Assembly: GCF_902506345.1 (NCBI RefSeq) | Contig: NZ_LR733413.1 | Span: 723,455-787,454, forward strand | Direction of reading: 5' to 3' | DNA from: Flavobacterium sp. 9R | GTDB lineage: Bacteria; Bacteroidota; Bacteroidia; Flavobacteriales; Flavobacteriaceae | DNA: 64,000 nucleotides | Shown here: positions 1-64,000 of the stretch, one piece after another | How the letters are laid out: every line of letters begins with the position of its first letter | How positions within the stretch are numbered: the first letter of the stretch is position 1 | The notes under the pieces: generated by a model | Databases searched by the model: none | Seen by the model: the letters and a program-made list of their open reading frames with translations, nothing else | What the model was told of the DNA's origin: nothing | Made by a program: the position numbers and the translations under genes

Positions 1-912
1 TTATATGGACGTGGAAGAGAGGTAGCGACTCCAGTAATGCAATCTGGAAAAGTAGATTTATTGGCCTTGATAGGTAACAGTAAATCGGCCATTGCTTTGC
101 AAGACCAGCACCCGAATAAAAACCGTTTGCGTTTGATTTTAGGATTAGAAGCCAAAAATCCAGCAATCATTTTACCTGATGCCGATTTGGATTTGGCGAT
201 TCAAGAATGTATCACAGGTTCTCTTTCGTTCAATGGACAACGTTGTACTGCCTTGAAAGTATTGTATGTTCACGAATCGATTGCAAGTGAATTCAATACG
301 CGTTTTGCAGCAAAAGTTGATGAATTGAAATTCGGAAACCCGTGGGAAAAAGGCGTTATGCTTACCCCACTTCCAGAGGTTGAAAAACCAAATTATATTC
401 AAGAATTAATTGATGATGCTGTCGCAAAAGGAGCAAAAGTTATCAATGCGAAAGGTGGGCAAAAAACCGAAAATTCAATTTTTCCTGCAGTTGTTTTTCC
501 AGTAAATAAAGACATGCGGGTGTACCATGAAGAGCAATTTGGACCAATCGTTCCTATTTTGACTTTCAAAGACATTCAAGAGCCGTTGAATGATATGGCG
601 GAATCCAATTACGGACAGCAAGTAAGTTTGTTTGGAAAAGATATCAAAACCATTGCGCCACTAATTGATACTTTGGTCAATTTGGTTTGTAGAGTAAATT
701 TAAATAGCTCTTGCCAAAGAGGACCAGACGTGTTCCCGTTTACTGGACGAAAAGATTCTGCTGTTGCTACATTGAGTATTCATGATGCGTTGCGCTCATT
801 CTCTATCAGAACTTTTGTAGCGTCAAAAGACAATGCTTACAATAATGCGATTCTGCAAGATTTATTAAATAGCAAAGAATCTAATTTTATCAATACAGAT
901 TACATATTGTAA
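1..912 (+). CDS. gapN: NADP-dependent non-phosphorylating glyceraldehyde-3-phosphate dehydrogenase, C-terminal part (5' end outside window)
   Basis: The reading frame is open from base 1, so the gene starts upstream; 303 residues are visible. This is the aldehyde dehydrogenase fold: the general-base Glu lies in [10 protein letters not shown] and the catalytic Cys in [10 protein letters not shown]. The C-terminal stretch with [13 protein letters not shown] and FPFTGRKDS is characteristic of the eukaryote-like GAPN branch rather than of a generic succinate-semialdehyde or betaine-aldehyde dehydrogenase. By family knowledge it oxidises glyceraldehyde-3-phosphate directly to 3-phosphoglycerate with NADP+, giving cytosolic NADPH without ATP. 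It is followed after 20 bp by a strong terminator, so it ends its transcript. The family call is firm; the substrate is inferred from the signature. Confidence 0.88.
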
Positions 913-931
913 AAACAATTTTTACTTACTT

Positions 932-968
932 AAACGCCTCATTCTTATGTTTGAGGCGTTTTTTTATG
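932..968 (+). terminator. Rho-independent terminator after gapN
   Basis: Perfect 10-bp stem (932-941 AAACGCCTCA, 952-961 TGAGGCGTTT) with a 10-nt loop, followed by a T run. It closes the gapN transcript. Confidence 0.85.
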
Positions 969-992
969 CGTTTTAGTAGTCAAAATGTTATG

Positions 993-1059
993 ATTTTTTG
1001 CAAAAATGGTGATAAATGATATTTATCAGTTTTTTCAACGAGCAATTGTTATAAATTTG
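993..1059 (+). promoter_or_regulatory. Promoter of the cytochrome c gene with two upstream palindromes
   Basis: A Bacteroidetes -7 element TAAATTTG (1052-1059) lies 26 bp before the start codon. Upstream are two palindromes: ATTTTT-TGC-AAAAAT (993-1007) and TGATAAAT-GAT-ATTTATCA (1010-1028, perfect 8-bp arms). The second resembles a CRP/FNR-family operator (TGAT...ATCA), which would fit an oxygen- or redox-controlled cytochrome. The palindromes are seen; the regulator is inference. Confidence 0.5.
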
Positions 1060-1085
1060 AGTAACAATACTAAATCGATTTCGCC

Positions 1086-1484
1086 ATGAAAACCAATTTT
1101 TCTTTTTTATTAGTTATGGTTTTATTCATCATCGGAGGACATCTTGTTTCTGCTCAAGAATCAGATTGGAAAGCCCCAAAAACTGCCGATGCACTCAAAA
1201 ATCCTTTCAAAGGCAATACAAAGGCTACCGCTGAAGGAAAACGTATTTACGAACAAATGTGTGTACTGTGTCACGGAATAAAAGGAAAAGGAAATGGAGA
1301 AGCTGGACTTACTTTGGATAAAAAACCAGCTAACTTCTTAGCCTTCAAAGTTAAAAAAGAATCAGACGGTGTGATTTTTTGGAAAATCACCAATGGAAAA
1401 CCCCCAATGGCTTCTTACGAAGAATTATTAACCGAAGACCAACGCTGGGAATTGGTGAATTACATAAGAGAACTTGAAAAATAA
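1086..1484 (+). CDS. Small secreted mono-haem cytochrome c
   Basis: 132 residues. There is an N-terminal signal peptide ending near SAQES, then a single haem-attachment motif CVLCH with the usual GxGxG loop after it (IKGKGNGEAG), and a likely axial Met in KPPMASYEELL followed by the C-terminal helix ending LVNYIREL. These are the class I cytochrome c marks, so it probably carries electrons in the periplasm. The partner cannot be told: no oxidase or reductase gene is adjacent. The region upstream has a possible CRP/FNR-type operator. Confidence 0.85.
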   Translation: MKTNFSFLLVMVLFIIGGHLVSAQESDWKAPKTADALKNPFKGNTKATAEGKRIYEQMCVLCHGIKGKGNGEAGLTLDKKPANFLAFKVKKESDGVIFWKITNGKPPMASYEELLTEDQRWELVNYIRELEK

Positions 1485-1876
1485 GATAGCCACTAGTTAT
1501 TATCAAAAAGAAACTAAAAATAGCGACCACTAAGGTTAAGCAACAATTGCATCGTGAACCTAAATATTTGCCGCTACGATGGCGAGTGCTTCCTAACGCA
1601 ATAATTAATCTTTTAGCATTTTTAATTTCTGGATTTGTTATAGGTGTACTAGTGTATTGGTTGGTGAACTTTATGCTCAAATTGTTTTACCATTTAAAGT
1701 AATTCTAGTATCCAAACAAGGGTTTGTTTGAAAGGGCCGCTTTAGTGATGCTGAAGAGGTCCTTTTTTTGCATTGCATTTAACCACTCTTATAGTGGCTA
1801 ACTTCCTAAAATCCGATGCTATTTATTTCTCTTTGCTCTAGTTGTTTTTTTTGTATTTTAGCAAAAAATAATCAAA
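1485..1876. other. Gap between cytochrome c and Rrf2 genes
   Basis: Besides the possible small membrane ORF (1499-1702) it contains a hairpin-like segment AAAGGGCCGCTTT... near 1730-1770 with a downstream T run (possible terminator) and, just before the Rrf2 gene, a promoter-like pair TTTG...TATTTTAG around 1835-1861. Confidence 0.4.
1499..1702 (+). CDS. Possible small membrane protein with no ATG start
   Basis: An open frame of 67 codons sits between the cytochrome c and Rrf2 genes. It reads as a coherent small protein: a basic N-terminus (KKKLKIATTKVKQQLHREP), a WRVLPN turn, then one long hydrophobic segment (about residues 38-60) and a short basic tail. No ATG, GTG or TTG lies at a sensible position; ATT at 1499 is the only candidate before the basic region, and a TTG falls after 16 codons. 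An in-frame TAG at 1487 bounds it. The composition supports a real inner-membrane peptide, but without a proper start it could be a relic. Confidence 0.35.
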   Translation: MIKKKLKIATTKVKQQLHREPKYLPLRWRVLPNAIINLLAFLISGFVIGVLVYWLVNFMLKLFYHLK

Positions 1877-2293
1877 ATGCTATCACAAAAAACCAAATAT
1901 GCCTTAAAGGCACTGCTTTATTTGGCACAACAAAAAGAAGGTGAAATAGCCAAAACGATAGCTATTTCTGAAGGAGCTAACATCCCCAAAAAATTCTTAG
2001 AGCAAATTTTATTAGACTTAAAACGCGCTCATTTTGTTGGTAGTAAACAAGGAAAATTAGGAGGGTATTACCTTTTGAAATCCAAAGATGCAATTACTTT
2101 GGCCGACATACATCGTTTATTCGATGGGGCCATCGCGTTATTGCCATGTGCTTCGCTCAATTTCTACGAGCGTTGTTCGGATTGCGCAGACGAAGCCACT
2201 TGCCACTTGCGCCACGGCCTAATCTCAGTTCGTGAAGAAACGCTAAAATCCATGCAACAAATTACGATTGCCTCTTTGGTAACGCAACAATAA
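1877..2293 (+). CDS. Rrf2-family transcriptional regulator
   Basis: 138 residues. The N-terminal winged helix starts LSQKTKYALKALLYLA and the recognition region reads ISEGANIPKKFLEQILLDLKRA, the usual Rrf2 pattern. The C-terminal third carries four cysteines (CASLNFYERCSDCADEATC), placed like the Fe-S ligands of IscR/NsrR, so it is likely to sense Fe-S status, NO or redox state and bind DNA as a dimer. No iron-sulphur assembly genes are next to it, so the regulon is unknown. Confidence 0.85.
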   Translation: MLSQKTKYALKALLYLAQQKEGEIAKTIAISEGANIPKKFLEQILLDLKRAHFVGSKQGKLGGYYLLKSKDAITLADIHRLFDGAIALLPCASLNFYERCSDCADEATCHLRHGLISVREETLKSMQQITIASLVTQQ

Positions 2294-2320
2294 AAAATAG
2301 AAAACCGCTTTTTCAGAGTA

Positions 2321-2488
2321 GGTAGACAATGCAAATTAGGCTGTCCGGGCAGGCTATCCACTGCAAGTCCGCAGGAACCCGTTCATAAAACATAACCCCA
2401 AAAGGAGCTTCCGCTGGTCGCTCTTTTGGGGTTTGTTTTATAAAAAGAACGGCTTCCTTTACGGGCTTTCCGTTGCTATCCTTGACAG
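2321..2488. repeat. Intergenic palindromic element with a 74-nt nested hairpin
   Basis: The centre is AACCCCAAAAGGAGC (2394-2408) against GCTCTTTTGGGGTT (2420-2433, one bulge). Further pairs continue outward: ATAAAACA with TGTTTTAT and CCGTTC (2379-2384) with GAACGG (2447-2452). On the minus strand the flanks read GGATAGCAACGGAAAGCCCG and GCAGTGGATAGCCTG, so GGATAGC occurs on both sides. I associate this layout with non-coding intergenic repeats common in Flavobacterium, but could not search. It may also terminate transcripts from both sides. Confidence 0.6.
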
Positions 2489-2510
2489 AATTGGGGAATC
2501 AACACCATTT

Positions 2511-3026
2511 TCATTCCTCATCATCGTCTTCATCATCTCCCATATTTTCAAAAAAAGCATCAGGATTAAACGGAATATCTTCATCAGGGTCTTTGTCGTG
2601 TGCGCTTACTCCAGGCGGATTGAACAATCCCCAATCGTCTTTGATGTAATTCCATTGGTCAAAGTTTTCAACCCAGTCCACAAATAAAAGCCGGAACTCT
2701 TCGATTTCACTTCTCAATAACCGAATATAATCTTGGTCGGGAATATTTTCTTCATAGCGTAAACTTCCTGCTTGTACATACAAATCTCTAGCTGCCTTCC
2801 GAACAAGGGTAGCATTTTCCATCTTTAAATCGTACAAATCAATAGCGCTAGCTCCTGCTATTTTTGGCGCTAGCAACATCGCGTTTTCCATCATAAAACG
2901 CACGGTGGTTTCTTGAAGGTATTCATTGTCTTTTGGAACAATTTCTACTAAACCCATCGTAATTTTTAAAATTTGAAGGGCTTTTTGGTACAATGGCATT
3001 TGCTCTAATCTATCTCGTCTTGACAT
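2511..3026 (-). CDS. Conserved hypothetical acidic protein
   Basis: 171 residues, not recognised. It looks all-helical: helices around MPLYQKALQILKITMGLVEI, ETTVRFMMENAMLLAPKIAGA and YIRLLRSEIEEFRLLFVDWVENF, then a Pro-rich loop and a tail ending in a run of Asp/Glu. There is no signal peptide, so it is cytosolic. The phrase LPKIxGA-like core and helical layout recall small four-helix-bundle proteins, but I do not assign a family. It is monocistronic, with the palindromic element immediately beyond its stop. Confidence 0.65.
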   Translation of the reverse strand: MSRRDRLEQMPLYQKALQILKITMGLVEIVPKDNEYLQETTVRFMMENAMLLAPKIAGASAIDLYDLKMENATLVRKAARDLYVQAGSLRYEENIPDQDYIRLLRSEIEEFRLLFVDWVENFDQWNYIKDDWGLFNPPGVSAHDKDPDEDIPFNPDAFFENMGDDEDDDEE

Positions 3027-3448
3027 AGTGATTGGGTAGAATTAAGTTGTTGTAAGTTATAAAAAACTACATAAATATAAGTTGTAGCACTTAAAAATAA
3101 AATCAAGAAGCTTTAATAGGATGCACAACTTTATTCAGATTAAAATTAAAACTGTTTTAATGTTAAGTTGTTGTTAGTCAGATGCACAGCTTGTTTTTGG
3201 GAAAAAGTAAATACAGTACTGTTTATTTTCTGGATAGAAATTGCAAAAAAACCAAGATTTATGAGGTTTTATAAGATGGATATAGTTTAAAAAACTATCA
3301 TTGGATTATTTTTTTTTTTTTTTTATCTAATTTGTTAATATTGAGAATAATATGTTAAATTTACTACTATTGAAAATAGAAATTTACTTCCTAGTTTCAT
3401 TTATTTTAATAATACAGTCGACTTAATTTATCTCTAAAATTTTTTACT
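3027..3448. other. A/T-rich intergenic region between divergent genes
   Basis: No gene is visible. It carries a 16-T run near 3308 and two loose copies of AAGTTGTTGT (about 3041 and 3165), and must hold the divergent promoters of the acidic protein and the M61 peptidase. No unambiguous TAnnTTTG box was placed. Confidence 0.5.
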
Positions 3449-5311
3449 ATGAAAAAGCATTTATTACTGCTACTCTTGTTACAATTAGTAATATGGAGTT
3501 GTTCAACTACTAAGGATACAGTTCGTTCTTCTAAAAACGAAGTAAAAGCTACATTAGATTTAGTGAATGTGTCTAATGATAAAGTAAAAGTGACGGTAAA
3601 GCCAGCACAAATTACGGCAACAACAATTTCGTATCAATTAGCCAAGATTATTCCCGGTACGTATGCAATTGCTGATTATGGGCGTTATGTTGATGATTTC
3701 AAGGCCTATGATGCGTCAGGAAAAGAACTTACAGTGACTAAAAAAGATGTGAATACCTGGACAATCTCTAATGCCAATCAATTGGACCGTGTAGAATACC
3801 TAGTTAACGACACCTATGATTCTGAAGAAGGGCAAGCATTTGCCGAAAATTCTACCACCATTTTCTCTCCAGCGGGAACTAATATTTTACAAGGTGAAAA
3901 TTTTATGCTGAACCTTTGTGGATTTGTGGGGTATTTTGATAACCAAAAAGACTTTACTTATAAACTAACAGTAAATCACCCAAAAGATTTAGTGGGAACA
4001 ACTGCATTAATCGATACGGATAAAAGTGATACAAATGACATTTTTCAATTGTCGCGCTACGCCGAAGTAGTAGACAGTCCAATTATGTATGCCAAACCAG
4101 ATGTGTCTTCATTTTCTGTAGACGGAATGGATGTGTATTTGCACGTATACTCTCCACGAAATAAAAGCATTAATTCACAAGCGCTGCTACCCGATATCAA
4201 GAAAATGATAACTGCACAGAAAAAATTCTTGGGCAAGATTAATACCACTAAAAAGTATGCAATCCTTGTATATATCACCTCAATGAACAACGATGATGCT
4301 AAAGGTTTGGGGGCTTTAGAACATAATACTTCAACTACGGCCACTTTTAAGGATGATATGAAAATAACGGAATTGATTCACGTTATTTCTCATGAGTTTT
4401 TCCATACACTAACACCGCTTAAAGTACATTCGAAAGAAATACACGATTTTGATTTTAATCAACCGCAGATGTCACAACATTTGTGGATGTATGAAGGTTT
4501 TACAGAATACTTCGCCAATCTATTCCAAGTAAAAGAAGGTTTGATTGATGCCGCTGTTTTTTATAATACGATGAGCGAAAAGTTATTGAATTCAAGAACC
4601 TACTTCAAAGACGATTTGTCGTTTACTGAAATGAGTAAAAATGTTTTGGTTCCTGCAATGAAAAAACAATATCCCAACGTCTACGAAAAAGGAGCGCTGA
4701 TGGCCATGTGCTTGGATGTTATTATTAGAGATAAAAGTAACGGTAAACGAGGAATCCTAAGCGTTATGGGTGAATTATCACAAATATACGGACCAACAAG
4801 ACCCTTCGACGACAATGCCTTTATAGCAGAGTTCACAAAAATTACCTATCCAGAAGTAGGGGAGTTTTTGCAAACACACATTGTAAAAGGAGTGCCTATC
4901 AATTATAACGAATACTTGTCAAAAGTTGGGGTATCTACCATTAAAGTCCAAATACCAGTTAAAATCGCATTCTATTTTGACAATAAGATGTTCTTAAAAA
5001 TGGATGAAAAGAAAAATGTCTATATAGATGCCAAAGACGGCTCAAATGAGTTTATCAAAGCAATTGGTTTTGAAAATAATGACCAAGTAATGGAATTAAA
5101 TGGAATCCCAGTAAACGGAGAAGACATCAATAAATTACTGATGCCTGTTTATGGGTTAGAAGTAGGAGCACCATTTAAGGCGAAAATTATTCGAAATGGT
5201 AGCGAAAAACAATTGAGTGGGTCAGTAAAATTAAATACATCTGAAGGCGATGGATTCCGCTATACAGATACGTCCAAACAAGCTTTAAATCAATTGTGGT
5301 TAAAAGGTTAA
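3449..5311 (+). CDS. M61-family metallopeptidase lipoprotein with PDZ domain
   Basis: 620 residues. The N-terminus is a lipoprotein signal ending in VIWSCS, so it should be membrane-anchored. The zinc site is HEFFH (His315, Glu316, His319) with the third ligand in the following MYEGFTEYFANL segment; the order beta-sandwich domain, HExxH domain, C-terminal PDZ domain (about residues 500-600, NNDQVMELNGIPVNG) is that of the M61 glycyl-aminopeptidase family. It probably trims glycine- or alanine-rich peptides at the cell surface. It stands alone and is closed by the terminator at 5455. Confidence 0.88.
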   Translation: MKKHLLLLLLLQLVIWSCSTTKDTVRSSKNEVKATLDLVNVSNDKVKVTVKPAQITATTISYQLAKIIPGTYAIADYGRYVDDFKAYDASGKELTVTKKDVNTWTISNANQLDRVEYLVNDTYDSEEGQAFAENSTTIFSPAGTNILQGENFMLNLCGFVGYFDNQKDFTYKLTVNHPKDLVGTTALIDTDKSDTNDIFQLSRYAEVVDSPIMYAKPDVSSFSVDGMDVYLHVYSPRNKSINSQALLPDIKKMITAQKKFLGKINTTKKYAILVYITSMNNDDAKGLGALEHNTSTTATFKDDMKITELIHVISHEFFHTLTPLKVHSKEIHDFDFNQPQMSQHLWMYEGFTEYFANLFQVKEGLIDAAVFYNTMSEKLLNSRTYFKDDLSFTEMSKNVLVPAMKKQYPNVYEKGALMAMCLDVIIRDKSNGKRGILSVMGELSQIYGPTRPFDDNAFIAEFTKITYPEVGEFLQTHIVKGVPINYNEYLSKVGVSTIKVQIPVKIAFYFDNKMFLKMDEKKNVYIDAKDGSNEFIKAIGFENNDQVMELNGIPVNGEDINKLLMPVYGLEVGAPFKAKIIRNGSEKQLSGSVKLNTSEGDGFRYTDTSKQALNQLWLKG

Positions 5312-5454
5312 CCCTCTGTCAGACTTTATATTTTAGAATTTTTGATTCATTAAGTTTTTTGACTAAAAGTAGTTTTATTAATACTTTTTTCTAAAGTGAT
5401 TTTCCTCATTACAACTTAAAGGCACTATCATAAATGTCTTTTATTTCCATAAAA

Positions 5455-5492
5455 AAATGCCCCAAATCTTGCCTAGATTTTGGGGCATTTTC
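5455..5492 (+). terminator. Terminator-like hairpin after the M61 gene
   Basis: Stem AAATGCCCCAAATCT (5455-5469) pairs with AGATTTTGGGGCATTT (5475-5490) with one bulge and a 5-nt loop; A- and T-rich flanks on both sides. Confidence 0.8.
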
Positions 5493-5514
5493 AAATTTTT
5501 ATGGAGTTTTTTTA

Positions 5515-5546
5515 TTGTAATTTGACAGTTTGTCAAATTATTACAA
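5515..5546. promoter_or_regulatory. Interrupted palindrome, possible operator
   Basis: TTGTAATTTGACA, 3-nt centre, TGTCAAATTATTACAA. The inner 9-bp arms AATTTGACA/TGTCAAATT are perfect and the outer TTGTAAT/ATTACAA arms also match, offset by three bases. It has no T run, so it is not an obvious terminator. It lies 320 bp before the DUF1826 gene. Confidence 0.4.
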
Positions 5547-5797
5547 TGAATACGATAATTGCCTTTCAACAAGTAATTAGGCATTAAGTCTCTGTTTTAA
5601 TACGTTAATTTTTAATATTTTATTTTTTTTAATCCAATAATCCTTTCTTTCTTACGCAACCAATTCGTATTTCATTCCTCTTTATTGTAATACAAGAAGG
5701 TTTTGATAAATACAGAAAGCTAAAAGTGTTCGTTCTTTTATAAAGGGAACGAATTAAATAAAAGCTTTTACGAATAAACAAAATTCCTCTTCAAGAT

Positions 5798-5831
5798 TTT
5801 GGAGACATATCCATTCAATTGTATAATTTTG
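5798..5831 (+). promoter_or_regulatory. Promoter of the DUF1826 gene
   Basis: TTTG at 5798-5801 and a -7 box TAATTTTG at 5824-5831, spacing 22, ending 37 bp before the ATG. Confidence 0.55.
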
Positions 5832-5868
5832 TACTGCGAAGCTTTTACTCGCTTTTTAAAATACTTCT

Positions 5869-6567
5869 ATGAGTACTACATTTTTTGATAACGATCAAAT
5901 TGGAACAGTGGCTACTTTTTCTGAACTTGTACAAACGGAATTTGAAGGAAAACAAAATGCCTTATGCTGGTACAGAAATTTAGAAGGTGATTTTAAAGAA
6001 ATCGTTAGTCAATTGCAATTAAAAGAAGACATTACAGAAGTGTCTCGAGAGGATTTATTGGCGCTACAACTGTCTGAAATGGGGATTAAAGCAAGAGCTA
6101 TTATTCTAGAAGATTTACGCGTATTGACCGATTTTGGAGCTTCACCTTCTCTTAATTTATTGAAATGCTACGAGCGTGATGATGCATTCGATTTCATCTC
6201 AACTGATGTCTATTCGTATCATGTAGATCGTTCTCCAATTGCAACGGATACTTTTTTATGTACGTATCATGGAGAGGCTAGTGACATTATCGCTAACGAT
6301 CAAGCGGAACAAAAAATTCTAATTCCTGAAATTAGAAATAAGCTAAAAGCATTACATCAAGGTCCAGAAGAGGAATTTGAATCCTTTTTAAAGGAGTATT
6401 TTTTTGATTTGCATTATCAAGCCAAACCTTTAGCCCAAGCTGTAAATCTAGGAGTGGGACATCTTTGGCGATTGGCTGTAGATCATCCCAAACAACAAGT
6501 GCTTCCTTGTATTCACAGAGCGCCAATCGAAAATGATGGCGAATACCGATTGTTGTTGATTTGCTAA
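5869..6567 (+). CDS. DUF1826 domain protein
   Basis: 232 residues. Family marks are the segment FHVD-like YSYHVDRSPIATDTFLCTYHG near residues 115-140 and the C-terminal IHRAPIENDGEYRLLLIC, matching the DUF1826 pattern of an HxD motif, a conserved tyrosine/glycine strand and HR[AS]P...RLLL. The fold is likely a cupin-like beta structure. In other bacteria this family is often linked to COG0523 GTPases and zinc starvation; no such neighbour is present here, so the link is only family knowledge. Cytosolic, no signal peptide. Confidence 0.7.
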   Translation: MSTTFFDNDQIGTVATFSELVQTEFEGKQNALCWYRNLEGDFKEIVSQLQLKEDITEVSREDLLALQLSEMGIKARAIILEDLRVLTDFGASPSLNLLKCYERDDAFDFISTDVYSYHVDRSPIATDTFLCTYHGEASDIIANDQAEQKILIPEIRNKLKALHQGPEEEFESFLKEYFFDLHYQAKPLAQAVNLGVGHLWRLAVDHPKQQVLPCIHRAPIENDGEYRLLLIC

Positions 6568-6633
6568 TGCGTACTAGTAGAGTAGGAGAGTTAAACTTTA
6601 CGATTGCCAAAGATGAGTAGTAACTAAAATAAC

Positions 6634-6665
6634 AAAGCCTGTAAATCCTACGATTTACAGGCTTT
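6634..6665. terminator. Bidirectional terminator between DUF1826 gene and tmRNA
   Basis: Perfect 14-bp stem AAAGCCTGTAAATC (6634-6647) / GATTTACAGGCTTT (6652-6665) with a 4-nt loop. It lies where the plus-strand DUF1826 transcript and the minus-strand tmRNA converge. Confidence 0.8.
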
Positions 6666-6689
6666 TGCTCTGATTTGAAATTGTAAAAG

Positions 6690-7083
6690 TGGAGTCGCCG
6701 AGAATCGAACTCGGGTCCAAACAAGCAACTAAAAGGCTTTCTACACGCTTATTTCCTGATTGGGTTTTCGATGTTGAGCTAGGTCAGAAACAACCACTCA
6801 ACACTTATCTTCTTAGTTTCGAAATCCACCCGAAGCTTATGGAAATCTAGGTTTATTTTTACGGTTCCCCTGTACTGACCGCCACAAACCAAGGCTTTCA
6901 AGGAGAATCCAGCTTTCCTACCTTGTAGGAACGTGGCGCAATCGTACTATAATTCGGATTATGCAGCTAAAGCGTAGTTATTTTCGCCGTGTAAAAGTGT
7001 GAGATCTTATATTTACGAGCAAGGTCTCAATGCTCGACGTGCTTACTTTTCAATTCGACTTGCTGTCAAAACCAGTCGACCCC
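6690..7083 (-). ncRNA. ssrA: tmRNA
   Basis: On the minus strand the RNA starts GGGGTCGACTGGTTTTGACAG and ends with a tRNA-like T arm and CGACTCC-A (3' end at 6690). The ends pair as a 7-bp acceptor stem (GGGGUCG with CGACUCC, one G-U). The tag frame is complement 6959-6988: GGC GAA AAT AAC TAC GCT TTA GCT GCA TAA, giving the degradation tag GENNYALAA. No CCA is encoded, so it must be added. Length 394 nt, normal for a one-piece tmRNA. It rescues stalled ribosomes with SmpB and marks the nascent chain for ClpXP-type proteases. Confidence 0.97.
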
Positions 7084-7638
7084 AATAAAGTGGTGCAAAT
7101 ATACTGCTATTGATTAAGAAATAAAAAACTATTCTTATGAATATTTAATTTGAATTACTCCCGTGAGCATAGGATTGCTCTCAATTGATAAATTCCTCTT
7201 TGAAAAAGTATCTGGTTATTTGTTTTTTTTGAAACTGTAGAGATCAATTATTGTTTGATTCAGACTTTTTACAACTGCTTATTTTTGTGTTTGAACCCTT
7301 TTTAAGTTTGTTGTTGTTTTCTGAAATTAGCAATTTATCAGTAAAACTAAATAAAAACTATCAATAATTTAATTGACTTTTTATGGTTAAAATAAAGAAA
7401 TATTTTTTTTTTAATCCGTTTAAAAATTAAATAATTAACAAATAATGGTTGTTTATAGGAAATTGTGCAAATTTATTTAGTTTTATTAAGAATGTGAAAA
7501 TGAAAGTAGTGTTCAAGAGATTATTAATTATTAAATTAATAAAAATTAGTAAAATTGACTTATTTTTTATGTAAAAAAAGTTAATATGTGTTTTTTGTTG
7601 CTATATTTATCAAAATTATTAACCAAAAACCATTTATT
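7084..7638. other. Intergenic region between ssrA and the cyanophycinase-like gene
   Basis: Very A/T-rich. It contains the ssrA promoter: a minus-strand -7 box TATATTTG at 7096-7103, about a dozen bases before the mature 5' end, consistent with a short leader removed by RNase P. A GTG at 7588 is in frame with the downstream gene but not needed. No other gene is visible. Confidence 0.55.
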
Positions 7639-10167
7639 ATGAGAAAAAATTATTTTACATTTAAGAATCTTCGGCAACTGTGTTTTGCCTTGTGTTTAGG
7701 AGTAACTGTTCAAGCACAAACCTATACAAGCTGGAAAGTGGGTAGTACCACAGATGTTACAACAACAACTACTGGCGGTATGTGTTTGATGGGTGGAGGA
7801 ATAGATAACGATGATGCCATCAAATGGATGTTTCAAAAAGCAGGAGGAGGAGATGTGGTTGTTTTGCGTTCCGCGGGAACCGATGGTTATAATACTTATA
7901 TGTATTCTGAGTTGGGTGTGCCGGTAAATTCAGTAGAGACGATAATTATAGATACTAGAGCAAAAGCAAGTATTGCAGCGATAGCTACAAAAATCAGAAA
8001 TGCGGAAGCTTTGTTTATTTCGGGAGGCGACCAAGCGACTTATGTTTCCTATTGGAAAGATACCCCAGTAGAAGACGCAATCAATTATTTAATCAATACC
8101 AAAAAAGTACCAGTTGGCGGAACTAGTGCGGGTTGTGCTATTTTAGGGCAATTTTACTATAGCGCTGCCAATACAAGTATTGTTTCTGCTGATGCATTGG
8201 CTAATCCCTATGCTACTGGGGTTACCATAGGTGTCAATGACTTTTTATCTAGCCCTTATTTGGCTAATGTGATTACGGATACCCATTATGATAATCCTGA
8301 TCGTAGAGGAAGACAAACTGCTTTTTTAGCAAGAATGTGGAAGGATTTAGGCGCTGGATTGAATGCAAAAGGGATTGGAGTATTTGAAAAAACAGCAGTG
8401 TGTATCGACCAAAACGGATTGGCACGTGTTTTTGCTCCAACAACAGCTAGCTTTGCTTATTTCTACCAAATCGAATCGAATTCTACTCCAGAAACGGTTG
8501 TTTCGGGAACGCCTTTAACTTGGAATAATGCCGGAAAAGGAGTTAAGATTGTTAAGATTCCGGGTAATACCGCTGGTTCCAATACTTTCGATTTAAACAA
8601 TTGGACGACTACTTCTGGTAGTGGAATCTCTTGGGGTAACATCAAAGTAATTAGCGGTACTTTGACAGAAACACTAGGCGGTACACCTCCAGGAGGGACG
8701 CCTTCTTGTGCTACACCTTCAGGGGTAACGGCTAGTGCAATTACTAATACAAGTGCAACAATATCTTGGACATCTACTACAGCAACTAGCTACACGGTTC
8801 GTTACAAAACAACAGCTGCAACTGCTTGGACTACATTACCCAATACCACTTCTACATCATCAGCGCTAACGGGGCTTACTTTGGGAACTTCCTATAATGT
8901 TGAGGTAATTGGAAATTGTACTTCGGGTGCTTCTACTGCAGGAACTGCTCAATTTATAACTACTGGAGGAACAACAGTTATAACTTATTGTGCTTCTAAA
9001 GGAAATAGTGCTGCTACTGAGTGGATTAGTAAAGTAGTTATTGGAACAATTAATAATACATCTGGAGCAAACGGTGGTTATGCTGATTTCTCTGCACAAT
9101 CAACTTCAATTGCTAAAGGTACTGCTACAACATTGACCTTAACGCCTGGTTTTAGTGCAACCAGAAGTTTGTATTGGAAAGTATATATTGACTATAATAA
9201 TAATGGATTGTTTACTGATTCGGGTGAAGATGTGTATGGTGTTTTTAGTAGCAGCACACTTACTCCTTCAATTACAGTTCCAGCTTCAGCAGTAGCAGGT
9301 CCAATAAGAATGCGTGTTATTGTGAGTTATAATGCTATAACTTCACCTTGTGGAACTTATAATTATGGTGAAACAGAGGATTATACTTTAAATGTAGGAG
9401 GGACAACTACTCCTCCAGCTACCTATTGTGCCTCAAAAGGAAATAGCGCTACTAGCGAATGGATATCCAAAGTGGCTATAGGAACAATTTCTAATACTTC
9501 GGGAAAAAATGGTGGTTACGCTGATTTTTCTGCACAATCGACCACAATAACTAAAGGAACTGCAGCTACATTAACTTTAACCCCAGGTTTTAGTGCAACT
9601 AGAAGTTTGTATTGGAAAGTGTTTGTAGATTATAACAATAATGGTCAATTCACAGATGCAGGTGAGGAAGTATACAGTGTTTATAGCAGTAGTACACTTA
9701 CCCCATCAATTACAGCTCCTGCTTCTGCGGTTACAGGTGCAGTAAGAATGCGAGTTATTGTTAGTTACAATTCGATTACCTCTCCTTGTGGGACATACAA
9801 CTATGGTGAGACAGAAGATTACACCTTAAACATTACTACTTCTGCAGCCAAAGCTATAGCCTTGAAAGAGGCAATCAATGAAGATACTGTTGTGGTTGAG
9901 AATGATGCAACTTCCAAAAAAATAGCTGTGTATCCTAACCCTGCAAGAGAAGATTTTAATATTGAGTTTGATAGTAAAAAAGAGGACAAGGTATCGATTC
10001 ACATTTTTTCTTTAAGTGGCAATGAAGAGAAAAATATAGAAGTGAAATCTGAAAAAGGGGCGAATAGAATTAGAACAACAACCAATGGTTTGGTTCCTGG
10101 CCATTATATTGTGAAAGTGATAAGATCCGGTGAAGTGCTTACTTCAAAAATGATCATTTCGAATTAG
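7639..10167 (+). CDS. Secreted cyanophycinase-like (S51) protein with Fn3, two GEVED domains and a T9SS sorting tail
   Basis: 842 residues from the ATG at 7639; this start puts the signal peptide (MRKNYFTFKNL... to VQAQT) at the N-terminus, while the in-frame GTG at 7588 would bury it. Residues about 45-290 are a peptidase S51 fold with the nucleophile in GGTSAGC (Ser163). Then come a fibronectin-III domain (about 355-435), two near-identical GEVED domains (about 450-590 and 595-730) and an 80-residue Por-type tail (VYPNPAREDF...). S51 enzymes hydrolyse cyanophycin or beta-aspartyl dipeptides; here it should be exported by the type IX system. Alone in its transcript. Function of the binding domains unknown. 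Confidence 0.85.
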   Translation: MRKNYFTFKNLRQLCFALCLGVTVQAQTYTSWKVGSTTDVTTTTTGGMCLMGGGIDNDDAIKWMFQKAGGGDVVVLRSAGTDGYNTYMYSELGVPVNSVETIIIDTRAKASIAAIATKIRNAEALFISGGDQATYVSYWKDTPVEDAINYLINTKKVPVGGTSAGCAILGQFYYSAANTSIVSADALANPYATGVTIGVNDFLSSPYLANVITDTHYDNPDRRGRQTAFLARMWKDLGAGLNAKGIGVFEKTAVCIDQNGLARVFAPTTASFAYFYQIESNSTPETVVSGTPLTWNNAGKGVKIVKIPGNTAGSNTFDLNNWTTTSGSGISWGNIKVISGTLTETLGGTPPGGTPSCATPSGVTASAITNTSATISWTSTTATSYTVRYKTTAATAWTTLPNTTSTSSALTGLTLGTSYNVEVIGNCTSGASTAGTAQFITTGGTTVITYCASKGNSAATEWISKVVIGTINNTSGANGGYADFSAQSTSIAKGTATTLTLTPGFSATRSLYWKVYIDYNNNGLFTDSGEDVYGVFSSSTLTPSITVPASAVAGPIRMRVIVSYNAITSPCGTYNYGETEDYTLNVGGTTTPPATYCASKGNSATSEWISKVAIGTISNTSGKNGGYADFSAQSTTITKGTAATLTLTPGFSATRSLYWKVFVDYNNNGQFTDAGEEVYSVYSSSTLTPSITAPASAVTGAVRMRVIVSYNSITSPCGTYNYGETEDYTLNITTSAAKAIALKEAINEDTVVVENDATSKKIAVYPNPAREDFNIEFDSKKEDKVSIHIFSLSGNEEKNIEVKSEKGANRIRTTTNGLVPGHYIVKVIRSGEVLTSKMIISN
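8985..9832 (+). repeat. Tandem duplication encoding the two GEVED domains
   Basis: Two consecutive segments (8985-9393 and 9424-9832, each about 409 bp) encode nearly the same sequence, starting YCASKGNSA and ending YGETEDYTLN. Codon third positions have diverged, so the duplication is not brand new. Confidence 0.85.
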
Positions 10168-10191
10168 TAATTGAATTAGTTTTTTGCAAAA

Positions 10192-10233
10192 GAACCCCCT
10201 TCATTTGATCTCTGAAGGGGGTTCATTTTTTTT
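10192..10233. terminator. Terminator after the cyanophycinase-like gene
   Basis: Perfect 12-bp stem GAACCCCCTTCA (10192-10203) / TGAAGGGGGTTC (10213-10224) and a T run; it also lies just past the stop of the convergent serine hydrolase gene. Confidence 0.88.
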
Positions 10234-10247
10234 AAAAGAGGCTTTTT

Positions 10248-11450
10248 TTACTCTATGTCGTCTAACTTGAAAGGATAATCGCCAAACAAAGTTGCTAATT
10301 TTCTAACCGCATAGGTGTTTTTAGTCATTTTATTGGATAAAGCAATAATAGTAACTTTTTCTTTTGGCAAAGTTATGTAGGAAGAGGTATTCCCATGCCA
10401 CCAACCATTGTGAAAATAAAAATTCTGACCGGTTTCCCAATTGATCATTCTAATCCCAAGGCCATAGTTTTTGGTTCCTTTTCGCTCATTGCTATACGGT
10501 TTAAAAACTTGTTCCCATAATCCAGGCTCCAAGAAGTTTTTAGCATTTCTTGCCAAATCAAATTTGAGTAAATCTCTCGGAGTGGAATAAATGTTTTTAT
10601 CTCCATAAACGCCATCCAAATAATCGATTCCGATTTCTACTTTGTTCGCTTTGTAAGAAGGTACAATTCTTTTCTTGTCTTTTTTTATGTCACAAACAAA
10701 GGAATGTGTCATTCCCAAAGGTTGAAACAGCATTTTGTTCATAGCTTCTATATAAGAAAGTTTGGTAACTTTTTCTATAATTAAAGCAAGCATCGCATAA
10801 TTAGTGTTGCAATATGCAAAACGACTGTCTGTTCTAAATTCTAAACCTATGTTTTTGGTCGCCATCAAATCCAATAAATCCTGATTGGTCAACGTTTTGT
10901 GTCGGTCCCAAATATTGGCCTTTCTGTCTGTAAAATACGAATAGTTGCGTATCCCACTTCTGTGATTTAATAAGGTTCTTATGGTAACATCAGGATAAGG
11001 AAATCGATCTAACAAAGTGGTTACTTTTTGGTCTAAATCCAATCGTTTTGCATTCACCAATTTCAAAATAACTGTCGCAGTCAAAACTTTACTTACTGAA
11101 GCTATGTGCAATGGGGTTTCGCTTGTAATTGTATCTTTATCCCTAAGGTTCGCTAATCCATTGTATTTTTCATAAATAATTTGGCCATTTTGCGCCACTA
11201 AAAAACTTCCGTTCATAGTGTTATTGGGCCAGTTTTTTTTGTAAAAAGCGTCAATTTTTGCTCTTTTTTCTTGAATATAAGAGGCTGTTAATTCAGTACT
11301 ATCTTTTGCAGCTGGTTTGAGTATCGGAAGTACGTTTTTTGGGAGCTGTGCATCGGTTAATTCTACTTTTTTTATTTCTTTTGCACAGGAGGTAATTGCC
11401 AAAGAAAGGACAAGTAATTGTGCTATATTTGCTTTTTTAATAAGAGTCAT
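10248..11450 (-). CDS. Serine hydrolase of the class C beta-lactamase family, lipoprotein
   Basis: 400 residues from the ATG at 11450. An upstream in-frame ATG at 11474 overlaps the promoter -7 box, so it cannot be the start of the main transcript. The N-terminus is a lipoprotein signal ending LAITSCAKE. Catalytic motifs: SxxK in IASVSKVLTA, YxN in FAYCNTNY, and a HxG-type motif near the C-terminus (YFHNGWWHG). These belong to the AmpC/D-aminopeptidase/esterase EstB group; most members are esterases or peptidases rather than resistance enzymes. Convergent with the preceding gene. Confidence 0.82.
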   Translation of the reverse strand: MTLIKKANIAQLLVLSLAITSCAKEIKKVELTDAQLPKNVLPILKPAAKDSTELTASYIQEKRAKIDAFYKKNWPNNTMNGSFLVAQNGQIIYEKYNGLANLRDKDTITSETPLHIASVSKVLTATVILKLVNAKRLDLDQKVTTLLDRFPYPDVTIRTLLNHRSGIRNYSYFTDRKANIWDRHKTLTNQDLLDLMATKNIGLEFRTDSRFAYCNTNYAMLALIIEKVTKLSYIEAMNKMLFQPLGMTHSFVCDIKKDKKRIVPSYKANKVEIGIDYLDGVYGDKNIYSTPRDLLKFDLARNAKNFLEPGLWEQVFKPYSNERKGTKNYGLGIRMINWETGQNFYFHNGWWHGNTSSYITLPKEKVTIIALSNKMTKNTYAVRKLATLFGDYPFKLDDIE

Positions 11451-11471
11451 TTGTTGGAAAATTGAAAAAAA

Positions 11472-11479
11472 CAAATATA
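11472..11479 (-). promoter_or_regulatory. -7 box that decides the start of the serine hydrolase
   Basis: TATATTTG on the minus strand, 22 bp before the ATG at 11450 and covering the upstream ATG (11472-11474). Confidence 0.6.
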
Positions 11480-11617
11480 TAGAATCAATTGCTTTTTAAT
11501 TCTAGTTTTTTTCAAAATATCTCACTTTTCATCCTCATAAAAATAAGGCTTCAGTTTAGAGTATTGGAGTTCAATAATTAATGTAAATGCTTTTTGACAA
11601 TAATAGATGGAAAATGC

Positions 11618-11645
11618 TTGTTTTTCGATTATATTGTTATATTTG
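11618..11645 (+). promoter_or_regulatory. Promoter of the LYS1/AlaDH-like gene
   Basis: TTG (11618-11620), 17 bp, TATATTTG (11638-11645); a good Bacteroidetes promoter 53 bp before the ATG. Confidence 0.7.
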
Positions 11646-11698
11646 TAACAAATAAATTCAATAAAGTTAAATAATAACGTAATTTAAATACTATAAAA

Positions 11699-12901
11699 AT
11701 GAAGTTTGGAATTATCAAAGAAAGAAAAAACCCACCAGATAGAAGAGTTGTTTTTTCTCCCAATGAAATCAAAACCATTCAAGAACAATTTCCTGTAGTA
11801 TCTTTTAAAGTGGAACCTTCTGATATTCGTATTTTTTCGGATGCAGAATATCAAAACTTGGGAATCGAAGTTACTGATGATTTGTCCGACTGCGAAGTCT
11901 TATTTGGTGTCAAAGAAGTTCCTGTAGAAGCTTTAATTCCTAATAAAAAATACTTCTTTTTTTCTCATACCATCAAAAAACAACCTTACAATCAAAAATT
12001 ATTGCAAGCCGTTTTAGAGAAAAACATAGAATTATACGATCATGAAACTATCGTTGATGCGGCTAATAAAAGACTGATTGGTTTTGGACGTTATGCAGGT
12101 ATAGTAGGAGCGTATAACGCAATTCGTGCTTTTGGAATTAAATTCGAATTGTTTAAAATGCCAAAAGCATCTACTTTGAAAGGGAGAGAAGCTTTGGTAC
12201 AGCAAGTAAAAAGACAAATCATTCCTCCTATAAAAATTGTAGTTACGGGTACAGGAAAAGTGGGGGGTGGAGTGAAGGAGATGCTGTTAGAGATGAAAAT
12301 CAAAGAGGTTTCTGTTGAAAATTTTTTAACCAAAAAATTTACGCAACCGGTATTTACTCAAATAGATGTTTTAGAGTACAATAAAAGAATTGATGGTCAA
12401 AAATTAGATACTAAAGATTTTTATAAAAACCCATCAGAATACGAATCCGATTTTGAGCGTTTTACGAAAGTAGCAGATATTTATATTTCAGGCCATTTTC
12501 ACGCAAATGCTGCTCCTCAAATTCTATCTCAAAAAATGTTACAAGCCAGTGATTGTGCGATTAAGATTGTAGCCGATGTATCTTGTGATGTAAATGGCCC
12601 AATTGCTTGTACCTTGAGAGCTTCTACTATAGAAGAGCCTTTGTATGGCTATTTGCCAATTGAAAACAAAGAAGTGGATGTATTTCATCCTGCCGCAATT
12701 GTGGTAATGGCAGTGGATAATTTGCCTTGTGAATTGCCCAAAGATGCGAGTGAAGGTTTTGGTGAAATGTTTACGCAACACGTAATTCCAGCATTTTTTA
12801 ATAATGATGCTGATGGAATTTTAGAGCGAGCTAAAATGACTCAAAATGGGGAATTAACAGAACGTTTTAGTTATTTGCAAGACTACGTTGCAAAAAAGTA
12901 A
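11699..12901 (+). CDS. NAD(P)-dependent oxidoreductase, alanine dehydrogenase / saccharopine dehydrogenase (LYS1) type
   Basis: 400 residues. The N-terminal half matches the AlaDh/PNT substrate-binding domain (MKFGIIKERKNPPDRRVVFSP, then LFGVKEVP and FFFSHTIKKQ), and GFGRYAGIVGAYNAIRAFG is typical of LYS1-like saccharopine dehydrogenases. The nucleotide-binding loop is VVTGTGKVGGG (about residues 181-190). Members interconvert amino acids and keto acids using NAD(H); whether it works on alanine, lysine/saccharopine or another amine is not clear from sequence. Cytosolic and monocistronic. Confidence 0.75.
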   Translation: MKFGIIKERKNPPDRRVVFSPNEIKTIQEQFPVVSFKVEPSDIRIFSDAEYQNLGIEVTDDLSDCEVLFGVKEVPVEALIPNKKYFFFSHTIKKQPYNQKLLQAVLEKNIELYDHETIVDAANKRLIGFGRYAGIVGAYNAIRAFGIKFELFKMPKASTLKGREALVQQVKRQIIPPIKIVVTGTGKVGGGVKEMLLEMKIKEVSVENFLTKKFTQPVFTQIDVLEYNKRIDGQKLDTKDFYKNPSEYESDFERFTKVADIYISGHFHANAAPQILSQKMLQASDCAIKIVADVSCDVNGPIACTLRASTIEEPLYGYLPIENKEVDVFHPAAIVVMAVDNLPCELPKDASEGFGEMFTQHVIPAFFNNDADGILERAKMTQNGELTERFSYLQDYVAKK

Positions 12902-12990
12902 TTGATTGTAGATGTATAGTAGTATAATAACATGATCCTGAGTTAAGGCAAAATGGATTTAAAAATATAGTGGAGTTTTTAAGGATTTTA

Positions 12991-13021
12991 TTGGTTTAAA
13001 AAAATATTCCCACTATATTTG
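12991..13021 (+). promoter_or_regulatory. Promoter of the small membrane protein gene
   Basis: TTG (12991-12993), 20 bp, TATATTTG (13014-13021), ending 26 bp before the ATG; close to consensus. Confidence 0.75.
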
Positions 13022-13047
13022 TCGCAACATTCAAAATTCCGGAAAAC

Positions 13048-13221
13048 ATGTTTGAATTTTCACAGTATTTAGGCTTCTTACTTTTCTTAACCATCCTAAC
13101 AATGGGATTTTGGTTAATGTTTTTCTTAGTTGGTTTCATTTCCTATTGGGTAGGTGGAGCATCTTGGGAAGCATACAAAGAGAAAAAAGCAAAACAGAAG
13201 CAAGAAGAAGAATTAGTGTAA
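13048..13221 (+). CDS. Small membrane protein, 57 residues
   Basis: ATG at 13048, stop at 13219. It begins MFEFSQYLGFLLFLTILTMG, has a hydrophobic N-terminal two-thirds (about residues 8-37) broken by glycines and tryptophans, and a strongly charged C-terminal tail (EAYKEKKAKQKQEEELV) that should lie in the cytosol. It has its own near-consensus promoter and its own terminator, which is strong evidence that this short frame is expressed. The family is not recognised by name, but such peptides are common in flavobacteria. Confidence 0.75.
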   Translation: MFEFSQYLGFLLFLTILTMGFWLMFFLVGFISYWVGGASWEAYKEKKAKQKQEEELV

Positions 13222-13240
13222 TCTAATTATCTCTATAAAA

Positions 13241-13268
13241 AAGGACTCCGCAACGAGTCCTTTTTTTT
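13241..13268 (+). terminator. Terminator of the 57-residue protein gene
   Basis: Stem AAGGACTC (13241-13248) / GAGTCCTT (13255-13262), loop CGCAAC, followed by T's. Confidence 0.85.
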
Positions 13269-13292
13269 ATGCATACGATTGAACGGTAAACA

Positions 13293-13325
13293 AAAAAAAG
13301 ACTCGTTTTCACGAGTCTTTTTTTT
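13293..13325 (-). terminator. Terminator of the outer-membrane receptor gene
   Basis: Stem AAGACTCGT (13299-13307) / ACGAGTCTT (13311-13319) between A and T runs; serves the minus-strand gene ending at 13342. Confidence 0.82.
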
Positions 13326-13341
13326 AATGCGAAATCTGGGT

Positions 13342-15786
13342 TTAACCTTGGAATTCCATTTCGCCTTCGTTCATATTTCTCTTAGGCTTTTCTCTTTCGT
13401 TTTTAGGTTTGTTGAAACGATAGGTAAATGACAATGTAAACTGTCTTTCTCTCCACTGCATTTCTGAATAGGATTCAACTCTTTGAATTTGAATTTCAGA
13501 CATCATTTTTCTGCTATTGAAAACATCACTTACGTTAAAGGCAACCGTAGCTTTGTCTTTTAAAATATCTTTACTAAAACCTAAATTCATAGCCAATATT
13601 CCCAATCTTTTTCCTTGTGCATTATCTTGTGGCCCGTTGTACGTTAAGTTGGTTTGCCAGTCTATTTTGGATGGTAAAGTAATTTTAGAAGTCAATCGGG
13701 TAGACCAAGAAGTGGCATCAAAATCAAAGTTTTGAACAACTATCTCTCCATTTGAAGTTGTGTATTCATAATCGCCACGGGTTTGCACTGCAAAGAAGTT
13801 AAAATTACTATTCAACTTCCACCATTTGTAAGGGGAATAATTTAAGTTAACTTCAAAACCAGTTCTCATTTCTGTACCAAGATTAATTGGAGATGATTCA
13901 ATTACTGTAATACCATTAACAGTTTTCCCAGAGTCACGTCTAACAAATTGGAAGGCATCTTTAGTAGTGTTATAATACAATGATGTGCTTAAAGTTAACT
14001 TTTCCCATCTTTTGATGTAACCAAAATCAATTGCATCAGTAAGCGCAGGATCTAAATCAGGGTTTCCAACAAAAATATTAATGTTACTCGAGAAGTTGTT
14101 AAAAGGGTTTAAGAAACGACCTCTTGGTCTTTGAATTCGTTTACTATAGCTAATAGAAGCACTACTTTTATCGGACAATTCATAAGTGAAAAACGCACTT
14201 GGGAAGAGATTACCGTATTTTTTTGTATTGAAATCATTTGTTTTAAGGAAATTGATGTCAATATTTGAATCTTCATATCGCAAACCAAAAAGCATTGAGA
14301 GTTTGTTTACTTTTACACCATATTGCGTATAGAAAGCGTTTATTCTTTCTTTGTACTCTAAAAAATTAGTAAAAATATCAACAGGAACGCCATTGCTAGT
14401 TACGGCATAATCGGTGTTTAAATTTGTAAAGTCACCTCGGTAACCCGCTTCAAATTGTTGTCCTTTTCCTAATGGTAAAACATAATCAACCACAAATAAG
14501 TTTCTTTTCTGATCTTGATTATTTTGGGAATCATCCAATTTAGCAACTGGGTCAATCGTTGTTTTATCACTAATTAAAGCCGAATTCAAATCTTTATTGC
14601 TAGAAATAGAGATGTCAACACTCAACTTATGTCCTTCTTTTTTGAAGTTTTTAATAAAATTAGAAGCGAATTCAAAATTCTCGCTATCGCTATCTTCTTT
14701 GTTTAAACGGTTACGAGTAAATTCATATATAAAATCTTTGTCGTAATTATCTTGGAATACATTATCTTCATTATTACCATTACTTTTTCGGTAATTGATG
14801 CTGTTGGTCCAAGAAGTTGATTTGTCAATGTACCATTCTATACCTGCAGTACCGTTGTAGGCATTATTAAAACGGTCATTACTTCTGTCTTCATAAACGT
14901 AGTTTTTTACACTACCATCGGTATTGAAGTATTTTGCATTGGTTAATCCATTACCAGGATTGTTTCTGTAATTGTAACCCTGAGTGGTAAACAGATTGAA
15001 TTTTTCTGTTTTGTAATTCAAAGTTCCGCTTATACCATGGTTATCTGGGTAACCAGTATTGGCTATAAAAGTTCCATTGAAGCCTTGGTTTTTTCCTTTT
15101 TTTAAGATAATGTTCAGTAATCCACCACCACCTTCAGCATCGTATCTAGCAGAAGGATTGGTTACAACTTCTACTTTTTCGATGGCATCAGCAGGAATTA
15201 ATCGTAATGCTTCTGTAATATTAATAGCATTGGAAGGTCTACCATCAATAAGGATTCTTACGTTTTCATTTCCTCTCAAACTTACGTTTCCTTCAGCATC
15301 TACTGCTACAGAAGGTATATTGTCCAACACATCGCTTACTGTTCCTCCTTTTACCATTAAATCAGAACCTACGTTGTATACTTTTTTATCCAATTTAATT
15401 TCCACAGTTGTTTTTTCTGCACGAACTACTACCTCGTTCAATTGTGCGGCATCTTCTGCTAAACCAATTGTGCCTAATGAAAGGTTCTCTGTTATGTTCT
15501 TTTCTTTAATGGTAGTTGATTTGAACGAGATAAACTCAACAATGATGTCATAAGTTCCAGAGCTTACATCTATGGTAAACTCACCTTTATTGTTGGTTAC
15601 TCCACCTGCAATCATTTTTGGATTGGTGGTGTTTTTTAAAGTAATTGTTGCGTATTCAAGGGGTTGCTTAGAATTTTTTTCTATTACTTTTCCTGTAACT
15701 TTTAGTTTGGCTTTGCCTGGTTGTGCGTAGCCCAATAAGCTAAAACAGAACAATAATAGGGTAATGGTACTGGTAAGTTTTTTCAT
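13342..15786 (-). CDS. TonB-dependent-receptor-like outer-membrane beta-barrel protein
   Basis: 814 residues. Signal peptide to GYAQPGK, then a CarboxypepD_reg-like beta-sandwich (about 28-105, KVTGKVIEKNSKQPLEYATI), a plug domain (about 120-230, with IPSVAVDAEGNVSLRGNENV and IEKVEVVTNPSARYD), and a C-terminal barrel ending QFTLSFTYRFNKP plus a charged tail. This is the outer membrane beta-barrel (OMP_b-brl_3) branch found in Bacteroidetes next to SusC-type receptors. It has no SusD partner or TonB box that I can point to, so the ligand is unknown. It is monocistronic. Confidence 0.85.
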   Translation of the reverse strand: MKKLTSTITLLLFCFSLLGYAQPGKAKLKVTGKVIEKNSKQPLEYATITLKNTTNPKMIAGGVTNNKGEFTIDVSSGTYDIIVEFISFKSTTIKEKNITENLSLGTIGLAEDAAQLNEVVVRAEKTTVEIKLDKKVYNVGSDLMVKGGTVSDVLDNIPSVAVDAEGNVSLRGNENVRILIDGRPSNAINITEALRLIPADAIEKVEVVTNPSARYDAEGGGGLLNIILKKGKNQGFNGTFIANTGYPDNHGISGTLNYKTEKFNLFTTQGYNYRNNPGNGLTNAKYFNTDGSVKNYVYEDRSNDRFNNAYNGTAGIEWYIDKSTSWTNSINYRKSNGNNEDNVFQDNYDKDFIYEFTRNRLNKEDSDSENFEFASNFIKNFKKEGHKLSVDISISSNKDLNSALISDKTTIDPVAKLDDSQNNQDQKRNLFVVDYVLPLGKGQQFEAGYRGDFTNLNTDYAVTSNGVPVDIFTNFLEYKERINAFYTQYGVKVNKLSMLFGLRYEDSNIDINFLKTNDFNTKKYGNLFPSAFFTYELSDKSSASISYSKRIQRPRGRFLNPFNNFSSNINIFVGNPDLDPALTDAIDFGYIKRWEKLTLSTSLYYNTTKDAFQFVRRDSGKTVNGITVIESSPINLGTEMRTGFEVNLNYSPYKWWKLNSNFNFFAVQTRGDYEYTTSNGEIVVQNFDFDATSWSTRLTSKITLPSKIDWQTNLTYNGPQDNAQGKRLGILAMNLGFSKDILKDKATVAFNVSDVFNSRKMMSEIQIQRVESYSEMQWRERQFTLSFTYRFNKPKNEREKPKRNMNEGEMEFQG

Positions 15787-15871
15787 TTTTTATTTTTTGT
15801 TTACACCTTTAGACTAGTAAAAGAGTAATAGGTTTCATTTACAAATGGTAAAAATTTGTTAAAAAAAGAGA

Positions 15872-16219
15872 TTATTTTTTAAGAAAGTTGATGATATTCT
15901 CTTCATCACGGGCAATTATTGCTTTTTCTTCAGAAATTAAGAGAGGTCTTTCTATTAGTATTGGGTTGGTAATCATTATTTTAATGAGCTCTTCGTCTGT
16001 AAAGTCTTTCCCTTTGAAATTGTCAATCCAAGTTTTTTCTTTTTGTCGAACCAAATCGATAGGGTTTAAGTTTAACTTTTCTAATACCTCTTGCAATTCT
16101 TCTGCTGTTGGAGGCGTTGTTAAATACGGGATGATTTCGAATTCCTTTCCAGAAGTTTCAAGCATTGATAGGCATTTTCTGGATTTGCCACAGCGATTGT
16201 TATGAAAAATTTGTAACAT
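15872..16219 (-). CDS. ArsC/Spx-family protein, arsenate reductase-like
   Basis: 115 residues, thioredoxin fold. The active-site loop is NNRCGKSRKC (Cys about residue 10, with a second Cys five positions on) and the conserved Arg lies in ILIERPLLI, followed by a short C-terminal helix. This is the glutaredoxin-linked ArsC/YffB type. No arsR or arsenite pump is nearby, so it may be a general YffB-like reductase instead of a true arsenic resistance enzyme. It is divergent from the CPBP protease gene. Confidence 0.82.
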   Translation of the reverse strand: MLQIFHNNRCGKSRKCLSMLETSGKEFEIIPYLTTPPTAEELQEVLEKLNLNPIDLVRQKEKTWIDNFKGKDFTDEELIKIMITNPILIERPLLISEEKAIIARDEENIINFLKK

Positions 16220-16324
16220 TTTTTTGATTTTTTTGTATAGTTAATGCAAAATAAATAGGTACTTTTAGGGAGTGCAAATGTATGCTAACTATATTGTAAA
16301 TCTATTTAACAAACTGTTAATACT

Positions 16325-17242
16325 ATGTTTTTAGAACAAGGAGTTACTCCCCAAAATCATTTCTATAAGTACTTACTAGGGTCACTTGCTGTGATTATAG
16401 CATCATCAGTTGGTCAATTGCCTATGTTGATAGCAATCTATTTTAAAGCTGTTAATAAAGAGGTCGCTTTTCCTTCTACAAATGAAGAGGTCATGCATTT
16501 CTTTTCTTCGAATACAACTTTATTTTTAATGTTGATTTCTTTCGTTTTTGCGTTAGGCGCTATGTTTTTAATAATTCGATTGTATCATAATCAGACCATA
16601 CAATCTGTAACTACAACGAGACCAAAAATAGATTGGAAACGTGTATTTTTTTCTTTTGGATTATGGGCAGTAATAGGAGTTATAACTACAGGAATTGAAT
16701 GGTATTTGAATCCTAGTTTCTTTCAAGTAAATTTTAATTTCGACGCGTTCATTGTTCTATTTTTAATTGGTATTGTACTGATTCCAATTCAAACTTCAAC
16801 AGAAGAATATATCTTTAGAGGATACTTAATGCAAGGTTTTGCTAATTTGTTTCGCAATAAATGGGCACCTTTACTTATGACTTCTCTTATTTTTGGTTTA
16901 CTGCATTGGTTTAATCCCGAAGTTGGAAAAATGGGAAACTCCATTATGATTTTTTACATTGGGACAGGCTTGTTTCTCGGTGTTATTACCTTAATGGATG
17001 ATGGTATGGAATTAGCTCTTGGATTTCATGCCGCAAATAACTTGATAGGAGCTTTGTTGGTCACTTCTGATTGGACAGCTTTTCAAACCAATTCGATATT
17101 AAAAGATGTTTCAGAACCTACCTTAGGTTTTGATGTTATCTTGCCCGTAATACTAATATACCCGATACTTTTGCTTATCTTTGGGAGGAAATACAAATGG
17201 AATAATTGGAAAGAAAAACTTACAGGTAATATAAAAATTTAA
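16325..17242 (+). CDS. CPBP-family intramembrane metalloprotease
   Basis: 305 residues with about seven or eight membrane segments. The CPBP/CAAX motifs are present: EEYIFRGYLMQ (EExxxR, about residue 160), FGLLHW (about 195) and LGFHAANNLIG (about 237), which form the glutamate/histidine active site inside the membrane. Substrates of bacterial members are mostly unknown. It is followed after 27 bp by menE in the same direction, and the two are probably co-transcribed; they share a terminator at 18342. Confidence 0.87.
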   Translation: MFLEQGVTPQNHFYKYLLGSLAVIIASSVGQLPMLIAIYFKAVNKEVAFPSTNEEVMHFFSSNTTLFLMLISFVFALGAMFLIIRLYHNQTIQSVTTTRPKIDWKRVFFSFGLWAVIGVITTGIEWYLNPSFFQVNFNFDAFIVLFLIGIVLIPIQTSTEEYIFRGYLMQGFANLFRNKWAPLLMTSLIFGLLHWFNPEVGKMGNSIMIFYIGTGLFLGVITLMDDGMELALGFHAANNLIGALLVTSDWTAFQTNSILKDVSEPTLGFDVILPVILIYPILLLIFGRKYKWNNWKEKLTGNIKI

Positions 17243-17269
17243 TATATACTAGAATAAATTACTACTACT

Positions 17270-18316
17270 ATGAAAACAGTAACATATAAGAATGTACATA
17301 ATCATTTTAAATTTAATGGTGTTCACTTAGACCGTGAACAGCTATGTATGGTTGCCTATTCTTTTATTAAAGAAGGGGCCGATTTTCAAAAAGCACTTGG
17401 AGATTTTTTGATTGATTGGTTTGATGATAAAACCTATATCGAAATGAATACTTCAGGGACTACTGGGGCACCAAAATTGATTCGAGTTGAAAAAGAAGCA
17501 ATGGTAAGTTCTGCTTTGTCAACTGGAGATTTTTTTGATTTGAATCCAGGAAATAAAGTTTTGCATTGCTTGCCTGTTGATTATGTGGCTGGGAAAATGA
17601 TGTTTGTGCGCTCATTCATACTTGGTTTAGATATGGATTTTGTAGAGCCGAATTCTCATCCATTAGAATATAATGATGTTAAATATGATTTTGCTGCAAT
17701 GGTTCCTTTACAGGCCAAAAACTCTTTGGATAAACTAAAGAACATCAAGAAAATCATAATTGGTGGTGTAAAAATTCATAAGTCATTAGAGCAAGAATTG
17801 GTAAAATTGCCAAATGAAATTTATGAAACCTACGGTATGACAGAAACCATAACGCATATTGCTGCTAAAAGAGTAGGAGAAAGAGCGTTTACGGTATTGC
17901 CAAACGTTACCGTTTCTAGCAATGAAAACAATTGTTTGGTGGTGCATGCTAAAAAGATAAACCCTGAACCTATTGTTACCAATGATATTGTTGAAGTTGT
18001 ATCAGACAAACAATTTGTTTGGTTAGGTCGCTTTGATAACGTGATTAACAGTGGAGGAATTAAACTGATTCCTGAAAAAATCGAAGAGAAGTTGTCAACA
18101 CATATTCCAAGACGTTATTTTGTTTACGGACAAGCTGATGATGTGTTGGGCGAAAAAGTGGTTCTTTACGTTGAAGGAGAACCAATTGCAATTGATGAAG
18201 AAGTTTTTAGTGTTTTGGATAAATATGAAAAACCAAAAAATATCGTTTTTATTCCTAAGTTTACAGTTACCGCAACTGGTAAAATAGTTCGTAAAGAAAG
18301 TATTGATTCGTTGTAA
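17270..18316 (+). CDS. menE: O-succinylbenzoate-CoA ligase
   Basis: 348 residues, an AMP-binding (ANL) enzyme. The P-loop is NTSGTTGAPKLI (about residues 62-73), the adenylate motif is YETYGMTETITHIA (about 184-197), and the C-terminal lysine lies in TATGKIVRKE. It is about 100 residues shorter than typical ANL enzymes because the N-terminal subdomain is reduced, which is normal for MenE of Bacteroidetes. It activates o-succinylbenzoate in menaquinone synthesis. Other men genes are not in the window, so the specific name rests on length and similarity. Confidence 0.78.
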   Translation: MKTVTYKNVHNHFKFNGVHLDREQLCMVAYSFIKEGADFQKALGDFLIDWFDDKTYIEMNTSGTTGAPKLIRVEKEAMVSSALSTGDFFDLNPGNKVLHCLPVDYVAGKMMFVRSFILGLDMDFVEPNSHPLEYNDVKYDFAAMVPLQAKNSLDKLKNIKKIIIGGVKIHKSLEQELVKLPNEIYETYGMTETITHIAAKRVGERAFTVLPNVTVSSNENNCLVVHAKKINPEPIVTNDIVEVVSDKQFVWLGRFDNVINSGGIKLIPEKIEEKLSTHIPRRYFVYGQADDVLGEKVVLYVEGEPIAIDEEVFSVLDKYEKPKNIVFIPKFTVTATGKIVRKESIDSL

Positions 18317-18341
18317 ATGAATTGATTTTTTATAAATAAAA

Positions 18342-18370
18342 AAAGAGCTGAAAATCAGCTCTTTTTTTTA
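18342..18370. terminator. Bidirectional terminator between menE and the carboxylase gene
   Basis: Stem AAAGAGCTGA (18342-18351) / TCAGCTCTTT (18355-18364) between A and T runs; serves both convergent genes and touches the stop of the carboxylase gene. Confidence 0.85.
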
Positions 18371-19996
18371 TGTTTGAATGACACCTAAATTAAATTTTTT
18401 CTCAATAGGGGAATGGTTAGCAGCTTCAATTCCCATTGAAATCCAAGTTCGGGTATCTAAAGGGTCAATGATTGCATCAGTCCATAATCGTGAAGCAGCA
18501 TAATATGGGGAAACTTGTTCATCATATTTGGCTTTTATCTTTTCGAATAATTCAGCTTCTTTTTCAGTATCTACGACTTCTCCTTTTGCTTTCAATGAAG
18601 AGGCTTCAATTTGAGCCAATACTTTTGCAGCTTGCGTTCCACCCATAACAGCTAATTCTGCACTTGGCCAGGCAAAAATAAGTCTAGGGTCATAGGCTTT
18701 CCCACACATAGCATAGTTCCCTGCACCATAAGAATTACCAACAATAACAGTGAATTTTGGCACTACTGAATTGGATACCGCGTTAACCATTTTGGCTCCA
18801 TCTTTTATGATACCGCCATGTTCGGATTTTGAGCCAACCATAAATCCTGTAACGTCTTGAATGAAAACCAATGGGATTTTCTTTTGGTTGCAATTCGCAA
18901 TGAATCGGGTTGCTTTGTCTGCTGAATCAGAGTAAATAACGCCGCCAAATTGCATTTCTCCCTTTTTACTTTTGACAACTTTACGTTGATTGGCTACAAT
19001 GCCTACTGCCCAGCCATCAATTCTTGCATACCCGGTTAGGATGGTTTGTCCGTAACCCTCTTTGTAAGCTTCAAATTCAGAATTATCTACAAGACGTTTG
19101 ATAATTTCCAACATATCGTATTGTTCGTTACGAGCTTTTGGTAAAATTCCATAAATCTCTTTTTCGTCCAATGCGGGTCGCTCAGATTTAATACGGTTGA
19201 ATCCAGCTTTTTCGTAATCACCAATTTTACCAACTATATTTTTGATTTTATCGAGTGCGTCTTTGTCATCTTTGGCTTTATAATCGGTAACTCCAGAAAT
19301 TTCACAATGTGTTGTAGCTCCACCTAATGTTTCATTGTCTATATTCTCGCCAATGGCGGCTTTGACCAAATAACTACCTGCTAGAAAGATACTGCCGGTT
19401 TTGTCAACAATCAATGCTTCGTCACTCATTATGGGTAAATAAGCACCTCCTGCAACACAACTTCCCATTACTGCAGCAATTTGTGTGATGCCCATACTAC
19501 TCATTTGTGCATTGTTTCTAAAAATACGTCCAAAATGCTCTTTGTCTGGAAAAATTTCATCTTGAAGGGGTAAATAAACACCAGCGCTATCCACTAAATA
19601 AATAATAGGAAGTCGGTTCTCCATCGCGATTTCTTGCGCTCTTAGATTTTTTTTACCAGTTATCGGAAACCAAGCACCAGCTTTAACTGTTGCATCGTTG
19701 GCTACAACTATACATTGCTTGCCTTGTATGTATCCAATTTTAATTACTACTCCTCCTGAAGGGCAACCTCCGTGTTCTGCGTACATTCCTTCTCCAACAA
19801 ATGCGCCTATTTCGATGCTTTGTTTTGAGGAATCAAATAAATAATCAATTCGTTCTCTGGCGGTCATTTTGCCTTCGGAGTGGAGTTTTTCAATTCTTTT
19901 TTCACCTCCTCCTAATTTGATTTTGGCAAATTTATGCTTCAATTGCGACAACAATAACTTATTGTGGTCTTCGTTTTGGTTAAAGGTTAAATCCAT
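18368..19996 (-). CDS. Acyl-CoA carboxylase beta (carboxyltransferase) subunit, methylcrotonoyl-CoA carboxylase-like
   Basis: 542 residues, carboxyltransferase family with N- and C-lobe crotonase folds. Recognisable blocks are GKMTARERIDYLFD, CPSGGVVIKIG, VAGGAYLPIMSDE in the N-lobe and FIQDVTGFMVGSKSE, VGNSYGAGNYAM and AVMGGTQAAKVL in the C-lobe. The GGAYLP and VMGGTQAA versions point to the methylcrotonoyl-CoA type (leucine breakdown) rather than propionyl-CoA. It needs a biotin-carrying alpha subunit, which is not in this window. Monocistronic here. Confidence 0.83.
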   Translation of the reverse strand: MDLTFNQNEDHNKLLLSQLKHKFAKIKLGGGEKRIEKLHSEGKMTARERIDYLFDSSKQSIEIGAFVGEGMYAEHGGCPSGGVVIKIGYIQGKQCIVVANDATVKAGAWFPITGKKNLRAQEIAMENRLPIIYLVDSAGVYLPLQDEIFPDKEHFGRIFRNNAQMSSMGITQIAAVMGSCVAGGAYLPIMSDEALIVDKTGSIFLAGSYLVKAAIGENIDNETLGGATTHCEISGVTDYKAKDDKDALDKIKNIVGKIGDYEKAGFNRIKSERPALDEKEIYGILPKARNEQYDMLEIIKRLVDNSEFEAYKEGYGQTILTGYARIDGWAVGIVANQRKVVKSKKGEMQFGGVIYSDSADKATRFIANCNQKKIPLVFIQDVTGFMVGSKSEHGGIIKDGAKMVNAVSNSVVPKFTVIVGNSYGAGNYAMCGKAYDPRLIFAWPSAELAVMGGTQAAKVLAQIEASSLKAKGEVVDTEKEAELFEKIKAKYDEQVSPYYAASRLWTDAIIDPLDTRTWISMGIEAANHSPIEKKFNLGVIQT

Positions 19997-20108
19997 AATG
20001 GTAGTGGCTGGTTTTTTTTAAGAAAGCTAATTTACGAAAAGGATTGAAATATAGTATAGGATACAGATGATTTGGTTAGAAAATAAATGCTTTTTTTGTG
20101 TATAACGC

Positions 20109-20138
20109 AAAAAAGCAGAAAATTAAATCTGCTTTTTT
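20109..20138 (-). terminator. Terminator after lpxD
   Basis: Stem AAAAAAGCAGA (20109-20119) / TCTGCTTTTTT (20128-20138) just beyond the minus-strand lpxD stop. Confidence 0.8.
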
Positions 20139-20159
20139 AAGAATTACTCAAAATAGAGT

Positions 20160-21158
20160 CTATTTCCTAGTGTCGTTGACTAATCGTTTTAATAAAGCCC
20201 ATTGTCTTAGGGTGTCTTTGGCTGCAATCGCAGGATAACCTAATACAACTTTACCTGCAGGCACATCGCAAGTTACTCCAGAGCCAGCACCAACAGTAGC
20301 TCCAGCGCCAATTGTAGTGTGGTCCTTAATAGAGGCACTCCCGCCAATGACAACTCCGTCTTCTAAAGTTACAGAGCCAGCAAGACCACTATGACCTGCC
20401 ATTATGCAAAAACGTCCCAATTTACTATTATGACCAATTTGAACTAAATTATCTATCTTACAGCCGTCGCCTATGATAGTAGAACTGAATTTGCCTCTGT
20501 CGACACATGAATTCGCTCCAATTTCTACATTATTGCCAATTACAACATTTCCTATTTGTGGAATCTTTACTAGTCCTTTTTCATTGCAAAAGCTAAAACC
20601 AAATCCATCAGCACCAATAGTAGCATTAGGATGAAGTATGCAATTAGTACCAATATGACAACGTTCTCTAATTACAACTCCTGACCAAATGGTAGTTCCG
20701 CTACCTATGCTTGTAAAATCTAAAAGCGTTGCATTGGGGTAAATAGTAACATTGTCGCCAATAATTACATTGGGACCAAGATAGCATCCAGCTCCAATTT
20801 TGACACCTTTACCCAATATTACGCTATCATCTATAGTAGCAGTTGGGTGTACATCAAAATCAAATTGTGGAAGCGGTGGAGCAAAAAGAGCCAATAATTG
20901 AGACATGGCCAATTCGGCATTTTTCACTTTTATGAAGGCTTTGTTTGTGCCTGGTTCAATGCTGATATCTTCATTTACAATAGCGGCACTTGCATTTGAG
21001 GTGATCCAATACTTTTCGTATTTTTTATTACCTATAAAAGAAATTTGATTTTCTGAGGCAAGTTCTAATTGTTCTGGCGAAGTGATGTTTTGGGATAATG
21101 TGCCAATTAGAGAGCCTTTTAGAACATTATTAATTTCTTGAATGGAATAGGTTTTCAT
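20160..21158 (-). CDS. lpxD: UDP-3-O-acylglucosamine N-acyltransferase
   Basis: 332 residues from the ATG at 21158 (MKTYSIQEIN...). A TTG at 21194 would extend it by 12 codons but overlaps a TTTATTTG promoter-like box, so the ATG is preferred. An N-terminal uridine-binding domain is followed by a left-handed beta-helix of hexapeptide repeats (about residues 95-300) with the catalytic His in HNSKLGRFCIMAGHSGLAG, and a C-terminal helix. It adds the N-linked acyl chain in lipid A synthesis at the inner membrane. It is not in the usual lpxC/fabZ cluster, so it may be a second copy. Confidence 0.85.
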   Translation of the reverse strand: MKTYSIQEINNVLKGSLIGTLSQNITSPEQLELASENQISFIGNKKYEKYWITSNASAAIVNEDISIEPGTNKAFIKVKNAELAMSQLLALFAPPLPQFDFDVHPTATIDDSVILGKGVKIGAGCYLGPNVIIGDNVTIYPNATLLDFTSIGSGTTIWSGVVIRERCHIGTNCILHPNATIGADGFGFSFCNEKGLVKIPQIGNVVIGNNVEIGANSCVDRGKFSSTIIGDGCKIDNLVQIGHNSKLGRFCIMAGHSGLAGSVTLEDGVVIGGSASIKDHTTIGAGATVGAGSGVTCDVPAGKVVLGYPAIAAKDTLRQWALLKRLVNDTRK

Positions 21159-21286
21159 TAAATGAGAAGTGAATTTTATGATATTATTTTCCAAATAAAG
21201 TAAATTACAGTCTCGATACCTAATTTTTTAACGTATTAGAAAGGGATGTTGTGAAAAATTATGCTATTGTATGAAAAGGCATAAAA

Positions 21287-21316
21287 AAAACGACTACCTC
21301 TAAAAGTAGTCGTTTT
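21287..21316 (-). terminator. Terminator after prfB
   Basis: Stem AAAACGACTAC (21287-21297) / GTAGTCGTTTT (21306-21316) beyond the prfB stop. Confidence 0.8.
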
Positions 21317-21333
21317 ATGATTGTAACGAAGAA

Positions 21334-22432
21334 TTATTCTTCTTCTTTTTGTCCCATCATCATTAAAAAAGCTTTTAAAAAAGGGTCGATATTGCCATTC
21401 ATAACACTGTCAACATCACTTGTTTCATGTCCAGTGCGAACATCTTTAACTAATTTATAGGGATGCATCACATAATTCCTGATTTGCGAACCCCATTCAA
21501 TTTTCATTTTTTTAGCTTCGATTTCATCTCTTAGCGCTTGCTTCTTTTTTAATTCAATTTCATACAATTGCGATTTCAACAATTGCATGGCTTTGGTTTT
21601 ATTATCTAATTGAGAACGTGTTTCTGAATTTTCAATAATAATTCCAGTTGGGTGGTGACGCAAACGTACTGCGGTCTCCACTTTATTTACATTCTGTCCT
21701 CCAGCACCACTGGAACGCATGGTTTCCCATGAAATATCGGAGGGATTAATTTCAATTTGAATTGTGTCATCTGCGAGAGGATATACATATACCGAAGCAA
21801 AAGAAGTATGTCTTTTGGCATTGCTATCAAAAGGAGAAATACGAACCAAACGATGTACACCATTTTCTCCTTTTAAGTAACCAAATGAATAATCGCCTTC
21901 AAATTCTAAAGTTACGGTTTTGATTCCGGCCGATTCGCCTTTTTGGAAATTCAGTTCTTTAATTTTGTAACCGTATTTCTCGCCCCACATTATGTACATT
22001 CGCATCAACATTTCGGCCCAATCACAACTTTCGGTTCCACCGGCCCCTGCAGTGATTTGCAAAACAGCACTTAGGGTATCTCCTTCATCCGAAAGCATAT
22101 TTTTAAACTCAATAGCTTCGATATGATTTTCAGCTAAAGTGTATTGTTCATCGAGTTCTTCAATACTTAGTTCACCTTCTTTATAAAAATCATAAGCAAG
22201 CTGCAATTCCTCAGTAAGAGAAGCCGCTTTGTCATAATCTTCAATCCACTTCTTTTTATTACGTAAGTTTTTTACAATGATTTCTGCTTCTTTTGCATTA
22301 TTCCAAAAGTCAGGAGCAAACGTTTTTTCTTCTTCGTTGGTGATTTCAATGAGTTTAGCATCAACGTCAAAGATACCTCCTCAACGCACCAAGGCGCTCC
22401 ACAATACCTTTAATTTGTTCGGTAGTTGTCAT
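21334..22432 (-). CDS. prfB: Peptide chain release factor 2, expressed by programmed +1 frameshift
   Basis: Frame 0 starts at the ATG at 22432 ([21 protein letters not shown]) and hits TGA at 22369-22367. The shift site reads AGG AGG TAT CTT TGA C, the classical RF2 slippery site with an internal Shine-Dalgarno (AGGAGG) just upstream. Skipping the T at 22369 continues as [14 protein letters not shown]... to the end, 365 residues in all, the normal RF2 length. The GGQ loop is [11 protein letters not shown] and the stop-codon-reading region is intact. RF2 ends translation at UGA/UAA; low RF2 lets ribosomes pause at this UGA and shift, so it autoregulates. Confidence 0.97.
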
Positions 22433-22455
22433 AAATTATTATTAATTTTGTTTTG

Positions 22456-22485
22456 CAAAAATATAAAAAAAATACCACAGCACAA
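22456..22485 (-). promoter_or_regulatory. prfB promoter, overlapped by a hairpin
   Basis: Minus strand: TTG (22485-22483), 19 bp, TATTTTTG (22463-22456), ending 23 bp before the prfB ATG. A CCACAGCA...TGCTGTGG hairpin (22475-22503) covers the -33 region and lies in the leader of the divergent aldolase gene. Confidence 0.65.
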
Positions 22486-22521
22486 GCTAAGGGCTTGCTG
22501 TGGCTGATATAAATACTACTT

Positions 22522-23550
22522 ATGGAAATTAATTTAGTGAGTGATACTGTGACCAAACCTTCTCCAGAAATGTTGCAATATATGTTTAGAGCAGTTGTTG
22601 GTGACGATGTTTACAAACAAGATCCTACAGTAATTGAATTAGAAGCACGTGTAGCCGCAATGTTTGGAATGGAGGCTGGGTTGTTTTTTCCTTCAGGTAC
22701 TATGGCGAATCAAACAGCTATAAAATTACACACCCAACCTGGTGAGCAGTTAATTGCTGACAAATATGCCCATGTATATAATTATGAAGGAGGTGGAGTT
22801 TCGTTTAATAGCGGCGTTTCTTGTTGTTTATTAGACGGAAATCGAGGAATGATAACAGCCAATCAAGTCGCTGAAGCTATCAATGACCCTGAATTTTATC
22901 ATAGCCCAAAAACAAGTTTGGTGTGTGTAGAAAACACCACCAATAAAGGTGGCGGAGCCTGTTATGACCTCGAAACCTTACAGCAAATTAAGCAAGTTTG
23001 CGATAGCAATAATTTAAAGTTTCATATGGATGGCGCCAGAATTTGGAATGCTTTGGTAGCCAAAAGACAAAATCCTAAGGAATACGGAAAGTTGTTTGAT
23101 ACCATTTCAGTTTGTTTGTCCAAAGGATTGGGAGCTCCAATAGGTTCGGTTTTGTTGGCTGATAAAGAAACCATTCATAGAGCCTTGCGAGTGCGCAAAA
23201 TTTTAGGAGGCGGAATGCGTCAAGTAGGATATTTAGCGGCAGCTGGAATTTATGCTTTAGAAAATAATATTATGCGATTGACAGAAGACCATCGCAGAGC
23301 CAAAGAATTGGGGCTGCTACTGAGCAGGCTTCCTTGGGTAGAATCAGTTGAGCCTGTTGAGACGAATATCTTGATTTTTAAAGTGATTCCAAGTTTGAGC
23401 GATGCACTTTTAATTGAAAAATTACGTCAAAAAAACATAGCAATTAGTTCACTTGGAAAAGGAAAGCTCAGAATTGTGACGCATTTAGATTACCGAGAAG
23501 TAATGCATTCTTACGTAATAGAAACCTTGCAACGTTTGTTTGTAGCATAA
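22522..23550 (+). CDS. ltaE: Low-specificity L-threonine aldolase
   Basis: 342 residues, fold-type I PLP enzyme. The opening NLVSDTVTKPSPEMLQYM, the FFPSGTMANQ loop, the FHMDGARIWNA segment (Asp near the PLP nitrogen) and the lysine in SVCLSKGLGAPIGS are all standard for the aldolase family. It splits L-threonine or L-allo-threonine into glycine and acetaldehyde in the cytosol, supplying glycine. It is divergent from prfB and convergent with the YbaB gene, with which it shares a terminator. Confidence 0.88.
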   Translation: MEINLVSDTVTKPSPEMLQYMFRAVVGDDVYKQDPTVIELEARVAAMFGMEAGLFFPSGTMANQTAIKLHTQPGEQLIADKYAHVYNYEGGGVSFNSGVSCCLLDGNRGMITANQVAEAINDPEFYHSPKTSLVCVENTTNKGGGACYDLETLQQIKQVCDSNNLKFHMDGARIWNALVAKRQNPKEYGKLFDTISVCLSKGLGAPIGSVLLADKETIHRALRVRKILGGGMRQVGYLAAAGIYALENNIMRLTEDHRRAKELGLLLSRLPWVESVEPVETNILIFKVIPSLSDALLIEKLRQKNIAISSLGKGKLRIVTHLDYREVMHSYVIETLQRLFVA

Positions 23551-23554
23551 AAAA

Positions 23555-23587
23555 AAGGATTTATAAAACTATAAATCCTTTTTTTGT
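23555..23587. terminator. Bidirectional terminator between ltaE and the YbaB gene
   Basis: Stem AAGGATTTAT (23555-23564) / ATAAATCCTT (23571-23580) flanked by A and T runs. Confidence 0.85.
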
Positions 23588-23591
23588 GTTC

Positions 23592-23912
23592 TTATTTGAA
23601 TAAGTTGTCCATTCCTGGAATCATCGGCATATCCATTTTTGCAACTGCATCTAGCTCTGTTTGATTTACTTGATTGGCTCTTGCGATAGCTTTATTGAGT
23701 ACCAAAATCAAATAGTCTTCCAGTTGTTCTTTGTCTTCTAGTAATTCATCAGCTATTGTGATTGATTTTACAGCTGTATTCGCTGTAACCGTAATTTTCA
23801 ATAAACCATCTGAGCTCTGTTCATCAATCAAAACGGTGTCCAATCTTTTTTTTGTGTCCTCTATTTTTTGTTGGGTTTCTTTTAACTTACCCATCATTCC
23901 CATTAAATCCAT
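23592..23912 (-). CDS. YbaB/EbfC-family nucleoid-associated protein
   Basis: 106 residues, the usual size. It begins [18 protein letters not shown], has the central beta sheet ([22 protein letters not shown]) and the conserved helix [15 protein letters not shown]. The family binds DNA as a tweezer-like dimer. In many bacteria it is next to dnaX/recR; here it stands alone, which is common in Bacteroidetes. Confidence 0.88.
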
Positions 23913-23979
23913 TTTTGATTTTTTTTAAATTGTTGAGGCAAATTTACTATATTGCTGACTGATAATCAATAAAAAAATA

Positions 23980-26115
23980 ATGAAAAAATCGATACGATTG
24001 GGTTTGCTTTGTGTTATTTTTGCATTAACAATTTCAATGGCAAACGCACAAAAAATGGCTAAAAATATACAAGCACCTATAGCTAAAATTATTCCTAAAA
24101 CACTAGTAAAACATAATCATACCCGTATTGATAATTACTTTTGGTTAAACGAAAGAGAAAATCCTGAAGTAATAACTTATTTGAATCAGGAGAATGAGTA
24201 TTACAATGCTAAAACAGCAGATGCGAAGGAATTTCAAAAAGAGCTTTTTGAAGAAATGAAAGCTCGAATCAAAGAAGATGACCAGTCGGTTCCTTATTTT
24301 TACAACGGATATTTTTATATAACACGTTACGAAAAAGGGCAAGATTATCCTATTTATGCTAGAAAAAAAGGGAGTTTAACTGCTGCTGAAGAAATTCTTT
24401 TTAACTGTAATGAATTAGCCAAAGGACAATCCTATTTTCAGTTAGGAGGGATGAGTATCAGTCCTGATAATAAATATGCATCCTTTGGAGTAGATACTAA
24501 AGGAAGAAGAATTTATACCATTCAAGTTAAGAATTTAGAGACAGGGGAAATTCTTTCAGATAAAATAGAAAACGTTACTGGAGGGTCTGTTTGGGCCAAT
24601 GATAATGCGACTATTTTTTATACCCAACAAGACAAAGTTACCTTAAGAGCAGATAAGGTTTTTAGACATAAATTAGGGACTGATGCTAAAAATGATGTCT
24701 TGATTTTTGATGAAAAAGACGATACTTTCAATGTTTATGTGAGTAAAGAAAAATCAAGAAAATATATTGTAATTGGTTCAGGAAGTACGCTAACGAGTGA
24801 GTACAGGATTTTGAATGCAGACCAACCTGAAGGAGAATTCAAAGTATTCCAACCAAGAGTTCGTGGTTTGGAGTATAGCATTTCTCATTATGGAGATTCT
24901 TTCTATGTTTTGACCAATAAGGACAAGGCAACCAATTTTAAATTGATGAAAACGCCTGAAAACGCTACTTCAAAAGAAAATTGGAAAGATTTAATTCCGC
25001 ATCGTAAGGATGTTTTATTAGAAGGTATCGAAATATTTAAAAACTACTTAGTTGTTGAAGAACGTTCTAATGGTTTAAATCATATTCGTATCATGCCTTG
25101 GAACGGAAAAGGAGATTATTATTTGCCTTTTGACAACGAAACCTACAGTGCTTATACCACCACAAATGTTGATTTTGATACTGATATTCTTAGATATGGT
25201 TACCAATCAATGGCAACGCCTTCTTCGGTTATCGATTTTAATATGGCAACCAAAACCAAAGAAGTATTAAAAGAACAACAGGTATTGGGCGGCAAGTTTG
25301 ACAAAAATAACTACATAGAAGAACGTGTTTGGGCAACTGCAGCAGATGGTACTAAAGTTCCAATTTCGATGGTATACCATAAATCAATAAAAAAGGATGG
25401 TAAAAATCCTTTGTTATTATATGCTTATGGTTCTTATGGAAATACGATGGAACCTTATTTTTCTTCTACAAGATTATCCTTACTTGATAGAGGATTTGTA
25501 TATGCTATAGCTCATATACGTGGAGGTGAGGATTTAGGAAGAAAATGGTATGAAGACGGGAAACTATTAAAAAAGAAAAACACCTTTACTGATTTTATTG
25601 ATTGTTCAAAATTTGTTATCCAACAAAAATATACCTCTCCAGAGCATTTGTATGCTGAAGGAGGTTCCGCTGGTGGATTATTAATGGGGGCAGTAGTAAA
25701 TATGGCTCCAGAATTGTACAATGGAGTAATCGCTCAAGTTCCTTTTGTTGATGTTGTAACAACTATGTTAGACGATAGTATTCCGCTTACAACGGGAGAA
25801 TACGACGAATGGGGAAATCCAAACGACAAAAAGTACTATGATTATATGTTGTCTTATTCTCCTTATGATAATGTGAGAAAGCAAAAGTATCCTAATATGT
25901 TTGTTTCAACGGGCTTGCATGATTCGCAAGTACAATACTGGGAACCAGCAAAATGGGTGGCTAAATTAAGAACAATGAAAAATGACGATACAGTTTTGTA
26001 CTTAGTGACTAATATGGATGCTGGTCATGGAGGAGCTTCAGGTCGATTTGAATCTTTAAAAGAATTAGCCAGAGAGTTTAGTTTTTTGTTAGATTTGGAG
26101 AAAATTAAAAAGTAA
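23980..26115 (+). CDS. S9A prolyl oligopeptidase / oligopeptidase B-type peptidase
   Basis: 711 residues with a signal peptide (to MANAQK), so probably periplasmic. An N-terminal seven-bladed beta-propeller (about 80-430) precedes the alpha/beta-hydrolase domain. The nucleophile is in AEGGSAGGLLMG (Ser about 565), the Asp in VSTGLHDSQVQYWEP and the His in NMDAGHGGASGR. The RGGEDLGRKWYE block is typical of oligopeptidase B/protease II. It cuts short peptides; the exported location suggests peptide scavenging. Confidence 0.87.
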   Translation: MKKSIRLGLLCVIFALTISMANAQKMAKNIQAPIAKIIPKTLVKHNHTRIDNYFWLNERENPEVITYLNQENEYYNAKTADAKEFQKELFEEMKARIKEDDQSVPYFYNGYFYITRYEKGQDYPIYARKKGSLTAAEEILFNCNELAKGQSYFQLGGMSISPDNKYASFGVDTKGRRIYTIQVKNLETGEILSDKIENVTGGSVWANDNATIFYTQQDKVTLRADKVFRHKLGTDAKNDVLIFDEKDDTFNVYVSKEKSRKYIVIGSGSTLTSEYRILNADQPEGEFKVFQPRVRGLEYSISHYGDSFYVLTNKDKATNFKLMKTPENATSKENWKDLIPHRKDVLLEGIEIFKNYLVVEERSNGLNHIRIMPWNGKGDYYLPFDNETYSAYTTTNVDFDTDILRYGYQSMATPSSVIDFNMATKTKEVLKEQQVLGGKFDKNNYIEERVWATAADGTKVPISMVYHKSIKKDGKNPLLLYAYGSYGNTMEPYFSSTRLSLLDRGFVYAIAHIRGGEDLGRKWYEDGKLLKKKNTFTDFIDCSKFVIQQKYTSPEHLYAEGGSAGGLLMGAVVNMAPELYNGVIAQVPFVDVVTTMLDDSIPLTTGEYDEWGNPNDKKYYDYMLSYSPYDNVRKQKYPNMFVSTGLHDSQVQYWEPAKWVAKLRTMKNDDTVLYLVTNMDAGHGGASGRFESLKELAREFSFLLDLEKIKK

Positions 26116-26184
26116 TTGGATTTTTTTTGTTAGTTTTGCAACATATCTAAGGGGTTGCTAACAGCTTAGATTAACTATTTTTTT

Positions 26185-27225
26185 ATGAAAGAAGAAATAA
26201 ATGCTTACAATAATGTTTTAGAGTTAATAGGTAATACTCCACTTATTAAGCTAAATACAGTTACTCAGGAATTAGAAGGTAATTTCTATGCAAAAGTAGA
26301 AGCTTTTAATCCAGGACACTCATCAAAAGACAGAATTGCATTATACATAATCGAAGAAGCTGAACGAAAAGGCATTCTATCACCAGGAGATACAATTATT
26401 GAAACTACTTCAGGAAATACCGGATTTAGTTTAGCCATGGTTAGTATTATCAAAGGCTACAGTTGTATTCTTGCGGTGAGCTCCAAATCGTCAAAAGATA
26501 AAATTGATATGCTGAGAAGCTTAGGCGCAAAGGTATATGTTTGTCCAGCACACGTTTCAGCAGACGATGAACGCTCTTATTATAATGTTGCTAAAAGGCT
26601 TCATGAAGAAACAAAAGGGTCGGTTTATATTAATCAATACTTCAATCAATTAAATATAGACGCGCATTATTTGTCTACAGGACCAGAAATTTGGAAACAA
26701 ACCAAAGGTAAAATTACCCACTTAGTTGCGTGTAGCGGTACAGGAGGAACAATTTCTGGAACAGCAAAATATTTAAAAGAGCAAAATCCAGAAATTAAAA
26801 TTTTAGGAGTGGATGCTTTTGGTTCTGTACTAAAGAAATACCACGAAACTAAAGAATTTGATAGCAGTGAGATTTATCCCTACCGTATTGAAGGATTGGG
26901 TAAAAATCTAATTCCAACCGCTACAGATTTTGATGTTATTGATAAATTCATGAAAGTAACAGATGAGGAAAGTGCTCATTCAACTAGAGAATTGGCTAGA
27001 AAAGAAGGTCTTTTTGTAGGGTATACTTCTGGAGCTGTTATGCAAGCTATAAAGCAATATGCAGAAGAAGGTGAGTTTGATAAGGATAGTAATGTTATTG
27101 CTATTTTTCCAGACCACGGATCTAGATACATGAGTAAAGTGTTTAGTGATGATTGGATGAACGATCAGGGCTTTTTTGATAGTGTCAACGAAGAAGAAGA
27201 GCAAAAAATAGAGTTTGTTAAATAA
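26185..27225 (+). CDS. PLP-dependent cysteine synthase / cystathionine beta-synthase family enzyme
   Basis: 346 residues, fold-type II PLP enzyme. It shows the opening [15 protein letters not shown], the PLP lysine in [12 protein letters not shown], the substrate loop [12 protein letters not shown] and the phosphate cup [10 protein letters not shown]. These are shared by O-acetylserine sulfhydrylases and cystathionine beta-synthase catalytic domains; the C-terminus has no CBS domains. It probably makes cysteine (or cystathionine) in the cytosol. A TAGTTTTG box (26131-26138) lies upstream of the ATG and a hairpin terminator follows. Confidence 0.83.
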
Positions 27226-27248
27226 TTTTAATAATCTTACCGCAAAAA

Positions 27249-27281
27249 AAAACTCCATTTATTAAAATGGAGTTTTTTTTT
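27249..27281. terminator. Bidirectional terminator between the cysteine synthase and YebC genes
   Basis: Stem AAACTCCATTT / AAAATGGAGTTT with a short loop, flanked by A and T runs. Confidence 0.83.
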
Positions 27282-27295
27282 GAATCTATAGGAAG

Positions 27296-28006
27296 CTATT
27301 CTTCCATAGTATGGTAAACGTTCATCACGTCATCATCTTCTTCTAGTTTTTCAATCAATTTTTCTACATCAGCCATTTCAGCTTCAGTAAGTTTTTTGGT
27401 GATTTGAGGGATTCTCTCAAAACCAGATGATAAAATATCTAAGTTTCTGTTTTCTAATTCTTTCTGAATAGTTCCAAAGCTACCAAAAGGAGCGTAAATC
27501 AATATTCCGTCTTCGTCTTCAAAAACTTCTTCTGCACCAAAATCAATTAATTCTAATTCTAATTCTTCGGCATCAATTCCTTCTTTTGGAATTCTAAAGT
27601 TGCAAGTGTGGTCAAACATGAATTCAACCGAACCTTGTGTACCAAGTGCACCATTGCATTTGTTGAAGTAGCTTCTAACGTTAGCAACAGTTCTGTTATT
27701 ATTGTCAGTAGCCGTTTCTATTAGAAGAGCAATGCCGTGAGGTGCATAACCTTCAAAAAGCACTTCTTTATAGTTAGCAGTGTCTTTATCAGTTGCTTTT
27801 TTTATCGCACGTTCTACATTGTCTTTGGGCATATTAGCTGCCTTAGCATTTTGTATTACGGCTCTTAATCTCGAATTGGCATCAGGGTTTGGACCACCTT
27901 CTTTTACTGCCATTACGATATCTTTACCAATTCTAGTAAAGGCTTTGGCCATTGCAGACCAACGTTTCATTTTTCTACCTTTTCGGAATTCAAAAGCTCT
28001 TCCCAT
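27296..28006 (-). CDS. YebC/PmpR-family protein (DUF28)
   Basis: 236 residues from the ATG at 28006, giving the family opening MGRAFEFRKGRKMKRWSAM. A TTG at 28030 is upstream but lies inside the -7 box, so it cannot be used. Conserved blocks include GPNPDANSRLRAVIQNAKAA, MPKDNVERAIKKA and FEGYAPHGIALLIE. Members act as transcription regulators or, in recent work on the family, help ribosomes at proline stretches. The acidic C-terminus (EEDDDVMNVYHTMEE) is usual. Monocistronic. Confidence 0.9.
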   Translation of the reverse strand: MGRAFEFRKGRKMKRWSAMAKAFTRIGKDIVMAVKEGGPNPDANSRLRAVIQNAKAANMPKDNVERAIKKATDKDTANYKEVLFEGYAPHGIALLIETATDNNNRTVANVRSYFNKCNGALGTQGSVEFMFDHTCNFRIPKEGIDAEELELELIDFGAEEVFEDEDGILIYAPFGSFGTIQKELENRNLDILSSGFERIPQITKKLTEAEMADVEKLIEKLEEDDDVMNVYHTMEE

Positions 28007-28027
28007 TTCTATAAATATTTTGAACTG

Positions 28028-28058
28028 CAAAAATACAGTTATTCCTTATTTTACCAAA
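28028..28058 (-). promoter_or_regulatory. yebC promoter
   Basis: Minus strand: TTTG (28058-28055), 19 bp, TATTTTTG (28035-28028), ending 21 bp before the ATG at 28006. It fixes the start codon. Confidence 0.75.
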
Positions 28059-28099
28059 TTGATTTCAATTCTTTTGTTGTAATTTTAGTCGGCACCATA

Positions 28100-30127
28100 T
28101 TATTTTAGCACAAAATAATCATTGATGATTTGTATGGCTTCGTTTAAGTAGTGATTGTTTTTCAAAGCCAAGATTTGTGTCTCTTTGAACGCTCTTTCAG
28201 AAGGATATACTTTTAATAGCGATTCGTTAAACGAAGAGTTTTTTACATTCAAACTAATACTTTCATCTTTGAAAGAATTGATGCTTTCCCATAATGTAGT
28301 GACCAATTTTTGTTCCTCAAAGACAGTTTCAATTTGCATTGGAATTATAGTTTTCGGATTTTTAATCAATTCATCTATTCTTTTATTCATACTAACGACA
28401 TTGTTAAAATAGGAACTTGCCGTTACTCGTTTTTGACTGTTTTTTGTCAAATGATGAATCAATTTATTCTTTACATAGGGAGTAAATGGAATTGAGGTTG
28501 GTAAAACATCATTTTTAAATGCTGTGGGATAATCTCTTTCTTTTTGAATTATGGATTCATAAAGTACGGGTACTTGAACATCAGGAAGTACACCAATACT
28601 TTGATGACTTTTGCCAGTAATGCGGTAAAATTTGTTAATCGTTACTTTTACAAAATTCTCTTCATTGCTATCTGTTGGGAGTATGGTTTGCATTGTTGCT
28701 TTTCCTAAGGTACTGCTTCCAATAACCATAGCTCTGTTGTAATCTTGCAGTATAGTGGCAAAAAATTCACTGGCTGAGGCTGTATTACCATTGACTAAAA
28801 TAATCACGGGACCCTTGTATAAGTAGCCTCGATAAGGGTCTTGAATGATTTGTTGTTTTTGACTTTTGTCTACTACTATAGAAATAGGACCGTGGTGAAC
28901 AAATAAACCAGCTAATTTGATGGCTTCTTCCATAGAGCCTCCGCCGTTATCCATCAAATCAATGACCAATCCATCTATGTCATCGTTTTGTAGTTTTACA
29001 ATTTCGGTACCTACGTCTTCAGCACAACCACTTTTGTCATTACTTTCAAAATTGGAGTAGAAACTTGGAATTTTGATATAGCCAATTTTATTTTTGTCTT
29101 CAACAAGGTAACTATAGACACTATTCTGTTCGTCTTTTAAAACTTCTTTTTCAAGGGTGACACTAAAGTTTTTTTCACCCTTTCTTTTGATGGTGAGGGT
29201 GATGATTTTGTTAGCATCAGACACAATTAAATCTCCTATTTCTTCTAAAGAGGCACAAGTGACTTTTAGCGTTTCCTGTTCATTGGCAATGGAAATGATT
29301 TGGTCGCCTTTTTTTAGTTTTCCATTTTTAAAAGCTGGCCCATTGGGGTCTATATCATCAATTATGATTTGATTTTTTTCATTCAAAGACACTAAAAAAC
29401 CCAAAGAAAGCTTTTCTTTTGATAAAGAAGAAACGAAATTCGATTTGCTATTGACACTAAAATAATTGGTATGTGGGTCAAAATACGTGCAAAAGAAACC
29501 ATATACTTTTTCAGAAATAGTGCTTTTTTTCTTTAGTTGCGCGCTAATCTTACATAGTTCATTTTGAATAGCAATTTCTTTATAGTAATTGGTCAGTGAT
29601 TTTAAATTTATTCGAATAGAATCAAGATTTTTACTGCTTGCAGCAACTTCATTCAGGACATCAAAGCGAATTTTTTTTCTCCAAATTTTTTCAAACTCCT
29701 TTTCAGTCATATAAACAGGAAAGGCTTTTTTGTACATCCTGATGGTGTCCGCAGTATTGAAATTTAGAGAATCTTTGTTGAGTTTTTCTAATAGCAATTT
29801 GTTGCGAAGAAGCGCTTTTTGATAAATGTCTTCAAAGGTAGCAATGAACTGACAATCCTCTTTTTGTACTAAATTATCAATTTGTAAACGGTAATTTTTT
29901 GATAAACTATCGTACTCCGACTTATAAAATAGATTTCTTCCGGAATCTAAATCGTTAATTAGATTGTCAAAAATAAAAACCGATAGACTGTCGTCTACCG
30001 GTTTTGGATGTACATGCTCTTGTTGAATTAAAGCATTTATTTTGGAAAGAATTTTACATGGTGAGGCGTTATTTTGAGCCATTAAGTGACCACCAACAAG
30101 TAAGGCTACCAGTAAAATTTTTTTCAT
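28100..30127 (-). CDS. S41 carboxy-terminal processing protease (Tsp/Prc-like)
   Basis: 675 residues with a signal peptide (to HLMAQN). An N-terminal helical domain precedes a PDZ domain (about 225-320, with the GPAFKNGKLKKGDQIISIANEQ block) and the S41 catalytic core: the Ser is in NGNTASASEFFA and the Lys in STLGKATMQTILP. This is the serine/lysine dyad of Tsp. It would degrade periplasmic proteins from the C-terminus. It begins 6 bp after gcvT ends, so the two are co-transcribed, which looks like chance pairing rather than a shared pathway. Confidence 0.86.
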   Translation of the reverse strand: MKKILLVALLVGGHLMAQNNASPCKILSKINALIQQEHVHPKPVDDSLSVFIFDNLINDLDSGRNLFYKSEYDSLSKNYRLQIDNLVQKEDCQFIATFEDIYQKALLRNKLLLEKLNKDSLNFNTADTIRMYKKAFPVYMTEKEFEKIWRKKIRFDVLNEVAASSKNLDSIRINLKSLTNYYKEIAIQNELCKISAQLKKKSTISEKVYGFFCTYFDPHTNYFSVNSKSNFVSSLSKEKLSLGFLVSLNEKNQIIIDDIDPNGPAFKNGKLKKGDQIISIANEQETLKVTCASLEEIGDLIVSDANKIITLTIKRKGEKNFSVTLEKEVLKDEQNSVYSYLVEDKNKIGYIKIPSFYSNFESNDKSGCAEDVGTEIVKLQNDDIDGLVIDLMDNGGGSMEEAIKLAGLFVHHGPISIVVDKSQKQQIIQDPYRGYLYKGPVIILVNGNTASASEFFATILQDYNRAMVIGSSTLGKATMQTILPTDSNEENFVKVTINKFYRITGKSHQSIGVLPDVQVPVLYESIIQKERDYPTAFKNDVLPTSIPFTPYVKNKLIHHLTKNSQKRVTASSYFNNVVSMNKRIDELIKNPKTIIPMQIETVFEEQKLVTTLWESINSFKDESISLNVKNSSFNESLLKVYPSERAFKETQILALKNNHYLNEAIQIINDYFVLK

Positions 30128-30133
30128 AATTGT

Positions 30134-31216
30134 TTATTTTTTGTAGAAAGGAAGTTTTACAACTGTTGCAGGAACATCATTCTTTCTGATTCGGATATAA
30201 ATAGTACTATCAACAGCGCTATTTGGAGTAGTTACATAGCCTAGACCAATACCTTTATTCATAGAAGGAGACATTGTTCCCGAGGTTACAACACCAATTA
30301 CAGCACCAGACGCGTCAACAATTTCATAATCGTGTCTTGGAACAGCACGTTCTTGCATTTCAAAAGCAACTAGCTTCTTGGATACTCCTGTTTCTTTTTG
30401 TTTTTTTAAGTTTTCAGAATTGGTAAATTCTTTAGTGAATTTAGTAATCCATCCTAAACCAGCTTCAAGAGGAGAAGTAGTGTCGTTGATGTCATTCCCG
30501 TACAAGCAAAATCCCATTTCCAAACGCAAAGTGTCTCTTGCAGCCAAACCAATTGGTTGTATACCAAAAGCAGCTCCAGCTTCAAAGACTTTGTTCCAAA
30601 TGGCTTCCACTTGTTCATTTTTGCAATAGATTTCAAATCCACCTGAACCAGTATATCCTGTTGCAGAAATGATTATATCTTGGAATCCAGCAAATTCAGC
30701 TACTTCAAAATGATAGTAAGCAATCGCAGACAAATCAATTGTAGCCAATGATTGCATGGCTTCAACCGCTTTTGGTCCTTGAATGGCTAATAATGAATAA
30801 TCATCAGATAGATTTTCCATTGTTACGCCAAGGTCGTTATGAGAGGAAATCCAATCCCAATCTTTGTCGATGTTTGAAGCATTCACTACCAAAAGGTATT
30901 TTTCTTCTTCCATTTTGTAAATGATTAAATCATCTACGATTCCACCATCATTGTTAGGTAAACAAGAATATTGAGCTCTACCTATGGTTAAGGTAGCGGC
31001 ATCATTTGAAGTTACTTTTTGAATCAAAGCCAAAGCATTAGGTCCTGAAAGCATAAATTCACCCATATGCGAAACATCAAATACACCTACACCGTTACGA
31101 ACGGTTTCGTGTTCTACATTTACTCCTGCATAAAGAATTGGCATATTGTATCCTGCAAAAGGCAACATTTTTGCTCCTAAACCTTCGTGTATGTGCGTAA
31201 GCGCGGTATTTTTCAT
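30134..31216 (-). CDS. gcvT: Glycine cleavage system T protein (aminomethyltransferase)
   Basis: 360 residues, the expected size. It has the opening [24 protein letters not shown], the FDVSHMGEF folate-binding block (Asp in the active site), [16 protein letters not shown] and [20 protein letters not shown], and the C-terminal [19 protein letters not shown]. It moves the aminomethyl group from lipoylated H protein to tetrahydrofolate, releasing ammonia. gcvH and gcvP are elsewhere. First gene of a two-gene unit with the S41 protease. Confidence 0.93.
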
Positions 31217-31336
31217 TGTGTTTTTTATATAAAATTTAGTGGGGCTAATTTATTGATTTTATTTCTCGTGGCAAAGAATTGCTACGGATATTCAATCAAC
31301 GAATTTGGTCTAAGTTTTAAATTATTAGCAATAAAA

Positions 31337-32776
31337 TTAAAAATCATTAAGATTTTGAAATAATCGTATGTAAAATCGAATCATATTGTGGTAATTTTCT
31401 ATTTCAACATGTTCGTCAAAACCATGAATGTGCTCTAAATCTGCATTTTTAAAACGCATTGGAATAAAACGTAAAATATTGTTGCAAGTAAGATTAAAAT
31501 GTCTTGAATCTGTCGAACCAATGACCAAAACAGGAGCTACTATGGTTTTAGGGAAAATTTCGTTACAACTTTTCTCCAATGCACGGTAACCAACAGATTT
31601 TTTTTTGGCAATGGGTGAAGCATTAACAGCTTCTCCTTTAAAGCTTACTTTTACTTTAGGATTGTTGATTACTTTTTTTAGATATGGCATGATATCTTTG
31701 ATAGAATCACCTGGAATCAATCTAAAATTTATAGTTGCAGAAGCTTTGTGTGGAAGGACATTTTCGGACTCGCCAGAAGAAAACATAGTAGTTGCTGCAG
31801 TAGTCCTAATCAAAGCATTGGTCGAGTATTTTTTTGACAATTCTTTTTTTATCATCCCACTAAATAGCCAACTGTTTTTAAAAATTATTTTTTTTGAAAA
31901 ATCCATTTCAGGGGCTATTTCATCAAACATTTTCTTGGCCAATCCATGATAATGCGCCCTAAAAGGCTTGTTCTCTATATTGGCTATTGCTTGACTTAAT
32001 ATTCCTATAGCAGTATGTTTTGAAGGCATGGATGAGTGACCGCTTTCTTGATTTACAGTAAGTTCAACTGTGGCATATCCTTTTTCGGCAATCCCAATAA
32101 ACGCAATCGGTTTAGGTACTTCTGGAATGATGTCCATCCCAACTCCTGGTCCTTCGTCGAGTATTAATTCAAATTCAATTTTGTTTTTTATAAACCAATC
32201 GGCAATTTCTTTAGCGCCATTACCATAGGTTTCTTCATCATCTCCAAAAACAAAGTAGGTGGTTCTTTGGGGTTCAAAATTGTTTTTCAAAGCATATTCT
32301 GCTGCTTCCAATAATCCTATCAAAGATGATTTGTCGTCAAGAGTTCCTCTTCCATAAATGTTTCCGTCTTTGATTACTCCACCAAATGGTGGAAATTGCC
32401 ATTTGTTTTTTTGATGTTTTGCAGGCACAACATCTTGGTGCGCCATAAACAAAGCTGGTTTTAATTCGGGATTCATACCCTCCCATTTTAATAGAATGGA
32501 GTGGGAGTTGAAGGGGATTTCGGTACAGGTTTCAAAAACCAATGGATAGGTTGCTTTGAGAAAAGCTTTGAATTTTTTGAACTCAGTGTTATAAAAGGTC
32601 AAGGAATCTCTTTTGGAGACGGTCTCAAACTGGATGGCATTAACTAGGTGTTGTGTGGCAGAATCACTAATGATAATATTCTCGTATTGTATGGTCTTTT
32701 TTTTCTTTTTCCGAAAAAATTGTGCTTGGGTATTTATGGCGAAAAGTAAAAAAAGAATTGAGCAATAAAATTTCAT
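31337..32776 (-). CDS. Exported M20-family dipeptidase/carboxypeptidase
   Basis: 479 residues with a short signal peptide (to NTQAQF) followed by a run of lysines. The M20 metal-site motifs are visible: FMAHQDVVPA, YGRGTLDDK, the catalytic GDDEETYGNGA and a late GSTDSRHF. The dimerisation (lid) domain lies between about residues 235 and 350. The arrangement fits the PM20D1/carboxypeptidase S branch, which frees or conjugates N-acyl amino acids; the substrate is not evident. It follows the GMC gene by 92 bp on the same strand. Confidence 0.83.
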   Translation of the reverse strand: MKFYCSILFLLFAINTQAQFFRKKKKKTIQYENIIISDSATQHLVNAIQFETVSKRDSLTFYNTEFKKFKAFLKATYPLVFETCTEIPFNSHSILLKWEGMNPELKPALFMAHQDVVPAKHQKNKWQFPPFGGVIKDGNIYGRGTLDDKSSLIGLLEAAEYALKNNFEPQRTTYFVFGDDEETYGNGAKEIADWFIKNKIEFELILDEGPGVGMDIIPEVPKPIAFIGIAEKGYATVELTVNQESGHSSMPSKHTAIGILSQAIANIENKPFRAHYHGLAKKMFDEIAPEMDFSKKIIFKNSWLFSGMIKKELSKKYSTNALIRTTAATTMFSSGESENVLPHKASATINFRLIPGDSIKDIMPYLKKVINNPKVKVSFKGEAVNASPIAKKKSVGYRALEKSCNEIFPKTIVAPVLVIGSTDSRHFNLTCNNILRFIPMRFKNADLEHIHGFDEHVEIENYHNMIRFYIRLFQNLNDF

Positions 32777-32868
32777 TTTTCCTGAATTTTTAACATAAAA
32801 TAGTGGAAACTTCTATTGCTAAAATAAGTAAAAAATGTTAATTTGTTTTAATATCTTAATGATTTAAC

Positions 32869-34470
32869 TTAAAAGCTATTATTTGTTTGCTTTGGAGGTA
32901 TTGTACTCATAGCTCTTTCTGTAATAGCTGTAATCGTCAAACTAGGATTGACACCAATATTAGCAGAAATCATACTGCCATCACAAACGAGCATATTACT
33001 ATAATTGAATACCTGATTGTTTTGATTAATCACACCATTTTCAGCATCCTTGCCCATACAAGCGCCTCCTAATATGTGTGCTGTGGTCGGAATTCCGAAC
33101 AAGGCTTCGGTACTTATTACCATTGCTTTGCCGTTTACAATAGTTGCTACTTCTTTGGCTAAGGTTTGTGCAATAGGATTGAATGCAGTGGGTGGCTTGC
33201 CTTCATCTATAGTTGTTTTTAGCAAGCCGAATTTGGAACGTTGCATTTTTAAGGTAGAATCAATGCTTTCCATATAAAGCAATATTTGTGTTCGTTTGCT
33301 CCAGTCGGACACGAAGAACGTCTTTAGATAAGCTATTGGCTCAAGACAAATTGCTTTAACCATTTTAAAAATTCTACTAAGCAATGTAGTACCTTGAATC
33401 ATAGGAGCCATTAGTAATCTCCAAAAGCCAGAGCCTTCAGAATACTTTACAGGTTCTATATGTCGGTTTTCGTCTAGGTGTACGATAGAGCCAATTGCAA
33501 TTCCTTTAGAGAAATTTGTTGCTTTGTCAAAAGTAGTTACACCAATTAAACTTTCCGAATTGGTGCGAACACCTTTGCCTACTGTTTTTGATAAGTTGGG
33601 GAGGGAAGTGCTTTGTAGACGTAGTAATAAACCTAAAGTACCAAGAACTCCTCCTGCAAAAACCACACCTTTTGTTCTAATTTTTTTCTTCTTTGGGAAC
33701 GCTGAAAGTGCATCTTTGCAAAGCACTTCATATCCGTCACTGCCATCAGCATTTAAAGGAATAACATCATAGACTAATGTTTTGGCTATTATATTGCAAT
33801 CATAGTGTTGAGCAAGGTGCAAATAGTTCTTATCTAAGGTATTTTTGGCATTATGTCTACAGCCCAACATACATCCTCCACATTGAATGCATCCAGTTCT
33901 ATCAGGTCCTTTTCCGTCAAAATAAGGGTCCGGTTGTGTAACATTGGGTTGACCAAAGTATACTGCAACATCTGTTTTTTCAAAAGCGGAAGGTTGGTTC
34001 AGTACGTTAGCCAATTCTTGCATGACAACTTCACTTTTGCTCGTATATGGATGTTTTTCTGCTCCTAACATTTTTTTTGCTAAAGTGTAAAAAGGAGCCA
34101 ATTCTTGTTCCCAATCGCATAAAGTGTTCCAGCTACCCGATTTAAAAAATGGGCTTTTGGGCACAGGTAACGTGTTTGCATAAACCAAAGAACCACCACC
34201 AACTCCAACGCCACTCAGAACAGCAACATGTCTAAAAAAAGTTAATTTCAATAATCCCGACCAACGCAATTGGGGCAACCACAGCCATTTTTTGAGATTC
34301 CAATTGGTTTTAGGGAAATCTTCGGGCTTGTTGAACCATTTTCCTTTTTCGATTACGATAACTTTATACCCTTTTTCGGCTAGTCGCAAGGCTGAAACAG
34401 ATCCGCCAAAACCACTACCAATAACTACATAATCACAATCCAATTTTTGTGACAGCGATTGCTCTTTCAT
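32869..34470 (-). CDS. GMC-family FAD oxidoreductase with CxxCxxCxxxC motif
   Basis: 533 residues. The FAD-binding start is YVVIGSGFGGSVSALRLAEKG (Rossmann GxGxxG; residues about 14-32), with IEKGKWF after it; the middle holds VLSGVGVGGGSLVYANT and the C-terminal GMC block ends CDGSMISANIGVNPSLTITA. A cysteine cluster CIQCGGCMLGC (about 195-205) could bind an iron-sulphur cluster, as in cholesterol-oxidase-like GMC enzymes. It starts 2 bp after the alkB stop, so it should act with it; by context it probably oxidises the alcohol made by AlkB. Confidence 0.83.
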   Translation of the reverse strand: MKEQSLSQKLDCDYVVIGSGFGGSVSALRLAEKGYKVIVIEKGKWFNKPEDFPKTNWNLKKWLWLPQLRWSGLLKLTFFRHVAVLSGVGVGGGSLVYANTLPVPKSPFFKSGSWNTLCDWEQELAPFYTLAKKMLGAEKHPYTSKSEVVMQELANVLNQPSAFEKTDVAVYFGQPNVTQPDPYFDGKGPDRTGCIQCGGCMLGCRHNAKNTLDKNYLHLAQHYDCNIIAKTLVYDVIPLNADGSDGYEVLCKDALSAFPKKKKIRTKGVVFAGGVLGTLGLLLRLQSTSLPNLSKTVGKGVRTNSESLIGVTTFDKATNFSKGIAIGSIVHLDENRHIEPVKYSEGSGFWRLLMAPMIQGTTLLSRIFKMVKAICLEPIAYLKTFFVSDWSKRTQILLYMESIDSTLKMQRSKFGLLKTTIDEGKPPTAFNPIAQTLAKEVATIVNGKAMVISTEALFGIPTTAHILGGACMGKDAENGVINQNNQVFNYSNMLVCDGSMISANIGVNPSLTITAITERAMSTIPPKQTNNSF

Positions 34471-34472
34471 AA

Positions 34473-35525
34473 TTACTTTATTTGTTGATTAGCAAAATGT
34501 TGCAGTTGCTTGTGCATGACTAGAAACCATAGCGGTGGAATGAAGGAAAGTAACATCATTCCAGGATAACCCGTTGGCATCTGTGGACTTTGTTCGTGAT
34601 GCCGTAATAGCGGATACTTTCGGCTTGCTATATAGTGATGGTCTGAATGTCTGGATAATTCTAATAATAAAATCCTGCCCAACGGATGATTAGAATTCCA
34701 GGAATGTACGGGAAGCGTTCGCTCATAGCGTTCTCCTTTACGTAAACGTCTAAGACCATAGTGCTCGATATAATTTACGGTTTCTAAAAGCAGTATACCA
34801 ATAAAAGCACCTATTGTAAAAAAAACAGCAGTCTGAATACCATAAATGAAAACAATCAAAAGGATAAAAGTGAGTTGTATCAATTGAAATAAGAGCATTT
34901 CATTATGAAAACTCCAAAACGATTGCTGCTTGAGTTGCAATCTTTTCTTTTCTAACCCCCATGCAGATAGCCAACCTTTGTAAATGGACCTTAGGTAAAA
35001 AGCATAAACTGTTTCCCCATACCTACTAGAAGCAGGGTCCTCGTTTGTTGCTACATTTTTGTGATGGCCTCGATTGTGCTCAATAAAGAAGTGCATGTAT
35101 AGCGTAGTAGCCAATAATAATTTACTCAATGTTTGTGCTGTTTTAGAACTTCGGTGTCCAAGTTCATGAGCGGCATTGATACCAAGAACACCACAGGAAA
35201 TACCAAAGGCAGAAGTCAGGCCAAATTGAGTAAGTAAAGTGAGATTGGGAGTACTTACTTTTTCTAAGAAGTACATTAAAATGAAGTATTGTAACGGAAC
35301 CAAACCCAAGAGAATCCAGTCATAGAATTTGTTTTTAGCAGCATTGATTTCTTGTTCTTCGTTGAGATTTTGGCTACTGGCTTTGGTAAATAATTCAAAA
35401 AAAGGAACAAGAACAAATACAAAAAACACCGCAAAAAAAGACCAATACGTTGTTGACGATAACGAAAGGAGTACTACAATAGGGGTAATGTATACAAATA
35501 AATAGGTCCAGTTGGTATTTTTCAT
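34473..35525 (-). CDS. alkB: AlkB-type membrane alkane 1-monooxygenase
   Basis: 350 residues with about six membrane helices. The histidine boxes of the membrane di-iron hydroxylases are complete: HELGH (120-124), EHNRGHHKN (149-157) and RHSDHH (292-297). The extra signature NYIEHYG (251-257) separates AlkB and xylene monooxygenases from ordinary fatty-acid desaturases. It would insert oxygen at the terminal carbon of alkanes or related lipids, needing a rubredoxin and reductase that are not next to it. It is directly followed by a GMC oxidoreductase (2 bp) and preceded by a TetR gene. Confidence 0.87.
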   Translation of the reverse strand: MKNTNWTYLFVYITPIVVLLSLSSTTYWSFFAVFFVFVLVPFFELFTKASSQNLNEEQEINAAKNKFYDWILLGLVPLQYFILMYFLEKVSTPNLTLLTQFGLTSAFGISCGVLGINAAHELGHRSSKTAQTLSKLLLATTLYMHFFIEHNRGHHKNVATNEDPASSRYGETVYAFYLRSIYKGWLSAWGLEKKRLQLKQQSFWSFHNEMLLFQLIQLTFILLIVFIYGIQTAVFFTIGAFIGILLLETVNYIEHYGLRRLRKGERYERTLPVHSWNSNHPLGRILLLELSRHSDHHYIASRKYPLLRHHEQSPQMPTGYPGMMLLSFIPPLWFLVMHKQLQHFANQQIK

Positions 35526-35602
35526 AGTTCACAGGAAAGGATTGAATAGTATACAAACTTGGTGTAATTTTTAATGGTTTTTTAGACGTTACCGTTTAAA
35601 AG

Positions 35603-36148
35603 TTATGATTTTGGGTCCAATGCAAGCACCATCGCTCTAATTTCGTTGAGATAATTAATAAGCCAAGTAGCATTTAAATTCTTTTCAGTAATCTGAAGGT
35701 AAAAATTCTCTATGGTCAAATTCAGTATCATTTTGGCGAGTGCAGGGTTCGTTTTTAATCCAAGCGCTTCAGCCCAAATGTCTAAAAAAGCGGCTTCGAC
35801 TGGACGATTCGCTTCAATAAAACAGTTTTGAAAACTAGGGACATCTCTATGAATTCGCAATTGACGATTGAATAAAATATCGGTTTTGACTTCGAGAAGT
35901 ACTGCGATTAAATCAGGATTGATGCTTTTGCACTGCGCTATTTTTTGGGCTATAATTTTGGATTGAACCAAATGATATTGCAATAGTTCTTCTGTGAAAA
36001 TGGTAACATCGGCAAAATGATGGTAGAATGAAGATTTGTTTTTGGCTACTTTTCTAGCCAATAATTCTATTTTTAAGCCATTAGGGCCCTCATGAGCAAA
36101 TAAATCGTAACCTATTTTTATCCAAGGATCCTTGATTGTTTTTTTCAT
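35603..36148 (-). CDS. TetR/AcrR-family transcriptional regulator
   Basis: 181 residues. The N-terminal helix-turn-helix is seen in LFAHEGPNGLKIELLARKVAKNKSSFYHHFAD (about 15-47; the SSFYHHF end is the family mark), and the rest is the helical ligand-binding domain. It lies 77 bp upstream of alkB on the same strand, so it likely controls that alkB-GMC unit, perhaps sensing an alkane, alcohol or fatty acid. The ligand is inference from context; no clear operator palindrome was found between them. Confidence 0.83.
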   Translation of the reverse strand: MKKTIKDPWIKIGYDLFAHEGPNGLKIELLARKVAKNKSSFYHHFADVTIFTEELLQYHLVQSKIIAQKIAQCKSINPDLIAVLLEVKTDILFNRQLRIHRDVPSFQNCFIEANRPVEAAFLDIWAEALGLKTNPALAKMILNLTIENFYLQITEKNLNATWLINYLNEIRAMVLALDPKS

Positions 36149-36261
36149 TGTGCAGCAGATAAAATACGATTGATGAAGTAATCATATTGCATTAAGTTGA
36201 ACAGTAAATATATACCAAATAACTAGATTTTATCTCAGTTTTGAACAATCTATGAAATGAT

Positions 36262-37149
36262 TTAATGCTTTCTTCTAATTCTTAAGATACCGCCGCTGGC
36301 TTCTTTGATAAATTGAATGTAAGTAAAAGCATGAGGGTCAATGATTTCTATTTCGTCTTTGATGCGAAGTAACTCTAGTCGGGTAACAATAGTGACAATT
36401 ACATCACAATCTACTTTTACATCAAAACTCTCTGGTAAATAGCCTCTTTCTCCCTTTATGACAGTAATTCCTTTACCGAATTTCTTTACGATTAATTCTT
36501 TTATTTCTTGACTTTTTGAAGAAATTATATGCAGAGCCGTATATTGTTCTACGCCATGTGAAATATAATCCAATGCCTTGACTGCCGAAAAATAGGTCAC
36601 AATTGAATACAAAGCTGTGGCGATTCCGAATGTCCAAGCGGCGGCCAAAAACAATAAAGTGTTCATTGCAAAAATAACTTCAGAAACATTTAAACCAATT
36701 TTGCGAGTGGTTAGTAAAGCCAATATTTCAATACCATCTGCAACAGAGCCACTACGAATGCACAACCCCATACCAACCCCAATTAAGCATCCGCCAAATA
36801 AAGCAATTAACAACGGATCTGAGGTGACGGCATCAAAATGAAAAAAAGTCATTCCAATTGCGATGAGCAAAAAAGTAATAAGGCTTTGTATCGCAAAAGT
36901 GATTCCCAATAGGCGATTTCCTAAAAAAAGAAAAGGAATATTGAGCAATAAAACCAATATTCCAAAGGGCCAATGTGTAATTTCATGAATCAAAATCGAA
37001 ACGCCAATGACACCACCATCCAAAAATTTATTGGGAATCATAAAACCTTTGAGTGCCAAAATAATAAAAGCAACTCCAATTAAATTAAGGACAATATTTT
37101 TTGGATGAAAAATTTCTTTCCAATCAATTGTATTTGGATTATGATTCAT
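36262..37149 (-). CDS. YitT-family membrane protein (DUF161/DUF2179)
   Basis: 295 residues. Five or six membrane helices in the first 200 residues carry the family phrases FIILALKGFMIPNKFLDGG and IGVGMGLCIRSGSVADGIE, followed by a cytosolic DUF2179 domain (about 205-290, with VIKGERGYLPESFDVKVDCD). Function of the family is unknown; it is suspected to be a transporter. Same strand as the TetR gene but 113 bp away. Confidence 0.85.
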   Translation of the reverse strand: MNHNPNTIDWKEIFHPKNIVLNLIGVAFIILALKGFMIPNKFLDGGVIGVSILIHEITHWPFGILVLLLNIPFLFLGNRLLGITFAIQSLITFLLIAIGMTFFHFDAVTSDPLLIALFGGCLIGVGMGLCIRSGSVADGIEILALLTTRKIGLNVSEVIFAMNTLLFLAAAWTFGIATALYSIVTYFSAVKALDYISHGVEQYTALHIISSKSQEIKELIVKKFGKGITVIKGERGYLPESFDVKVDCDVIVTIVTRLELLRIKDEIEIIDPHAFTYIQFIKEASGGILRIRRKH

Positions 37150-37401
37150 AGGTTATTCATTTTTTATGGATAAATTTAATTATTTATATTTTAAACAACT
37201 CATTTTCAATTGTTTATTTTTATTTTTGATTGTTTTATGAGTCGTTGTTTACTCATTGCTAATGTTTTTTGGTAGTAAAGCAGCAAGCTATTTGTAAAAA
37301 ATGTATCTTTGATTTTATTATTTACCTCAAAATCAACCATTTAATTTGTTTTCTTACTGCATTTTGGATTCTAATTATGTTTAATATAAAATTGAATTAC
37401 C

Positions 37402-37866
37402 ATGGGGCGAAGAGTTAAAATTGAGTTGAATGTAGAAGCTAGTCGGTTATTCCAAATGACCAATCCTTCTCAAGCGGATATTCACGAGCGTTGTTCTTTA
37501 TCGGATGATAATGATGGATTTACTGCTAACGGAAAAATAGAAGATTTTCTATCAAATGTTTACCTGTCTCAGGAAGTTGAATGGGTAGGGATTACCGATG
37601 ATAAATGGTATTCTATAGCCATTGATAGTATTGTTTACGATTTAGATCTAAACAATAATGACACCGAAATGTGCTTTGGTAATGACAAATCAGATGATTA
37701 TGTTATCAAAGGCAAAGGAGGTATTTCGGGAAATGTTGTAGCCACTGTAAAGGACCGCGAAAGCTTAATTGGAAAACAAAATATCTACAAAATTCACTTT
37801 ACCGTTCATTACAAAGAGGAATCAAAGTCATACTTAATTGATCCAAAAGTAGCCATCAATCCTTAA
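37402..37866 (+). CDS. Hypothetical protein paired with the adenylate cyclase
   Basis: 154 residues, not recognised. It has no signal peptide, is acidic in the middle (DLNNNDTEMCFGNDKSDD) and appears to be a beta-sandwich with alternating strands, ending HFTVHYKEESKSYLIDPKVAINP. It ends 17 bp before the cyclase frame begins, so both are on one transcript; a -7-like box TATCTTTG is at 37304-37311. Context suggests a role linked to the cyclase signal, for example as effector or regulator. It vaguely resembles AidA/PixA-type beta proteins but the match is too weak to name. Confidence 0.6.
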   Translation: MGRRVKIELNVEASRLFQMTNPSQADIHERCSLSDDNDGFTANGKIEDFLSNVYLSQEVEWVGITDDKWYSIAIDSIVYDLDLNNNDTEMCFGNDKSDDYVIKGKGGISGNVVATVKDRESLIGKQNIYKIHFTVHYKEESKSYLIDPKVAINP

Positions 37867-37883
37867 TTCAATTATTTTATATT

Positions 37884-39707
37884 TTGTCAAAAAATCTACT
37901 AAAGGCAAGAGGTATTCTCATAGCTGTTCTTTTGATAGTTACTACTCTCACGGCTCAGGATCAAAAAACAGCCGATAGTTTAGCCACGATTTACAAAAAA
38001 GGAGGGGCTACCGCAGCAGTTCAATTAGAACTACTTCGCAATTTAGCTTTTAACGAACTTAATGATCTTTCATTATCCATCAAGTATTCCAATGAGTTAA
38101 TTGCTTTGTCCAAAAAAGAGAAAGACAATTTGTATTTATTCAGAGGGTATTACCTAAGAGGGCATAAGCAAAAACTAAAAGGCGATTTACAAGAGGCATT
38201 AAGCGATTTTATGGTTTCGATTAAGATAGCGCAAGCCTCAGCCAATACTGTTGGAGAAGGGATTTCGTACATGGAGATGGCGAATGTCTTTTCGGTTATG
38301 AAAGAAACCAAGAAAGCCTATGCTTATTATAACAAGGCTATTGCAATTTTGCGAAAATCAAATGACAAATTAAAATTAGCCTCGGCTTTGTCAAATCTTG
38401 GGGATGAATACTTAAAAAACAACGTATTAGACAAGGCGTTGACTTGTTTTTATGAATCGGGAAAATTATTCGAAGAAGAAAAATACACTAGCGGTATTGC
38501 TTATACTTTGGGAAGTATGGGAGTGATTTACTTTCAACTTGGAAAAGATGAAATGGCTGTCAATAATTTAAAAAAGGCCATTCATTTATTGGAACCTATT
38601 GAAGATTATTATGGGATATCGGAGTATTTGATTCATTTATCTACTGTTTATCAAAAACAAAAAAAATGGGATTTAGCGCTTAAAGCCGCTTCCAAAAGTT
38701 TGCAATTAGCTCAAAAAAACGGATACAAAGATCAAATAAGTACTTCCAACTTGCAATTGTCTGACTTGTATGAGAAAATAAATAATTCTCCCAAAGCTTT
38801 AGAATTCTTTAAAGCTCATGTAGCTTACAGAGACAGTGTAACCAATGTTAAGACAGTACAGGAACTAGCCGATTTAAGAACCAATTTTGAAGTATCAAAA
38901 AAGCAAGCTCAAGTGAACCTGCTAGAGAAAGAAACCGAAATTCAACAACTGAAAGCCAAAAAGCAACAGAATATTATCTACGCTACTGTTGTTGCGATTG
39001 TTTTGATAATTATGCTTGTAATTGGTCTTTTTAGAAGATACCAATTCATTAAAAAGACAAAAGCAATTATTGAAAATGAAAAAAATCGATCCAATGCCTT
39101 GTTGTTAAATATTTTACCCGAAGAAACCGCTAGTGAATTAATGGCATCGGGAAAAGTATTGGCAAAAAAGTTTGAATCGGTTACGGTTTTATTTACAGAT
39201 TTCGTCGGATTTACTGCTTATGCAGAAAAATTACCTCCTGAAAAGTTAGTAGAGCGGGTTGATTTTTATTTTTCAAAATTCGACGAAATCATAGAAAAAT
39301 ATGATTTAGAAAAAATAAAAACCGTTGGAGATGCTTACATGTGCGCTGGCGGTTTGCCATTTGAAACACAGGATCATGCTTACAAAATGATTCTTGCTGC
39401 ACAAGAGATTATCAAATTTGTTTCGGCAATTGCTAAAGAAACACAAGATCAAAATCATTTCCAAATCAGAATTGGCATCAACACGGGACCTGTTGTGGCT
39501 GGGGTAGTAGGAACCAAAAAATTTGCTTATGACATTTGGGGCGACACGGTAAATACAGCGTCACGGATGGAATCCAATTCTGAACCTGGAAAAATCAATA
39601 TATCTCAAAATACTTTTGACTTAGTAAAAGAACAATTTCAGTTTGAATACAGAGGAGCAATCGAAGTTAAGAATCGAGGAAAAATGAACATGTATTTTGT
39701 ACAGTAA
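37884..39707 (+). CDS. TPR-sensor adenylate cyclase (class III)
   Basis: About 607 residues. An N-terminal signal (LIAVLLIVTTLTAQD) leads to six or so TPR repeats (about residues 40-330) on the periplasmic side, a coiled coil, one membrane helix (about 365-385) and a cytosolic class III cyclase domain (about 430-600). Metal-binding Asp residues are in VLFTDFVGF and KIKTVGDAYM; the substrate residues are Lys (KIKTVGD) and Asp (YDIWGDTVN), which select ATP over GTP. The start is TTG at 37884 (MSKNLLKARG): no ATG gives the signal peptide. It should report a periplasmic protein contact as cAMP. Confidence 0.82.
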   Translation: MSKNLLKARGILIAVLLIVTTLTAQDQKTADSLATIYKKGGATAAVQLELLRNLAFNELNDLSLSIKYSNELIALSKKEKDNLYLFRGYYLRGHKQKLKGDLQEALSDFMVSIKIAQASANTVGEGISYMEMANVFSVMKETKKAYAYYNKAIAILRKSNDKLKLASALSNLGDEYLKNNVLDKALTCFYESGKLFEEEKYTSGIAYTLGSMGVIYFQLGKDEMAVNNLKKAIHLLEPIEDYYGISEYLIHLSTVYQKQKKWDLALKAASKSLQLAQKNGYKDQISTSNLQLSDLYEKINNSPKALEFFKAHVAYRDSVTNVKTVQELADLRTNFEVSKKQAQVNLLEKETEIQQLKAKKQQNIIYATVVAIVLIIMLVIGLFRRYQFIKKTKAIIENEKNRSNALLLNILPEETASELMASGKVLAKKFESVTVLFTDFVGFTAYAEKLPPEKLVERVDFYFSKFDEIIEKYDLEKIKTVGDAYMCAGGLPFETQDHAYKMILAAQEIIKFVSAIAKETQDQNHFQIRIGINTGPVVAGVVGTKKFAYDIWGDTVNTASRMESNSEPGKINISQNTFDLVKEQFQFEYRGAIEVKNRGKMNMYFVQ

Positions 39708-39746
39708 ATCCTTTTTACGCTAATTGAGAACCCCAAATAAATTGTT

Positions 39747-40259
39747 CTAAAAAGTTAGTTTTTTTTCCAAAACCATAAAGTCCAATGGTTCCGAAGTAAG
39801 GGCTTTATCTCCTTCACCAAAAGGAAAAGGTTCTCGCAACCCTGTATCTTCATAACCGTTTCGAACATACCAGGCCAACAATTCTTTTCGGATGCCAATT
39901 ACAGTCATTTGAATTCTTGAAAGTTCAAGTTGCTGTGCGAGTTGTTCAGCAGCTTGTAGCAATTGTTTGCCAATGCCACTATTTTGCAATTCTGGTGAAA
40001 CGGTAAGCATTCCCAAATACAACATTTCTTTTTTTGCAATTAGTAAGACACTTCCAATGATTTTTTCATCACGGGTAAATTTCAATAAATAATGATTGGG
40101 AGAAGTAATAATGCTAATTAATTCTTCTTCTGATGTCCGTGTACCTTCAAGCAAATCAGCCTCAGTTGTCCATCCTTTTTTGGAACTTTCTCCACGGTAG
40201 GCCGAGTTTATTAGTGCCGATAATTCAGCAGCATCTGCTATAGTAGCTTGAGTAATCAT
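39747..40259 (-). CDS. GNAT-family N-acetyltransferase
   Basis: 170 residues. The acetyl-CoA site is in LGMLTVSPELQNSGIGKQLLQAAEQLA (motif A, Q/RxxGxG/A), and the C-terminal ELLAWYVRNGYEDTGLREPFPFGE is the usual end of small GNATs. The substrate cannot be told. It lies 24 bp downstream of the Pro/Ala-rich lipoprotein gene on the same strand, so they may share a transcript. Confidence 0.82.
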   Translation of the reverse strand: MITQATIADAAELSALINSAYRGESSKKGWTTEADLLEGTRTSEEELISIITSPNHYLLKFTRDEKIIGSVLLIAKKEMLYLGMLTVSPELQNSGIGKQLLQAAEQLAQQLELSRIQMTVIGIRKELLAWYVRNGYEDTGLREPFPFGEGDKALTSEPLDFMVLEKKLTF

Positions 40260-40283
40260 GAGTTGGAATTAATATTTGAATTA

Positions 40284-40823
40284 TTATTCTTTGGGTAAAG
40301 GAGCGCCAACAGCAATATCACAGCGGTGTTTTGGTTGACCATGTGGTGGATTCATACCTTCTGGAGTTGGAGCAGCCTCTGGTGTAGTCGCTAAAAGCGG
40401 TGGTACATTGCTGCCATTAGCTACAGCAGGAGTGGTTACAACGGTGGTCTTGGGAGCGGCAGCAGTTTTGGCTACTGGAGAGTTCAATGGCGCACCTACG
40501 GGAATATCGCATCTATGTTTTGGTTGTCCGTGAGGAGGATTCATACCAGGAGGAGTAACTATTTTGGTCGTTGTAGCAACCGCATTTGGATTCTTCACCA
40601 TAGTGTATTTGTACTGATACATGACACTTTCCTTTTTTTCTTCTTTTCCAACATAAGCAGTGTTGCTTGAAGTAGCTGGTGGAGTAGCAGTCGCAGGAGC
40701 GGCAGCCATTTGTGTAAAAGGAACTACATTGGTTCTTTCGTTGGTAGCAGAAGTTTCTTCTTCTTTTTTACATGAAAAAAGAACCAAAGAAGACAAAAGT
40801 AATAGAGAAAAAGACGCTTTCAT
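40284..40823 (-). CDS. Lipoprotein with a duplicated GMNPPHGQPKHRCDI motif
   Basis: 179 residues. A lipobox LVLFSCKKE anchors it in a membrane. Most of the chain is low-complexity Ala/Pro/Thr linker, but the block GMNPPHGQPKHRCDI(P/A)VGAPL occurs twice, at about residues 93-113 and at the very C-terminus. Each block has one Cys and two His, so a metal (for example copper) or disulphide role is possible, but not shown. I associate this motif with the C-terminal ends of flavobacterial proteins; its function is unknown. Next to a GNAT gene. Confidence 0.6.
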   Translation of the reverse strand: MKASFSLLLLSSLVLFSCKKEEETSATNERTNVVPFTQMAAAPATATPPATSSNTAYVGKEEKKESVMYQYKYTMVKNPNAVATTTKIVTPPGMNPPHGQPKHRCDIPVGAPLNSPVAKTAAAPKTTVVTTPAVANGSNVPPLLATTPEAAPTPEGMNPPHGQPKHRCDIAVGAPLPKE

Positions 40824-40949
40824 TATAGTATCGTTTTAGAAAGTTCAAATATAGGTTTTTTAGGAATTCACTGTTACCTCAGGCTTAAATTTAAAAGACA
40901 GCAAAGAAAGGATTTTTAGCAAGTATGCAATAGTTCTCCAAACAATGTT

Positions 40950-40957
40950 TATTTTTG
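40950..40957 (+). promoter_or_regulatory. -7 box that decides the start of the BNR-repeat protein
   Basis: TATTTTTG 23 bp before the ATG at 40981; it lies downstream of an earlier in-frame ATG (40945), which is therefore unlikely to be used. No good -33 TTG was found. Confidence 0.45.
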
Positions 40958-40980
40958 AGAAATCACATTACATATCTAGT

Positions 40981-43900
40981 ATGAACAAACAGCTTCTTTT
41001 AGGAATTCTTTCCTTAGTTTTTGGTACTTCTGTATCGGCACAAAAAGGGAATACAGCAGTCTCAACCGATTTAAACGCTCATTTTAAAGCAGCCAAGTGG
41101 CGTTCCATTGGTCCTTTTCGTGGTGGCCGATCAGTAACAGCTACTGGAGTTACATCAGATCCATCGACCTATTATATGGGTACCACAGGAGGTGGTTTAT
41201 GGAAAACACAAGACATGGGAGTAAGTTGGTTTCCTATTTCGGATGGCTTTTTTAAAACGACTTCGGTAGGGGCCATTAGTGTGGCAGAAAGTGATCCTAA
41301 TGTGATTTATGTTGGGATGGGCGAACACGCCGTAAGGGGAGTGATGACGCATCATGGTGATGGAATGTACAAAAGTACTGATGTCGGGAAAACATGGAAG
41401 AAAATTGGACTAGAGGCTACGCAGCATATTTCTCGAATTTGTATTGATCCTAAAAATCCAGATATTGTTTATGTAGCGGCTCAAGGGGCGCTTTACGGAA
41501 AATCTTCTGAGAGAGGAGTTTATAAAACAACAGATGGCGGAAACACTTGGCAAAAAGTATTGTTTAAAAACGATCAAACGGGTGCTGTTGAACTTTCTAT
41601 GGATGCTACTAATTCAAGGATTTTGTATGCAGCTCTTTGGGAACATGGACGTAAGCCTTGGCAAGTGATAAGTGGTGGAGCAGGTAGTGGTCTCTATAAA
41701 TCAGTCGATAGTGGACTTACTTGGACTCCTTTAAAAGAAGGACTTCCAGCGGCAATGGGAAAAATGGCAATAGCTGTAGCTCCTTCCAATCCCGAAAAAG
41801 TGTACGCGCTAATTGAAAGCGATTGGGAAAAAGAAGCTGGTGGATTGTACGTCTCTAATGATGCTGGGAAATCTTGGTCTCAGGTGACTACAGATCATCG
41901 ATTGATCCAAAGGGCTTGGTATTATATCGAGTTGTTTATCGATCCGAATAACGAAAATACAATCTACGTAATGAGTGCTCCAGCGATGCGCTCTACTGAT
42001 GGTGGAAAAACTTGGGAGGATATTTCCAAAACCCATGGGGATTATCACAATTTATGGATCAATCCTAAAAACTCCAATAACATGATTATTGCCGACGATG
42101 GCGGAGCTGCCATTAGTTTCAACAAAGGCAAGTCCTGGAGTAGTCAAAACATCTATCCCACAGGTCAGTTTTACCGAATAGCGGTAGACAACCAGTTTCC
42201 ATACAATATTTATGGAGGGCAACAAGACAATACCTCGGTAAAAATTGCCAGTCGAAACCTAAGTGGCTATGGCATATCCGAAAAAGAATGGACTGCTTCT
42301 GCTGGTGGTGAAAGTGCTTTCTTGGCTTTTGATCCTGCCAATCCAAGGTTTGTTTTGGGTGGAAGTTATCAAGGAACCATCGAAGTATTGGATACACAAA
42401 CCAAAACCAGCACCAACGTTATGGCAGCGCCAATTTTGTATTTAGGACGCGATGCCAAAGACATGAAATACCGCTTCAATTGGAATGCGCCTATAATTAG
42501 AAGCATGCATGAACCCAATACTTTTTATCACGGATCCCAATTGCTTTTAAAAACGGAAGATTTAGGACAAAGTTGGACAGAAGCTTCTCCTGATTTGACC
42601 CGAAACGAGAAAAGCAAACAAGGAAAACCAGGAGTCCCTTTTACTAATGAAGCCGTTGGAGCTGAAAACTACGGAACACTAAGTTATATTCAAGAATCCC
42701 CACTAGAAAAAGGGGTGATATATACAGGTAGTGATGATGGTTTGGTATATATTACTAAAGATGGAGGTAAAACTTGGCAAAATATAACTCCAGCTAATTT
42801 GGCAGAATGCCTAATCAACGCCATTGAAGTGTCTCCTTTTGATAAAGCCACTGCTTATGTGGCTACAACGCGATACAAATTCAATGATCATGCACCAGGA
42901 TTGTACAAAACCACAGATTATGGTAAAACGTGGAAAAAAATCAATGAGGGAATTCCAGCAAATGCTTTTACCCGTGTCGTTCGCGAAGATGATACCGTAA
43001 AAGACTTATTGTATGCTGGGACCGAATTAGGCTTGTTTGTTTCGTTGGATGGCGGATTGCATTGGCAGTCTTTTCAAGGAAATTTGCCGTTAACACCTAT
43101 TACTGATTTAAAAGTGCATCAAAACAATTTGATTGCTTCAACTTCTGGAAGAGGGTTTTGGATTTTGGACGATTTGAACCTAATCCGTGAATTTGCAAAA
43201 GATAATACATCAGGGAATACCCAAAATGACACTTTCAAAATTTTCACTCCTAATCCAACCTATTTAACCAATAGCGGAAGCGAATTGGATCAAACCGATG
43301 CTGAGTTTACAGGTATGGGAACTACTCGAGGCGTAAATCCAGCTTCTGGAGTGGTGCTGTATTATCAATTACCTGAGTTGAAAGAAACCGAAACGGTACA
43401 GCTTCAAATAAAAGATAAAACGGGTAATGTGATTCGAACCTTCAGCTCAAAAGCGGATGCTGAATTCAAATCCTATGATGGTGGTCCAAAAGCGGATGCT
43501 GTACTGTCTAAAAATAAAGGCCTCAACCGATTCGTTTGGGACTTGCGATATACAGCATTACTAGGAAATCCAAATGTATATATTGAAGGTAGTTATGAGG
43601 GGCATAAAGTTGGTCCTGGTGAGTATACCATTACTATCAAAACACCAACGCAAGAATTGAATACTCAAGCAAAAGTCTTGGCCAATCCTTTGTTTGATGC
43701 TACAGACAAAGCCTACCAAGAATACCACGCGATTAAATTCGAGATGGAACAAGAGTTCAATGAGATGCAAACGTTAATCAATACGTTGTATGCGAAACAA
43801 CAGCAATTAGCCACATTAACTGCGCAATTGGCCGCGCATCCCGAACAAGCTGCAACACTAGCAGAAGGAAAAAAAGTGCTTCAGAAAATGAAAACTTGGG

Positions 43901-44166
43901 ATGAATTGATGGTGCAAAGAAAATCAAAGGCTTATGATGATGTAGAAAACTTTCCCAATAAGTTCAATGCCGATTTCTTATACCTAATCAATCAATCCGA
44001 AAGCGTTGTTCCTAAGGTGACACAACCCGTAAAAGACTTGTGGAAGGAATACCAAACCAAATGGCAACAATTAAAAACCGAAGGCAATCAAATCCTCAAT
44101 CAAGAATTACCTGCTTTCAACAAAAAATTATGGGAAGCTGGAGTAGGAGGAATTTGGACGAAATAA
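40981..44166 (+). CDS. Large secreted BNR/sortilin-type beta-propeller protein
   Basis: 1061 residues from the ATG at 40981, which gives a clean signal peptide ([21 protein letters not shown]). The N-terminal 700 residues hold many SxDxGxTW Asp-boxes (for example [33 protein letters not shown]), the mark of BNR/VPS10 propellers, probably two of them. Residues about 720-900 form a beta domain and 900-1061 a helical region rich in Gln. Such proteins bind glycans or proteins and include sialidase-like folds; no catalytic site can be assigned. There is no Por tail. Monocistronic. Confidence 0.82.
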
Positions 44167-44185
44167 GATAAATGACTTTAAGCTT

Positions 44186-44220
44186 AAGGCAGTGAATGGA
44201 TTCCGTTCACTGCCTTTTTT
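44186..44220 (+). terminator. Terminator after the BNR protein gene
   Basis: Stem AAGGCAGTGAA (44186-44196) / TTCACTGCCTT (44206-44216), T run to 44220; also close to the stop of the convergent DinB gene. Confidence 0.85.
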
Positions 44221-44689
44221 ATGATTTTACTTCCTTTTTTAGCAATGCAATTTGCCCTAAATGATAATGACAATGCTCTATTACACCGATTAAGTTTCTG
44301 TAGTAGTTTCCATATTTTGCTTCTACAAAATCCTCAAAAAGACAACTATCAGGCAATTGTTCTATCAATGTCGCAAAAAGCTGTACTTCTTCCCACGATT
44401 TATTTTTCAATTGTTCCCAATCGGCTTCGCAAGTAATTTTCGGGCTGTCAAAGCTAAATTTGTCTTTAATATCGAGACTTCCACCTTGCAAAACCGGAAT
44501 CAATCCAGCTATGTAATAATTGCAGTGAAACAGTAAGGTGGCGATGCTATTCCCTTCTTTCAGGGCAAAATTGGCTTCTTGCCAACTCACGTCAGCCAAT
44601 TGGTCTTTAAAATTTGAGGTGGCCCAATTCCCACCAAAATACACTTGCTGCAAGTGTAATGCGATTTGCGCGGTGATACTTTTACTCAT
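44219..44689 (-). CDS. DinB-family protein
   Basis: 156 residues from the ATG at 44689 (MSKSITAQIALHLQQVYFGG); an in-frame ATG at 44743 adds 18 poorly conserved residues. It is a four-helix bundle with the metal-binding histidines of the DinB/YfiT family: LLFHCNYYIAG in helix 2 and EHCHYHLGQIALLK at the C-terminus. Family members are metal-dependent transferases or thiol-linked enzymes; the substrate is not known. Confidence 0.78.
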   Translation of the reverse strand: MSKSITAQIALHLQQVYFGGNWATSNFKDQLADVSWQEANFALKEGNSIATLLFHCNYYIAGLIPVLQGGSLDIKDKFSFDSPKITCEADWEQLKNKSWEEVQLFATLIEQLPDSCLFEDFVEAKYGNYYRNLIGVIEHCHYHLGQIALLKKEVKS

Positions 44690-44743
44690 TTCTTTTGATA
44701 AAGATAAATTACAGTTGGTTTCTTCAATGCATAAAATTAACAT

Positions 44744-45091
44744 TTATTCTCTTTGTTAGGAGCAGACAATCGTGCTATTATTCACGTTTTGTCCTGCTCT
44801 CCATTATATCTCTTGTAGCTTAAAGAAATGCTACAAGAGGATGCCATTGCGATCAGGGCTATACTACAAGTCATTATTTTCAAATCACATTTCTTAAAAG
44901 AATATAAAATATTTCGATTTCTTTAACACAATTGCTTTAAGAACATAGCATTTAGTTAATAATGTTAAATCAAAAACATATTACAATTAGGTTTTGTAAA
45001 TTGCAAATAATTTAAAATCAGAGTATTAAGTTTTTTAGTTGTAAAACTGAAAAACAAAATAAAACCTACCACTATTTAAATTTAAAAAATT
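44744..45091. other. Intergenic region with a palindromic repeat
   Basis: CTCTTGTAGC (44810-44819) and GCTACAAGAG (44830-44839) are a perfect 10-bp inverted repeat; CTACAAG occurs again near 44864. The flanking GATGCCATTGCGATCAGGGC is, as I remember, part of an intergenic element common in Flavobacterium. The remainder (44880-45091) is A/T-rich leader DNA of the next gene with no visible frame. Confidence 0.5.
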
Positions 45092-46717
45092 ATGAAATCA
45101 AGACTATCCATTGTAGCAATAGTAGCTGTCCTTTTTTTTGTTTCATGTTCCTCTAGTGATGATGATAATTCGAATGGTTCTTCCAACTCCATAATCGATG
45201 TTAATAATAGTACCACCGAGTTGAGCAAAAGAATAAGTCTTGAAAACTCAGGCGTTGTTAGTATAAATAAAGCAACTGCAGTTGGTAAAAAACTAAGTGA
45301 AAGTAATGATTTTCCTTTGGTTCAAATTGCTGAGGTTAATGCGCCAAAAGACGAATCAGGAAGACAATTACAAGCCAATCACGTAGCTGTAAATGATAAG
45401 TTTGCTTATGTAGCGTATACTTCTCAAGGAGAAGTATATTCTGGAGCGGTAGACGTTATAGATGTTTCTGATCCTTATAAACCTAAAATTATTACCTCAG
45501 CTTTAATCAAAAATACCGATATCACTTCGCTTACTTATGCCAACGGGAAATTGTATTTAGCTGGAGCGACAGATGTTGATAAAAATCCTAACCTTACAAG
45601 TCCGTCAATTGTTATTGTAATGCAACTCAACAATGGATTGCTTACAGAAAATTACACTATAGTACCTCTTGAAGGTCAAGTAACAACAGATATAGTGGCG
45701 AATAGTAATGCGTTTTTCTCTGTTACTGGCGATAACGGTAAAGTTTTTAAAAATACGATTGGATCCAATCAGCTAGTAGCGAGTGTGGCGCAACAAGATT
45801 TACGTTCAGTATTACTAGATCAAAATGAGTTGTTTGTTTTAAGTGGCACCAAAGGGATAAGCGTTTACAAAGAATCCGATGCTAGTTTACTGCGCTCTTT
45901 TACCACCACAGTAGATGTTCCAGAAGCTAAGCGTACTATGGATATTTATGAACAAAAAATAATTGTAGCCGAGGGATTTAGTGGGGTTGGAGTGTATAAC
46001 AAAACTACTGGTCAAAAGTTGCAAACGCTTCCAATTGTATCGGGTATTGGAGGAGTATTCGACCCAAATGATGTGGTAACCAATGCCGTTTCTGTTAATG
46101 ATGAAAAAACGTTTGTGGCCAATGGAGCCGCTGGAATTTCAGTTTACAAAATAGACGATAAATTGGATTGGTTAGGTAAAATGGATATTGTTGGTTCTTC
46201 TAATTATGTAAAAACAAAAGGAGACTATATTTATGTAGCTAGCGGAAAAGGAGGATTGAAAATTATAAAAATGGAAGGGAAATCCAAGCCAATTGCTTGC
46301 GCCGGATATCCAACATACACTGGGAATTCCAATTTGATATTGAATTCTAATGAAAAAGCTTCTTATTCAGGAAGTACTGCTTTAGCATCAATCATTGTCA
46401 ATTCTAAGGCAACTTTGATTCATTGTGGTGCACTTTCAGTTCAAAATGATTTAACCCTCAATAGTAACGGTACTTTCGAAATGAGTGGTACATTAAGCCA
46501 AGGGCGTTATGGACAAAATACCCGATTAACAATTAACAGTAATGCCGAAATGAAAGTATCTGGAGCTGTAGTGATTTATGGAGATTTGGTTTTAAACAGT
46601 AATTCCAATTTGACTTTCGTTGGTTCAGGCTCTTCCATTACCATTTATGGAAAAGTGACCAAAGGAAGTAATGTGAAAATTACAGGTAACTTCACAGACA
46701 CGGAAAATAAATTATAA
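45092..46717 (+). CDS. Lipoprotein with LVIVD-type beta-propeller and C-terminal beta-helix-like repeats
   Basis: 541 residues. Lipobox in VSCSSSDDD, followed by a Ser/Asp/Asn linker as in surface-exposed lipoproteins of Bacteroidetes. Residues about 85-405 contain repeated blades such as YVDVIDVSDPYKP and GISVYKIDDKLDWLG that match LVIVD repeats. The last 130 residues carry short repeats with NSN (LILNSNEKA, LTLNSNGTF, LVLNSNSNL), suggesting a small beta-solenoid. Function unknown; likely a cell-surface binding protein. Own terminator. Confidence 0.72.
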   Translation: MKSRLSIVAIVAVLFFVSCSSSDDDNSNGSSNSIIDVNNSTTELSKRISLENSGVVSINKATAVGKKLSESNDFPLVQIAEVNAPKDESGRQLQANHVAVNDKFAYVAYTSQGEVYSGAVDVIDVSDPYKPKIITSALIKNTDITSLTYANGKLYLAGATDVDKNPNLTSPSIVIVMQLNNGLLTENYTIVPLEGQVTTDIVANSNAFFSVTGDNGKVFKNTIGSNQLVASVAQQDLRSVLLDQNELFVLSGTKGISVYKESDASLLRSFTTTVDVPEAKRTMDIYEQKIIVAEGFSGVGVYNKTTGQKLQTLPIVSGIGGVFDPNDVVTNAVSVNDEKTFVANGAAGISVYKIDDKLDWLGKMDIVGSSNYVKTKGDYIYVASGKGGLKIIKMEGKSKPIACAGYPTYTGNSNLILNSNEKASYSGSTALASIIVNSKATLIHCGALSVQNDLTLNSNGTFEMSGTLSQGRYGQNTRLTINSNAEMKVSGAVVIYGDLVLNSNSNLTFVGSGSSITIYGKVTKGSNVKITGNFTDTENKL

Positions 46718-46734
46718 AATTAGTTGTTAGTGCG

Positions 46735-46777
46735 AAACGCTCAGTCTTGTCGAAAAAACGAGACTGAGCGTTTTTTT
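46735..46777 (+). terminator. Terminator of the beta-propeller lipoprotein gene
   Basis: Perfect 13-bp stem AAACGCTCAGTCT (46735-46747) / AGACTGAGCGTTT (46761-46773) and a T run. Confidence 0.88.
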
Positions 46778-46962
46778 ATTTTATTTGGCAACACAAATGT
46801 GTTAATCTGTGGAATCTGTGTTGATTCATTTCATTCTTTTTTCTACTATTAGGGATGACAAATCTGTGTAATCCCTAAATACTTGTTGTTTTTTTATAGG
46901 AGTTACTATTCATAGCAATAAATTCTTTGGGCTTTCGTATCTTTAAGACAAATCCAAGCCCA

Positions 46963-47817
46963 ATGAAAGCACCTATTTACGTTAACCTTTCCGAAGCTCG
47001 AAAAAGATACCACGTCATTCCGTCGGATACTCACAAAGGCATTCAGGGACACGCGTTGCTTATTGGCGGAAGTTATGGTAAAATAGGCGCTATTACTTTA
47101 GCTTCTCGAGCGGCTTTGAAAACGGGATGTGGCTTAGTGACTGCTTTAGTACCAAAATGTGGCTATGAAATCCTGCAAATCGCAAATCCCGAGGTGATGG
47201 TGCTCACAGATGCAAACGAAAAGTACCTTTCAGAAATAGCATTCAGTTTAGTACCTAACGCTATCGGAATTGGTCCGGGTTTAGGGCAAGAAGCAGCGAC
47301 TCAAATAGCATTTCATAAATTCCTTTCCACTACTACAAAACCGCTAGTTGTTGATGCCGATGCGCTCAATATTTTGGCACAACATCCAACTTGGTTAACG
47401 CTTCTTCCACCCGAATCGATACTGACGCCTCATCCCAAAGAACTCGAACGCTTGATAGGAAAGTGGCAGAATCAAGAGGAGAAACTAACCAAAACCATTG
47501 CTTTTGCGCAGCATTATCAAATAATAGTGATATTAAAAGGCGCACCCACCCAAATCGTATTTGGAAAAGACTTTTATGAAAACACTACTGGCAATCCAGC
47601 TTTGGCTACTGCAGGAAGTGGCGATGTCCTAACTGGAATAATCACGAGTTTACTAGCCCAATCGTATGCTCCAATTGATGCGGCAATTTTAGGTGTTTAT
47701 TTGCACGGCTTAACAGCTGATATCGCTTTACCCAAAACAGGTTATCAATCTTTTATTGCTTCGACCATTATCAAATATCTTGGGAAAGCTTTTTTAGCTT
47801 TAGAGAAAGGGGAGTAG
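46963..47817 (+). CDS. nnrD: ADP-dependent NAD(P)H-hydrate dehydratase
   Basis: 284 residues from the ATG at 46963. It has the ribokinase-like fold of the carbohydrate-kinase-type dehydratase: [56 protein letters not shown] and the terminal [16 protein letters not shown]. It repairs hydrated NADH and NADPH in the cytosol using ADP. The N-terminal epimerase domain found in fused YjeF proteins is absent, so NnrE must be encoded elsewhere. Confidence 0.9.
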
Positions 47818-47975
47818 ACCTAAAACAGCACATCAAATATCTCTTTAGCAATAGGTTTGCGGTTGAATTGTAGTTGAGAAGTTTTTCATTCGAAATGTTT
47901 CTTTAGTTACACTAAGATTATTTCATAACTTCTTTTATGGCTCAATTGGTTTGTCGAGTTAGTAGCTACTTTTTA

Positions 47976-48500
47976 TTATTCTGTTAGTTGTAACTTCATC
48001 ATTATATCCGTCTGTTCATCGTCTCCCAATTTGAAGATGTGTTTGTCGAATTCAACAAAACCATTTTTCTTATAGAAACGTATCGCTCTTGGATTTTCTT
48101 CCCAAACTCCTAACCAAATGTATTCCGAACCTTTCTCTTTCGCAATTTCAATTGCTTTATCGTAAAGTAGTTGTCCAACGCTTTTGCCGTGAAATGCTTT
48201 TGAAACATATATTCGTTCAATTTCAAGTGCTTTGTTGTCTTTCAATTCGGTTTGTGATGCTCCAAAATTTACCTTTAAGTAACCAATAACTTCCTCTTTC
48301 AATAGTGCAAAATAAAATTCAGAGTCAGTAGCAATCAATTCTGCTGTTAGTTTTTCTTTCGAGAAACCTTCTTCTAGATAGCTTTTCATATTCTCTTCAG
48401 AATTTGATTCTGAAAACGTTTCTTCAAAAGTTGCTCGTCCAATCTTTTGCAACTTTTCCAAGTCGTCTAAAGTTATTCTTTTCGTGATTATATTTTCCAT
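47976..48500 (-). CDS. GNAT-family N-acetyltransferase
   Basis: 174 residues. Acetyl-CoA site in IERIYVSKAFHGKSVGQLLYDKAIEIA and the following WLGVWEENPRAIRFYKKNGFVEF block, the usual end of the spermidine/RimI-like group. The substrate is unknown. On its 5' side lies half of a cassette-type palindrome (48523), so it may have reached this place as a cassette; the 158 bp on its 3' side show no matching half. Confidence 0.82.
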   Translation of the reverse strand: MENIITKRITLDDLEKLQKIGRATFEETFSESNSEENMKSYLEEGFSKEKLTAELIATDSEFYFALLKEEVIGYLKVNFGASQTELKDNKALEIERIYVSKAFHGKSVGQLLYDKAIEIAKEKGSEYIWLGVWEENPRAIRFYKKNGFVEFDKHIFKLGDDEQTDIMMKLQLTE

Positions 48501-48522
48501 TGTAGTTATTTTTTAGGAAGTA

Positions 48523-48600
48523 GCCTTGCAAGTAGCAGTTTGGGACTAAATTAAAATCATTTATCAGTTAGAATGAAAGCCAGCTCGTTTATTCGTTTTA
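48523..48600. repeat. Left half of a cassette-boundary palindrome
   Basis: Contains GCAGTTTGGGACTAAATTAA, identical to the left part of the element at 62193, but the matching right half (CCCAAAT...CTTGTAG) is missing. A truncated copy well outside the main array. Confidence 0.55.
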
Positions 48601-48603
48601 TTA

Positions 48604-49002
48604 TCAATCAACGATTATGAATTCAACAGAGACTAATTTTACTGATTTTGTCTTTCCTACTGCTAGATTAAAAGGTTCTTCTACATTATAAACTTCTGTA
48701 AAGCTTGATTTTGCTCCAATTTCAATATAGGGCGGAATTTTTTTGATAGGAGTTAGTATCAATCCGTCGTAATTTGAAGTTATTTTAGAAAATCCTTTTA
48801 TGGCAACATTGTTTGGGTTAGTATATTTTATTTCATAGTGTAAACGGGATGAATTATTACCTGTGTCAGGGGTAAATTCAAATAATAAAACTTCATAAGT
48901 AATACTTTTCAATGGTTCTTTTTCAGGTGTTGCATCATTTTCGTTAGTACATCCAAAGAGTAGAAGAAACATAGGAAGTAAAGTAAGTACTTTTATTTTC
49001 AT
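48604..49002 (-). CDS. Hypothetical lipoprotein
   Basis: 132 residues. Lipobox in LLLFGCTNEN, then an acidic linker and a single beta-rich domain (SITYEVLLFEFTPDTG... ending VKLVSVEFIIVD), about 100 residues, with an immunoglobulin-like strand pattern. No family recognised. It follows the half-palindrome and is on the same strand as the GNAT gene. Confidence 0.6.
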   Translation of the reverse strand: MKIKVLTLLPMFLLLFGCTNENDATPEKEPLKSITYEVLLFEFTPDTGNNSSRLHYEIKYTNPNNVAIKGFSKITSNYDGLILTPIKKIPPYIEIGAKSSFTEVYNVEEPFNLAVGKTKSVKLVSVEFIIVD

Positions 49003-49096
49003 AGCATTAAATTTTATATTGATTGTATTTAATTAGATTTTTATAGAGCAAAAATAGTATAATATCAGTAGCGATTCGTGAGCATTATTGTTTAGC

Positions 49097-50614
49097 TTAC
49101 TCAAATATTCGATGTTTAAATAGTTCTTTCATTTTTTCAAAATGCTGTTTTGGCTTTTTGCAAATATATATTTTCTGATACAATTCTTCTTCGTTGTCTG
49201 CGTAGGGATTATAAATAGTTTTCACAAGAGTTACTTCCGAAAAATAGGGATGAAAAAAATCGCCTATTTGATAACTTAAGGCAATGACAGTATTCGGCAT
49301 TGCTCCGTTTGGTGCCCAACTGTAAAAACTTCCGTGATAAGAGAATGCTTTTGGCAAATGGTATGCTTTTCCGAGAAGATTTACAGCACCCGCTTGTCCA
49401 TAATGTTTTCCCCAAATCAAGCAGTTTGGTTTTTCGTTTTTGGGTAAACGGTCATAAATTAGTTGCAATTCAGTCATCGTTGTTTCCCACTTTTCTTTTG
49501 AGTAATATTCATCATAGCGAACGGCATATTTTCCGCCTTCCACTTTTTGATGCTCGTATTTTTGTATGGAATTTAGCATTTCGTTGAAGGAATAAACAGG
49601 CATTCCAAATGGAATTAATAGAGCACCCAGAAATAATAGTATTGCAATTGGATACATAACCCAATTTCTTTTTTGAATTACGCTTTGTTCCCAAAATAGT
49701 GCACCAAAAGGCAAGATTGTTAAAACGATGGGGAAAAAGTAATAGGATTTTCCATTGCAAAATAACAAGAGCAAAAAGGAGAGAACTATAGAACCTACTA
49801 CTGGTTTATAAAGTTCGGTTGTATAAAATTTGAACAGTTGAAGTAATGCTGGAGCAACCAAAATCAGCGAAATTGGATTGATGGCAAGGATTAAATTTTT
49901 TAAATTTTCTATTCTCGAAAGTTTATCCAATTGGGTTTCATACAATCGACTAAACATTTGCAATACTGGAAAGTTATTGGCGAATTGCCAATACAAATTG
50001 GGTAGCAGAAATAAAAAACAAATTGTAAGATAGATACCGATATTTTGTTTTAAAAGGGTTGTTCTTGTTCTTTTAAAGAAAAATAAGGATGACAATCCAA
50101 AAACAAAAAACAATACATCGTATTTAAAGAGAACCCCAACTACTGCAACAATTGATAAATAAGTCAAATACTTTTTATCAAGATATTTGGTATAACGCAC
50201 TAATTGGTAAAAACCCAAAACCCAAAATAGTTGACCAAAAACAACAGGTTGAAAAAGTTGTTGAGAACGACCAAATCCTGGGGCAATAATAATACACAAT
50301 AAAGCTAAAAATAAAGCTCTGTTCTTTCCGCCTAGTTCTATCGTGATTTTTGCCACATAGATGAGTATTAAAATGCTAGAAATATGGGAAAATAAATGAT
50401 GAATGTAAACAGAATTGGAAGCGAAAAGATTTTGGATAAATGCTACAACTCCAATTAATGGCGGGAATTCCATAAAACCAAATGCCAAATGATTTCCCGT
50501 TTCGATATGTAACAATTCGTCGCCTTGAAAACCCGAATGATAATCAGCAATTAAATGAAGGAACAGTTTTATTATGCAAAAAATTAGGATGGTGAGCTTG
50601 TGCTGTTTTGTCAT
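49097..50614 (-). CDS. Membrane glycosyltransferase, GT39/ArnT-like
   Basis: 505 residues with about ten membrane helices. The first periplasmic loop carries the acidic motif in GFQGDELLHIETGNHLAFG followed by MEFPPLIG, the pattern of PMT_2/ArnT (dolichyl-phosphate-mannose mannosyltransferase) enzymes. These move a sugar from a polyprenyl-phosphate donor to lipid A, protein or glycan outside the inner membrane. The C-terminal 120 residues form a soluble domain. Acceptor unknown. Confidence 0.78.
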   Translation of the reverse strand: MTKQHKLTILIFCIIKLFLHLIADYHSGFQGDELLHIETGNHLAFGFMEFPPLIGVVAFIQNLFASNSVYIHHLFSHISSILILIYVAKITIELGGKNRALFLALLCIIIAPGFGRSQQLFQPVVFGQLFWVLGFYQLVRYTKYLDKKYLTYLSIVAVVGVLFKYDVLFFVFGLSSLFFFKRTRTTLLKQNIGIYLTICFLFLLPNLYWQFANNFPVLQMFSRLYETQLDKLSRIENLKNLILAINPISLILVAPALLQLFKFYTTELYKPVVGSIVLSFLLLLFCNGKSYYFFPIVLTILPFGALFWEQSVIQKRNWVMYPIAILLFLGALLIPFGMPVYSFNEMLNSIQKYEHQKVEGGKYAVRYDEYYSKEKWETTMTELQLIYDRLPKNEKPNCLIWGKHYGQAGAVNLLGKAYHLPKAFSYHGSFYSWAPNGAMPNTVIALSYQIGDFFHPYFSEVTLVKTIYNPYADNEEELYQKIYICKKPKQHFEKMKELFKHRIFE

Positions 50615-50661
50615 TAATTTTTCTTTTTACATCTTGTGAACAATTGTTTTAGAGCCAATTT

Positions 50662-51483
50662 TTATTTAATCAGCTGCAGTTTTTTAAAGGCTTCTTTAGT
50701 TGCATTTAAACGAATTACTGGAAATTCATCCATAGTTGTTGCTTCTTTTTCTACGTTTGTTGCAAAAAAATAAACAGCATTATTCGTTTCTAAATATCCA
50801 ACAAGCCAACCATTATTGATTTCATTTCGCATTCCCCAACCTGATTTACCGCTTAAAACATAACTTTCAGTTTTCTCAAGCAGCATTATGTCTTTCATTA
50901 TAGTTTCAGTTTTTTTTGAAATCGGTAATTTTGAGAAATACAGTCTTTCTAAAAAGTCAATTTGTTGCATTTGTGAAAATTTCGATTTTCCTTGTAACCA
51001 AAAATTATCTATGGTTAAAGTGTCGAAAACCATTCCGTTGTAATTCAATTTTTTCAAATAAGATTTCATTCTCTTTACACCAATTTTTCTAGCAATTTCT
51101 TGATAACAAGGAACGCAAGAAACTTGAAATGCTTTTTTGAACGTTAAATCTTCTTCCCATTTTTTAAATCTTCGTTGTTCACCGTTCCATTTAAATAGTA
51201 CAGAATCATTTTTGATTACTCCAGTTTCTAAGGCAATAATTGAGTTTGGAATTTTGAATGTTGATGCTGGAATTACTCCAGTTTTTGCCCAAGAGAAATT
51301 ATTAGAATAGAATACTTTGTTTTTTGCATCATAAATTAAAATTGAGCCTTTCACTTGTAAGCTATCTAAAATGTTTCCAAATTCAGCTGTTACTACTTTC
51401 TTTGGTTTTTCTATTTTAGTTTGGCAATTTCCTTTAAGTTGTACTAAAAGAATCAGATGTAAAAGTATAACTATTGTTCTCAT
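50662..51483 (-). CDS. Class D (OXA-type) beta-lactamase homologue
   Basis: 273 residues with an N-terminal signal segment. The catalytic serine motif is PASTFKIPNS (Ser74, Lys77), the second motif SxV is SCV (122-124), the tryptophan region is FWLQGKSK (161-168) and the KTG-equivalent is GKSGWG (Lys213). The usual YGN triad reads YNG (148-150), an unusual order. These motifs identify a class D serine beta-lactamase or its sensor relatives. It lies in a chromosomal context, 48 bp before the GT39 gene, without an integrase or IS, so it seems intrinsic. Confidence 0.82.
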   Translation of the reverse strand: MRTIVILLHLILLVQLKGNCQTKIEKPKKVVTAEFGNILDSLQVKGSILIYDAKNKVFYSNNFSWAKTGVIPASTFKIPNSIIALETGVIKNDSVLFKWNGEQRRFKKWEEDLTFKKAFQVSCVPCYQEIARKIGVKRMKSYLKKLNYNGMVFDTLTIDNFWLQGKSKFSQMQQIDFLERLYFSKLPISKKTETIMKDIMLLEKTESYVLSGKSGWGMRNEINNGWLVGYLETNNAVYFFATNVEKEATTMDEFPVIRLNATKEAFKKLQLIK

Positions 51484-51664
51484 TTTTAATTTTGTTTCTT
51501 TCAGGTTTCTGTTACTCGAAGATGAGGTACTAGGTTCAGTTACTAAATAGTTTTTCGACCTAAACCACGCTACTTAGAAGCCAAGGTAGCAAAAAAAGAA
51601 TGGTTTTGGCGAGATTCTATTCCAAAAGTGGAGTACAGCTTGTTCATTTTTATGATACAAAGAA

Positions 51665-51692
51665 AAGTGGGCTTGTAGGCCCACTTTTTGGT
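51665..51692 (-). terminator. Terminator of the stress cluster
   Basis: Stem AAAAGTGGGC / GCCCACTTTT around TTGTAG, at the end of the minus-strand BON-Dps-SHOCT group. Confidence 0.82.
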
Positions 51693-51694
51693 TA

Positions 51695-51907
51695 CTATTC
51701 TTCTAGTGTTTTTTTCAATCGTTGAAATTCTTCTGTATTGATTGCTCCAGAAGCCAATCTTTTTTTAAGTATTCCCAGAGGCGTATTTGACTTTGTTCTT
51801 TGTCCCGGAATAGCATAAGGCGTGGCAAATATCCAAAGGAGAAAAAGAAACCAAATCAGCCACCAAAAAAAGTGCATTCCCCAAAAATTATAGTTTTCGT
51901 AATACAT
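51695..51907 (-). CDS. Small membrane protein with SHOCT domain
   Basis: 70 residues. One tryptophan-rich membrane helix (FFWWLIWFLFLLWIFATPYA, about 13-32) then a short C-terminal SHOCT domain (LGILKKRLASGAINTEEFQRLKKTL, about 44-68), which is thought to help oligomerise. It starts 3 bp after the dps stop and thus belongs to that transcript. Confidence 0.85.
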   Translation of the reverse strand: MYYENYNFWGMHFFWWLIWFLFLLWIFATPYAIPGQRTKSNTPLGILKKRLASGAINTEEFQRLKKTLEE

Positions 51908-51910
51908 AAT

Positions 51911-52387
51911 TTAATTTTTTAAGTGAGATCGTAAAAACCAAGCCATTTTTTCGTGCGTTTCCATTAATCCCGTTATAAAATCGCTAGTACCCAAATCATG
52001 GAACTCATTCGCAAAAGATTTGATATGCGCTCTCAAAATGATGATGATACTTTCGTGATCGGTTAAAAGTTCTTTAATGAATCCTAGACTATCATTTTGT
52101 GATCTATCTTGTTCTGTAAGATGTGTTAATGAAAGATAGGACTTTAGAGTAGCTGGAGGATAGTGACCAATAGAACGAATACGTTCCGCCACACTATCAA
52201 TTATTTCATCCAATTGACCAAACTGAGTTTCGAAAAATTTGTGTTTGTCATAAAAATCGATACCTTCTACATTCCAATGGGCGTTTTTAGTTTTGATGTA
52301 AAGTACCGTTTCGTCTGCTAAAATTTTAGACAATTCATTGACAACGGCTTGTCGATGCGATTCTGATATTCCTATGGCTGTTTTCAT
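51911..52387 (-). CDS. dps: Dps-family DNA-protection ferritin
   Basis: 158 residues, the standard length. The ferroxidase residues typical of Dps are present: His in TKNAHWNVEG, His in FYDKHKFFE, and Asp/Glu in GQLDEIIDSVAERIRSIG. Such proteins form 12-mers that store iron and shield DNA in stationary phase and oxidative stress. It is in a minus-strand group with BON, aldehyde dehydrogenase and SHOCT genes, which together look like a stress cluster. Confidence 0.92.
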   Translation of the reverse strand: MKTAIGISESHRQAVVNELSKILADETVLYIKTKNAHWNVEGIDFYDKHKFFETQFGQLDEIIDSVAERIRSIGHYPPATLKSYLSLTHLTEQDRSQNDSLGFIKELLTDHESIIIILRAHIKSFANEFHDLGTSDFITGLMETHEKMAWFLRSHLKN

Positions 52388-52450
52388 ATTGTTACTTTTT
52401 GTTAAAGTGTTTTTTGATTAATCTTTTGTCTTTTGACTGTTTTTTTAAGA

Positions 52451-53833
52451 CTAAAAAGGATCACTTAGCTCACTAATTCGGATGAGTTTTTTGTTGACAA
52501 ATTCCTCTAAACCTAGTGCGGCCATTTCTCTTCCATAGCCTGAATTTTTGGTACCACCAAACGGAAGATCCGCTTGTGTCCAAGTTGGGTGATTGATAAA
52601 CACCATTCCCGTATCTATTTGGTTGGCGACGCGTTTTCCTCTTTCTATATCTTGTGTAAATACGGAACCGCCTAAACCGTAGGGCGAATTATTAGCCAAT
52701 GCAATAGCTTCTTCTTCATTTTTTACTTTGAAAAATAAGGCTACTGGACCAAAAAACTCTTCATAAAAAACAGGATTATTCTGCGTCACATCGGTAAGAA
52801 TGGTTGCCTCCATAAAGGCGCCAATTCTAGCTACTCGTTTTCCTCCCAAAATAATTTTGGCACCTCCATCAACAGCTCTTTCGACTTGATTGGCTATTTT
52901 AGTAGCGGCTTCTTCCGTACAGAGTGGTCCCAACTGTGTTCTAGTGTCTACTGGATCGCCTACAACCAATTCGGCTAGTTTAGTTTTAAATTTTTCCAAG
53001 AAGACGTCTGCAATTTCGGCTACCACAATAAAACGTTTGGAAGCCACACAACACTGTCCGTTATTGTTGATGCGTCCCACGACAGCCCAATCTACCGCTT
53101 GGTCAATATCCGCATCTTCTAGTACAATAAAGGCATCGCTTCCGCCTAATTCTAATACATATTTTTTGATGTTTTTGCCAGCTACGGTTGCTATATTAGC
53201 CCAAGGTGATTCACTACCTGTAAGCGAAACTCCTCTAATTCTTTTGTCGGAAACCAAATCGATTATTTGTTCGTGCGACACCATCAAATTAGTGTAAAGT
53301 ACTAGTGGAGCTCCAGCTTCTATAAAGATTCTTTCCAATGCTAGAGCGCATTGGGGCACATTCGAAGCGTGTTTGACGAGCACTGTGTTGCCAATCATAA
53401 TATTGGGTGCCGCGAATCGTGCGACTTGATAAAAGGGGAAATTCCAAGGCTGTATGCCTAACAGTATCCCAATTGGACTAGACCTGATGAAGGCCTTTCC
53501 ATGCACAGGATTCAAGATTTTGTCGGCCAAAAGAGTTTCTGAATTTTTGGCGTAATAGTCAAATATTTCGGCACTCAGTTTTATTTCACCTTGAGCATGA
53601 CTCAAAAGTTTACCCATTTCTAGGGTAATTATTTGCGCAAGTTCTTGCTTCTGTGCTCTTAAAAGCCCAGCAATTTTATACAACAATTGAGCTCTTACAG
53701 CGTAGTCTGTTGTTTTCCATACGTCGAATGTAGTTGCAGCTTTTGCTATTGCATCATCTGTAGCAGCGGCAATCATGGCGTCAAAGGATTGTACGAGTTT
53801 GTTGGTGGTTGGATTAATGGTTTGAAAAGCCAT
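52451..53833 (-). CDS. NAD(P)-dependent succinate-semialdehyde dehydrogenase-like aldehyde dehydrogenase
   Basis: 460 residues. Catalytic Cys in NNGQCCVASKR (about 263), general base Glu in YVLELGGSDAFIVLEDAD and the cofactor loop VSLTGSESPWANI. The C-terminal SGYGREMAALGLEEFVNKKLI is typical of the SSADH/GabD group. It would oxidise succinate semialdehyde or a related aldehyde. In this position it may detoxify aldehydes made during stress; the substrate is inferred. Confidence 0.85.
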   Translation of the reverse strand: MAFQTINPTTNKLVQSFDAMIAAATDDAIAKAATTFDVWKTTDYAVRAQLLYKIAGLLRAQKQELAQIITLEMGKLLSHAQGEIKLSAEIFDYYAKNSETLLADKILNPVHGKAFIRSSPIGILLGIQPWNFPFYQVARFAAPNIMIGNTVLVKHASNVPQCALALERIFIEAGAPLVLYTNLMVSHEQIIDLVSDKRIRGVSLTGSESPWANIATVAGKNIKKYVLELGGSDAFIVLEDADIDQAVDWAVVGRINNNGQCCVASKRFIVVAEIADVFLEKFKTKLAELVVGDPVDTRTQLGPLCTEEAATKIANQVERAVDGGAKIILGGKRVARIGAFMEATILTDVTQNNPVFYEEFFGPVALFFKVKNEEEAIALANNSPYGLGGSVFTQDIERGKRVANQIDTGMVFINHPTWTQADLPFGGTKNSGYGREMAALGLEEFVNKKLIRISELSDPF

Positions 53834-53986
53834 AGTTTGTTATTTAATTATTAGTAATTAAAAATCTCATCTTCAAAATTTTATTTGCTACCCAATCAGT
53901 AAGGTAGGAGTAGGGTATGAAGTGTTCTTAAATTGAGCCAGTGTCTAGAAAAATGAAACTGAGAAGTAAAGTGTGTTAAAAGAGGA

Positions 53987-54018
53987 AAAGCGGTAAAAGC
54001 AAGTGCTTTTACCGCTTT
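53987..54018 (-). terminator. Hairpin after the BON gene
   Basis: Stem AAAGCGGTAAAAGCA (53987-54001) / TGCTTTTACCGCTTT (54004-54018), nearly loopless. It lies between the BON gene and the dehydrogenase gene and may attenuate rather than end transcription. Confidence 0.72.
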
Positions 54019-54028
54019 AAAATTGGAT

Positions 54029-54700
54029 TTAGTTCACTAAACTATAATAATAATCTACTTCCAATTCATTTTTTACATGCCAAATACCAGGCGTATTCCA
54101 AGCAATACGAGCGGCTTCTTCTTTTTGATACCAAGAGCCTACAGTTCCTTTGAGAGTTACTGTAGTGCCGGAAACCGATACAGCAATATCGCTATCGTCT
54201 ACAGACCAGCTTCTGCCAATGGCTTTTTCGACTTCTTTCTTTTCGATAGCATCATGGCTTTCGGATTTGATTTTTATGTTGTTGGTTACGCCTTTTACAC
54301 CAGCAAGAAAAGTTGTAGCACTTTTTGCGGCTTCTTTTTGGTAATTCCAAGGCAACTCGCCATCAAGAGTCACCCAGCCGTCTTCGACTTTAACGGTAAC
54401 TTTGTCTTCTGGAACCGACCAATTTGATTTTAGTGCCGCCAACACTTCATTGGCAATTTCTAAGCTGGTCTTTACGAACGAACTCGGGAATTTGACATCG
54501 ATTTTTTCAACTAGTGCTTTCACACCAATTACTTTTTTGGCAGCATTTTCTGCTTCCACTTTTTTTGCATAGCTATCTACCACGCCCGTCAAAGAAATTA
54601 CACCATCTTTTGCTGTAACTCCAATCTCTGCTGCATTCAATAACGGTTCCCATTTAATGGCGTTTTGAACATCTGTCTGTAATTCTGCATTTGTTTTCAT
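54029..54700 (-). CDS. Protein with three BON domains
   Basis: 223 residues, three tandem BON domains of about 65 residues, each with the core G(V/W)x(T/S)LxGxV: DGVISLTGVVDSYA, DGWVTLDGELPWNY and GTTVTLKGTVGSWYQ. No signal peptide is visible, so it differs from the exported OsmY type. BON domains bind phospholipid or membranes and are common in osmotic-stress proteins. First gene of the minus-strand group that continues with the aldehyde dehydrogenase, dps and SHOCT genes. Confidence 0.87.
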   Translation of the reverse strand: MKTNAELQTDVQNAIKWEPLLNAAEIGVTAKDGVISLTGVVDSYAKKVEAENAAKKVIGVKALVEKIDVKFPSSFVKTSLEIANEVLAALKSNWSVPEDKVTVKVEDGWVTLDGELPWNYQKEAAKSATTFLAGVKGVTNNIKIKSESHDAIEKKEVEKAIGRSWSVDDSDIAVSVSGTTVTLKGTVGSWYQKEEAARIAWNTPGIWHVKNELEVDYYYSLVN

Positions 54701-55030
54701 CCTAATTTTTTTTCATTGTGAATGCGTTTCACAACAACACAAAGGTGAAAACTATTAGGGTTCAGACGCTTATATAATTAAAAGTGAATGTTGTATAATT
54801 AGTACAAAGTCTTCACTTACATTTTTTTAAACAAACGCAGTAGCGCATATATATAGCCCGCTTTTTTTGAAGTTTTTTTTTTAAGTTAGGCTTGGTACTG
54901 TTTATTACCTTTTGGAAAATCTAAAAATAGTTACGGTGTTTTGATTGTATTCTGTGACTTTATTGTGAGACTTGAAAAATACAAAACCAATTTCAAATTA
55001 AGCCTAAAAGCAGTAATGTGTGTAGTATTT
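54701..55030. other. Intergenic region with a degenerate cassette-boundary repeat
   Basis: 54701-54920 is A/T-rich promoter DNA of the BON gene. About 54930-55027 keeps the element core AAATACAAAACCAATTTCAAATTAAGCCTAA (split here: AAATACAAAACCAATTTC, then AAATTAAGCCTAA), but the palindrome arms are no longer complementary. I read it as the decayed left end of the array. Confidence 0.5.
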
Positions 55031-56011
55031 TTATTCCGATTGGCTTTTAATCCAACGCATTAATTCTTTTTTGTTTATTCTTTCCCAAATTGAATCCGAA
55101 TTCTTTTTCTTTGATTTATCATCGTCTGACTCGAAAACAATTAATTCAGTTTTTTGATTACCTGCAAGTTCTAATTCAGCCAAAAGTCCCACCGAATCTG
55201 GCGAATTGTTATCATACATTGTTTTGAGGTGTCTTTTTAGCCAATATTTTATTGCGGGTTCAATATAGGCTCTTACAGAATAGGTAGTGTAAAACTTGAT
55301 GTTTTCTTTTTTCTCGTCAAAGTAACTATACGTTGAAAAGTCATAATAACGCTCTACATTAGTTTTGGGTGTTCCATTAAGATTTGTTTCTAACATGTAA
55401 TTTGCAAATGTTGGTTCCCACAAATCATTTCGTTTGTTTCTTTTTTCTCTATCATATTTATACCATTCCATAGCCCAATCCAATTTTGTATTGCAGAGAA
55501 CGATTCCTTTTATGTTCAATTGAAAGGGATAATTATCTTCTTTCATAAATTGGATATGTTTCATTGCTCGATGTCCAGACAAGGCAACTCCAATAAAAAA
55601 GATGTTTTTATTGGGCAAATTGTACTTTTCAAATACTTTAGTGATTATTTCGTGGGAAGAAATTGCAGAGTTTTTAGAAAAATAAAAATCAAAAGGAATT
55701 TCACTTGAAACGGATAAAACTGCGAAGCCATTTTTAGAAGCATTACTATAAATCTGCTTTGAAATTTTATTCTTTTTGTCATATCCCGAATCTTCAAGAA
55801 ATAGTAATACACCTTTTATATCTTTCTTTTTAGGCAGCATTAGTGTGTAGCCTTTTTGGATAAATGGTAAAAAATCTTTCTCACCAGTTCCAATTCTTAT
55901 GCTATCATTTTTCTTTTGGTAGTATTCTTCAATACTATTTTGTGAGAAAACTTGATTACTAATGCTTGTAATTAAAATGAGTAAAAAGAGTAACTTATAC
56001 GTTTTTTCCAT
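55031..56011 (-). CDS. Secreted alpha/beta-hydrolase-like hypothetical protein
   Basis: 326 residues with a signal peptide (to NQVFSQN). The middle has an alpha/beta-hydrolase layout: GVLLFLEDSGYDKKNK, FAVLSVSSEIPFDF, then a nucleophile-elbow-like FIGVALSGHRAMKHIQ, but the exact GxSxG is not kept. Similar in architecture to the gene at 61167, though not an obvious duplicate. Function unknown; it may be an esterase-like or inactive surface protein. Lies between a decayed repeat and the element at 56060. Confidence 0.6.
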   Translation of the reverse strand: MEKTYKLLFLLILITSISNQVFSQNSIEEYYQKKNDSIRIGTGEKDFLPFIQKGYTLMLPKKKDIKGVLLFLEDSGYDKKNKISKQIYSNASKNGFAVLSVSSEIPFDFYFSKNSAISSHEIITKVFEKYNLPNKNIFFIGVALSGHRAMKHIQFMKEDNYPFQLNIKGIVLCNTKLDWAMEWYKYDREKRNKRNDLWEPTFANYMLETNLNGTPKTNVERYYDFSTYSYFDEKKENIKFYTTYSVRAYIEPAIKYWLKRHLKTMYDNNSPDSVGLLAELELAGNQKTELIVFESDDDKSKKKNSDSIWERINKKELMRWIKSQSE

Positions 56012-56059
56012 TCTATTTATTTTAAAAAAATCTTTAGGTTCTGAGGTGAAATTAAAGTC

Positions 56060-56190
56060 AACGTTCTGTTACTGCACCGTGTTTGAGACTAAAGTACGAT
56101 TTATTTCTCGGTAATCATTAAATTGCCAAATGCAAACTAATTTTCAAATAAAGCCTATTACTTAAATCTCTTGTAGTATGTTGTGGCCAG
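56060..56190. repeat. Cassette-boundary palindrome (copy D)
   Basis: Starts CAACGTTCTGTTACTGCAC and ends CTTGTAGTATGTTGTGGCC. Core AAATTGCCAAATGCAAACTA and AAATAAAGCCTATTAC. The arms pair only partly (GTTTGAG with CTTAAAT). The right GTT is at 56180-56182. Confidence 0.6.
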
Positions 56191-57042
56191 TTATTTTTTC
56201 AATAGGTCTCCTTTTTTTAGGTTTATTGCTTTTATTCCACCAACAAATTCAATAGGGATTGACTTTAAACCATCTTCACTATTTACAGGAACAAGACAAC
56301 TAAAATGCAAATGCTCTCCAGTGCTTTGTCCAGTATTTCCTGATAATGCAATTTTTTGTCCTCTATATACTTTGTCTCCAATTTTTACTAGACTTCCATT
56401 TTCTACTAAATGGACGTATTGCGTAAAGACACCTGAATTTGGGTCGTACATTGTCAAATAATTTCCAAAAGGTTTCCATTCTGGACCCTTTCAAGAATGT
56501 CTGTATTTATCTACTACTCCCACAACAAATCCATCTGTTGCTGAACAAATGGTATCATTCGTTTTAAGATCAAAATCCAATGCATACTTTGACCAGTCTG
56601 AATTATGTGTGAAATTTGTATTGTTCCCTTGAATAATGGTGAATTTTTTGTTTTTAAGAAATGGTAATTCAAGTTCTATAGTATCAATTTTTTTAGAAAG
56701 GTCTCCTAATCTTGAACTAAATTTAATTTCTTCGACTTTTCTTTGAATGTTTAGAAAAGTCAAAACTGTGTCACTCACAGCATTTACTGTTATTGGAACT
56801 ATTTTATCAAATTCCTTTTGCAACTGTTCGTCAGAAGAAAAAAAATATACTCTAAGTGGACAATGTAAAGGATTACCTAACTTAATAGTTAAGGTGTCTT
56901 TATTGTAACTAAACCATTTTTGATAATCATATTGATTGTGCTTTACGCTTGGAAGCACAGCAACTGTTTTACAACCCAACAACAATGTAAGGATTGTTAA
57001 TGGGTAAATAATAAATTTTGTTAAATGAACTGATTTTTTCAT
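56191..57042 (-). pseudogene. M23 peptidase lipoprotein interrupted by an in-frame TGA
   Basis: Reads MKKSVHLTKF... with a lipobox (TLLLGCKT) for 183 codons, ending YRHS and TGA (56491-56493), then continues in the same frame as KGPEWKPFGNYLTMYDPNSG to the end (284 codons in all). The zinc-site motifs are split by the stop: H and D in NSDWSKYALDFD before it, the HxH motif GEHLHFSC after it. Together they are a complete LytM/M23 endopeptidase domain, which cuts cell-wall cross-bridges or binds them. A single base change (for example GGA to TGA) explains it. No SECIS-like element was seen. Confidence 0.8.
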
Positions 57043-57049
57043 ATTTGGT

Positions 57050-57202
57050 TCCAGAGCTAAATGCAGTTTGGGACTTAAGTAAGCTCTGTTTTCGGATTTG
57101 CTAACCGAGCGTTAGCGAATTGCTGAAGTAAATCCTCCAAATACAAGACCGACTTTGAAATTAGGCCTATTACCCAAATTGCTTGTAGTGTGTGTTGGCG
57201 GT
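57050..57202. repeat. Cassette-boundary palindrome (copy E)
   Basis: Left ATGCAGTTTGGGACTTAAGT, right CCCAAATTGCTTGTAGTGTG then GTTGGCGG (GTT at 57194). The middle holds an extra stem GCTAAC (57100-57105) / GTTAGC (57111-57116). The left arm has decayed: about 13 of 18 positions match. Confidence 0.68.
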
Positions 57203-57209
57203 AGTGATA

Positions 57210-57467
57210 TTAGTCGTACTGATGTCTACATTTGACAATTTGAATTTCATCATCAATAAACCTGTAAATTAATCTATGTTCATCATCAATTCTTCTTGAC
57301 CAAAATCCTGCATACTTATGCTTCAAAGGTTCTGGTTTTCCTACTCCTTCAAAAGGATTTCTTGAAATATCTTTGAGTAGATCATTTATTTTTTTAACTT
57401 TCTTTTTGTCAATTTTTTGCCAATACAAATAATCTTCCCAAGATTCATCAACAAATACATATTTCAT
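57210..57467 (-). CDS. yoeB: YoeB/Txe-family mRNA endonuclease toxin
   Basis: 85 residues from the ATG at 57467; a TTG at 57479 overlaps the antitoxin gene and is not needed. The family pattern is complete: WEDYLYWQKIDKKKVKKIN, RNPFEGVGKPEPLKH, GFWSRRIDDEHRLIYRF and the terminal CRHQYD, with the catalytic Glu/Arg/His region intact. YoeB cuts mRNA at the ribosomal A site when free. It follows the antitoxin stop by 1 bp (TAAAATG), so translation is coupled. Confidence 0.92.
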   Translation of the reverse strand: MKYVFVDESWEDYLYWQKIDKKKVKKINDLLKDISRNPFEGVGKPEPLKHKYAGFWSRRIDDEHRLIYRFIDDEIQIVKCRHQYD

Positions 57468-57468
57468 T

Positions 57469-57723
57469 TTAATCCTCAATTAAGTCTTTAGAAAATGACT
57501 TACCACTTTTAAGTTTATCAATAGCAGAATCTAACCTACTTTCGTTAGTTCTGTTTGATAATTCATAATTTGTTGCAATCAGTGAATTATATTCTTCAAG
57601 TGAAATAACAACAATCCCAGAATCTTTTCCACGATTTATAATTAGAGTTTCAAAGTTTATTGCTACTCTATCAAAGTAAGATTTAATATCTTTTCTGAAA
57701 TCTGAAATATTTGCTACTAACAT
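57469..57723 (-). CDS. yefM: YefM/Phd-family antitoxin
   Basis: 84 residues. N-terminal DNA-binding Phd/YefM domain: VANISDFRKDIKSYFDRV, then TLIINRGKDSGIVVISLEEYNSLIAT; the C-terminal third is charged and probably disordered until it wraps the toxin. It represses its own promoter with the toxin and neutralises YoeB. A TTGTACA/TGTACAA operator lies just upstream. It makes up one array unit with yoeB. Confidence 0.92.
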   Translation of the reverse strand: MLVANISDFRKDIKSYFDRVAINFETLIINRGKDSGIVVISLEEYNSLIATNYELSNRTNESRLDSAIDKLKSGKSFSKDLIED

Positions 57724-57735
57724 AATTATTATAAT

Positions 57736-57755
57736 TTGTACAAATGTATGTACAA
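57736..57755 (-). promoter_or_regulatory. yefM operator and promoter
   Basis: Perfect inverted repeat TTGTACA-TACATT-TGTACAA (minus strand) containing the -7 box TACATTTG (57748-57741), 13 bp before the ATG. TGTACA is the hexamer known for YefM operators, so binding would cover the promoter. Confidence 0.75.
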
Positions 57756-57798
57756 TATTTTGGTTTTACGCAATTTTCGTTAAATTATTAACGCTTAC

Positions 57799-57925
57799 GT
57801 TCCCGCGCTACAAGCAGTTTGGGATTAAGGAAGCGTAATCTTTCGGATTTGCCAAATCTGCCAAATACAAAACCAACTTCAAATTAAGCCTAATACCCAA
57901 ATTGCTTGTAGCGTGTGTTGGCGGT
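57799..57925. repeat. Cassette-boundary palindrome (copy F)
   Basis: Left arm CGCTACAAGCAGTTTGGG (57806-57823) and right arm CCCAAATTGCTTGTAGCG (57896-57913) match at 17 of 18 positions. Left GTT at 57799, right GTT at 57917. The unit start GTTGGCGGT (57917-57925) is the reverse complement of ACCGCCAAC at 61024-61032. Confidence 0.8.
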
Positions 57926-57978
57926 TCGGTTGCTTTTAGTCTAAATTTCGATTAAGAACCCATTTTTTTCATTTCTAC

Positions 57979-58131
57979 TTTTCAAATTGCCGTCAGGAAA
58001 CTCAAATTTTTCAAGTTTCTGCTTTTCACGTTCATATGTTTACACTTACTAATTCGGATTTTCTTACGTAAAGAAAACCAATTCTTTCAATGTTTTTATT
58101 TGGTTAAGTTCAGCCACAACTGACCATTAAC
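57979..58131 (-). repeat. Decayed coding remnant, copy 1
   Basis: Similar over its length to 60895-61032. On the minus strand it contains stretches such as YEREKQKLEKFEFPDGNLKS broken by stops. Both copies start right after a GTT of a boundary element (GTTAATGGTCAGTTG here, GTTGGCGGTCAGTTG there), so they look like remains of the same former unit. Confidence 0.55.
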
Positions 58132-58215
58132 GTTCTCACATATTATTTTTGGCGATTTGTATCCCTAAACTTACGGCTTAAATATAGCCACCATTAACTA
58201 TATTCAGAGTTGTCG
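58132..58215. repeat. Degenerate cassette-boundary element (copy G)
   Basis: Begins AACGTTCTCACATATTATT like other copies and ends near ATAGCCACCATTAACTATA; arms pair weakly (CTCACATAT with ATATTCAGAG). GTTAATGG of the next unit is at 58134-58127 on the minus strand. Confidence 0.4.
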
Positions 58216-58235
58216 TTTGTATTACTTTATTATGA

Positions 58236-58709
58236 TTAAAACATAGAATATTCCCAATCTACTTCATATTTTAGCAATTTTTTGTTCTTTGTTTTTTCCA
58301 AAATATATACTTTAACGTAATTCTGAAACCCCGTAACAGGAAATAATAAATGAAATTTATTATTTATTATTTTTTCTTGTTCTTTTTTCTTTTTCTTGAA
58401 ATAATAATATGTATCCTGTTGCAAACTAGAAGGTTTGCTTATCTTTATTTTTTGTAAAAAAGCAATTGAACATGTATCTGTTTTATGATTTTTTTTATGC
58501 GAGAACCTTTCTCCATCAATATAAAAGTATATTTTTTGTTCACTACGTATCTTTTGATTATAAGAAGAGGTTGAGTCAAAATACACATATTTTATTAATT
58601 TTAAATACTTCTCCCCATCTTTATAAAATCTAAAGTAATCGCTTTCTTTTGTTTGTGCATTAATAAATGTCGAAACTGTAAGAAAAAATATGCAAATGTA
58701 GTTTTTCAT
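58236..58709 (-). CDS. Small exported protein, second copy of an immunity-like pair
   Basis: 157 residues, signal peptide to INAQTK. Paralogue of the protein at 58869: both share YFYI(D/E)xER, KTDTCSI or KIDTCSI, and the C-terminal VKVYILEKT...KYEVDWE. The rest has diverged strongly. It starts 2 bp after the stop of an orphan C-terminal fragment (58712-58819), exactly as the first copy starts 2 bp after the full gene. It may be a periplasmic immunity or inhibitor protein; this is inference from position only. Confidence 0.6.
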   Translation of the reverse strand: MKNYICIFFLTVSTFINAQTKESDYFRFYKDGEKYLKLIKYVYFDSTSSYNQKIRSEQKIYFYIDGERFSHKKNHKTDTCSIAFLQKIKISKPSSLQQDTYYYFKKKKKEQEKIINNKFHLLFPVTGFQNYVKVYILEKTKNKKLLKYEVDWEYSMF

Positions 58710-58711
58710 AA

Positions 58712-58819
58712 TTAATTACAATTTTTTGGTTCGTTATAAAAATTATCACTGATTAATACATCAATGTAGACTTTTCTTTTAAGATATAAATTATTCCATA
58801 TAATTGTCGCTAAATTTGT
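58712..58819 (-). pseudogene. Orphan C-terminal fragment of the HExxH lipoprotein
   Basis: 35 codons and a stop reading TNLATIIWNNLY...DVLISDNFYNEPKNCN, matching the last 35 residues of the gene at 59345 (VTTIAWDNLPP...DILIRDNFYNGPKNCN). An ATG 18 bases upstream is in frame, so a short peptide could be made. It shows that the end of the lipoprotein gene plus the following small gene were duplicated. Confidence 0.8.
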
Positions 58820-58868
58820 GTTTTGCGAACACATAGGTTGTTTGAGATTATCCAAATTGCAATTTCTT

Positions 58869-59342
58869 TCAAAAACTACTTGATTCCCAGTCCACCTCGT
58901 ACTTAATTATCTTATCATTATCCGTTTTTTCAAGGATATATACCTTGAGATATTTATGAATGCGCGATATAGGCATTGATTTTGGAACTTTTTGATTTGT
59001 TTTTTTTTTGAATTTTTCAACTTTTTTTCTAAAGTAATTGACTTCTTCTGCCTCTAAATTTCCTGTGTTTTCTAACTTAATTTTTTTTAGGATTCTAATT
59101 GAGCATGTATCGATTTTGTGTCTTCCTTTATTAAAAACAAATCTTTCTTTTTCTATGTAAAAGTAAGTTACATTTTTATCTTCACTTTTTTGTTTCGTAC
59201 TATTTTCATTTTCGAATAAAATATACTTTTTTGGTTTTTCTCTTTCATTTTCTCCTCTATAAAAATTATCAAAATCCGCTTTTAGATTTTGGGAATATAT
59301 AAAACTTACGTTTAATAGTAATGTGTAAATAATTGTTTTCAT
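58869..59342 (-). CDS. Small exported protein, first copy of an immunity-like pair
   Basis: 157 residues from the ATG at 59342; a TTG at 59354 overlaps the previous gene. Signal peptide to FIYSQN, then a basic, lysine-rich mature protein of about 140 residues with IDTCSIRILKKIK and a C-terminal YLKVYILEKTDNDKIIKYEV. The start is 2 bp after the stop of the HExxH lipoprotein gene (TAACCATG), so translation is coupled. No family recognised. A role as inhibitor of the upstream peptidase-like protein is my inference from coupling and duplication. Confidence 0.62.
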   Translation of the reverse strand: MKTIIYTLLLNVSFIYSQNLKADFDNFYRGENEREKPKKYILFENENSTKQKSEDKNVTYFYIEKERFVFNKGRHKIDTCSIRILKKIKLENTGNLEAEEVNYFRKKVEKFKKKTNQKVPKSMPISRIHKYLKVYILEKTDNDKIIKYEVDWESSSF

Positions 59343-59344
59343 GG

Positions 59345-60759
59345 TTAATTGCAATTTTTTGGTCCGTTATAAAAATTATCTCTGATTAATATATCAATTG
59401 AGGCTTTTACATCTGGAGGTAAATTATCCCAAGCAATTGTAGTTACATTTTTGTCAAGTTTACCCAAACCTACCCACGCTACAGCTTCATAGGTAGATCG
59501 GGGAAGACGATTATTATCAAATTGTTGTATCACATCAGCAATTGTACTTCTGTAATGGTTTGCCATCATTTCATGATTCCAAGTTGGCTTCCATCTTCTT
59601 TCATAGTAGTCATATAATCCTGGAAAATTATTTTTTAAAGAGTTCACTAATATTACTTGTTCTTCTGGAGTGTTTGAGTTTAGAGTACCTCTTTGAGCAG
59701 CTGATAACATTTTTCTAAAAATTTCAGCATGAATAATCTCGTGTGCAAATACTGTTGCTATACCTAAATCTGATAAAGAAGCAAAGCTATTTTCATTGAA
59801 TTGTATTTCTGTGACAAAATCAACAGGAGGTTGAGTCTCTCCATATACATTTGAAGCTAATGTATTGTTAATTGTTAATTTTAAGTGACTTACTGGAAAT
59901 TCTCCATCAAATTTTTTAATAGCATTTGCAAAACCTGAACTTAAAGAGTTTAATTTATTATACACACATAATGCTTTGCCTGTAAGATTAACAATTACTT
60001 CAACAGGATGATTATCAGTAGGACTAAAAGTACCAGATGGGGAATGGCCATGATATTCAGCATTAGTACTACCGCCAGTGCTTACCCAAACATACTCGGA
60101 AGTAGTATAATTAAGAACAGAGTGTGTATATGTCCAACCTCCAGATCCGTTTGACCTGTACCAATCGGTATAATGTTGGGTTCTTGTGTACAACCAAAAG
60201 CCATTAGTGTCTTCACCAATTGGGGGAACTTTTGATGTTCGACTTATAGTTCCTTTTTCTTTATCTGAAAACACATTCAACAATTTTCCGTTTTTAAAAG
60301 CTTTTATCTTAGTATTTTCACCTTTCAAATTGTAATGATAAAGCGTGCCAGAAAAGGAAGTAATGGAGAAGTAATTTGTATTAGTCTGTTTTTCCGTTTT
60401 ATTGGGCAGTAATTTAATGATTTCAAATGACCAATAATTGGTGTTTCCTTTAGAGACAAGTAGTTTATATTGTACGTCTAAAGCCTGCTTTCCATTTTTC
60501 AATATTTCTTTTATTTTAAAAGTAGTGTTAAATTCATAAGTCAATGGTATGCTGTCATTTTGTTCATTTATGTTGTATTGAGTCCAATCAATAATAAGAT
60601 TGTTTTTGACAAAATCATCATTAAAGTTTTCAAGGGAGAATTCACTTTGTATTTGTTGGATTTCTGTTAGTTCAACATCAGAGGGATTATCTCTAGAACA
60701 ACTAATATTAATAATGAAAATCCAAATAAGAGAATTCTGATTTTGAATAAGTTTTTCAT
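59345..60759 (-). pseudogene. HExxH metallopeptidase-like lipoprotein with a frameshift in its signal peptide
   Basis: The ATG at 60759 opens a lipoprotein signal (MKNLFKIRILLFGFSLL), but the frame must shift near 60710 (TTATTAATATTAG) to continue as ISCSRDNPSDVELTEIQ and then through the rest, 471 residues if one base is restored. The body has a beta-rich N-half, a zinc motif FAHEIIHAEIFRKML and a later WNHEMMANHYRST that could give the third ligand. Without repair only a TTG at 60544 opens the body. It could be a recent pseudogene, a phase-variable site or a sequencing error. Peptidase activity is inferred. Confidence 0.72.
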
Positions 60760-60894
60760 TTTCTGTATCATACCGTTAAATTTCAAAGTTAATAATAAAG
60801 TTTGATTGTATAAGTCAATTTTTCTACTCTTCAAGTGGTTTTCTGGTTTAAAAGCAGATTATTTTTGGCTAAACGAAAATACTATTAAAAACGC

Positions 60895-61032
60895 TTTTCA
60901 AATTGTAGTCGGCAAACTCAAACTTTTACGTTTTTGTTTTTCAGGCTGTCATTTCCTAGTTTTCCTGCGTAACGAAAATCAAACTTTACAAAGTGTTTTT
61001 CTGGATAAGTTCGGTTTCAACTGACCGCCAAC
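60895..61032 (-). repeat. Decayed coding remnant, copy 2
   Basis: Similar to 57979-58131 (shared TTTTCAAATTG, GTCGGCAAACTCAAA, AAGTTCGGTTTCAACTGACC), with stops in all useful frames. Lies between the HExxH lipoprotein promoter region and the element at 61024. Confidence 0.55.
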
Positions 61033-61162
61033 GTTTCGCAGCTTGCAGAAGTGGCGGATTAAGGAAGCCTAAACTTTCGGTTTAACACTTCCTTTGCAAT
61101 TACAAAACCAACTTTACATTAAGCCTAAAACCCGACATTTCTGCAAACTGTTGTTATAGGTT
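61024..61162. repeat. Cassette-boundary palindrome (copy I)
   Basis: Arms CTTGCAGAAGTGGCGG (61042-61057) and CCGACATTTCTGCAAA (61132-61147) pair at 13 of 16 positions, with a sequence unlike the arms of F/J or K/L. ACCGCCAAC (61024-61032) ends the previous unit; GTTATAGGTT (61153-61162) begins the next. Confidence 0.78.
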
Positions 61163-61166
61163 TTTT

Positions 61167-62144
61167 TTATTTTTTACTCTGTTTCATTTGTGCTAAGAAG
61201 AATTTTATAACCTCTAAATTCATATTAGATGTTGTCCAATGTCCAACATTTTCATATGTTTTGAAGGTCGCATTGATATTAGCTTTCAAATAAACTTTTT
61301 GACATTCTAAATACCTTTTTTGAACTGTCGCGCCAATATTATCATTGATTATTTTCCTCTCCTTTTTATTATAAGCATCATCATATTGAACAGCATCGTT
61401 CTCGTCTAATTGACCCATATAAATTAATTGAGGAATGGATTTGTAAGTCTCAAAGTTAAATTTTTGGTTGAATAGTTTTTCAAAATAATTTATTCCAATT
61501 GGATAGTTGATTTTTAGACTGTTAATTTCATTTTGAGGAAACATAAGCTCTCCGTTAAAACCACCAATAGCCAATGCTTGAATTTTGTCTGGATGTAAAA
61601 ATGAAAAACGATTTGTAAAAGTGGCAGAAGCAGAAAAACCACTCATAAATATTTTGTCTTCAACCTCAATAGTCAATGCTTTTAAAATGTTTTTGGCATC
61701 TCTTATCATTTCTAATAACTGCAAGTCAAGTCGTTTTAACTCGTTTGATTTTTCTACCATTACATCTCTGTCCAAAGCGTGTGTGTAGGTCAAAGGTTTT
61801 GATGCGGGTCTTGGAAAAATAGGAACTAGAAAAGGTATGCGTAATTGGGTAGAAATATTGTTACCAACTGAACTAACAGCTGCTAAATCAATAGCATGTT
61901 TTTTGTGTACTTCGATACTGTCCGATGGTTTTCCAGTGTTGTTTGGCTCAACGAGCAGAAATGTTTTGCTATTTCGTTTTGTGCCTTTGGGAATGAACAG
62001 GATGTAATTATTAAAAAAATTTTTCGATGGTTTTTTTTCAATTACGATTAAACTATCTTTCTCGAAGATTTCTAACTGTGAATTTTGGGCGACCAAAATG
62101 TTGCAAGCAAATGTAAGTAAGGTAACTGTGATTATGTATCGCAT
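61167..62144 (-). CDS. Secreted alpha/beta-hydrolase
   Basis: 325 residues with a signal peptide (to ILVAQNS). An alpha/beta-hydrolase with nucleophile elbow FMSGFSASATFTNRF (Ser), an acid candidate in YMGQLDENDAVQY and a His in FKTYENVGHWTTSN. The layout resembles the PHB-depolymerase/esterase group. The substrate is unknown. It fills a complete array unit bounded by GTTATAGGTT and AACCTATAAC. The stop codon is 4 bp after the unit's start on the plus strand, so the unit is tightly packed. Confidence 0.72.
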   Translation of the reverse strand: MRYIITVTLLTFACNILVAQNSQLEIFEKDSLIVIEKKPSKNFFNNYILFIPKGTKRNSKTFLLVEPNNTGKPSDSIEVHKKHAIDLAAVSSVGNNISTQLRIPFLVPIFPRPASKPLTYTHALDRDVMVEKSNELKRLDLQLLEMIRDAKNILKALTIEVEDKIFMSGFSASATFTNRFSFLHPDKIQALAIGGFNGELMFPQNEINSLKINYPIGINYFEKLFNQKFNFETYKSIPQLIYMGQLDENDAVQYDDAYNKKERKIINDNIGATVQKRYLECQKVYLKANINATFKTYENVGHWTTSNMNLEVIKFFLAQMKQSKK

Positions 62145-62192
62145 TTTATATGTTTTGTAGTGGTGGTTCTTGTTACTGTCTGTTCATAAAAT

Positions 62193-62330
62193 AACCTATA
62201 ACGTCCCCGCGCTACACGCAGTTTGGGACTAAATTAAGCCCATTATTCGGATTTGCCAAATCATCCAAATACAAAACCATATTTAAATTAAGCCTAATAC
62301 CCAAATTGCTTGTAGCGTGTGTTACCTGCA
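62193..62330. repeat. Cassette-boundary palindrome (copy J)
   Basis: Arms CGCTACACGCAGTTTGGG (62210-62227) and CCCAAATTGCTTGTAGCG (62300-62317) match at 16 of 18. AACCTATAAC (62193-62202) ends one unit, GTTACCTGCA (62321-62330) begins the next. The left junction is GTC rather than GTT. Confidence 0.8.
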
Positions 62331-62338
62331 GGCGACCT

Positions 62339-62881
62339 TTATTCTAAGTCAAGTTCTTTTTCAATGATTTGATTTTCGCTTTTTCGGTCAGATTTTCGCC
62401 TTTCTGATTTCTGTTTCTGAATATACTTATTTACATTTCCAACACACATTTCATATTCTGCAAATTGGGAGCCTTGTTTTATCATTATTCCATTCATTGG
62501 GCAATTTTCATAACCACAGTTATGTTTTGAATATTCACCGAAATTCCGGTGTTTTATTCGTTTATCTTTTAATATTTTTTCTTGGGCTATAAATATTTTT
62601 TTCCACAAACCTGCTTTATCACCTTCTGTGAGCTCCAATCCTAAAGTTAATACTTTCACATAAGTCCAAGGATCTTTTATTTGGAGAAAATCAAATGTCT
62701 TTTGAAAAATGCTGTTGGCTAATTCTCGAATCTTAATTTTTTCCTCAATGGTTATTTTTTCATTCTCTGTAATAGAACGATAAAGACCTAAAGTATTAAA
62801 GTCAGAATAATTTTTATGATTTTCAATGTAGAAGAAATATTCTTCAAAACTTAGGCAATTAAATTGTTTTCCGATTTCCAT
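62339..62881 (-). CDS. Hypothetical cytosolic helical protein
   Basis: 180 residues, not recognised, no signal peptide. Mostly helical; a short cysteine-containing segment HNCGYENCPMNGIMI (about residues 120-134) and a highly charged tail rich in Lys, Arg, Ser and Glu (KQKSERRKSDRKSENQ). It is the only gene of its unit, bounded by GTTACCTGCA and TGCAGGTAAC. Confidence 0.62.
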   Translation of the reverse strand: MEIGKQFNCLSFEEYFFYIENHKNYSDFNTLGLYRSITENEKITIEEKIKIRELANSIFQKTFDFLQIKDPWTYVKVLTLGLELTEGDKAGLWKKIFIAQEKILKDKRIKHRNFGEYSKHNCGYENCPMNGIMIKQGSQFAEYEMCVGNVNKYIQKQKSERRKSDRKSENQIIEKELDLE

Positions 62882-62913
62882 AGTTCTCTTTAAAGATAAA
62901 CGTGATTTTCGCT

Positions 62914-63053
62914 TGCAGGTAACGTTCTGGTACTACAGCGGGTTTGGGTTCTAAATTAAGATTTATTTTTCGGTTAGCACTAAACTGCCAAATACAAAAT
63001 CAACTTCCCATTAAGCCAATTGCCCAAATCCGTTGTAGTAGCTGTTATGTGAT
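62914..63053. repeat. Cassette-boundary palindrome (copy K)
   Basis: Arms TACTACAGCGGGTTTGGG (62931-62948) and CCCAAATCCGTTGTAGTA (63023-63040) match at 16 of 18, both differences still G-T pairs. TGCAGGTAAC (62914-62923) ends one unit, GTTATGTGAT (63044-63053) begins the next. Confidence 0.82.
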
Positions 63054-63059
63054 GCCAAT

Positions 63060-63728
63060 TTAGACAACGGGTTTTCTATCTAAATCGCTATATGGATAAA
63101 ATCCTTTTTCTTTTAGCAAATTGATTAATTTGTCACTTCCATTTTTTCTAGCAAATTCCATTTCGCTTCTAAAAACTTCTAAGCATAACAATAAGTGATG
63201 ACTTCTATCCCCGATTTTAAATTCTTTGTTGTCAGGTCTATAATTATCTAATATCAGACAATTATTCTCGTCCGTTCCATTTGGAACTTCAACTGTTTCA
63301 TTCGGATTTAAAATTGCTTGCGAAGCATAATTTGCAATAGTTGTAAATATTCCGCAAAAGCGTCTTTCGATTGTATTAAATTCAGTTTGGTTTTCTTCAT
63401 TTTCATTATAATCCAATTTAGTAAAACCAACTAATTCATAAGTTCCAATTCTGTTCGGTTTTGGTCCATATCCATCAGGATTTAGTAATTCCATTGTTGC
63501 AAATCCAGTCCCCTTAATATGATTTTTGAAATAGTACATATCAACTGCACCTCCAACTGAAAAAGGAATTATTGCGTGTCCAACAATTCCGTGCATTTTA
63601 CCTAAAACACTTTCTAATCCTTGTTCTTTTAATTCGTAATCTTTATTGTATTCCTCTTCTGTAAATTCTCTTGTCGGCAATTCAACTTCCTTCTTTCTTC
63701 CACCGAATAAATTTTTGAAAAAACTCAT
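63060..63728 (-). CDS. Hypothetical protein, possibly suppressor-of-fused-like
   Basis: 222 residues, no signal peptide. Starts MSFFKNLFGGRKKEVELP, a common tag-like start, then an acidic helix and a mixed domain with IGTYELVGFTKLDYNENE and a C-terminal SHHLLLCLEVFRSEMEFARK. The order recalls SUFU-domain proteins (ELV... followed by a late histidine-rich strand), often found with toxin systems, but I cannot confirm it. Sole gene of a unit bounded by GTTATGTGAT and ATCACATAAC. Confidence 0.58.
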   Translation of the reverse strand: MSFFKNLFGGRKKEVELPTREFTEEEYNKDYELKEQGLESVLGKMHGIVGHAIIPFSVGGAVDMYYFKNHIKGTGFATMELLNPDGYGPKPNRIGTYELVGFTKLDYNENEENQTEFNTIERRFCGIFTTIANYASQAILNPNETVEVPNGTDENNCLILDNYRPDNKEFKIGDRSHHLLLCLEVFRSEMEFARKNGSDKLINLLKEKGFYPYSDLDRKPVV

Positions 63729-63766
63729 ATATCTTAAATTTTATTTTAGTCGTTTTTTGGTTTGGT

Positions 63767-63906
63767 ATCACATAACGTTCTGGTACTACAGCGGGTTTGG
63801 GTTCTAAATTAAGATTTATTTTTCGGTTGTCACTAAACATTCAAATACAAAACCATTTTCCAATTAAGGCCAATGCCCAAATCTGTTGTAGTAGCTGTTA
63901 TGTGAC
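63767..63906. repeat. Cassette-boundary palindrome (copy L)
   Basis: Nearly identical to copy K in the first 60 bp (AACGTTCTGGTACTACAGCG...). Arms 63784-63801 and 63876-63893 match at 15 of 18, the differences all G-T type. ATCACATAAC (63767-63776) ends the unit; GTTATGTGAC (63897-63906) opens the next, which leaves the window. Confidence 0.82.
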
Positions 63907-64000
63907 GCCTTTTTTGTTTATACTTGTTTTCCAAGTTTGATTTTTATTATCCAAAATATAGATTTCGGAATCGTTAACTCTCAAAACTTTTTTAATAGTG
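63898..64000 (-). CDS. C-terminal end of an unidentified protein (5' part outside window)
   Basis: An open minus-strand frame enters from the right edge and ends TIKKVLRVNDSEIYI...TWKTSINKKGVT at a TAA (63900-63898) that is made by the GTTA of the boundary element. About 34 residues are visible; no family can be assigned. Its position directly against the palindrome matches the other array units. Confidence 0.5.
   Translation of the reverse strand, partial: TIKKVLRVNDSEIYILDNKNQTWKTSINKKGVT

What the first reader, a model, noticed from the sequence alone, without database searches (positions are those of the whole stretch)
57917..63906. Integron-like cassette array with unit-specific terminal inverted repeats
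Seen directly: three consecutive units begin and end with perfect 10-bp reverse complements unique to the unit (61153-61162/62193-62202; 62321-62330/62914-62923; 63044-63053/63767-63776), and a larger one has 9 bp (57917-57925/61024-61032). With one mismatch allowed the three best extend to 15 bp. Each unit starts GTT and ends AAC, usually directly followed by GT(T/C). In classical integrons the first bases of a cassette (TTRRRY) pair with R'' at the end of the same cassette because they form one attC in the circle; the same geometry is seen here. The core does not fit GTTRRRY in all copies and no integrase is in the window, so this may be a divergent integron or an unrelated recombination system using folded sites.
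Basis: partly seen in the sequence, partly recalled or inferred. Interest (0 to 1): 0.92.

Follow-up and report, generated by a model that had tools for sequence, protein, structure and literature searches.

The report
A second kind of bacterial integron
Flavobacteria and their relatives carry long arrays of swappable gene cassettes that are built like integrons but sit beside a different recombinase, which known integron definitions miss; a last-resort-antibiotic resistance gene turns out to be one of these cassettes.

Summary
The window carries the decayed end of a cassette array in a Flavobacterium. Each unit (GTT...AAC) adjoins a ~124-bp folded site. In 211 units from arrays not used for modelling, a unit's own ends pair strongly at positions 4-10 and 12-15, reach background at 16, and lack a Watson-Crick pair at 11 in 97%. 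The site's stem covaries around an invariant G-T wobble. The array continues on two small contigs; one holds a site, a cassette and an attI-like sequence beside a tyrosine recombinase. 25 of 35 homologous recombinase loci have sites, 23 on the same side and strand. The recombinase lacks the ~41-residue IntI domain and lies outside the IntI clade. Identical cassettes in different surroundings break at AAC|GTT. 177 of 200 same-genus genomes have sites. tet(X) is such a cassette in five Flavobacteriales genomes; Acinetobacter tet(X3) starts at the same base beside a homologous recombinase. It works like an integron but fails the IntI test. Recombination was not shown here; one paper reports attC-like, homology-free insertion in Riemerella.

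The parts
54930..55017 (+). weak relic of a site at the far left of the array
   Evidence: R2 23.5 bits, E 0.0097; R1 partial match 54977-55009
56060..56183 (+). degenerate attC-like site (right end not GTT in register; no significant fold)
   Evidence: R1 79.6 bits
57045..57196 (+). degenerate attC-like site with extra loop sequence and lost AAC; adjoins the toxin-antitoxin cassette
   Evidence: R1 35 bits
57194..57798 (-). cassette unit with YefM antitoxin (57469-57723) and YoeB toxin (57210-57479); the same unit is 93.8-95.9% identical in three other genomes with different neighbours
57796..57919 (+). attC-like site
   Evidence: R1 141.5 bits (used to build R1)
57917..61032 (-). large unit with three ORFs (58236-58709, 58869-59354, 59345-60544); a diverged second copy of its end lies at 57978-58134, so probably fused cassettes
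61030..61155 (+). attC-like site
   Evidence: R1 73.8 bits (not used to build R1)
61153..62202 (-). cassette unit, ORF 61167-62144, no Pfam family at E<=0.001
62200..62323 (+). attC-like site
   Evidence: used to build R1
62321..62923 (-). cassette unit, ORF 62339-62881, no Pfam family at E<=0.001
62921..63046 (+). attC-like site; the + strand folds into R stem, spacer and L stem
   Evidence: used to build R1
63044..63776 (-). cassette unit, ORF 63060-63728, SUFU-like
63774..63899 (+). attC-like site
   Evidence: used to build R1
63897..64000 (-). start of a further unit; an N follows right after the window's end. More of the array lies on contigs C13 (16 R1 sites on one strand, one of them weak and off-pattern) and C15 (site, cassette, attI, recombinase)

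Best explanation
This is a chromosomal cassette platform that works like an integron but sits beside a tyrosine recombinase from a lineage other than IntI. Parts shown by sequence: (1) A 347-aa recombinase with the catalytic RKHRHY positions, a 60-70-aa N-terminal domain (predicted beta-beta-alpha-beta-beta-alpha) and no IntI domain. (2) Beside it, in most loci at its 3' end, a promoter-like -7 box and an attI-like sequence (TATA-N-AC-A^GTT in close homologs), with direct-inverted-direct copies of a genome-specific box in most close homologs. (3) An array of cassettes, each being [unit GTT...AAC + ~124-bp site], in one orientation, with genes mostly reading away from attI. Inferred mechanism: a cassette is cut out as a circle, so that its first 15 bases meet its last 15 and complete the R box. 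The strand complementary to the genes folds into a hairpin with an R stem, an unpaired spacer and an ~18-20-bp L stem. A fixed G-T wobble in the L stem, and a fixed T facing G (or C) at R position 11, make the stem on this strand more stable than on the other and may position the recombinase. Exchange occurs within the C-GTT core: at attI for capture, at another site for excision. Transcription of new cassettes from the -7 box beside attI is inferred.
For: R-box pairing is unit-specific, skips position 11 and ends at 15. The L stem covaries: 19 of 23 pairs have double changes, 0 of 500 shuffles as good; in 102 distinct sites from loci not used for the model, one pair is G-T in 101. L stem more stable on the site strand in 208 of 220 sites. 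Recombinase-site linkage in 25 of 35 loci, one orientation per locus; 23 loci on the 3' side, 2 on the 5' side. In named genomes 56 of 59 sites (E<=0.1) lie 3' and antiparallel; 0 hits in the 33 last-listed loci. 0 hits at E<=1 at 12 canonical-IntI loci. attI-like core in 30 of 35 flanks and -7 box in 10 of 14 close homologs against 0.4 expected. Cassette duplicates break at the junction. tet(X) units 100% identical between two genomes, parting at GTT on both sides.
Against: No recombination was measured here. 10 of 35 recombinase loci show no site; five of these have under 400 bp on the 3' side, but L134 has 9 kb. Total folding energy favours the site strand in only 133 of 220 sites, and for seven sites folded whole, z is under -2 on the + strand in 5 and on the - strand in 3. 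The YefM-YoeB unit is 93.8-95.9% identical between genomes, but its left site is only 50-61% identical, so the site did not always travel with the unit. 36 of the 52 duplicate pairs come from one genome, so they are not independent. GTT and AAC are part of the model that found the sites, so the 211 of 213 count is not independent. The left-hand sites in the window are decayed.
Confidence: 0.92

Rival explanations
1. A divergent true integron: the recombinase is an IntI that lost its extra domain.
For: Best structure matches include IntI4 2a3v next to archaeal XerA; anatomy is integron-like.
Against: 77 of 78 family rows have 60-66 residues where all 22 IntI rows have 102-103 (the other row is truncated); the IntI clade (SH-aLRT 100, quick tree) excludes the family. 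NCBIfam: above the XerA cut-off, below the IntI cut-off. GTTRRRY in 22 of 332 units.
Confidence: 0.06
2. The array is a relic cluster (CALIN-like), moved long ago by an integrase that is gone; the recombinase on C15 is unrelated.
For: Left-hand sites in the window are decayed and no integrase is in the window; solitary sites exist elsewhere in the genome.
Against: C15 joins the recombinase to a site and a cassette; linkage in 25 of 35 loci; identical duplicated cassettes point to recent movement.
Confidence: 0.04
3. Repeated intergenic hairpins (REP-like) that duplicate by homologous recombination, without a dedicated recombinase.
For: Sites are similar enough within a genome for homologous exchange; the YefM-YoeB unit has different flanking sites in other genomes.
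Against: Unit-specific 15-position end pairing, the attI sequence, one orientation, and breaks at the same base are unexplained.
Confidence: 0.02
4. Xer/dif modules (pdif-type) moved by XerC/XerD.
For: The recombinase is Xer-like; neighbours of tet(X) are called xerD in print (passages).
Against: The units are bounded by 15-position unit-specific boxes and ~124-bp hairpins, unlike dif sites of ~28 bp (recalled); the recombinase is distinct from the genome's other Xer-like gene (31% identity). No dif search was run.
Confidence: 0.02

Closest known systems
Integron (IntI integrase, attI, attC cassettes), sedentary chromosomal type
   Same: Tyrosine recombinase beside a single insertion site; one-orientation array of mostly single-gene cassettes; each cassette carries a folded site whose R box is completed by the cassette's own first bases; exchange in a GTT core; toxin-antitoxin and unknown genes.
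   Different: Recombinase lacks the IntI domain and usually carries an extra N-terminal domain; R box is 15 positions with a fixed unpaired or wobble place at 11, mostly not GTTRRRY; L stem has a fixed G-T wobble where attC has bulged bases; the recombinase reads toward the array in 23 of 25 loci; attI of most close homologs shows direct-inverted-direct boxes.
XerA / NF040815 'site-specific tyrosine recombinase/integron integrase'
   Same: The recombinase passes the family cut-off (225.2 against 220 bits); XerA structures 5hxy and 4a8e are among the nearest solved chains.
   Different: Xer proteins including XerA mainly resolve chromosome dimers (passage of PMC8138268); these have an added N-terminal domain and sit at cassette arrays.
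CALIN (clusters of attC lacking an integrase)
   Same: The window stretch alone would look like one.
   Different: The genome holds a linked recombinase; the sites are not of the usual attC type.
Homology-free insertion of aph(3')-IVb in Riemerella anatipestifer (PMC13148043, section 11 read)
   Same: 27 bp of 5' and 140 bp of 3' sequence always co-integrated without flanking homology; the authors note an attC-like fold.
   Different: That section names no recombinase, array or attI for it; whether its 140 bp is one of these sites was not tested here.

Membership tests
Integron | Integrase with the IntI-specific additional domain | tested here: not met
   60-66 residues against 102-103 in 22 of 22 IntI rows; 77 of 78 family rows, one truncated; TIGR02249 209 bits, cut-off 265
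Integron | Integrase in the IntI clade | tested here: not met
   Quick ML tree, 127 rows, no bootstrap; IntI clade (19 canonical rows plus L230, L233, L241) SH-aLRT 100 without the family
Integron | attI beside the integrase where the first cassette begins | tested here: met
   Core found, with a motif list written from these same flanks, in 30 of 35 recombinase flanks (two of them with GAT for GTT); the other five have none, one of them because the contig ends
Integron | Cassette's first bases pair with R'' at its own end | tested here: met
Integron | R' box GTTRRRY | tested here: not met
   22 of 332 on the site strand, 16 of 332 on the gene strand
Integron | Extrahelical bases in the L stem that select the bottom strand | tested here: inconclusive
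   No bulge in the consensus; instead a G-T wobble in 69 of 70 and 101 of 102 distinct sites
Integron | Cassette promoter Pc near attI | tested here: inconclusive
   TANNTTTG 14-17 nt after the recombinase stop in 10 of 14; the consensus is recalled; no transcript data
Integron | Recombination of folded single-stranded attC with double-stranded attI | not testable with these tools
   needs an in vivo assay
XerA-like recombinases (NF040815) | Score over the curated cut-off | tested here: met
   225.2 against 220 bits
pdif / Xer modules | Units bounded by ~28-bp dif-like sites (recalled) | not tested
   No dif search was run; the ends found are 15-position unit-specific boxes

The most novel reading that the evidence does not exclude
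Cassette integrons have at least two recombinase origins. A second class, served by an Xer/XerA-like recombinase without the IntI domain, pervades Bacteroidota, has its own folded site code (15-position R box, fixed wobbles), and is the source from which tet(X), and perhaps other Flavobacteriales resistance genes, left as ready-made cassettes. The 'xerD' that travels with tet(X3) would be its integrase.
Probability: 0.78. Interest if true: 0.97.

Novelty: new variant of a known kind. Interest (0 to 1): 0.94.

Why it matters
Integrons are defined and detected by IntI. IntegronFinder 2.0 reports, for Bacteroidetes in the narrow sense, one complete integron, in Salinibacter ruber (passages of PMC9024848), yet here 177 of 200 genomes of one genus carry these sites. 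If right, a large reservoir of mobile genes has been overlooked. It makes an open question testable: how tet(X) left the Flavobacteriaceae and why an xerD lies beside it (PMC7473080 passages, call this worth testing). It also gives a natural comparison for how a recombinase could use folded DNA without the IntI domain.

Tried and rejected
Rfam scan of window, L034, L007 and L105 listed only tmRNA and Flavo-1. A plain hairpin scan was too noisy. MAFFT alone misaligned diverged sites, so covariance models were built stepwise. Sister-locus comparison at the window failed: the left flank gene is found in only 2 of 31 genomes, own included. IntI membership was tested by domain and tree and rejected. 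A first count of the IntI spacing by regular expression measured 6 of 22 IntI and ended in an error; it was redone on the alignment. The structure search barely tested the N-terminal domain, so its fold relatives are unknown. The attI hairpin is clear only in part of the close homologs and rarely in distant ones; the three-box pattern is weak in 4 of 13. Pfam and PADLOC scans of 120 of 223 cassette proteins gave a varied content, each family in at most 4 proteins, methylases first; only the first 25 families were shown. Rows dropped: tree without L119, L123, L139 and IntI L151 and without loci in which no ORF was picked; first unit table from 150 of 163 R2 matches plus seven added by hand; 52 of 97 duplicate pairs kept.

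Canonical IntI is not rare in the wider phylum: 85 of 296 genomes over the cut-off, none among matches of the own order.

Literature limits: ten searches of the open-access library; no preprints held. Listings and, for ten papers, passages or a section were seen; none described the system; the closest is PMC13148043.
Full report
1. What is in the window. The finding's repeats are real. Units start GTT and end AAC; the three best have 10 bp of perfect end pairing, one mismatch, then 4 more pairs. Between units lie ~124-bp sites. On the + strand, the complement of the gene strand, the two right-hand sites fold as an R stem (AAC/GTT), a short unpaired spacer, an ~18-20-bp L stem and a ~74-nt loop. 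Of seven sites folded, z is under -2 on the + strand in 5 and on the - strand in 3; the decayed site at 56060 folds on neither. The window lies at G000:C1:723455-787454. Genus: the same-genus complete genome G045 has the contig length of Flavobacterium galactosidilyticum (protein P0037), and Flavo-1 RNA is present, so the genome is taken as a Flavobacterium.

2. The rest of the array. A covariance model from four window sites (R1) found 39 hits at E<=1 in the genome, opposite-strand repeats included. Contig C13 (11.9 kb) holds 16 on its + strand, one of them weak and off-pattern (C13:6472); contig C15 (5.4 kb) holds one. C15 reads: cassette end, site, one cassette, then TATATACAA^GTT on the recombinase's strand, then a recombinase gene whose 3' end faces the array. 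An N follows the window's end, so the assembly breaks inside the array; that C13 and C15 belong in that gap is inference. Solitary sites lie elsewhere on C1.

3. The ends obey a precise rule. In 127 units from 27 loci, 121 have GTT...AAC. In 213 further units from loci not used for model building, 211 do; AAC and GTT are part of the model, so that count is not independent, but positions 4 onward are. In these 211, Watson-Crick pairing by position is 92-98% at 4-9, 73% at 10, 3% at 11, 80-91% at 12-15, and background from 16 on. Shuffled partners give 28-66% at 4-10 and 12-15. The unit-end base at 11 is T in 211 of 211; the unit-start base is G in 172, C in 31, A in 6, T in 2. The ends are thus a 15-position box with one fixed wobble or unpaired place.

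4. The site is a conserved structure. In 70 distinct sites 94.5% of cells pair, against 66.8% in shuffles; 19 of 23 pairs show double changes; one pair is G-T in 69 of 70 (alignment fitted to the structure, which leans towards it). In 102 distinct sites from loci not used to build R2: 96.5% against 84.0%, 18 pairs with double changes, the same G-T in 101. The G-T becomes A-C on the other strand. The L stem, with the loop replaced by six bases, is more stable on the site strand in 208 of 220; the whole site in only 133 of 220.

5. Linkage to the recombinase. Over 80 relatives, homologs fall mostly into a 60-78% group, a 40-53% group and others around 30-37%, including the own genome's second Xer-like gene at 31%. 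With model R2, 25 of 35 loci of the first two groups (own included; one is a fragment, one has a stop) have sites: 23 loci on the 3' side with sites antiparallel, 2 on the 5' side with sites parallel, and one orientation within each locus. Of the 10 without, five have under 400 bp on that side and one (L134) has 9 kb. In 80 named loci, R2 gives 59 sites at E<=0.1 in 20 loci, all 20 titled as Bacteroidota lineages; 56 lie 3' and antiparallel, 2 are 5' and parallel, 1 is 5' and antiparallel. The 33 last-listed loci (L209-L241, 31 titled outside Bacteroidota) have none. 12 canonical-IntI loci from the same phylum have none at E<=1; five background stretches have one at E 0.76. 177 of 200 same-genus genomes have at least one site at E<=1e-5. 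In the wider phylum 85 of 296 genomes have canonical IntI over the cut-off, none among matches of the own order.

6. The recombinase. Pfam: Phage_integrase plus SAM-like domain. Catalytic positions RKHRHY are conserved in the family with few exceptions. All 22 IntI rows have 102-103 residues between two catalytic positions; 77 of 78 family rows have 60-66 (one is truncated), so the IntI domain is absent. In a quick tree of 127 rows the IntI clade (SH-aLRT 100) excludes the family; other branch support near it is modest. The predicted model (pLDDT 83.5, pTM 0.58) has an extra N-terminal domain; best solved matches are XerA-type chains and IntI4. 7874 of 8000 scored candidates in a large protein collection match at E<=1e-60.

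7. attI and promoter. 30 of 35 flanks hold an attI-like core found with a motif list written from these same flanks; two read GAT for GTT. In close homologs the ~60 nt before it contain direct-inverted-direct copies of a box whose sequence differs between genomes (in 9 of 13, at most 5 of 300 shuffles are as good; four are weak). A TANNTTTG box (Bacteroidetes -7 element, recalled) lies 14-17 nt after the recombinase stop in 10 of 14, 0.4 expected; the own genome is one of the four without.

8. Movement. In G045 (one contig) cassettes of 528-636 bp occur two or three times, 99.8-100% identical; identity runs through the whole left site and ends at AAC|G on both sides in the clearest pairs. Over 52 usable pairs of 97, the left break lies within 3 bases of the site's first base in 44; the right identity ends within 4 bases in 28, 5-20 in 15, further in 9 (36 of the 52 pairs come from one genome). 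The window's YefM-YoeB unit recurs in 14 of the other 198 same-genus genomes at E<=1e-40, at 93.8-95.9% in three of them, bounded at or near the same bases but with different sites. Cassette genes read away from attI in 152 of 213 units, reversed in 16, ambiguous in 2, no ORF of 60 aa in 43.

9. tet(X). In Acinetobacter indicus p80-1-2-tetX3 a recombinase homolog (53% over residues 127-347) precedes tet(X3) in the same direction. Between them lie a -7-like box, a hairpin and ...GCCACTT^GTTATGTGCC, where the unit begins; this is not the usual attI core, the unit's far end was not found, and R2 has no match there at E<=1. Of 395 genomes of the order, 15 had a tet(X)-like gene at E<=1e-150. In the five at 86-87% identity the gene lies in a unit GTTATGTGCC...GGCACATAAC of 1208 bp with its own site (R2 42.5 bits in all five) and further sites nearby. 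Two of these genomes (L291, L292) have identical units and sites; upstream they part one base before GTT, downstream right after GTT. Four of the five have a ~41% recombinase homolog 1.3-3.9 kb away, turned with its 5' end to the gene. The other ten (60-63% identity) show no such unit in the five looked at and one weak R2 match, E 0.012. The Acinetobacter copy shares the unit's first 21 bases with all five and nothing upstream.

10. Known or new. Anatomy and exchange rule are those of integrons; the IntI domain, the IntI clade and GTTRRRY fail. Classical features used for comparison are from passages of PMC2727003, PMC9668308 and PMC9024848. PMC13148043 section 11 reports homology-free insertion with 27 bp 5' and 140 bp 3' sequence and an attC-like fold in Riemerella; it fits this system in kind and size, but its sequence was not tested here. 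I found no description of the recombinase, attI or arrays in ten library searches. Verdict: works like an integron, not a member by the IntI test.

Noticed in passing
L286 4100-5540; L290-L294: tet(X) forms a complete cassette of this system in five Flavobacteriales genomes; tet(X3) on an Acinetobacter plasmid starts at the same GTT next to a homologous recombinase (called TnpF or xerD elsewhere).
   Followed up: yes
window 57978-58134 and 60894-61035: A diverged second copy of the unit's end inside the 3.1-kb unit, and two neighbouring ORFs (58236, 58869) with repeated flanks: probably fused or duplicated cassettes.
   Followed up: partly
G000:C1 342844, 1176233, 1300919, 1320468, 1498331-1499428, 3132654: Solitary sites far from the array, as if cassettes had gone in off target.
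   Followed up: no
window 64000 / L008 455 onward and L007 5260-5387: An N follows the window's end, and a hairpin repeat just beyond it is also at the end of contig C15; the array is probably split by assembly.
   Followed up: partly
L133 (G073), L135 (G022): The recombinase is turned round: its 5' end faces the array, as in classical integrons.
   Followed up: partly
G045:C1 3275999-3277039 (L123): A second recombinase copy with an internal stop and one site beside it.
   Followed up: no
L113 (G043) and L110 (G026): The attI reads GAT instead of GTT and is followed by other hairpin-rich sequence: a disabled insertion point or a different insertion.
   Followed up: no
L288 (Chryseobacterium plasmid NZ_CP041688.1): The platform with four sites also occurs on a plasmid, with an IS110 transposase and a group II intron reverse transcriptase gene within the array.
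   Followed up: partly
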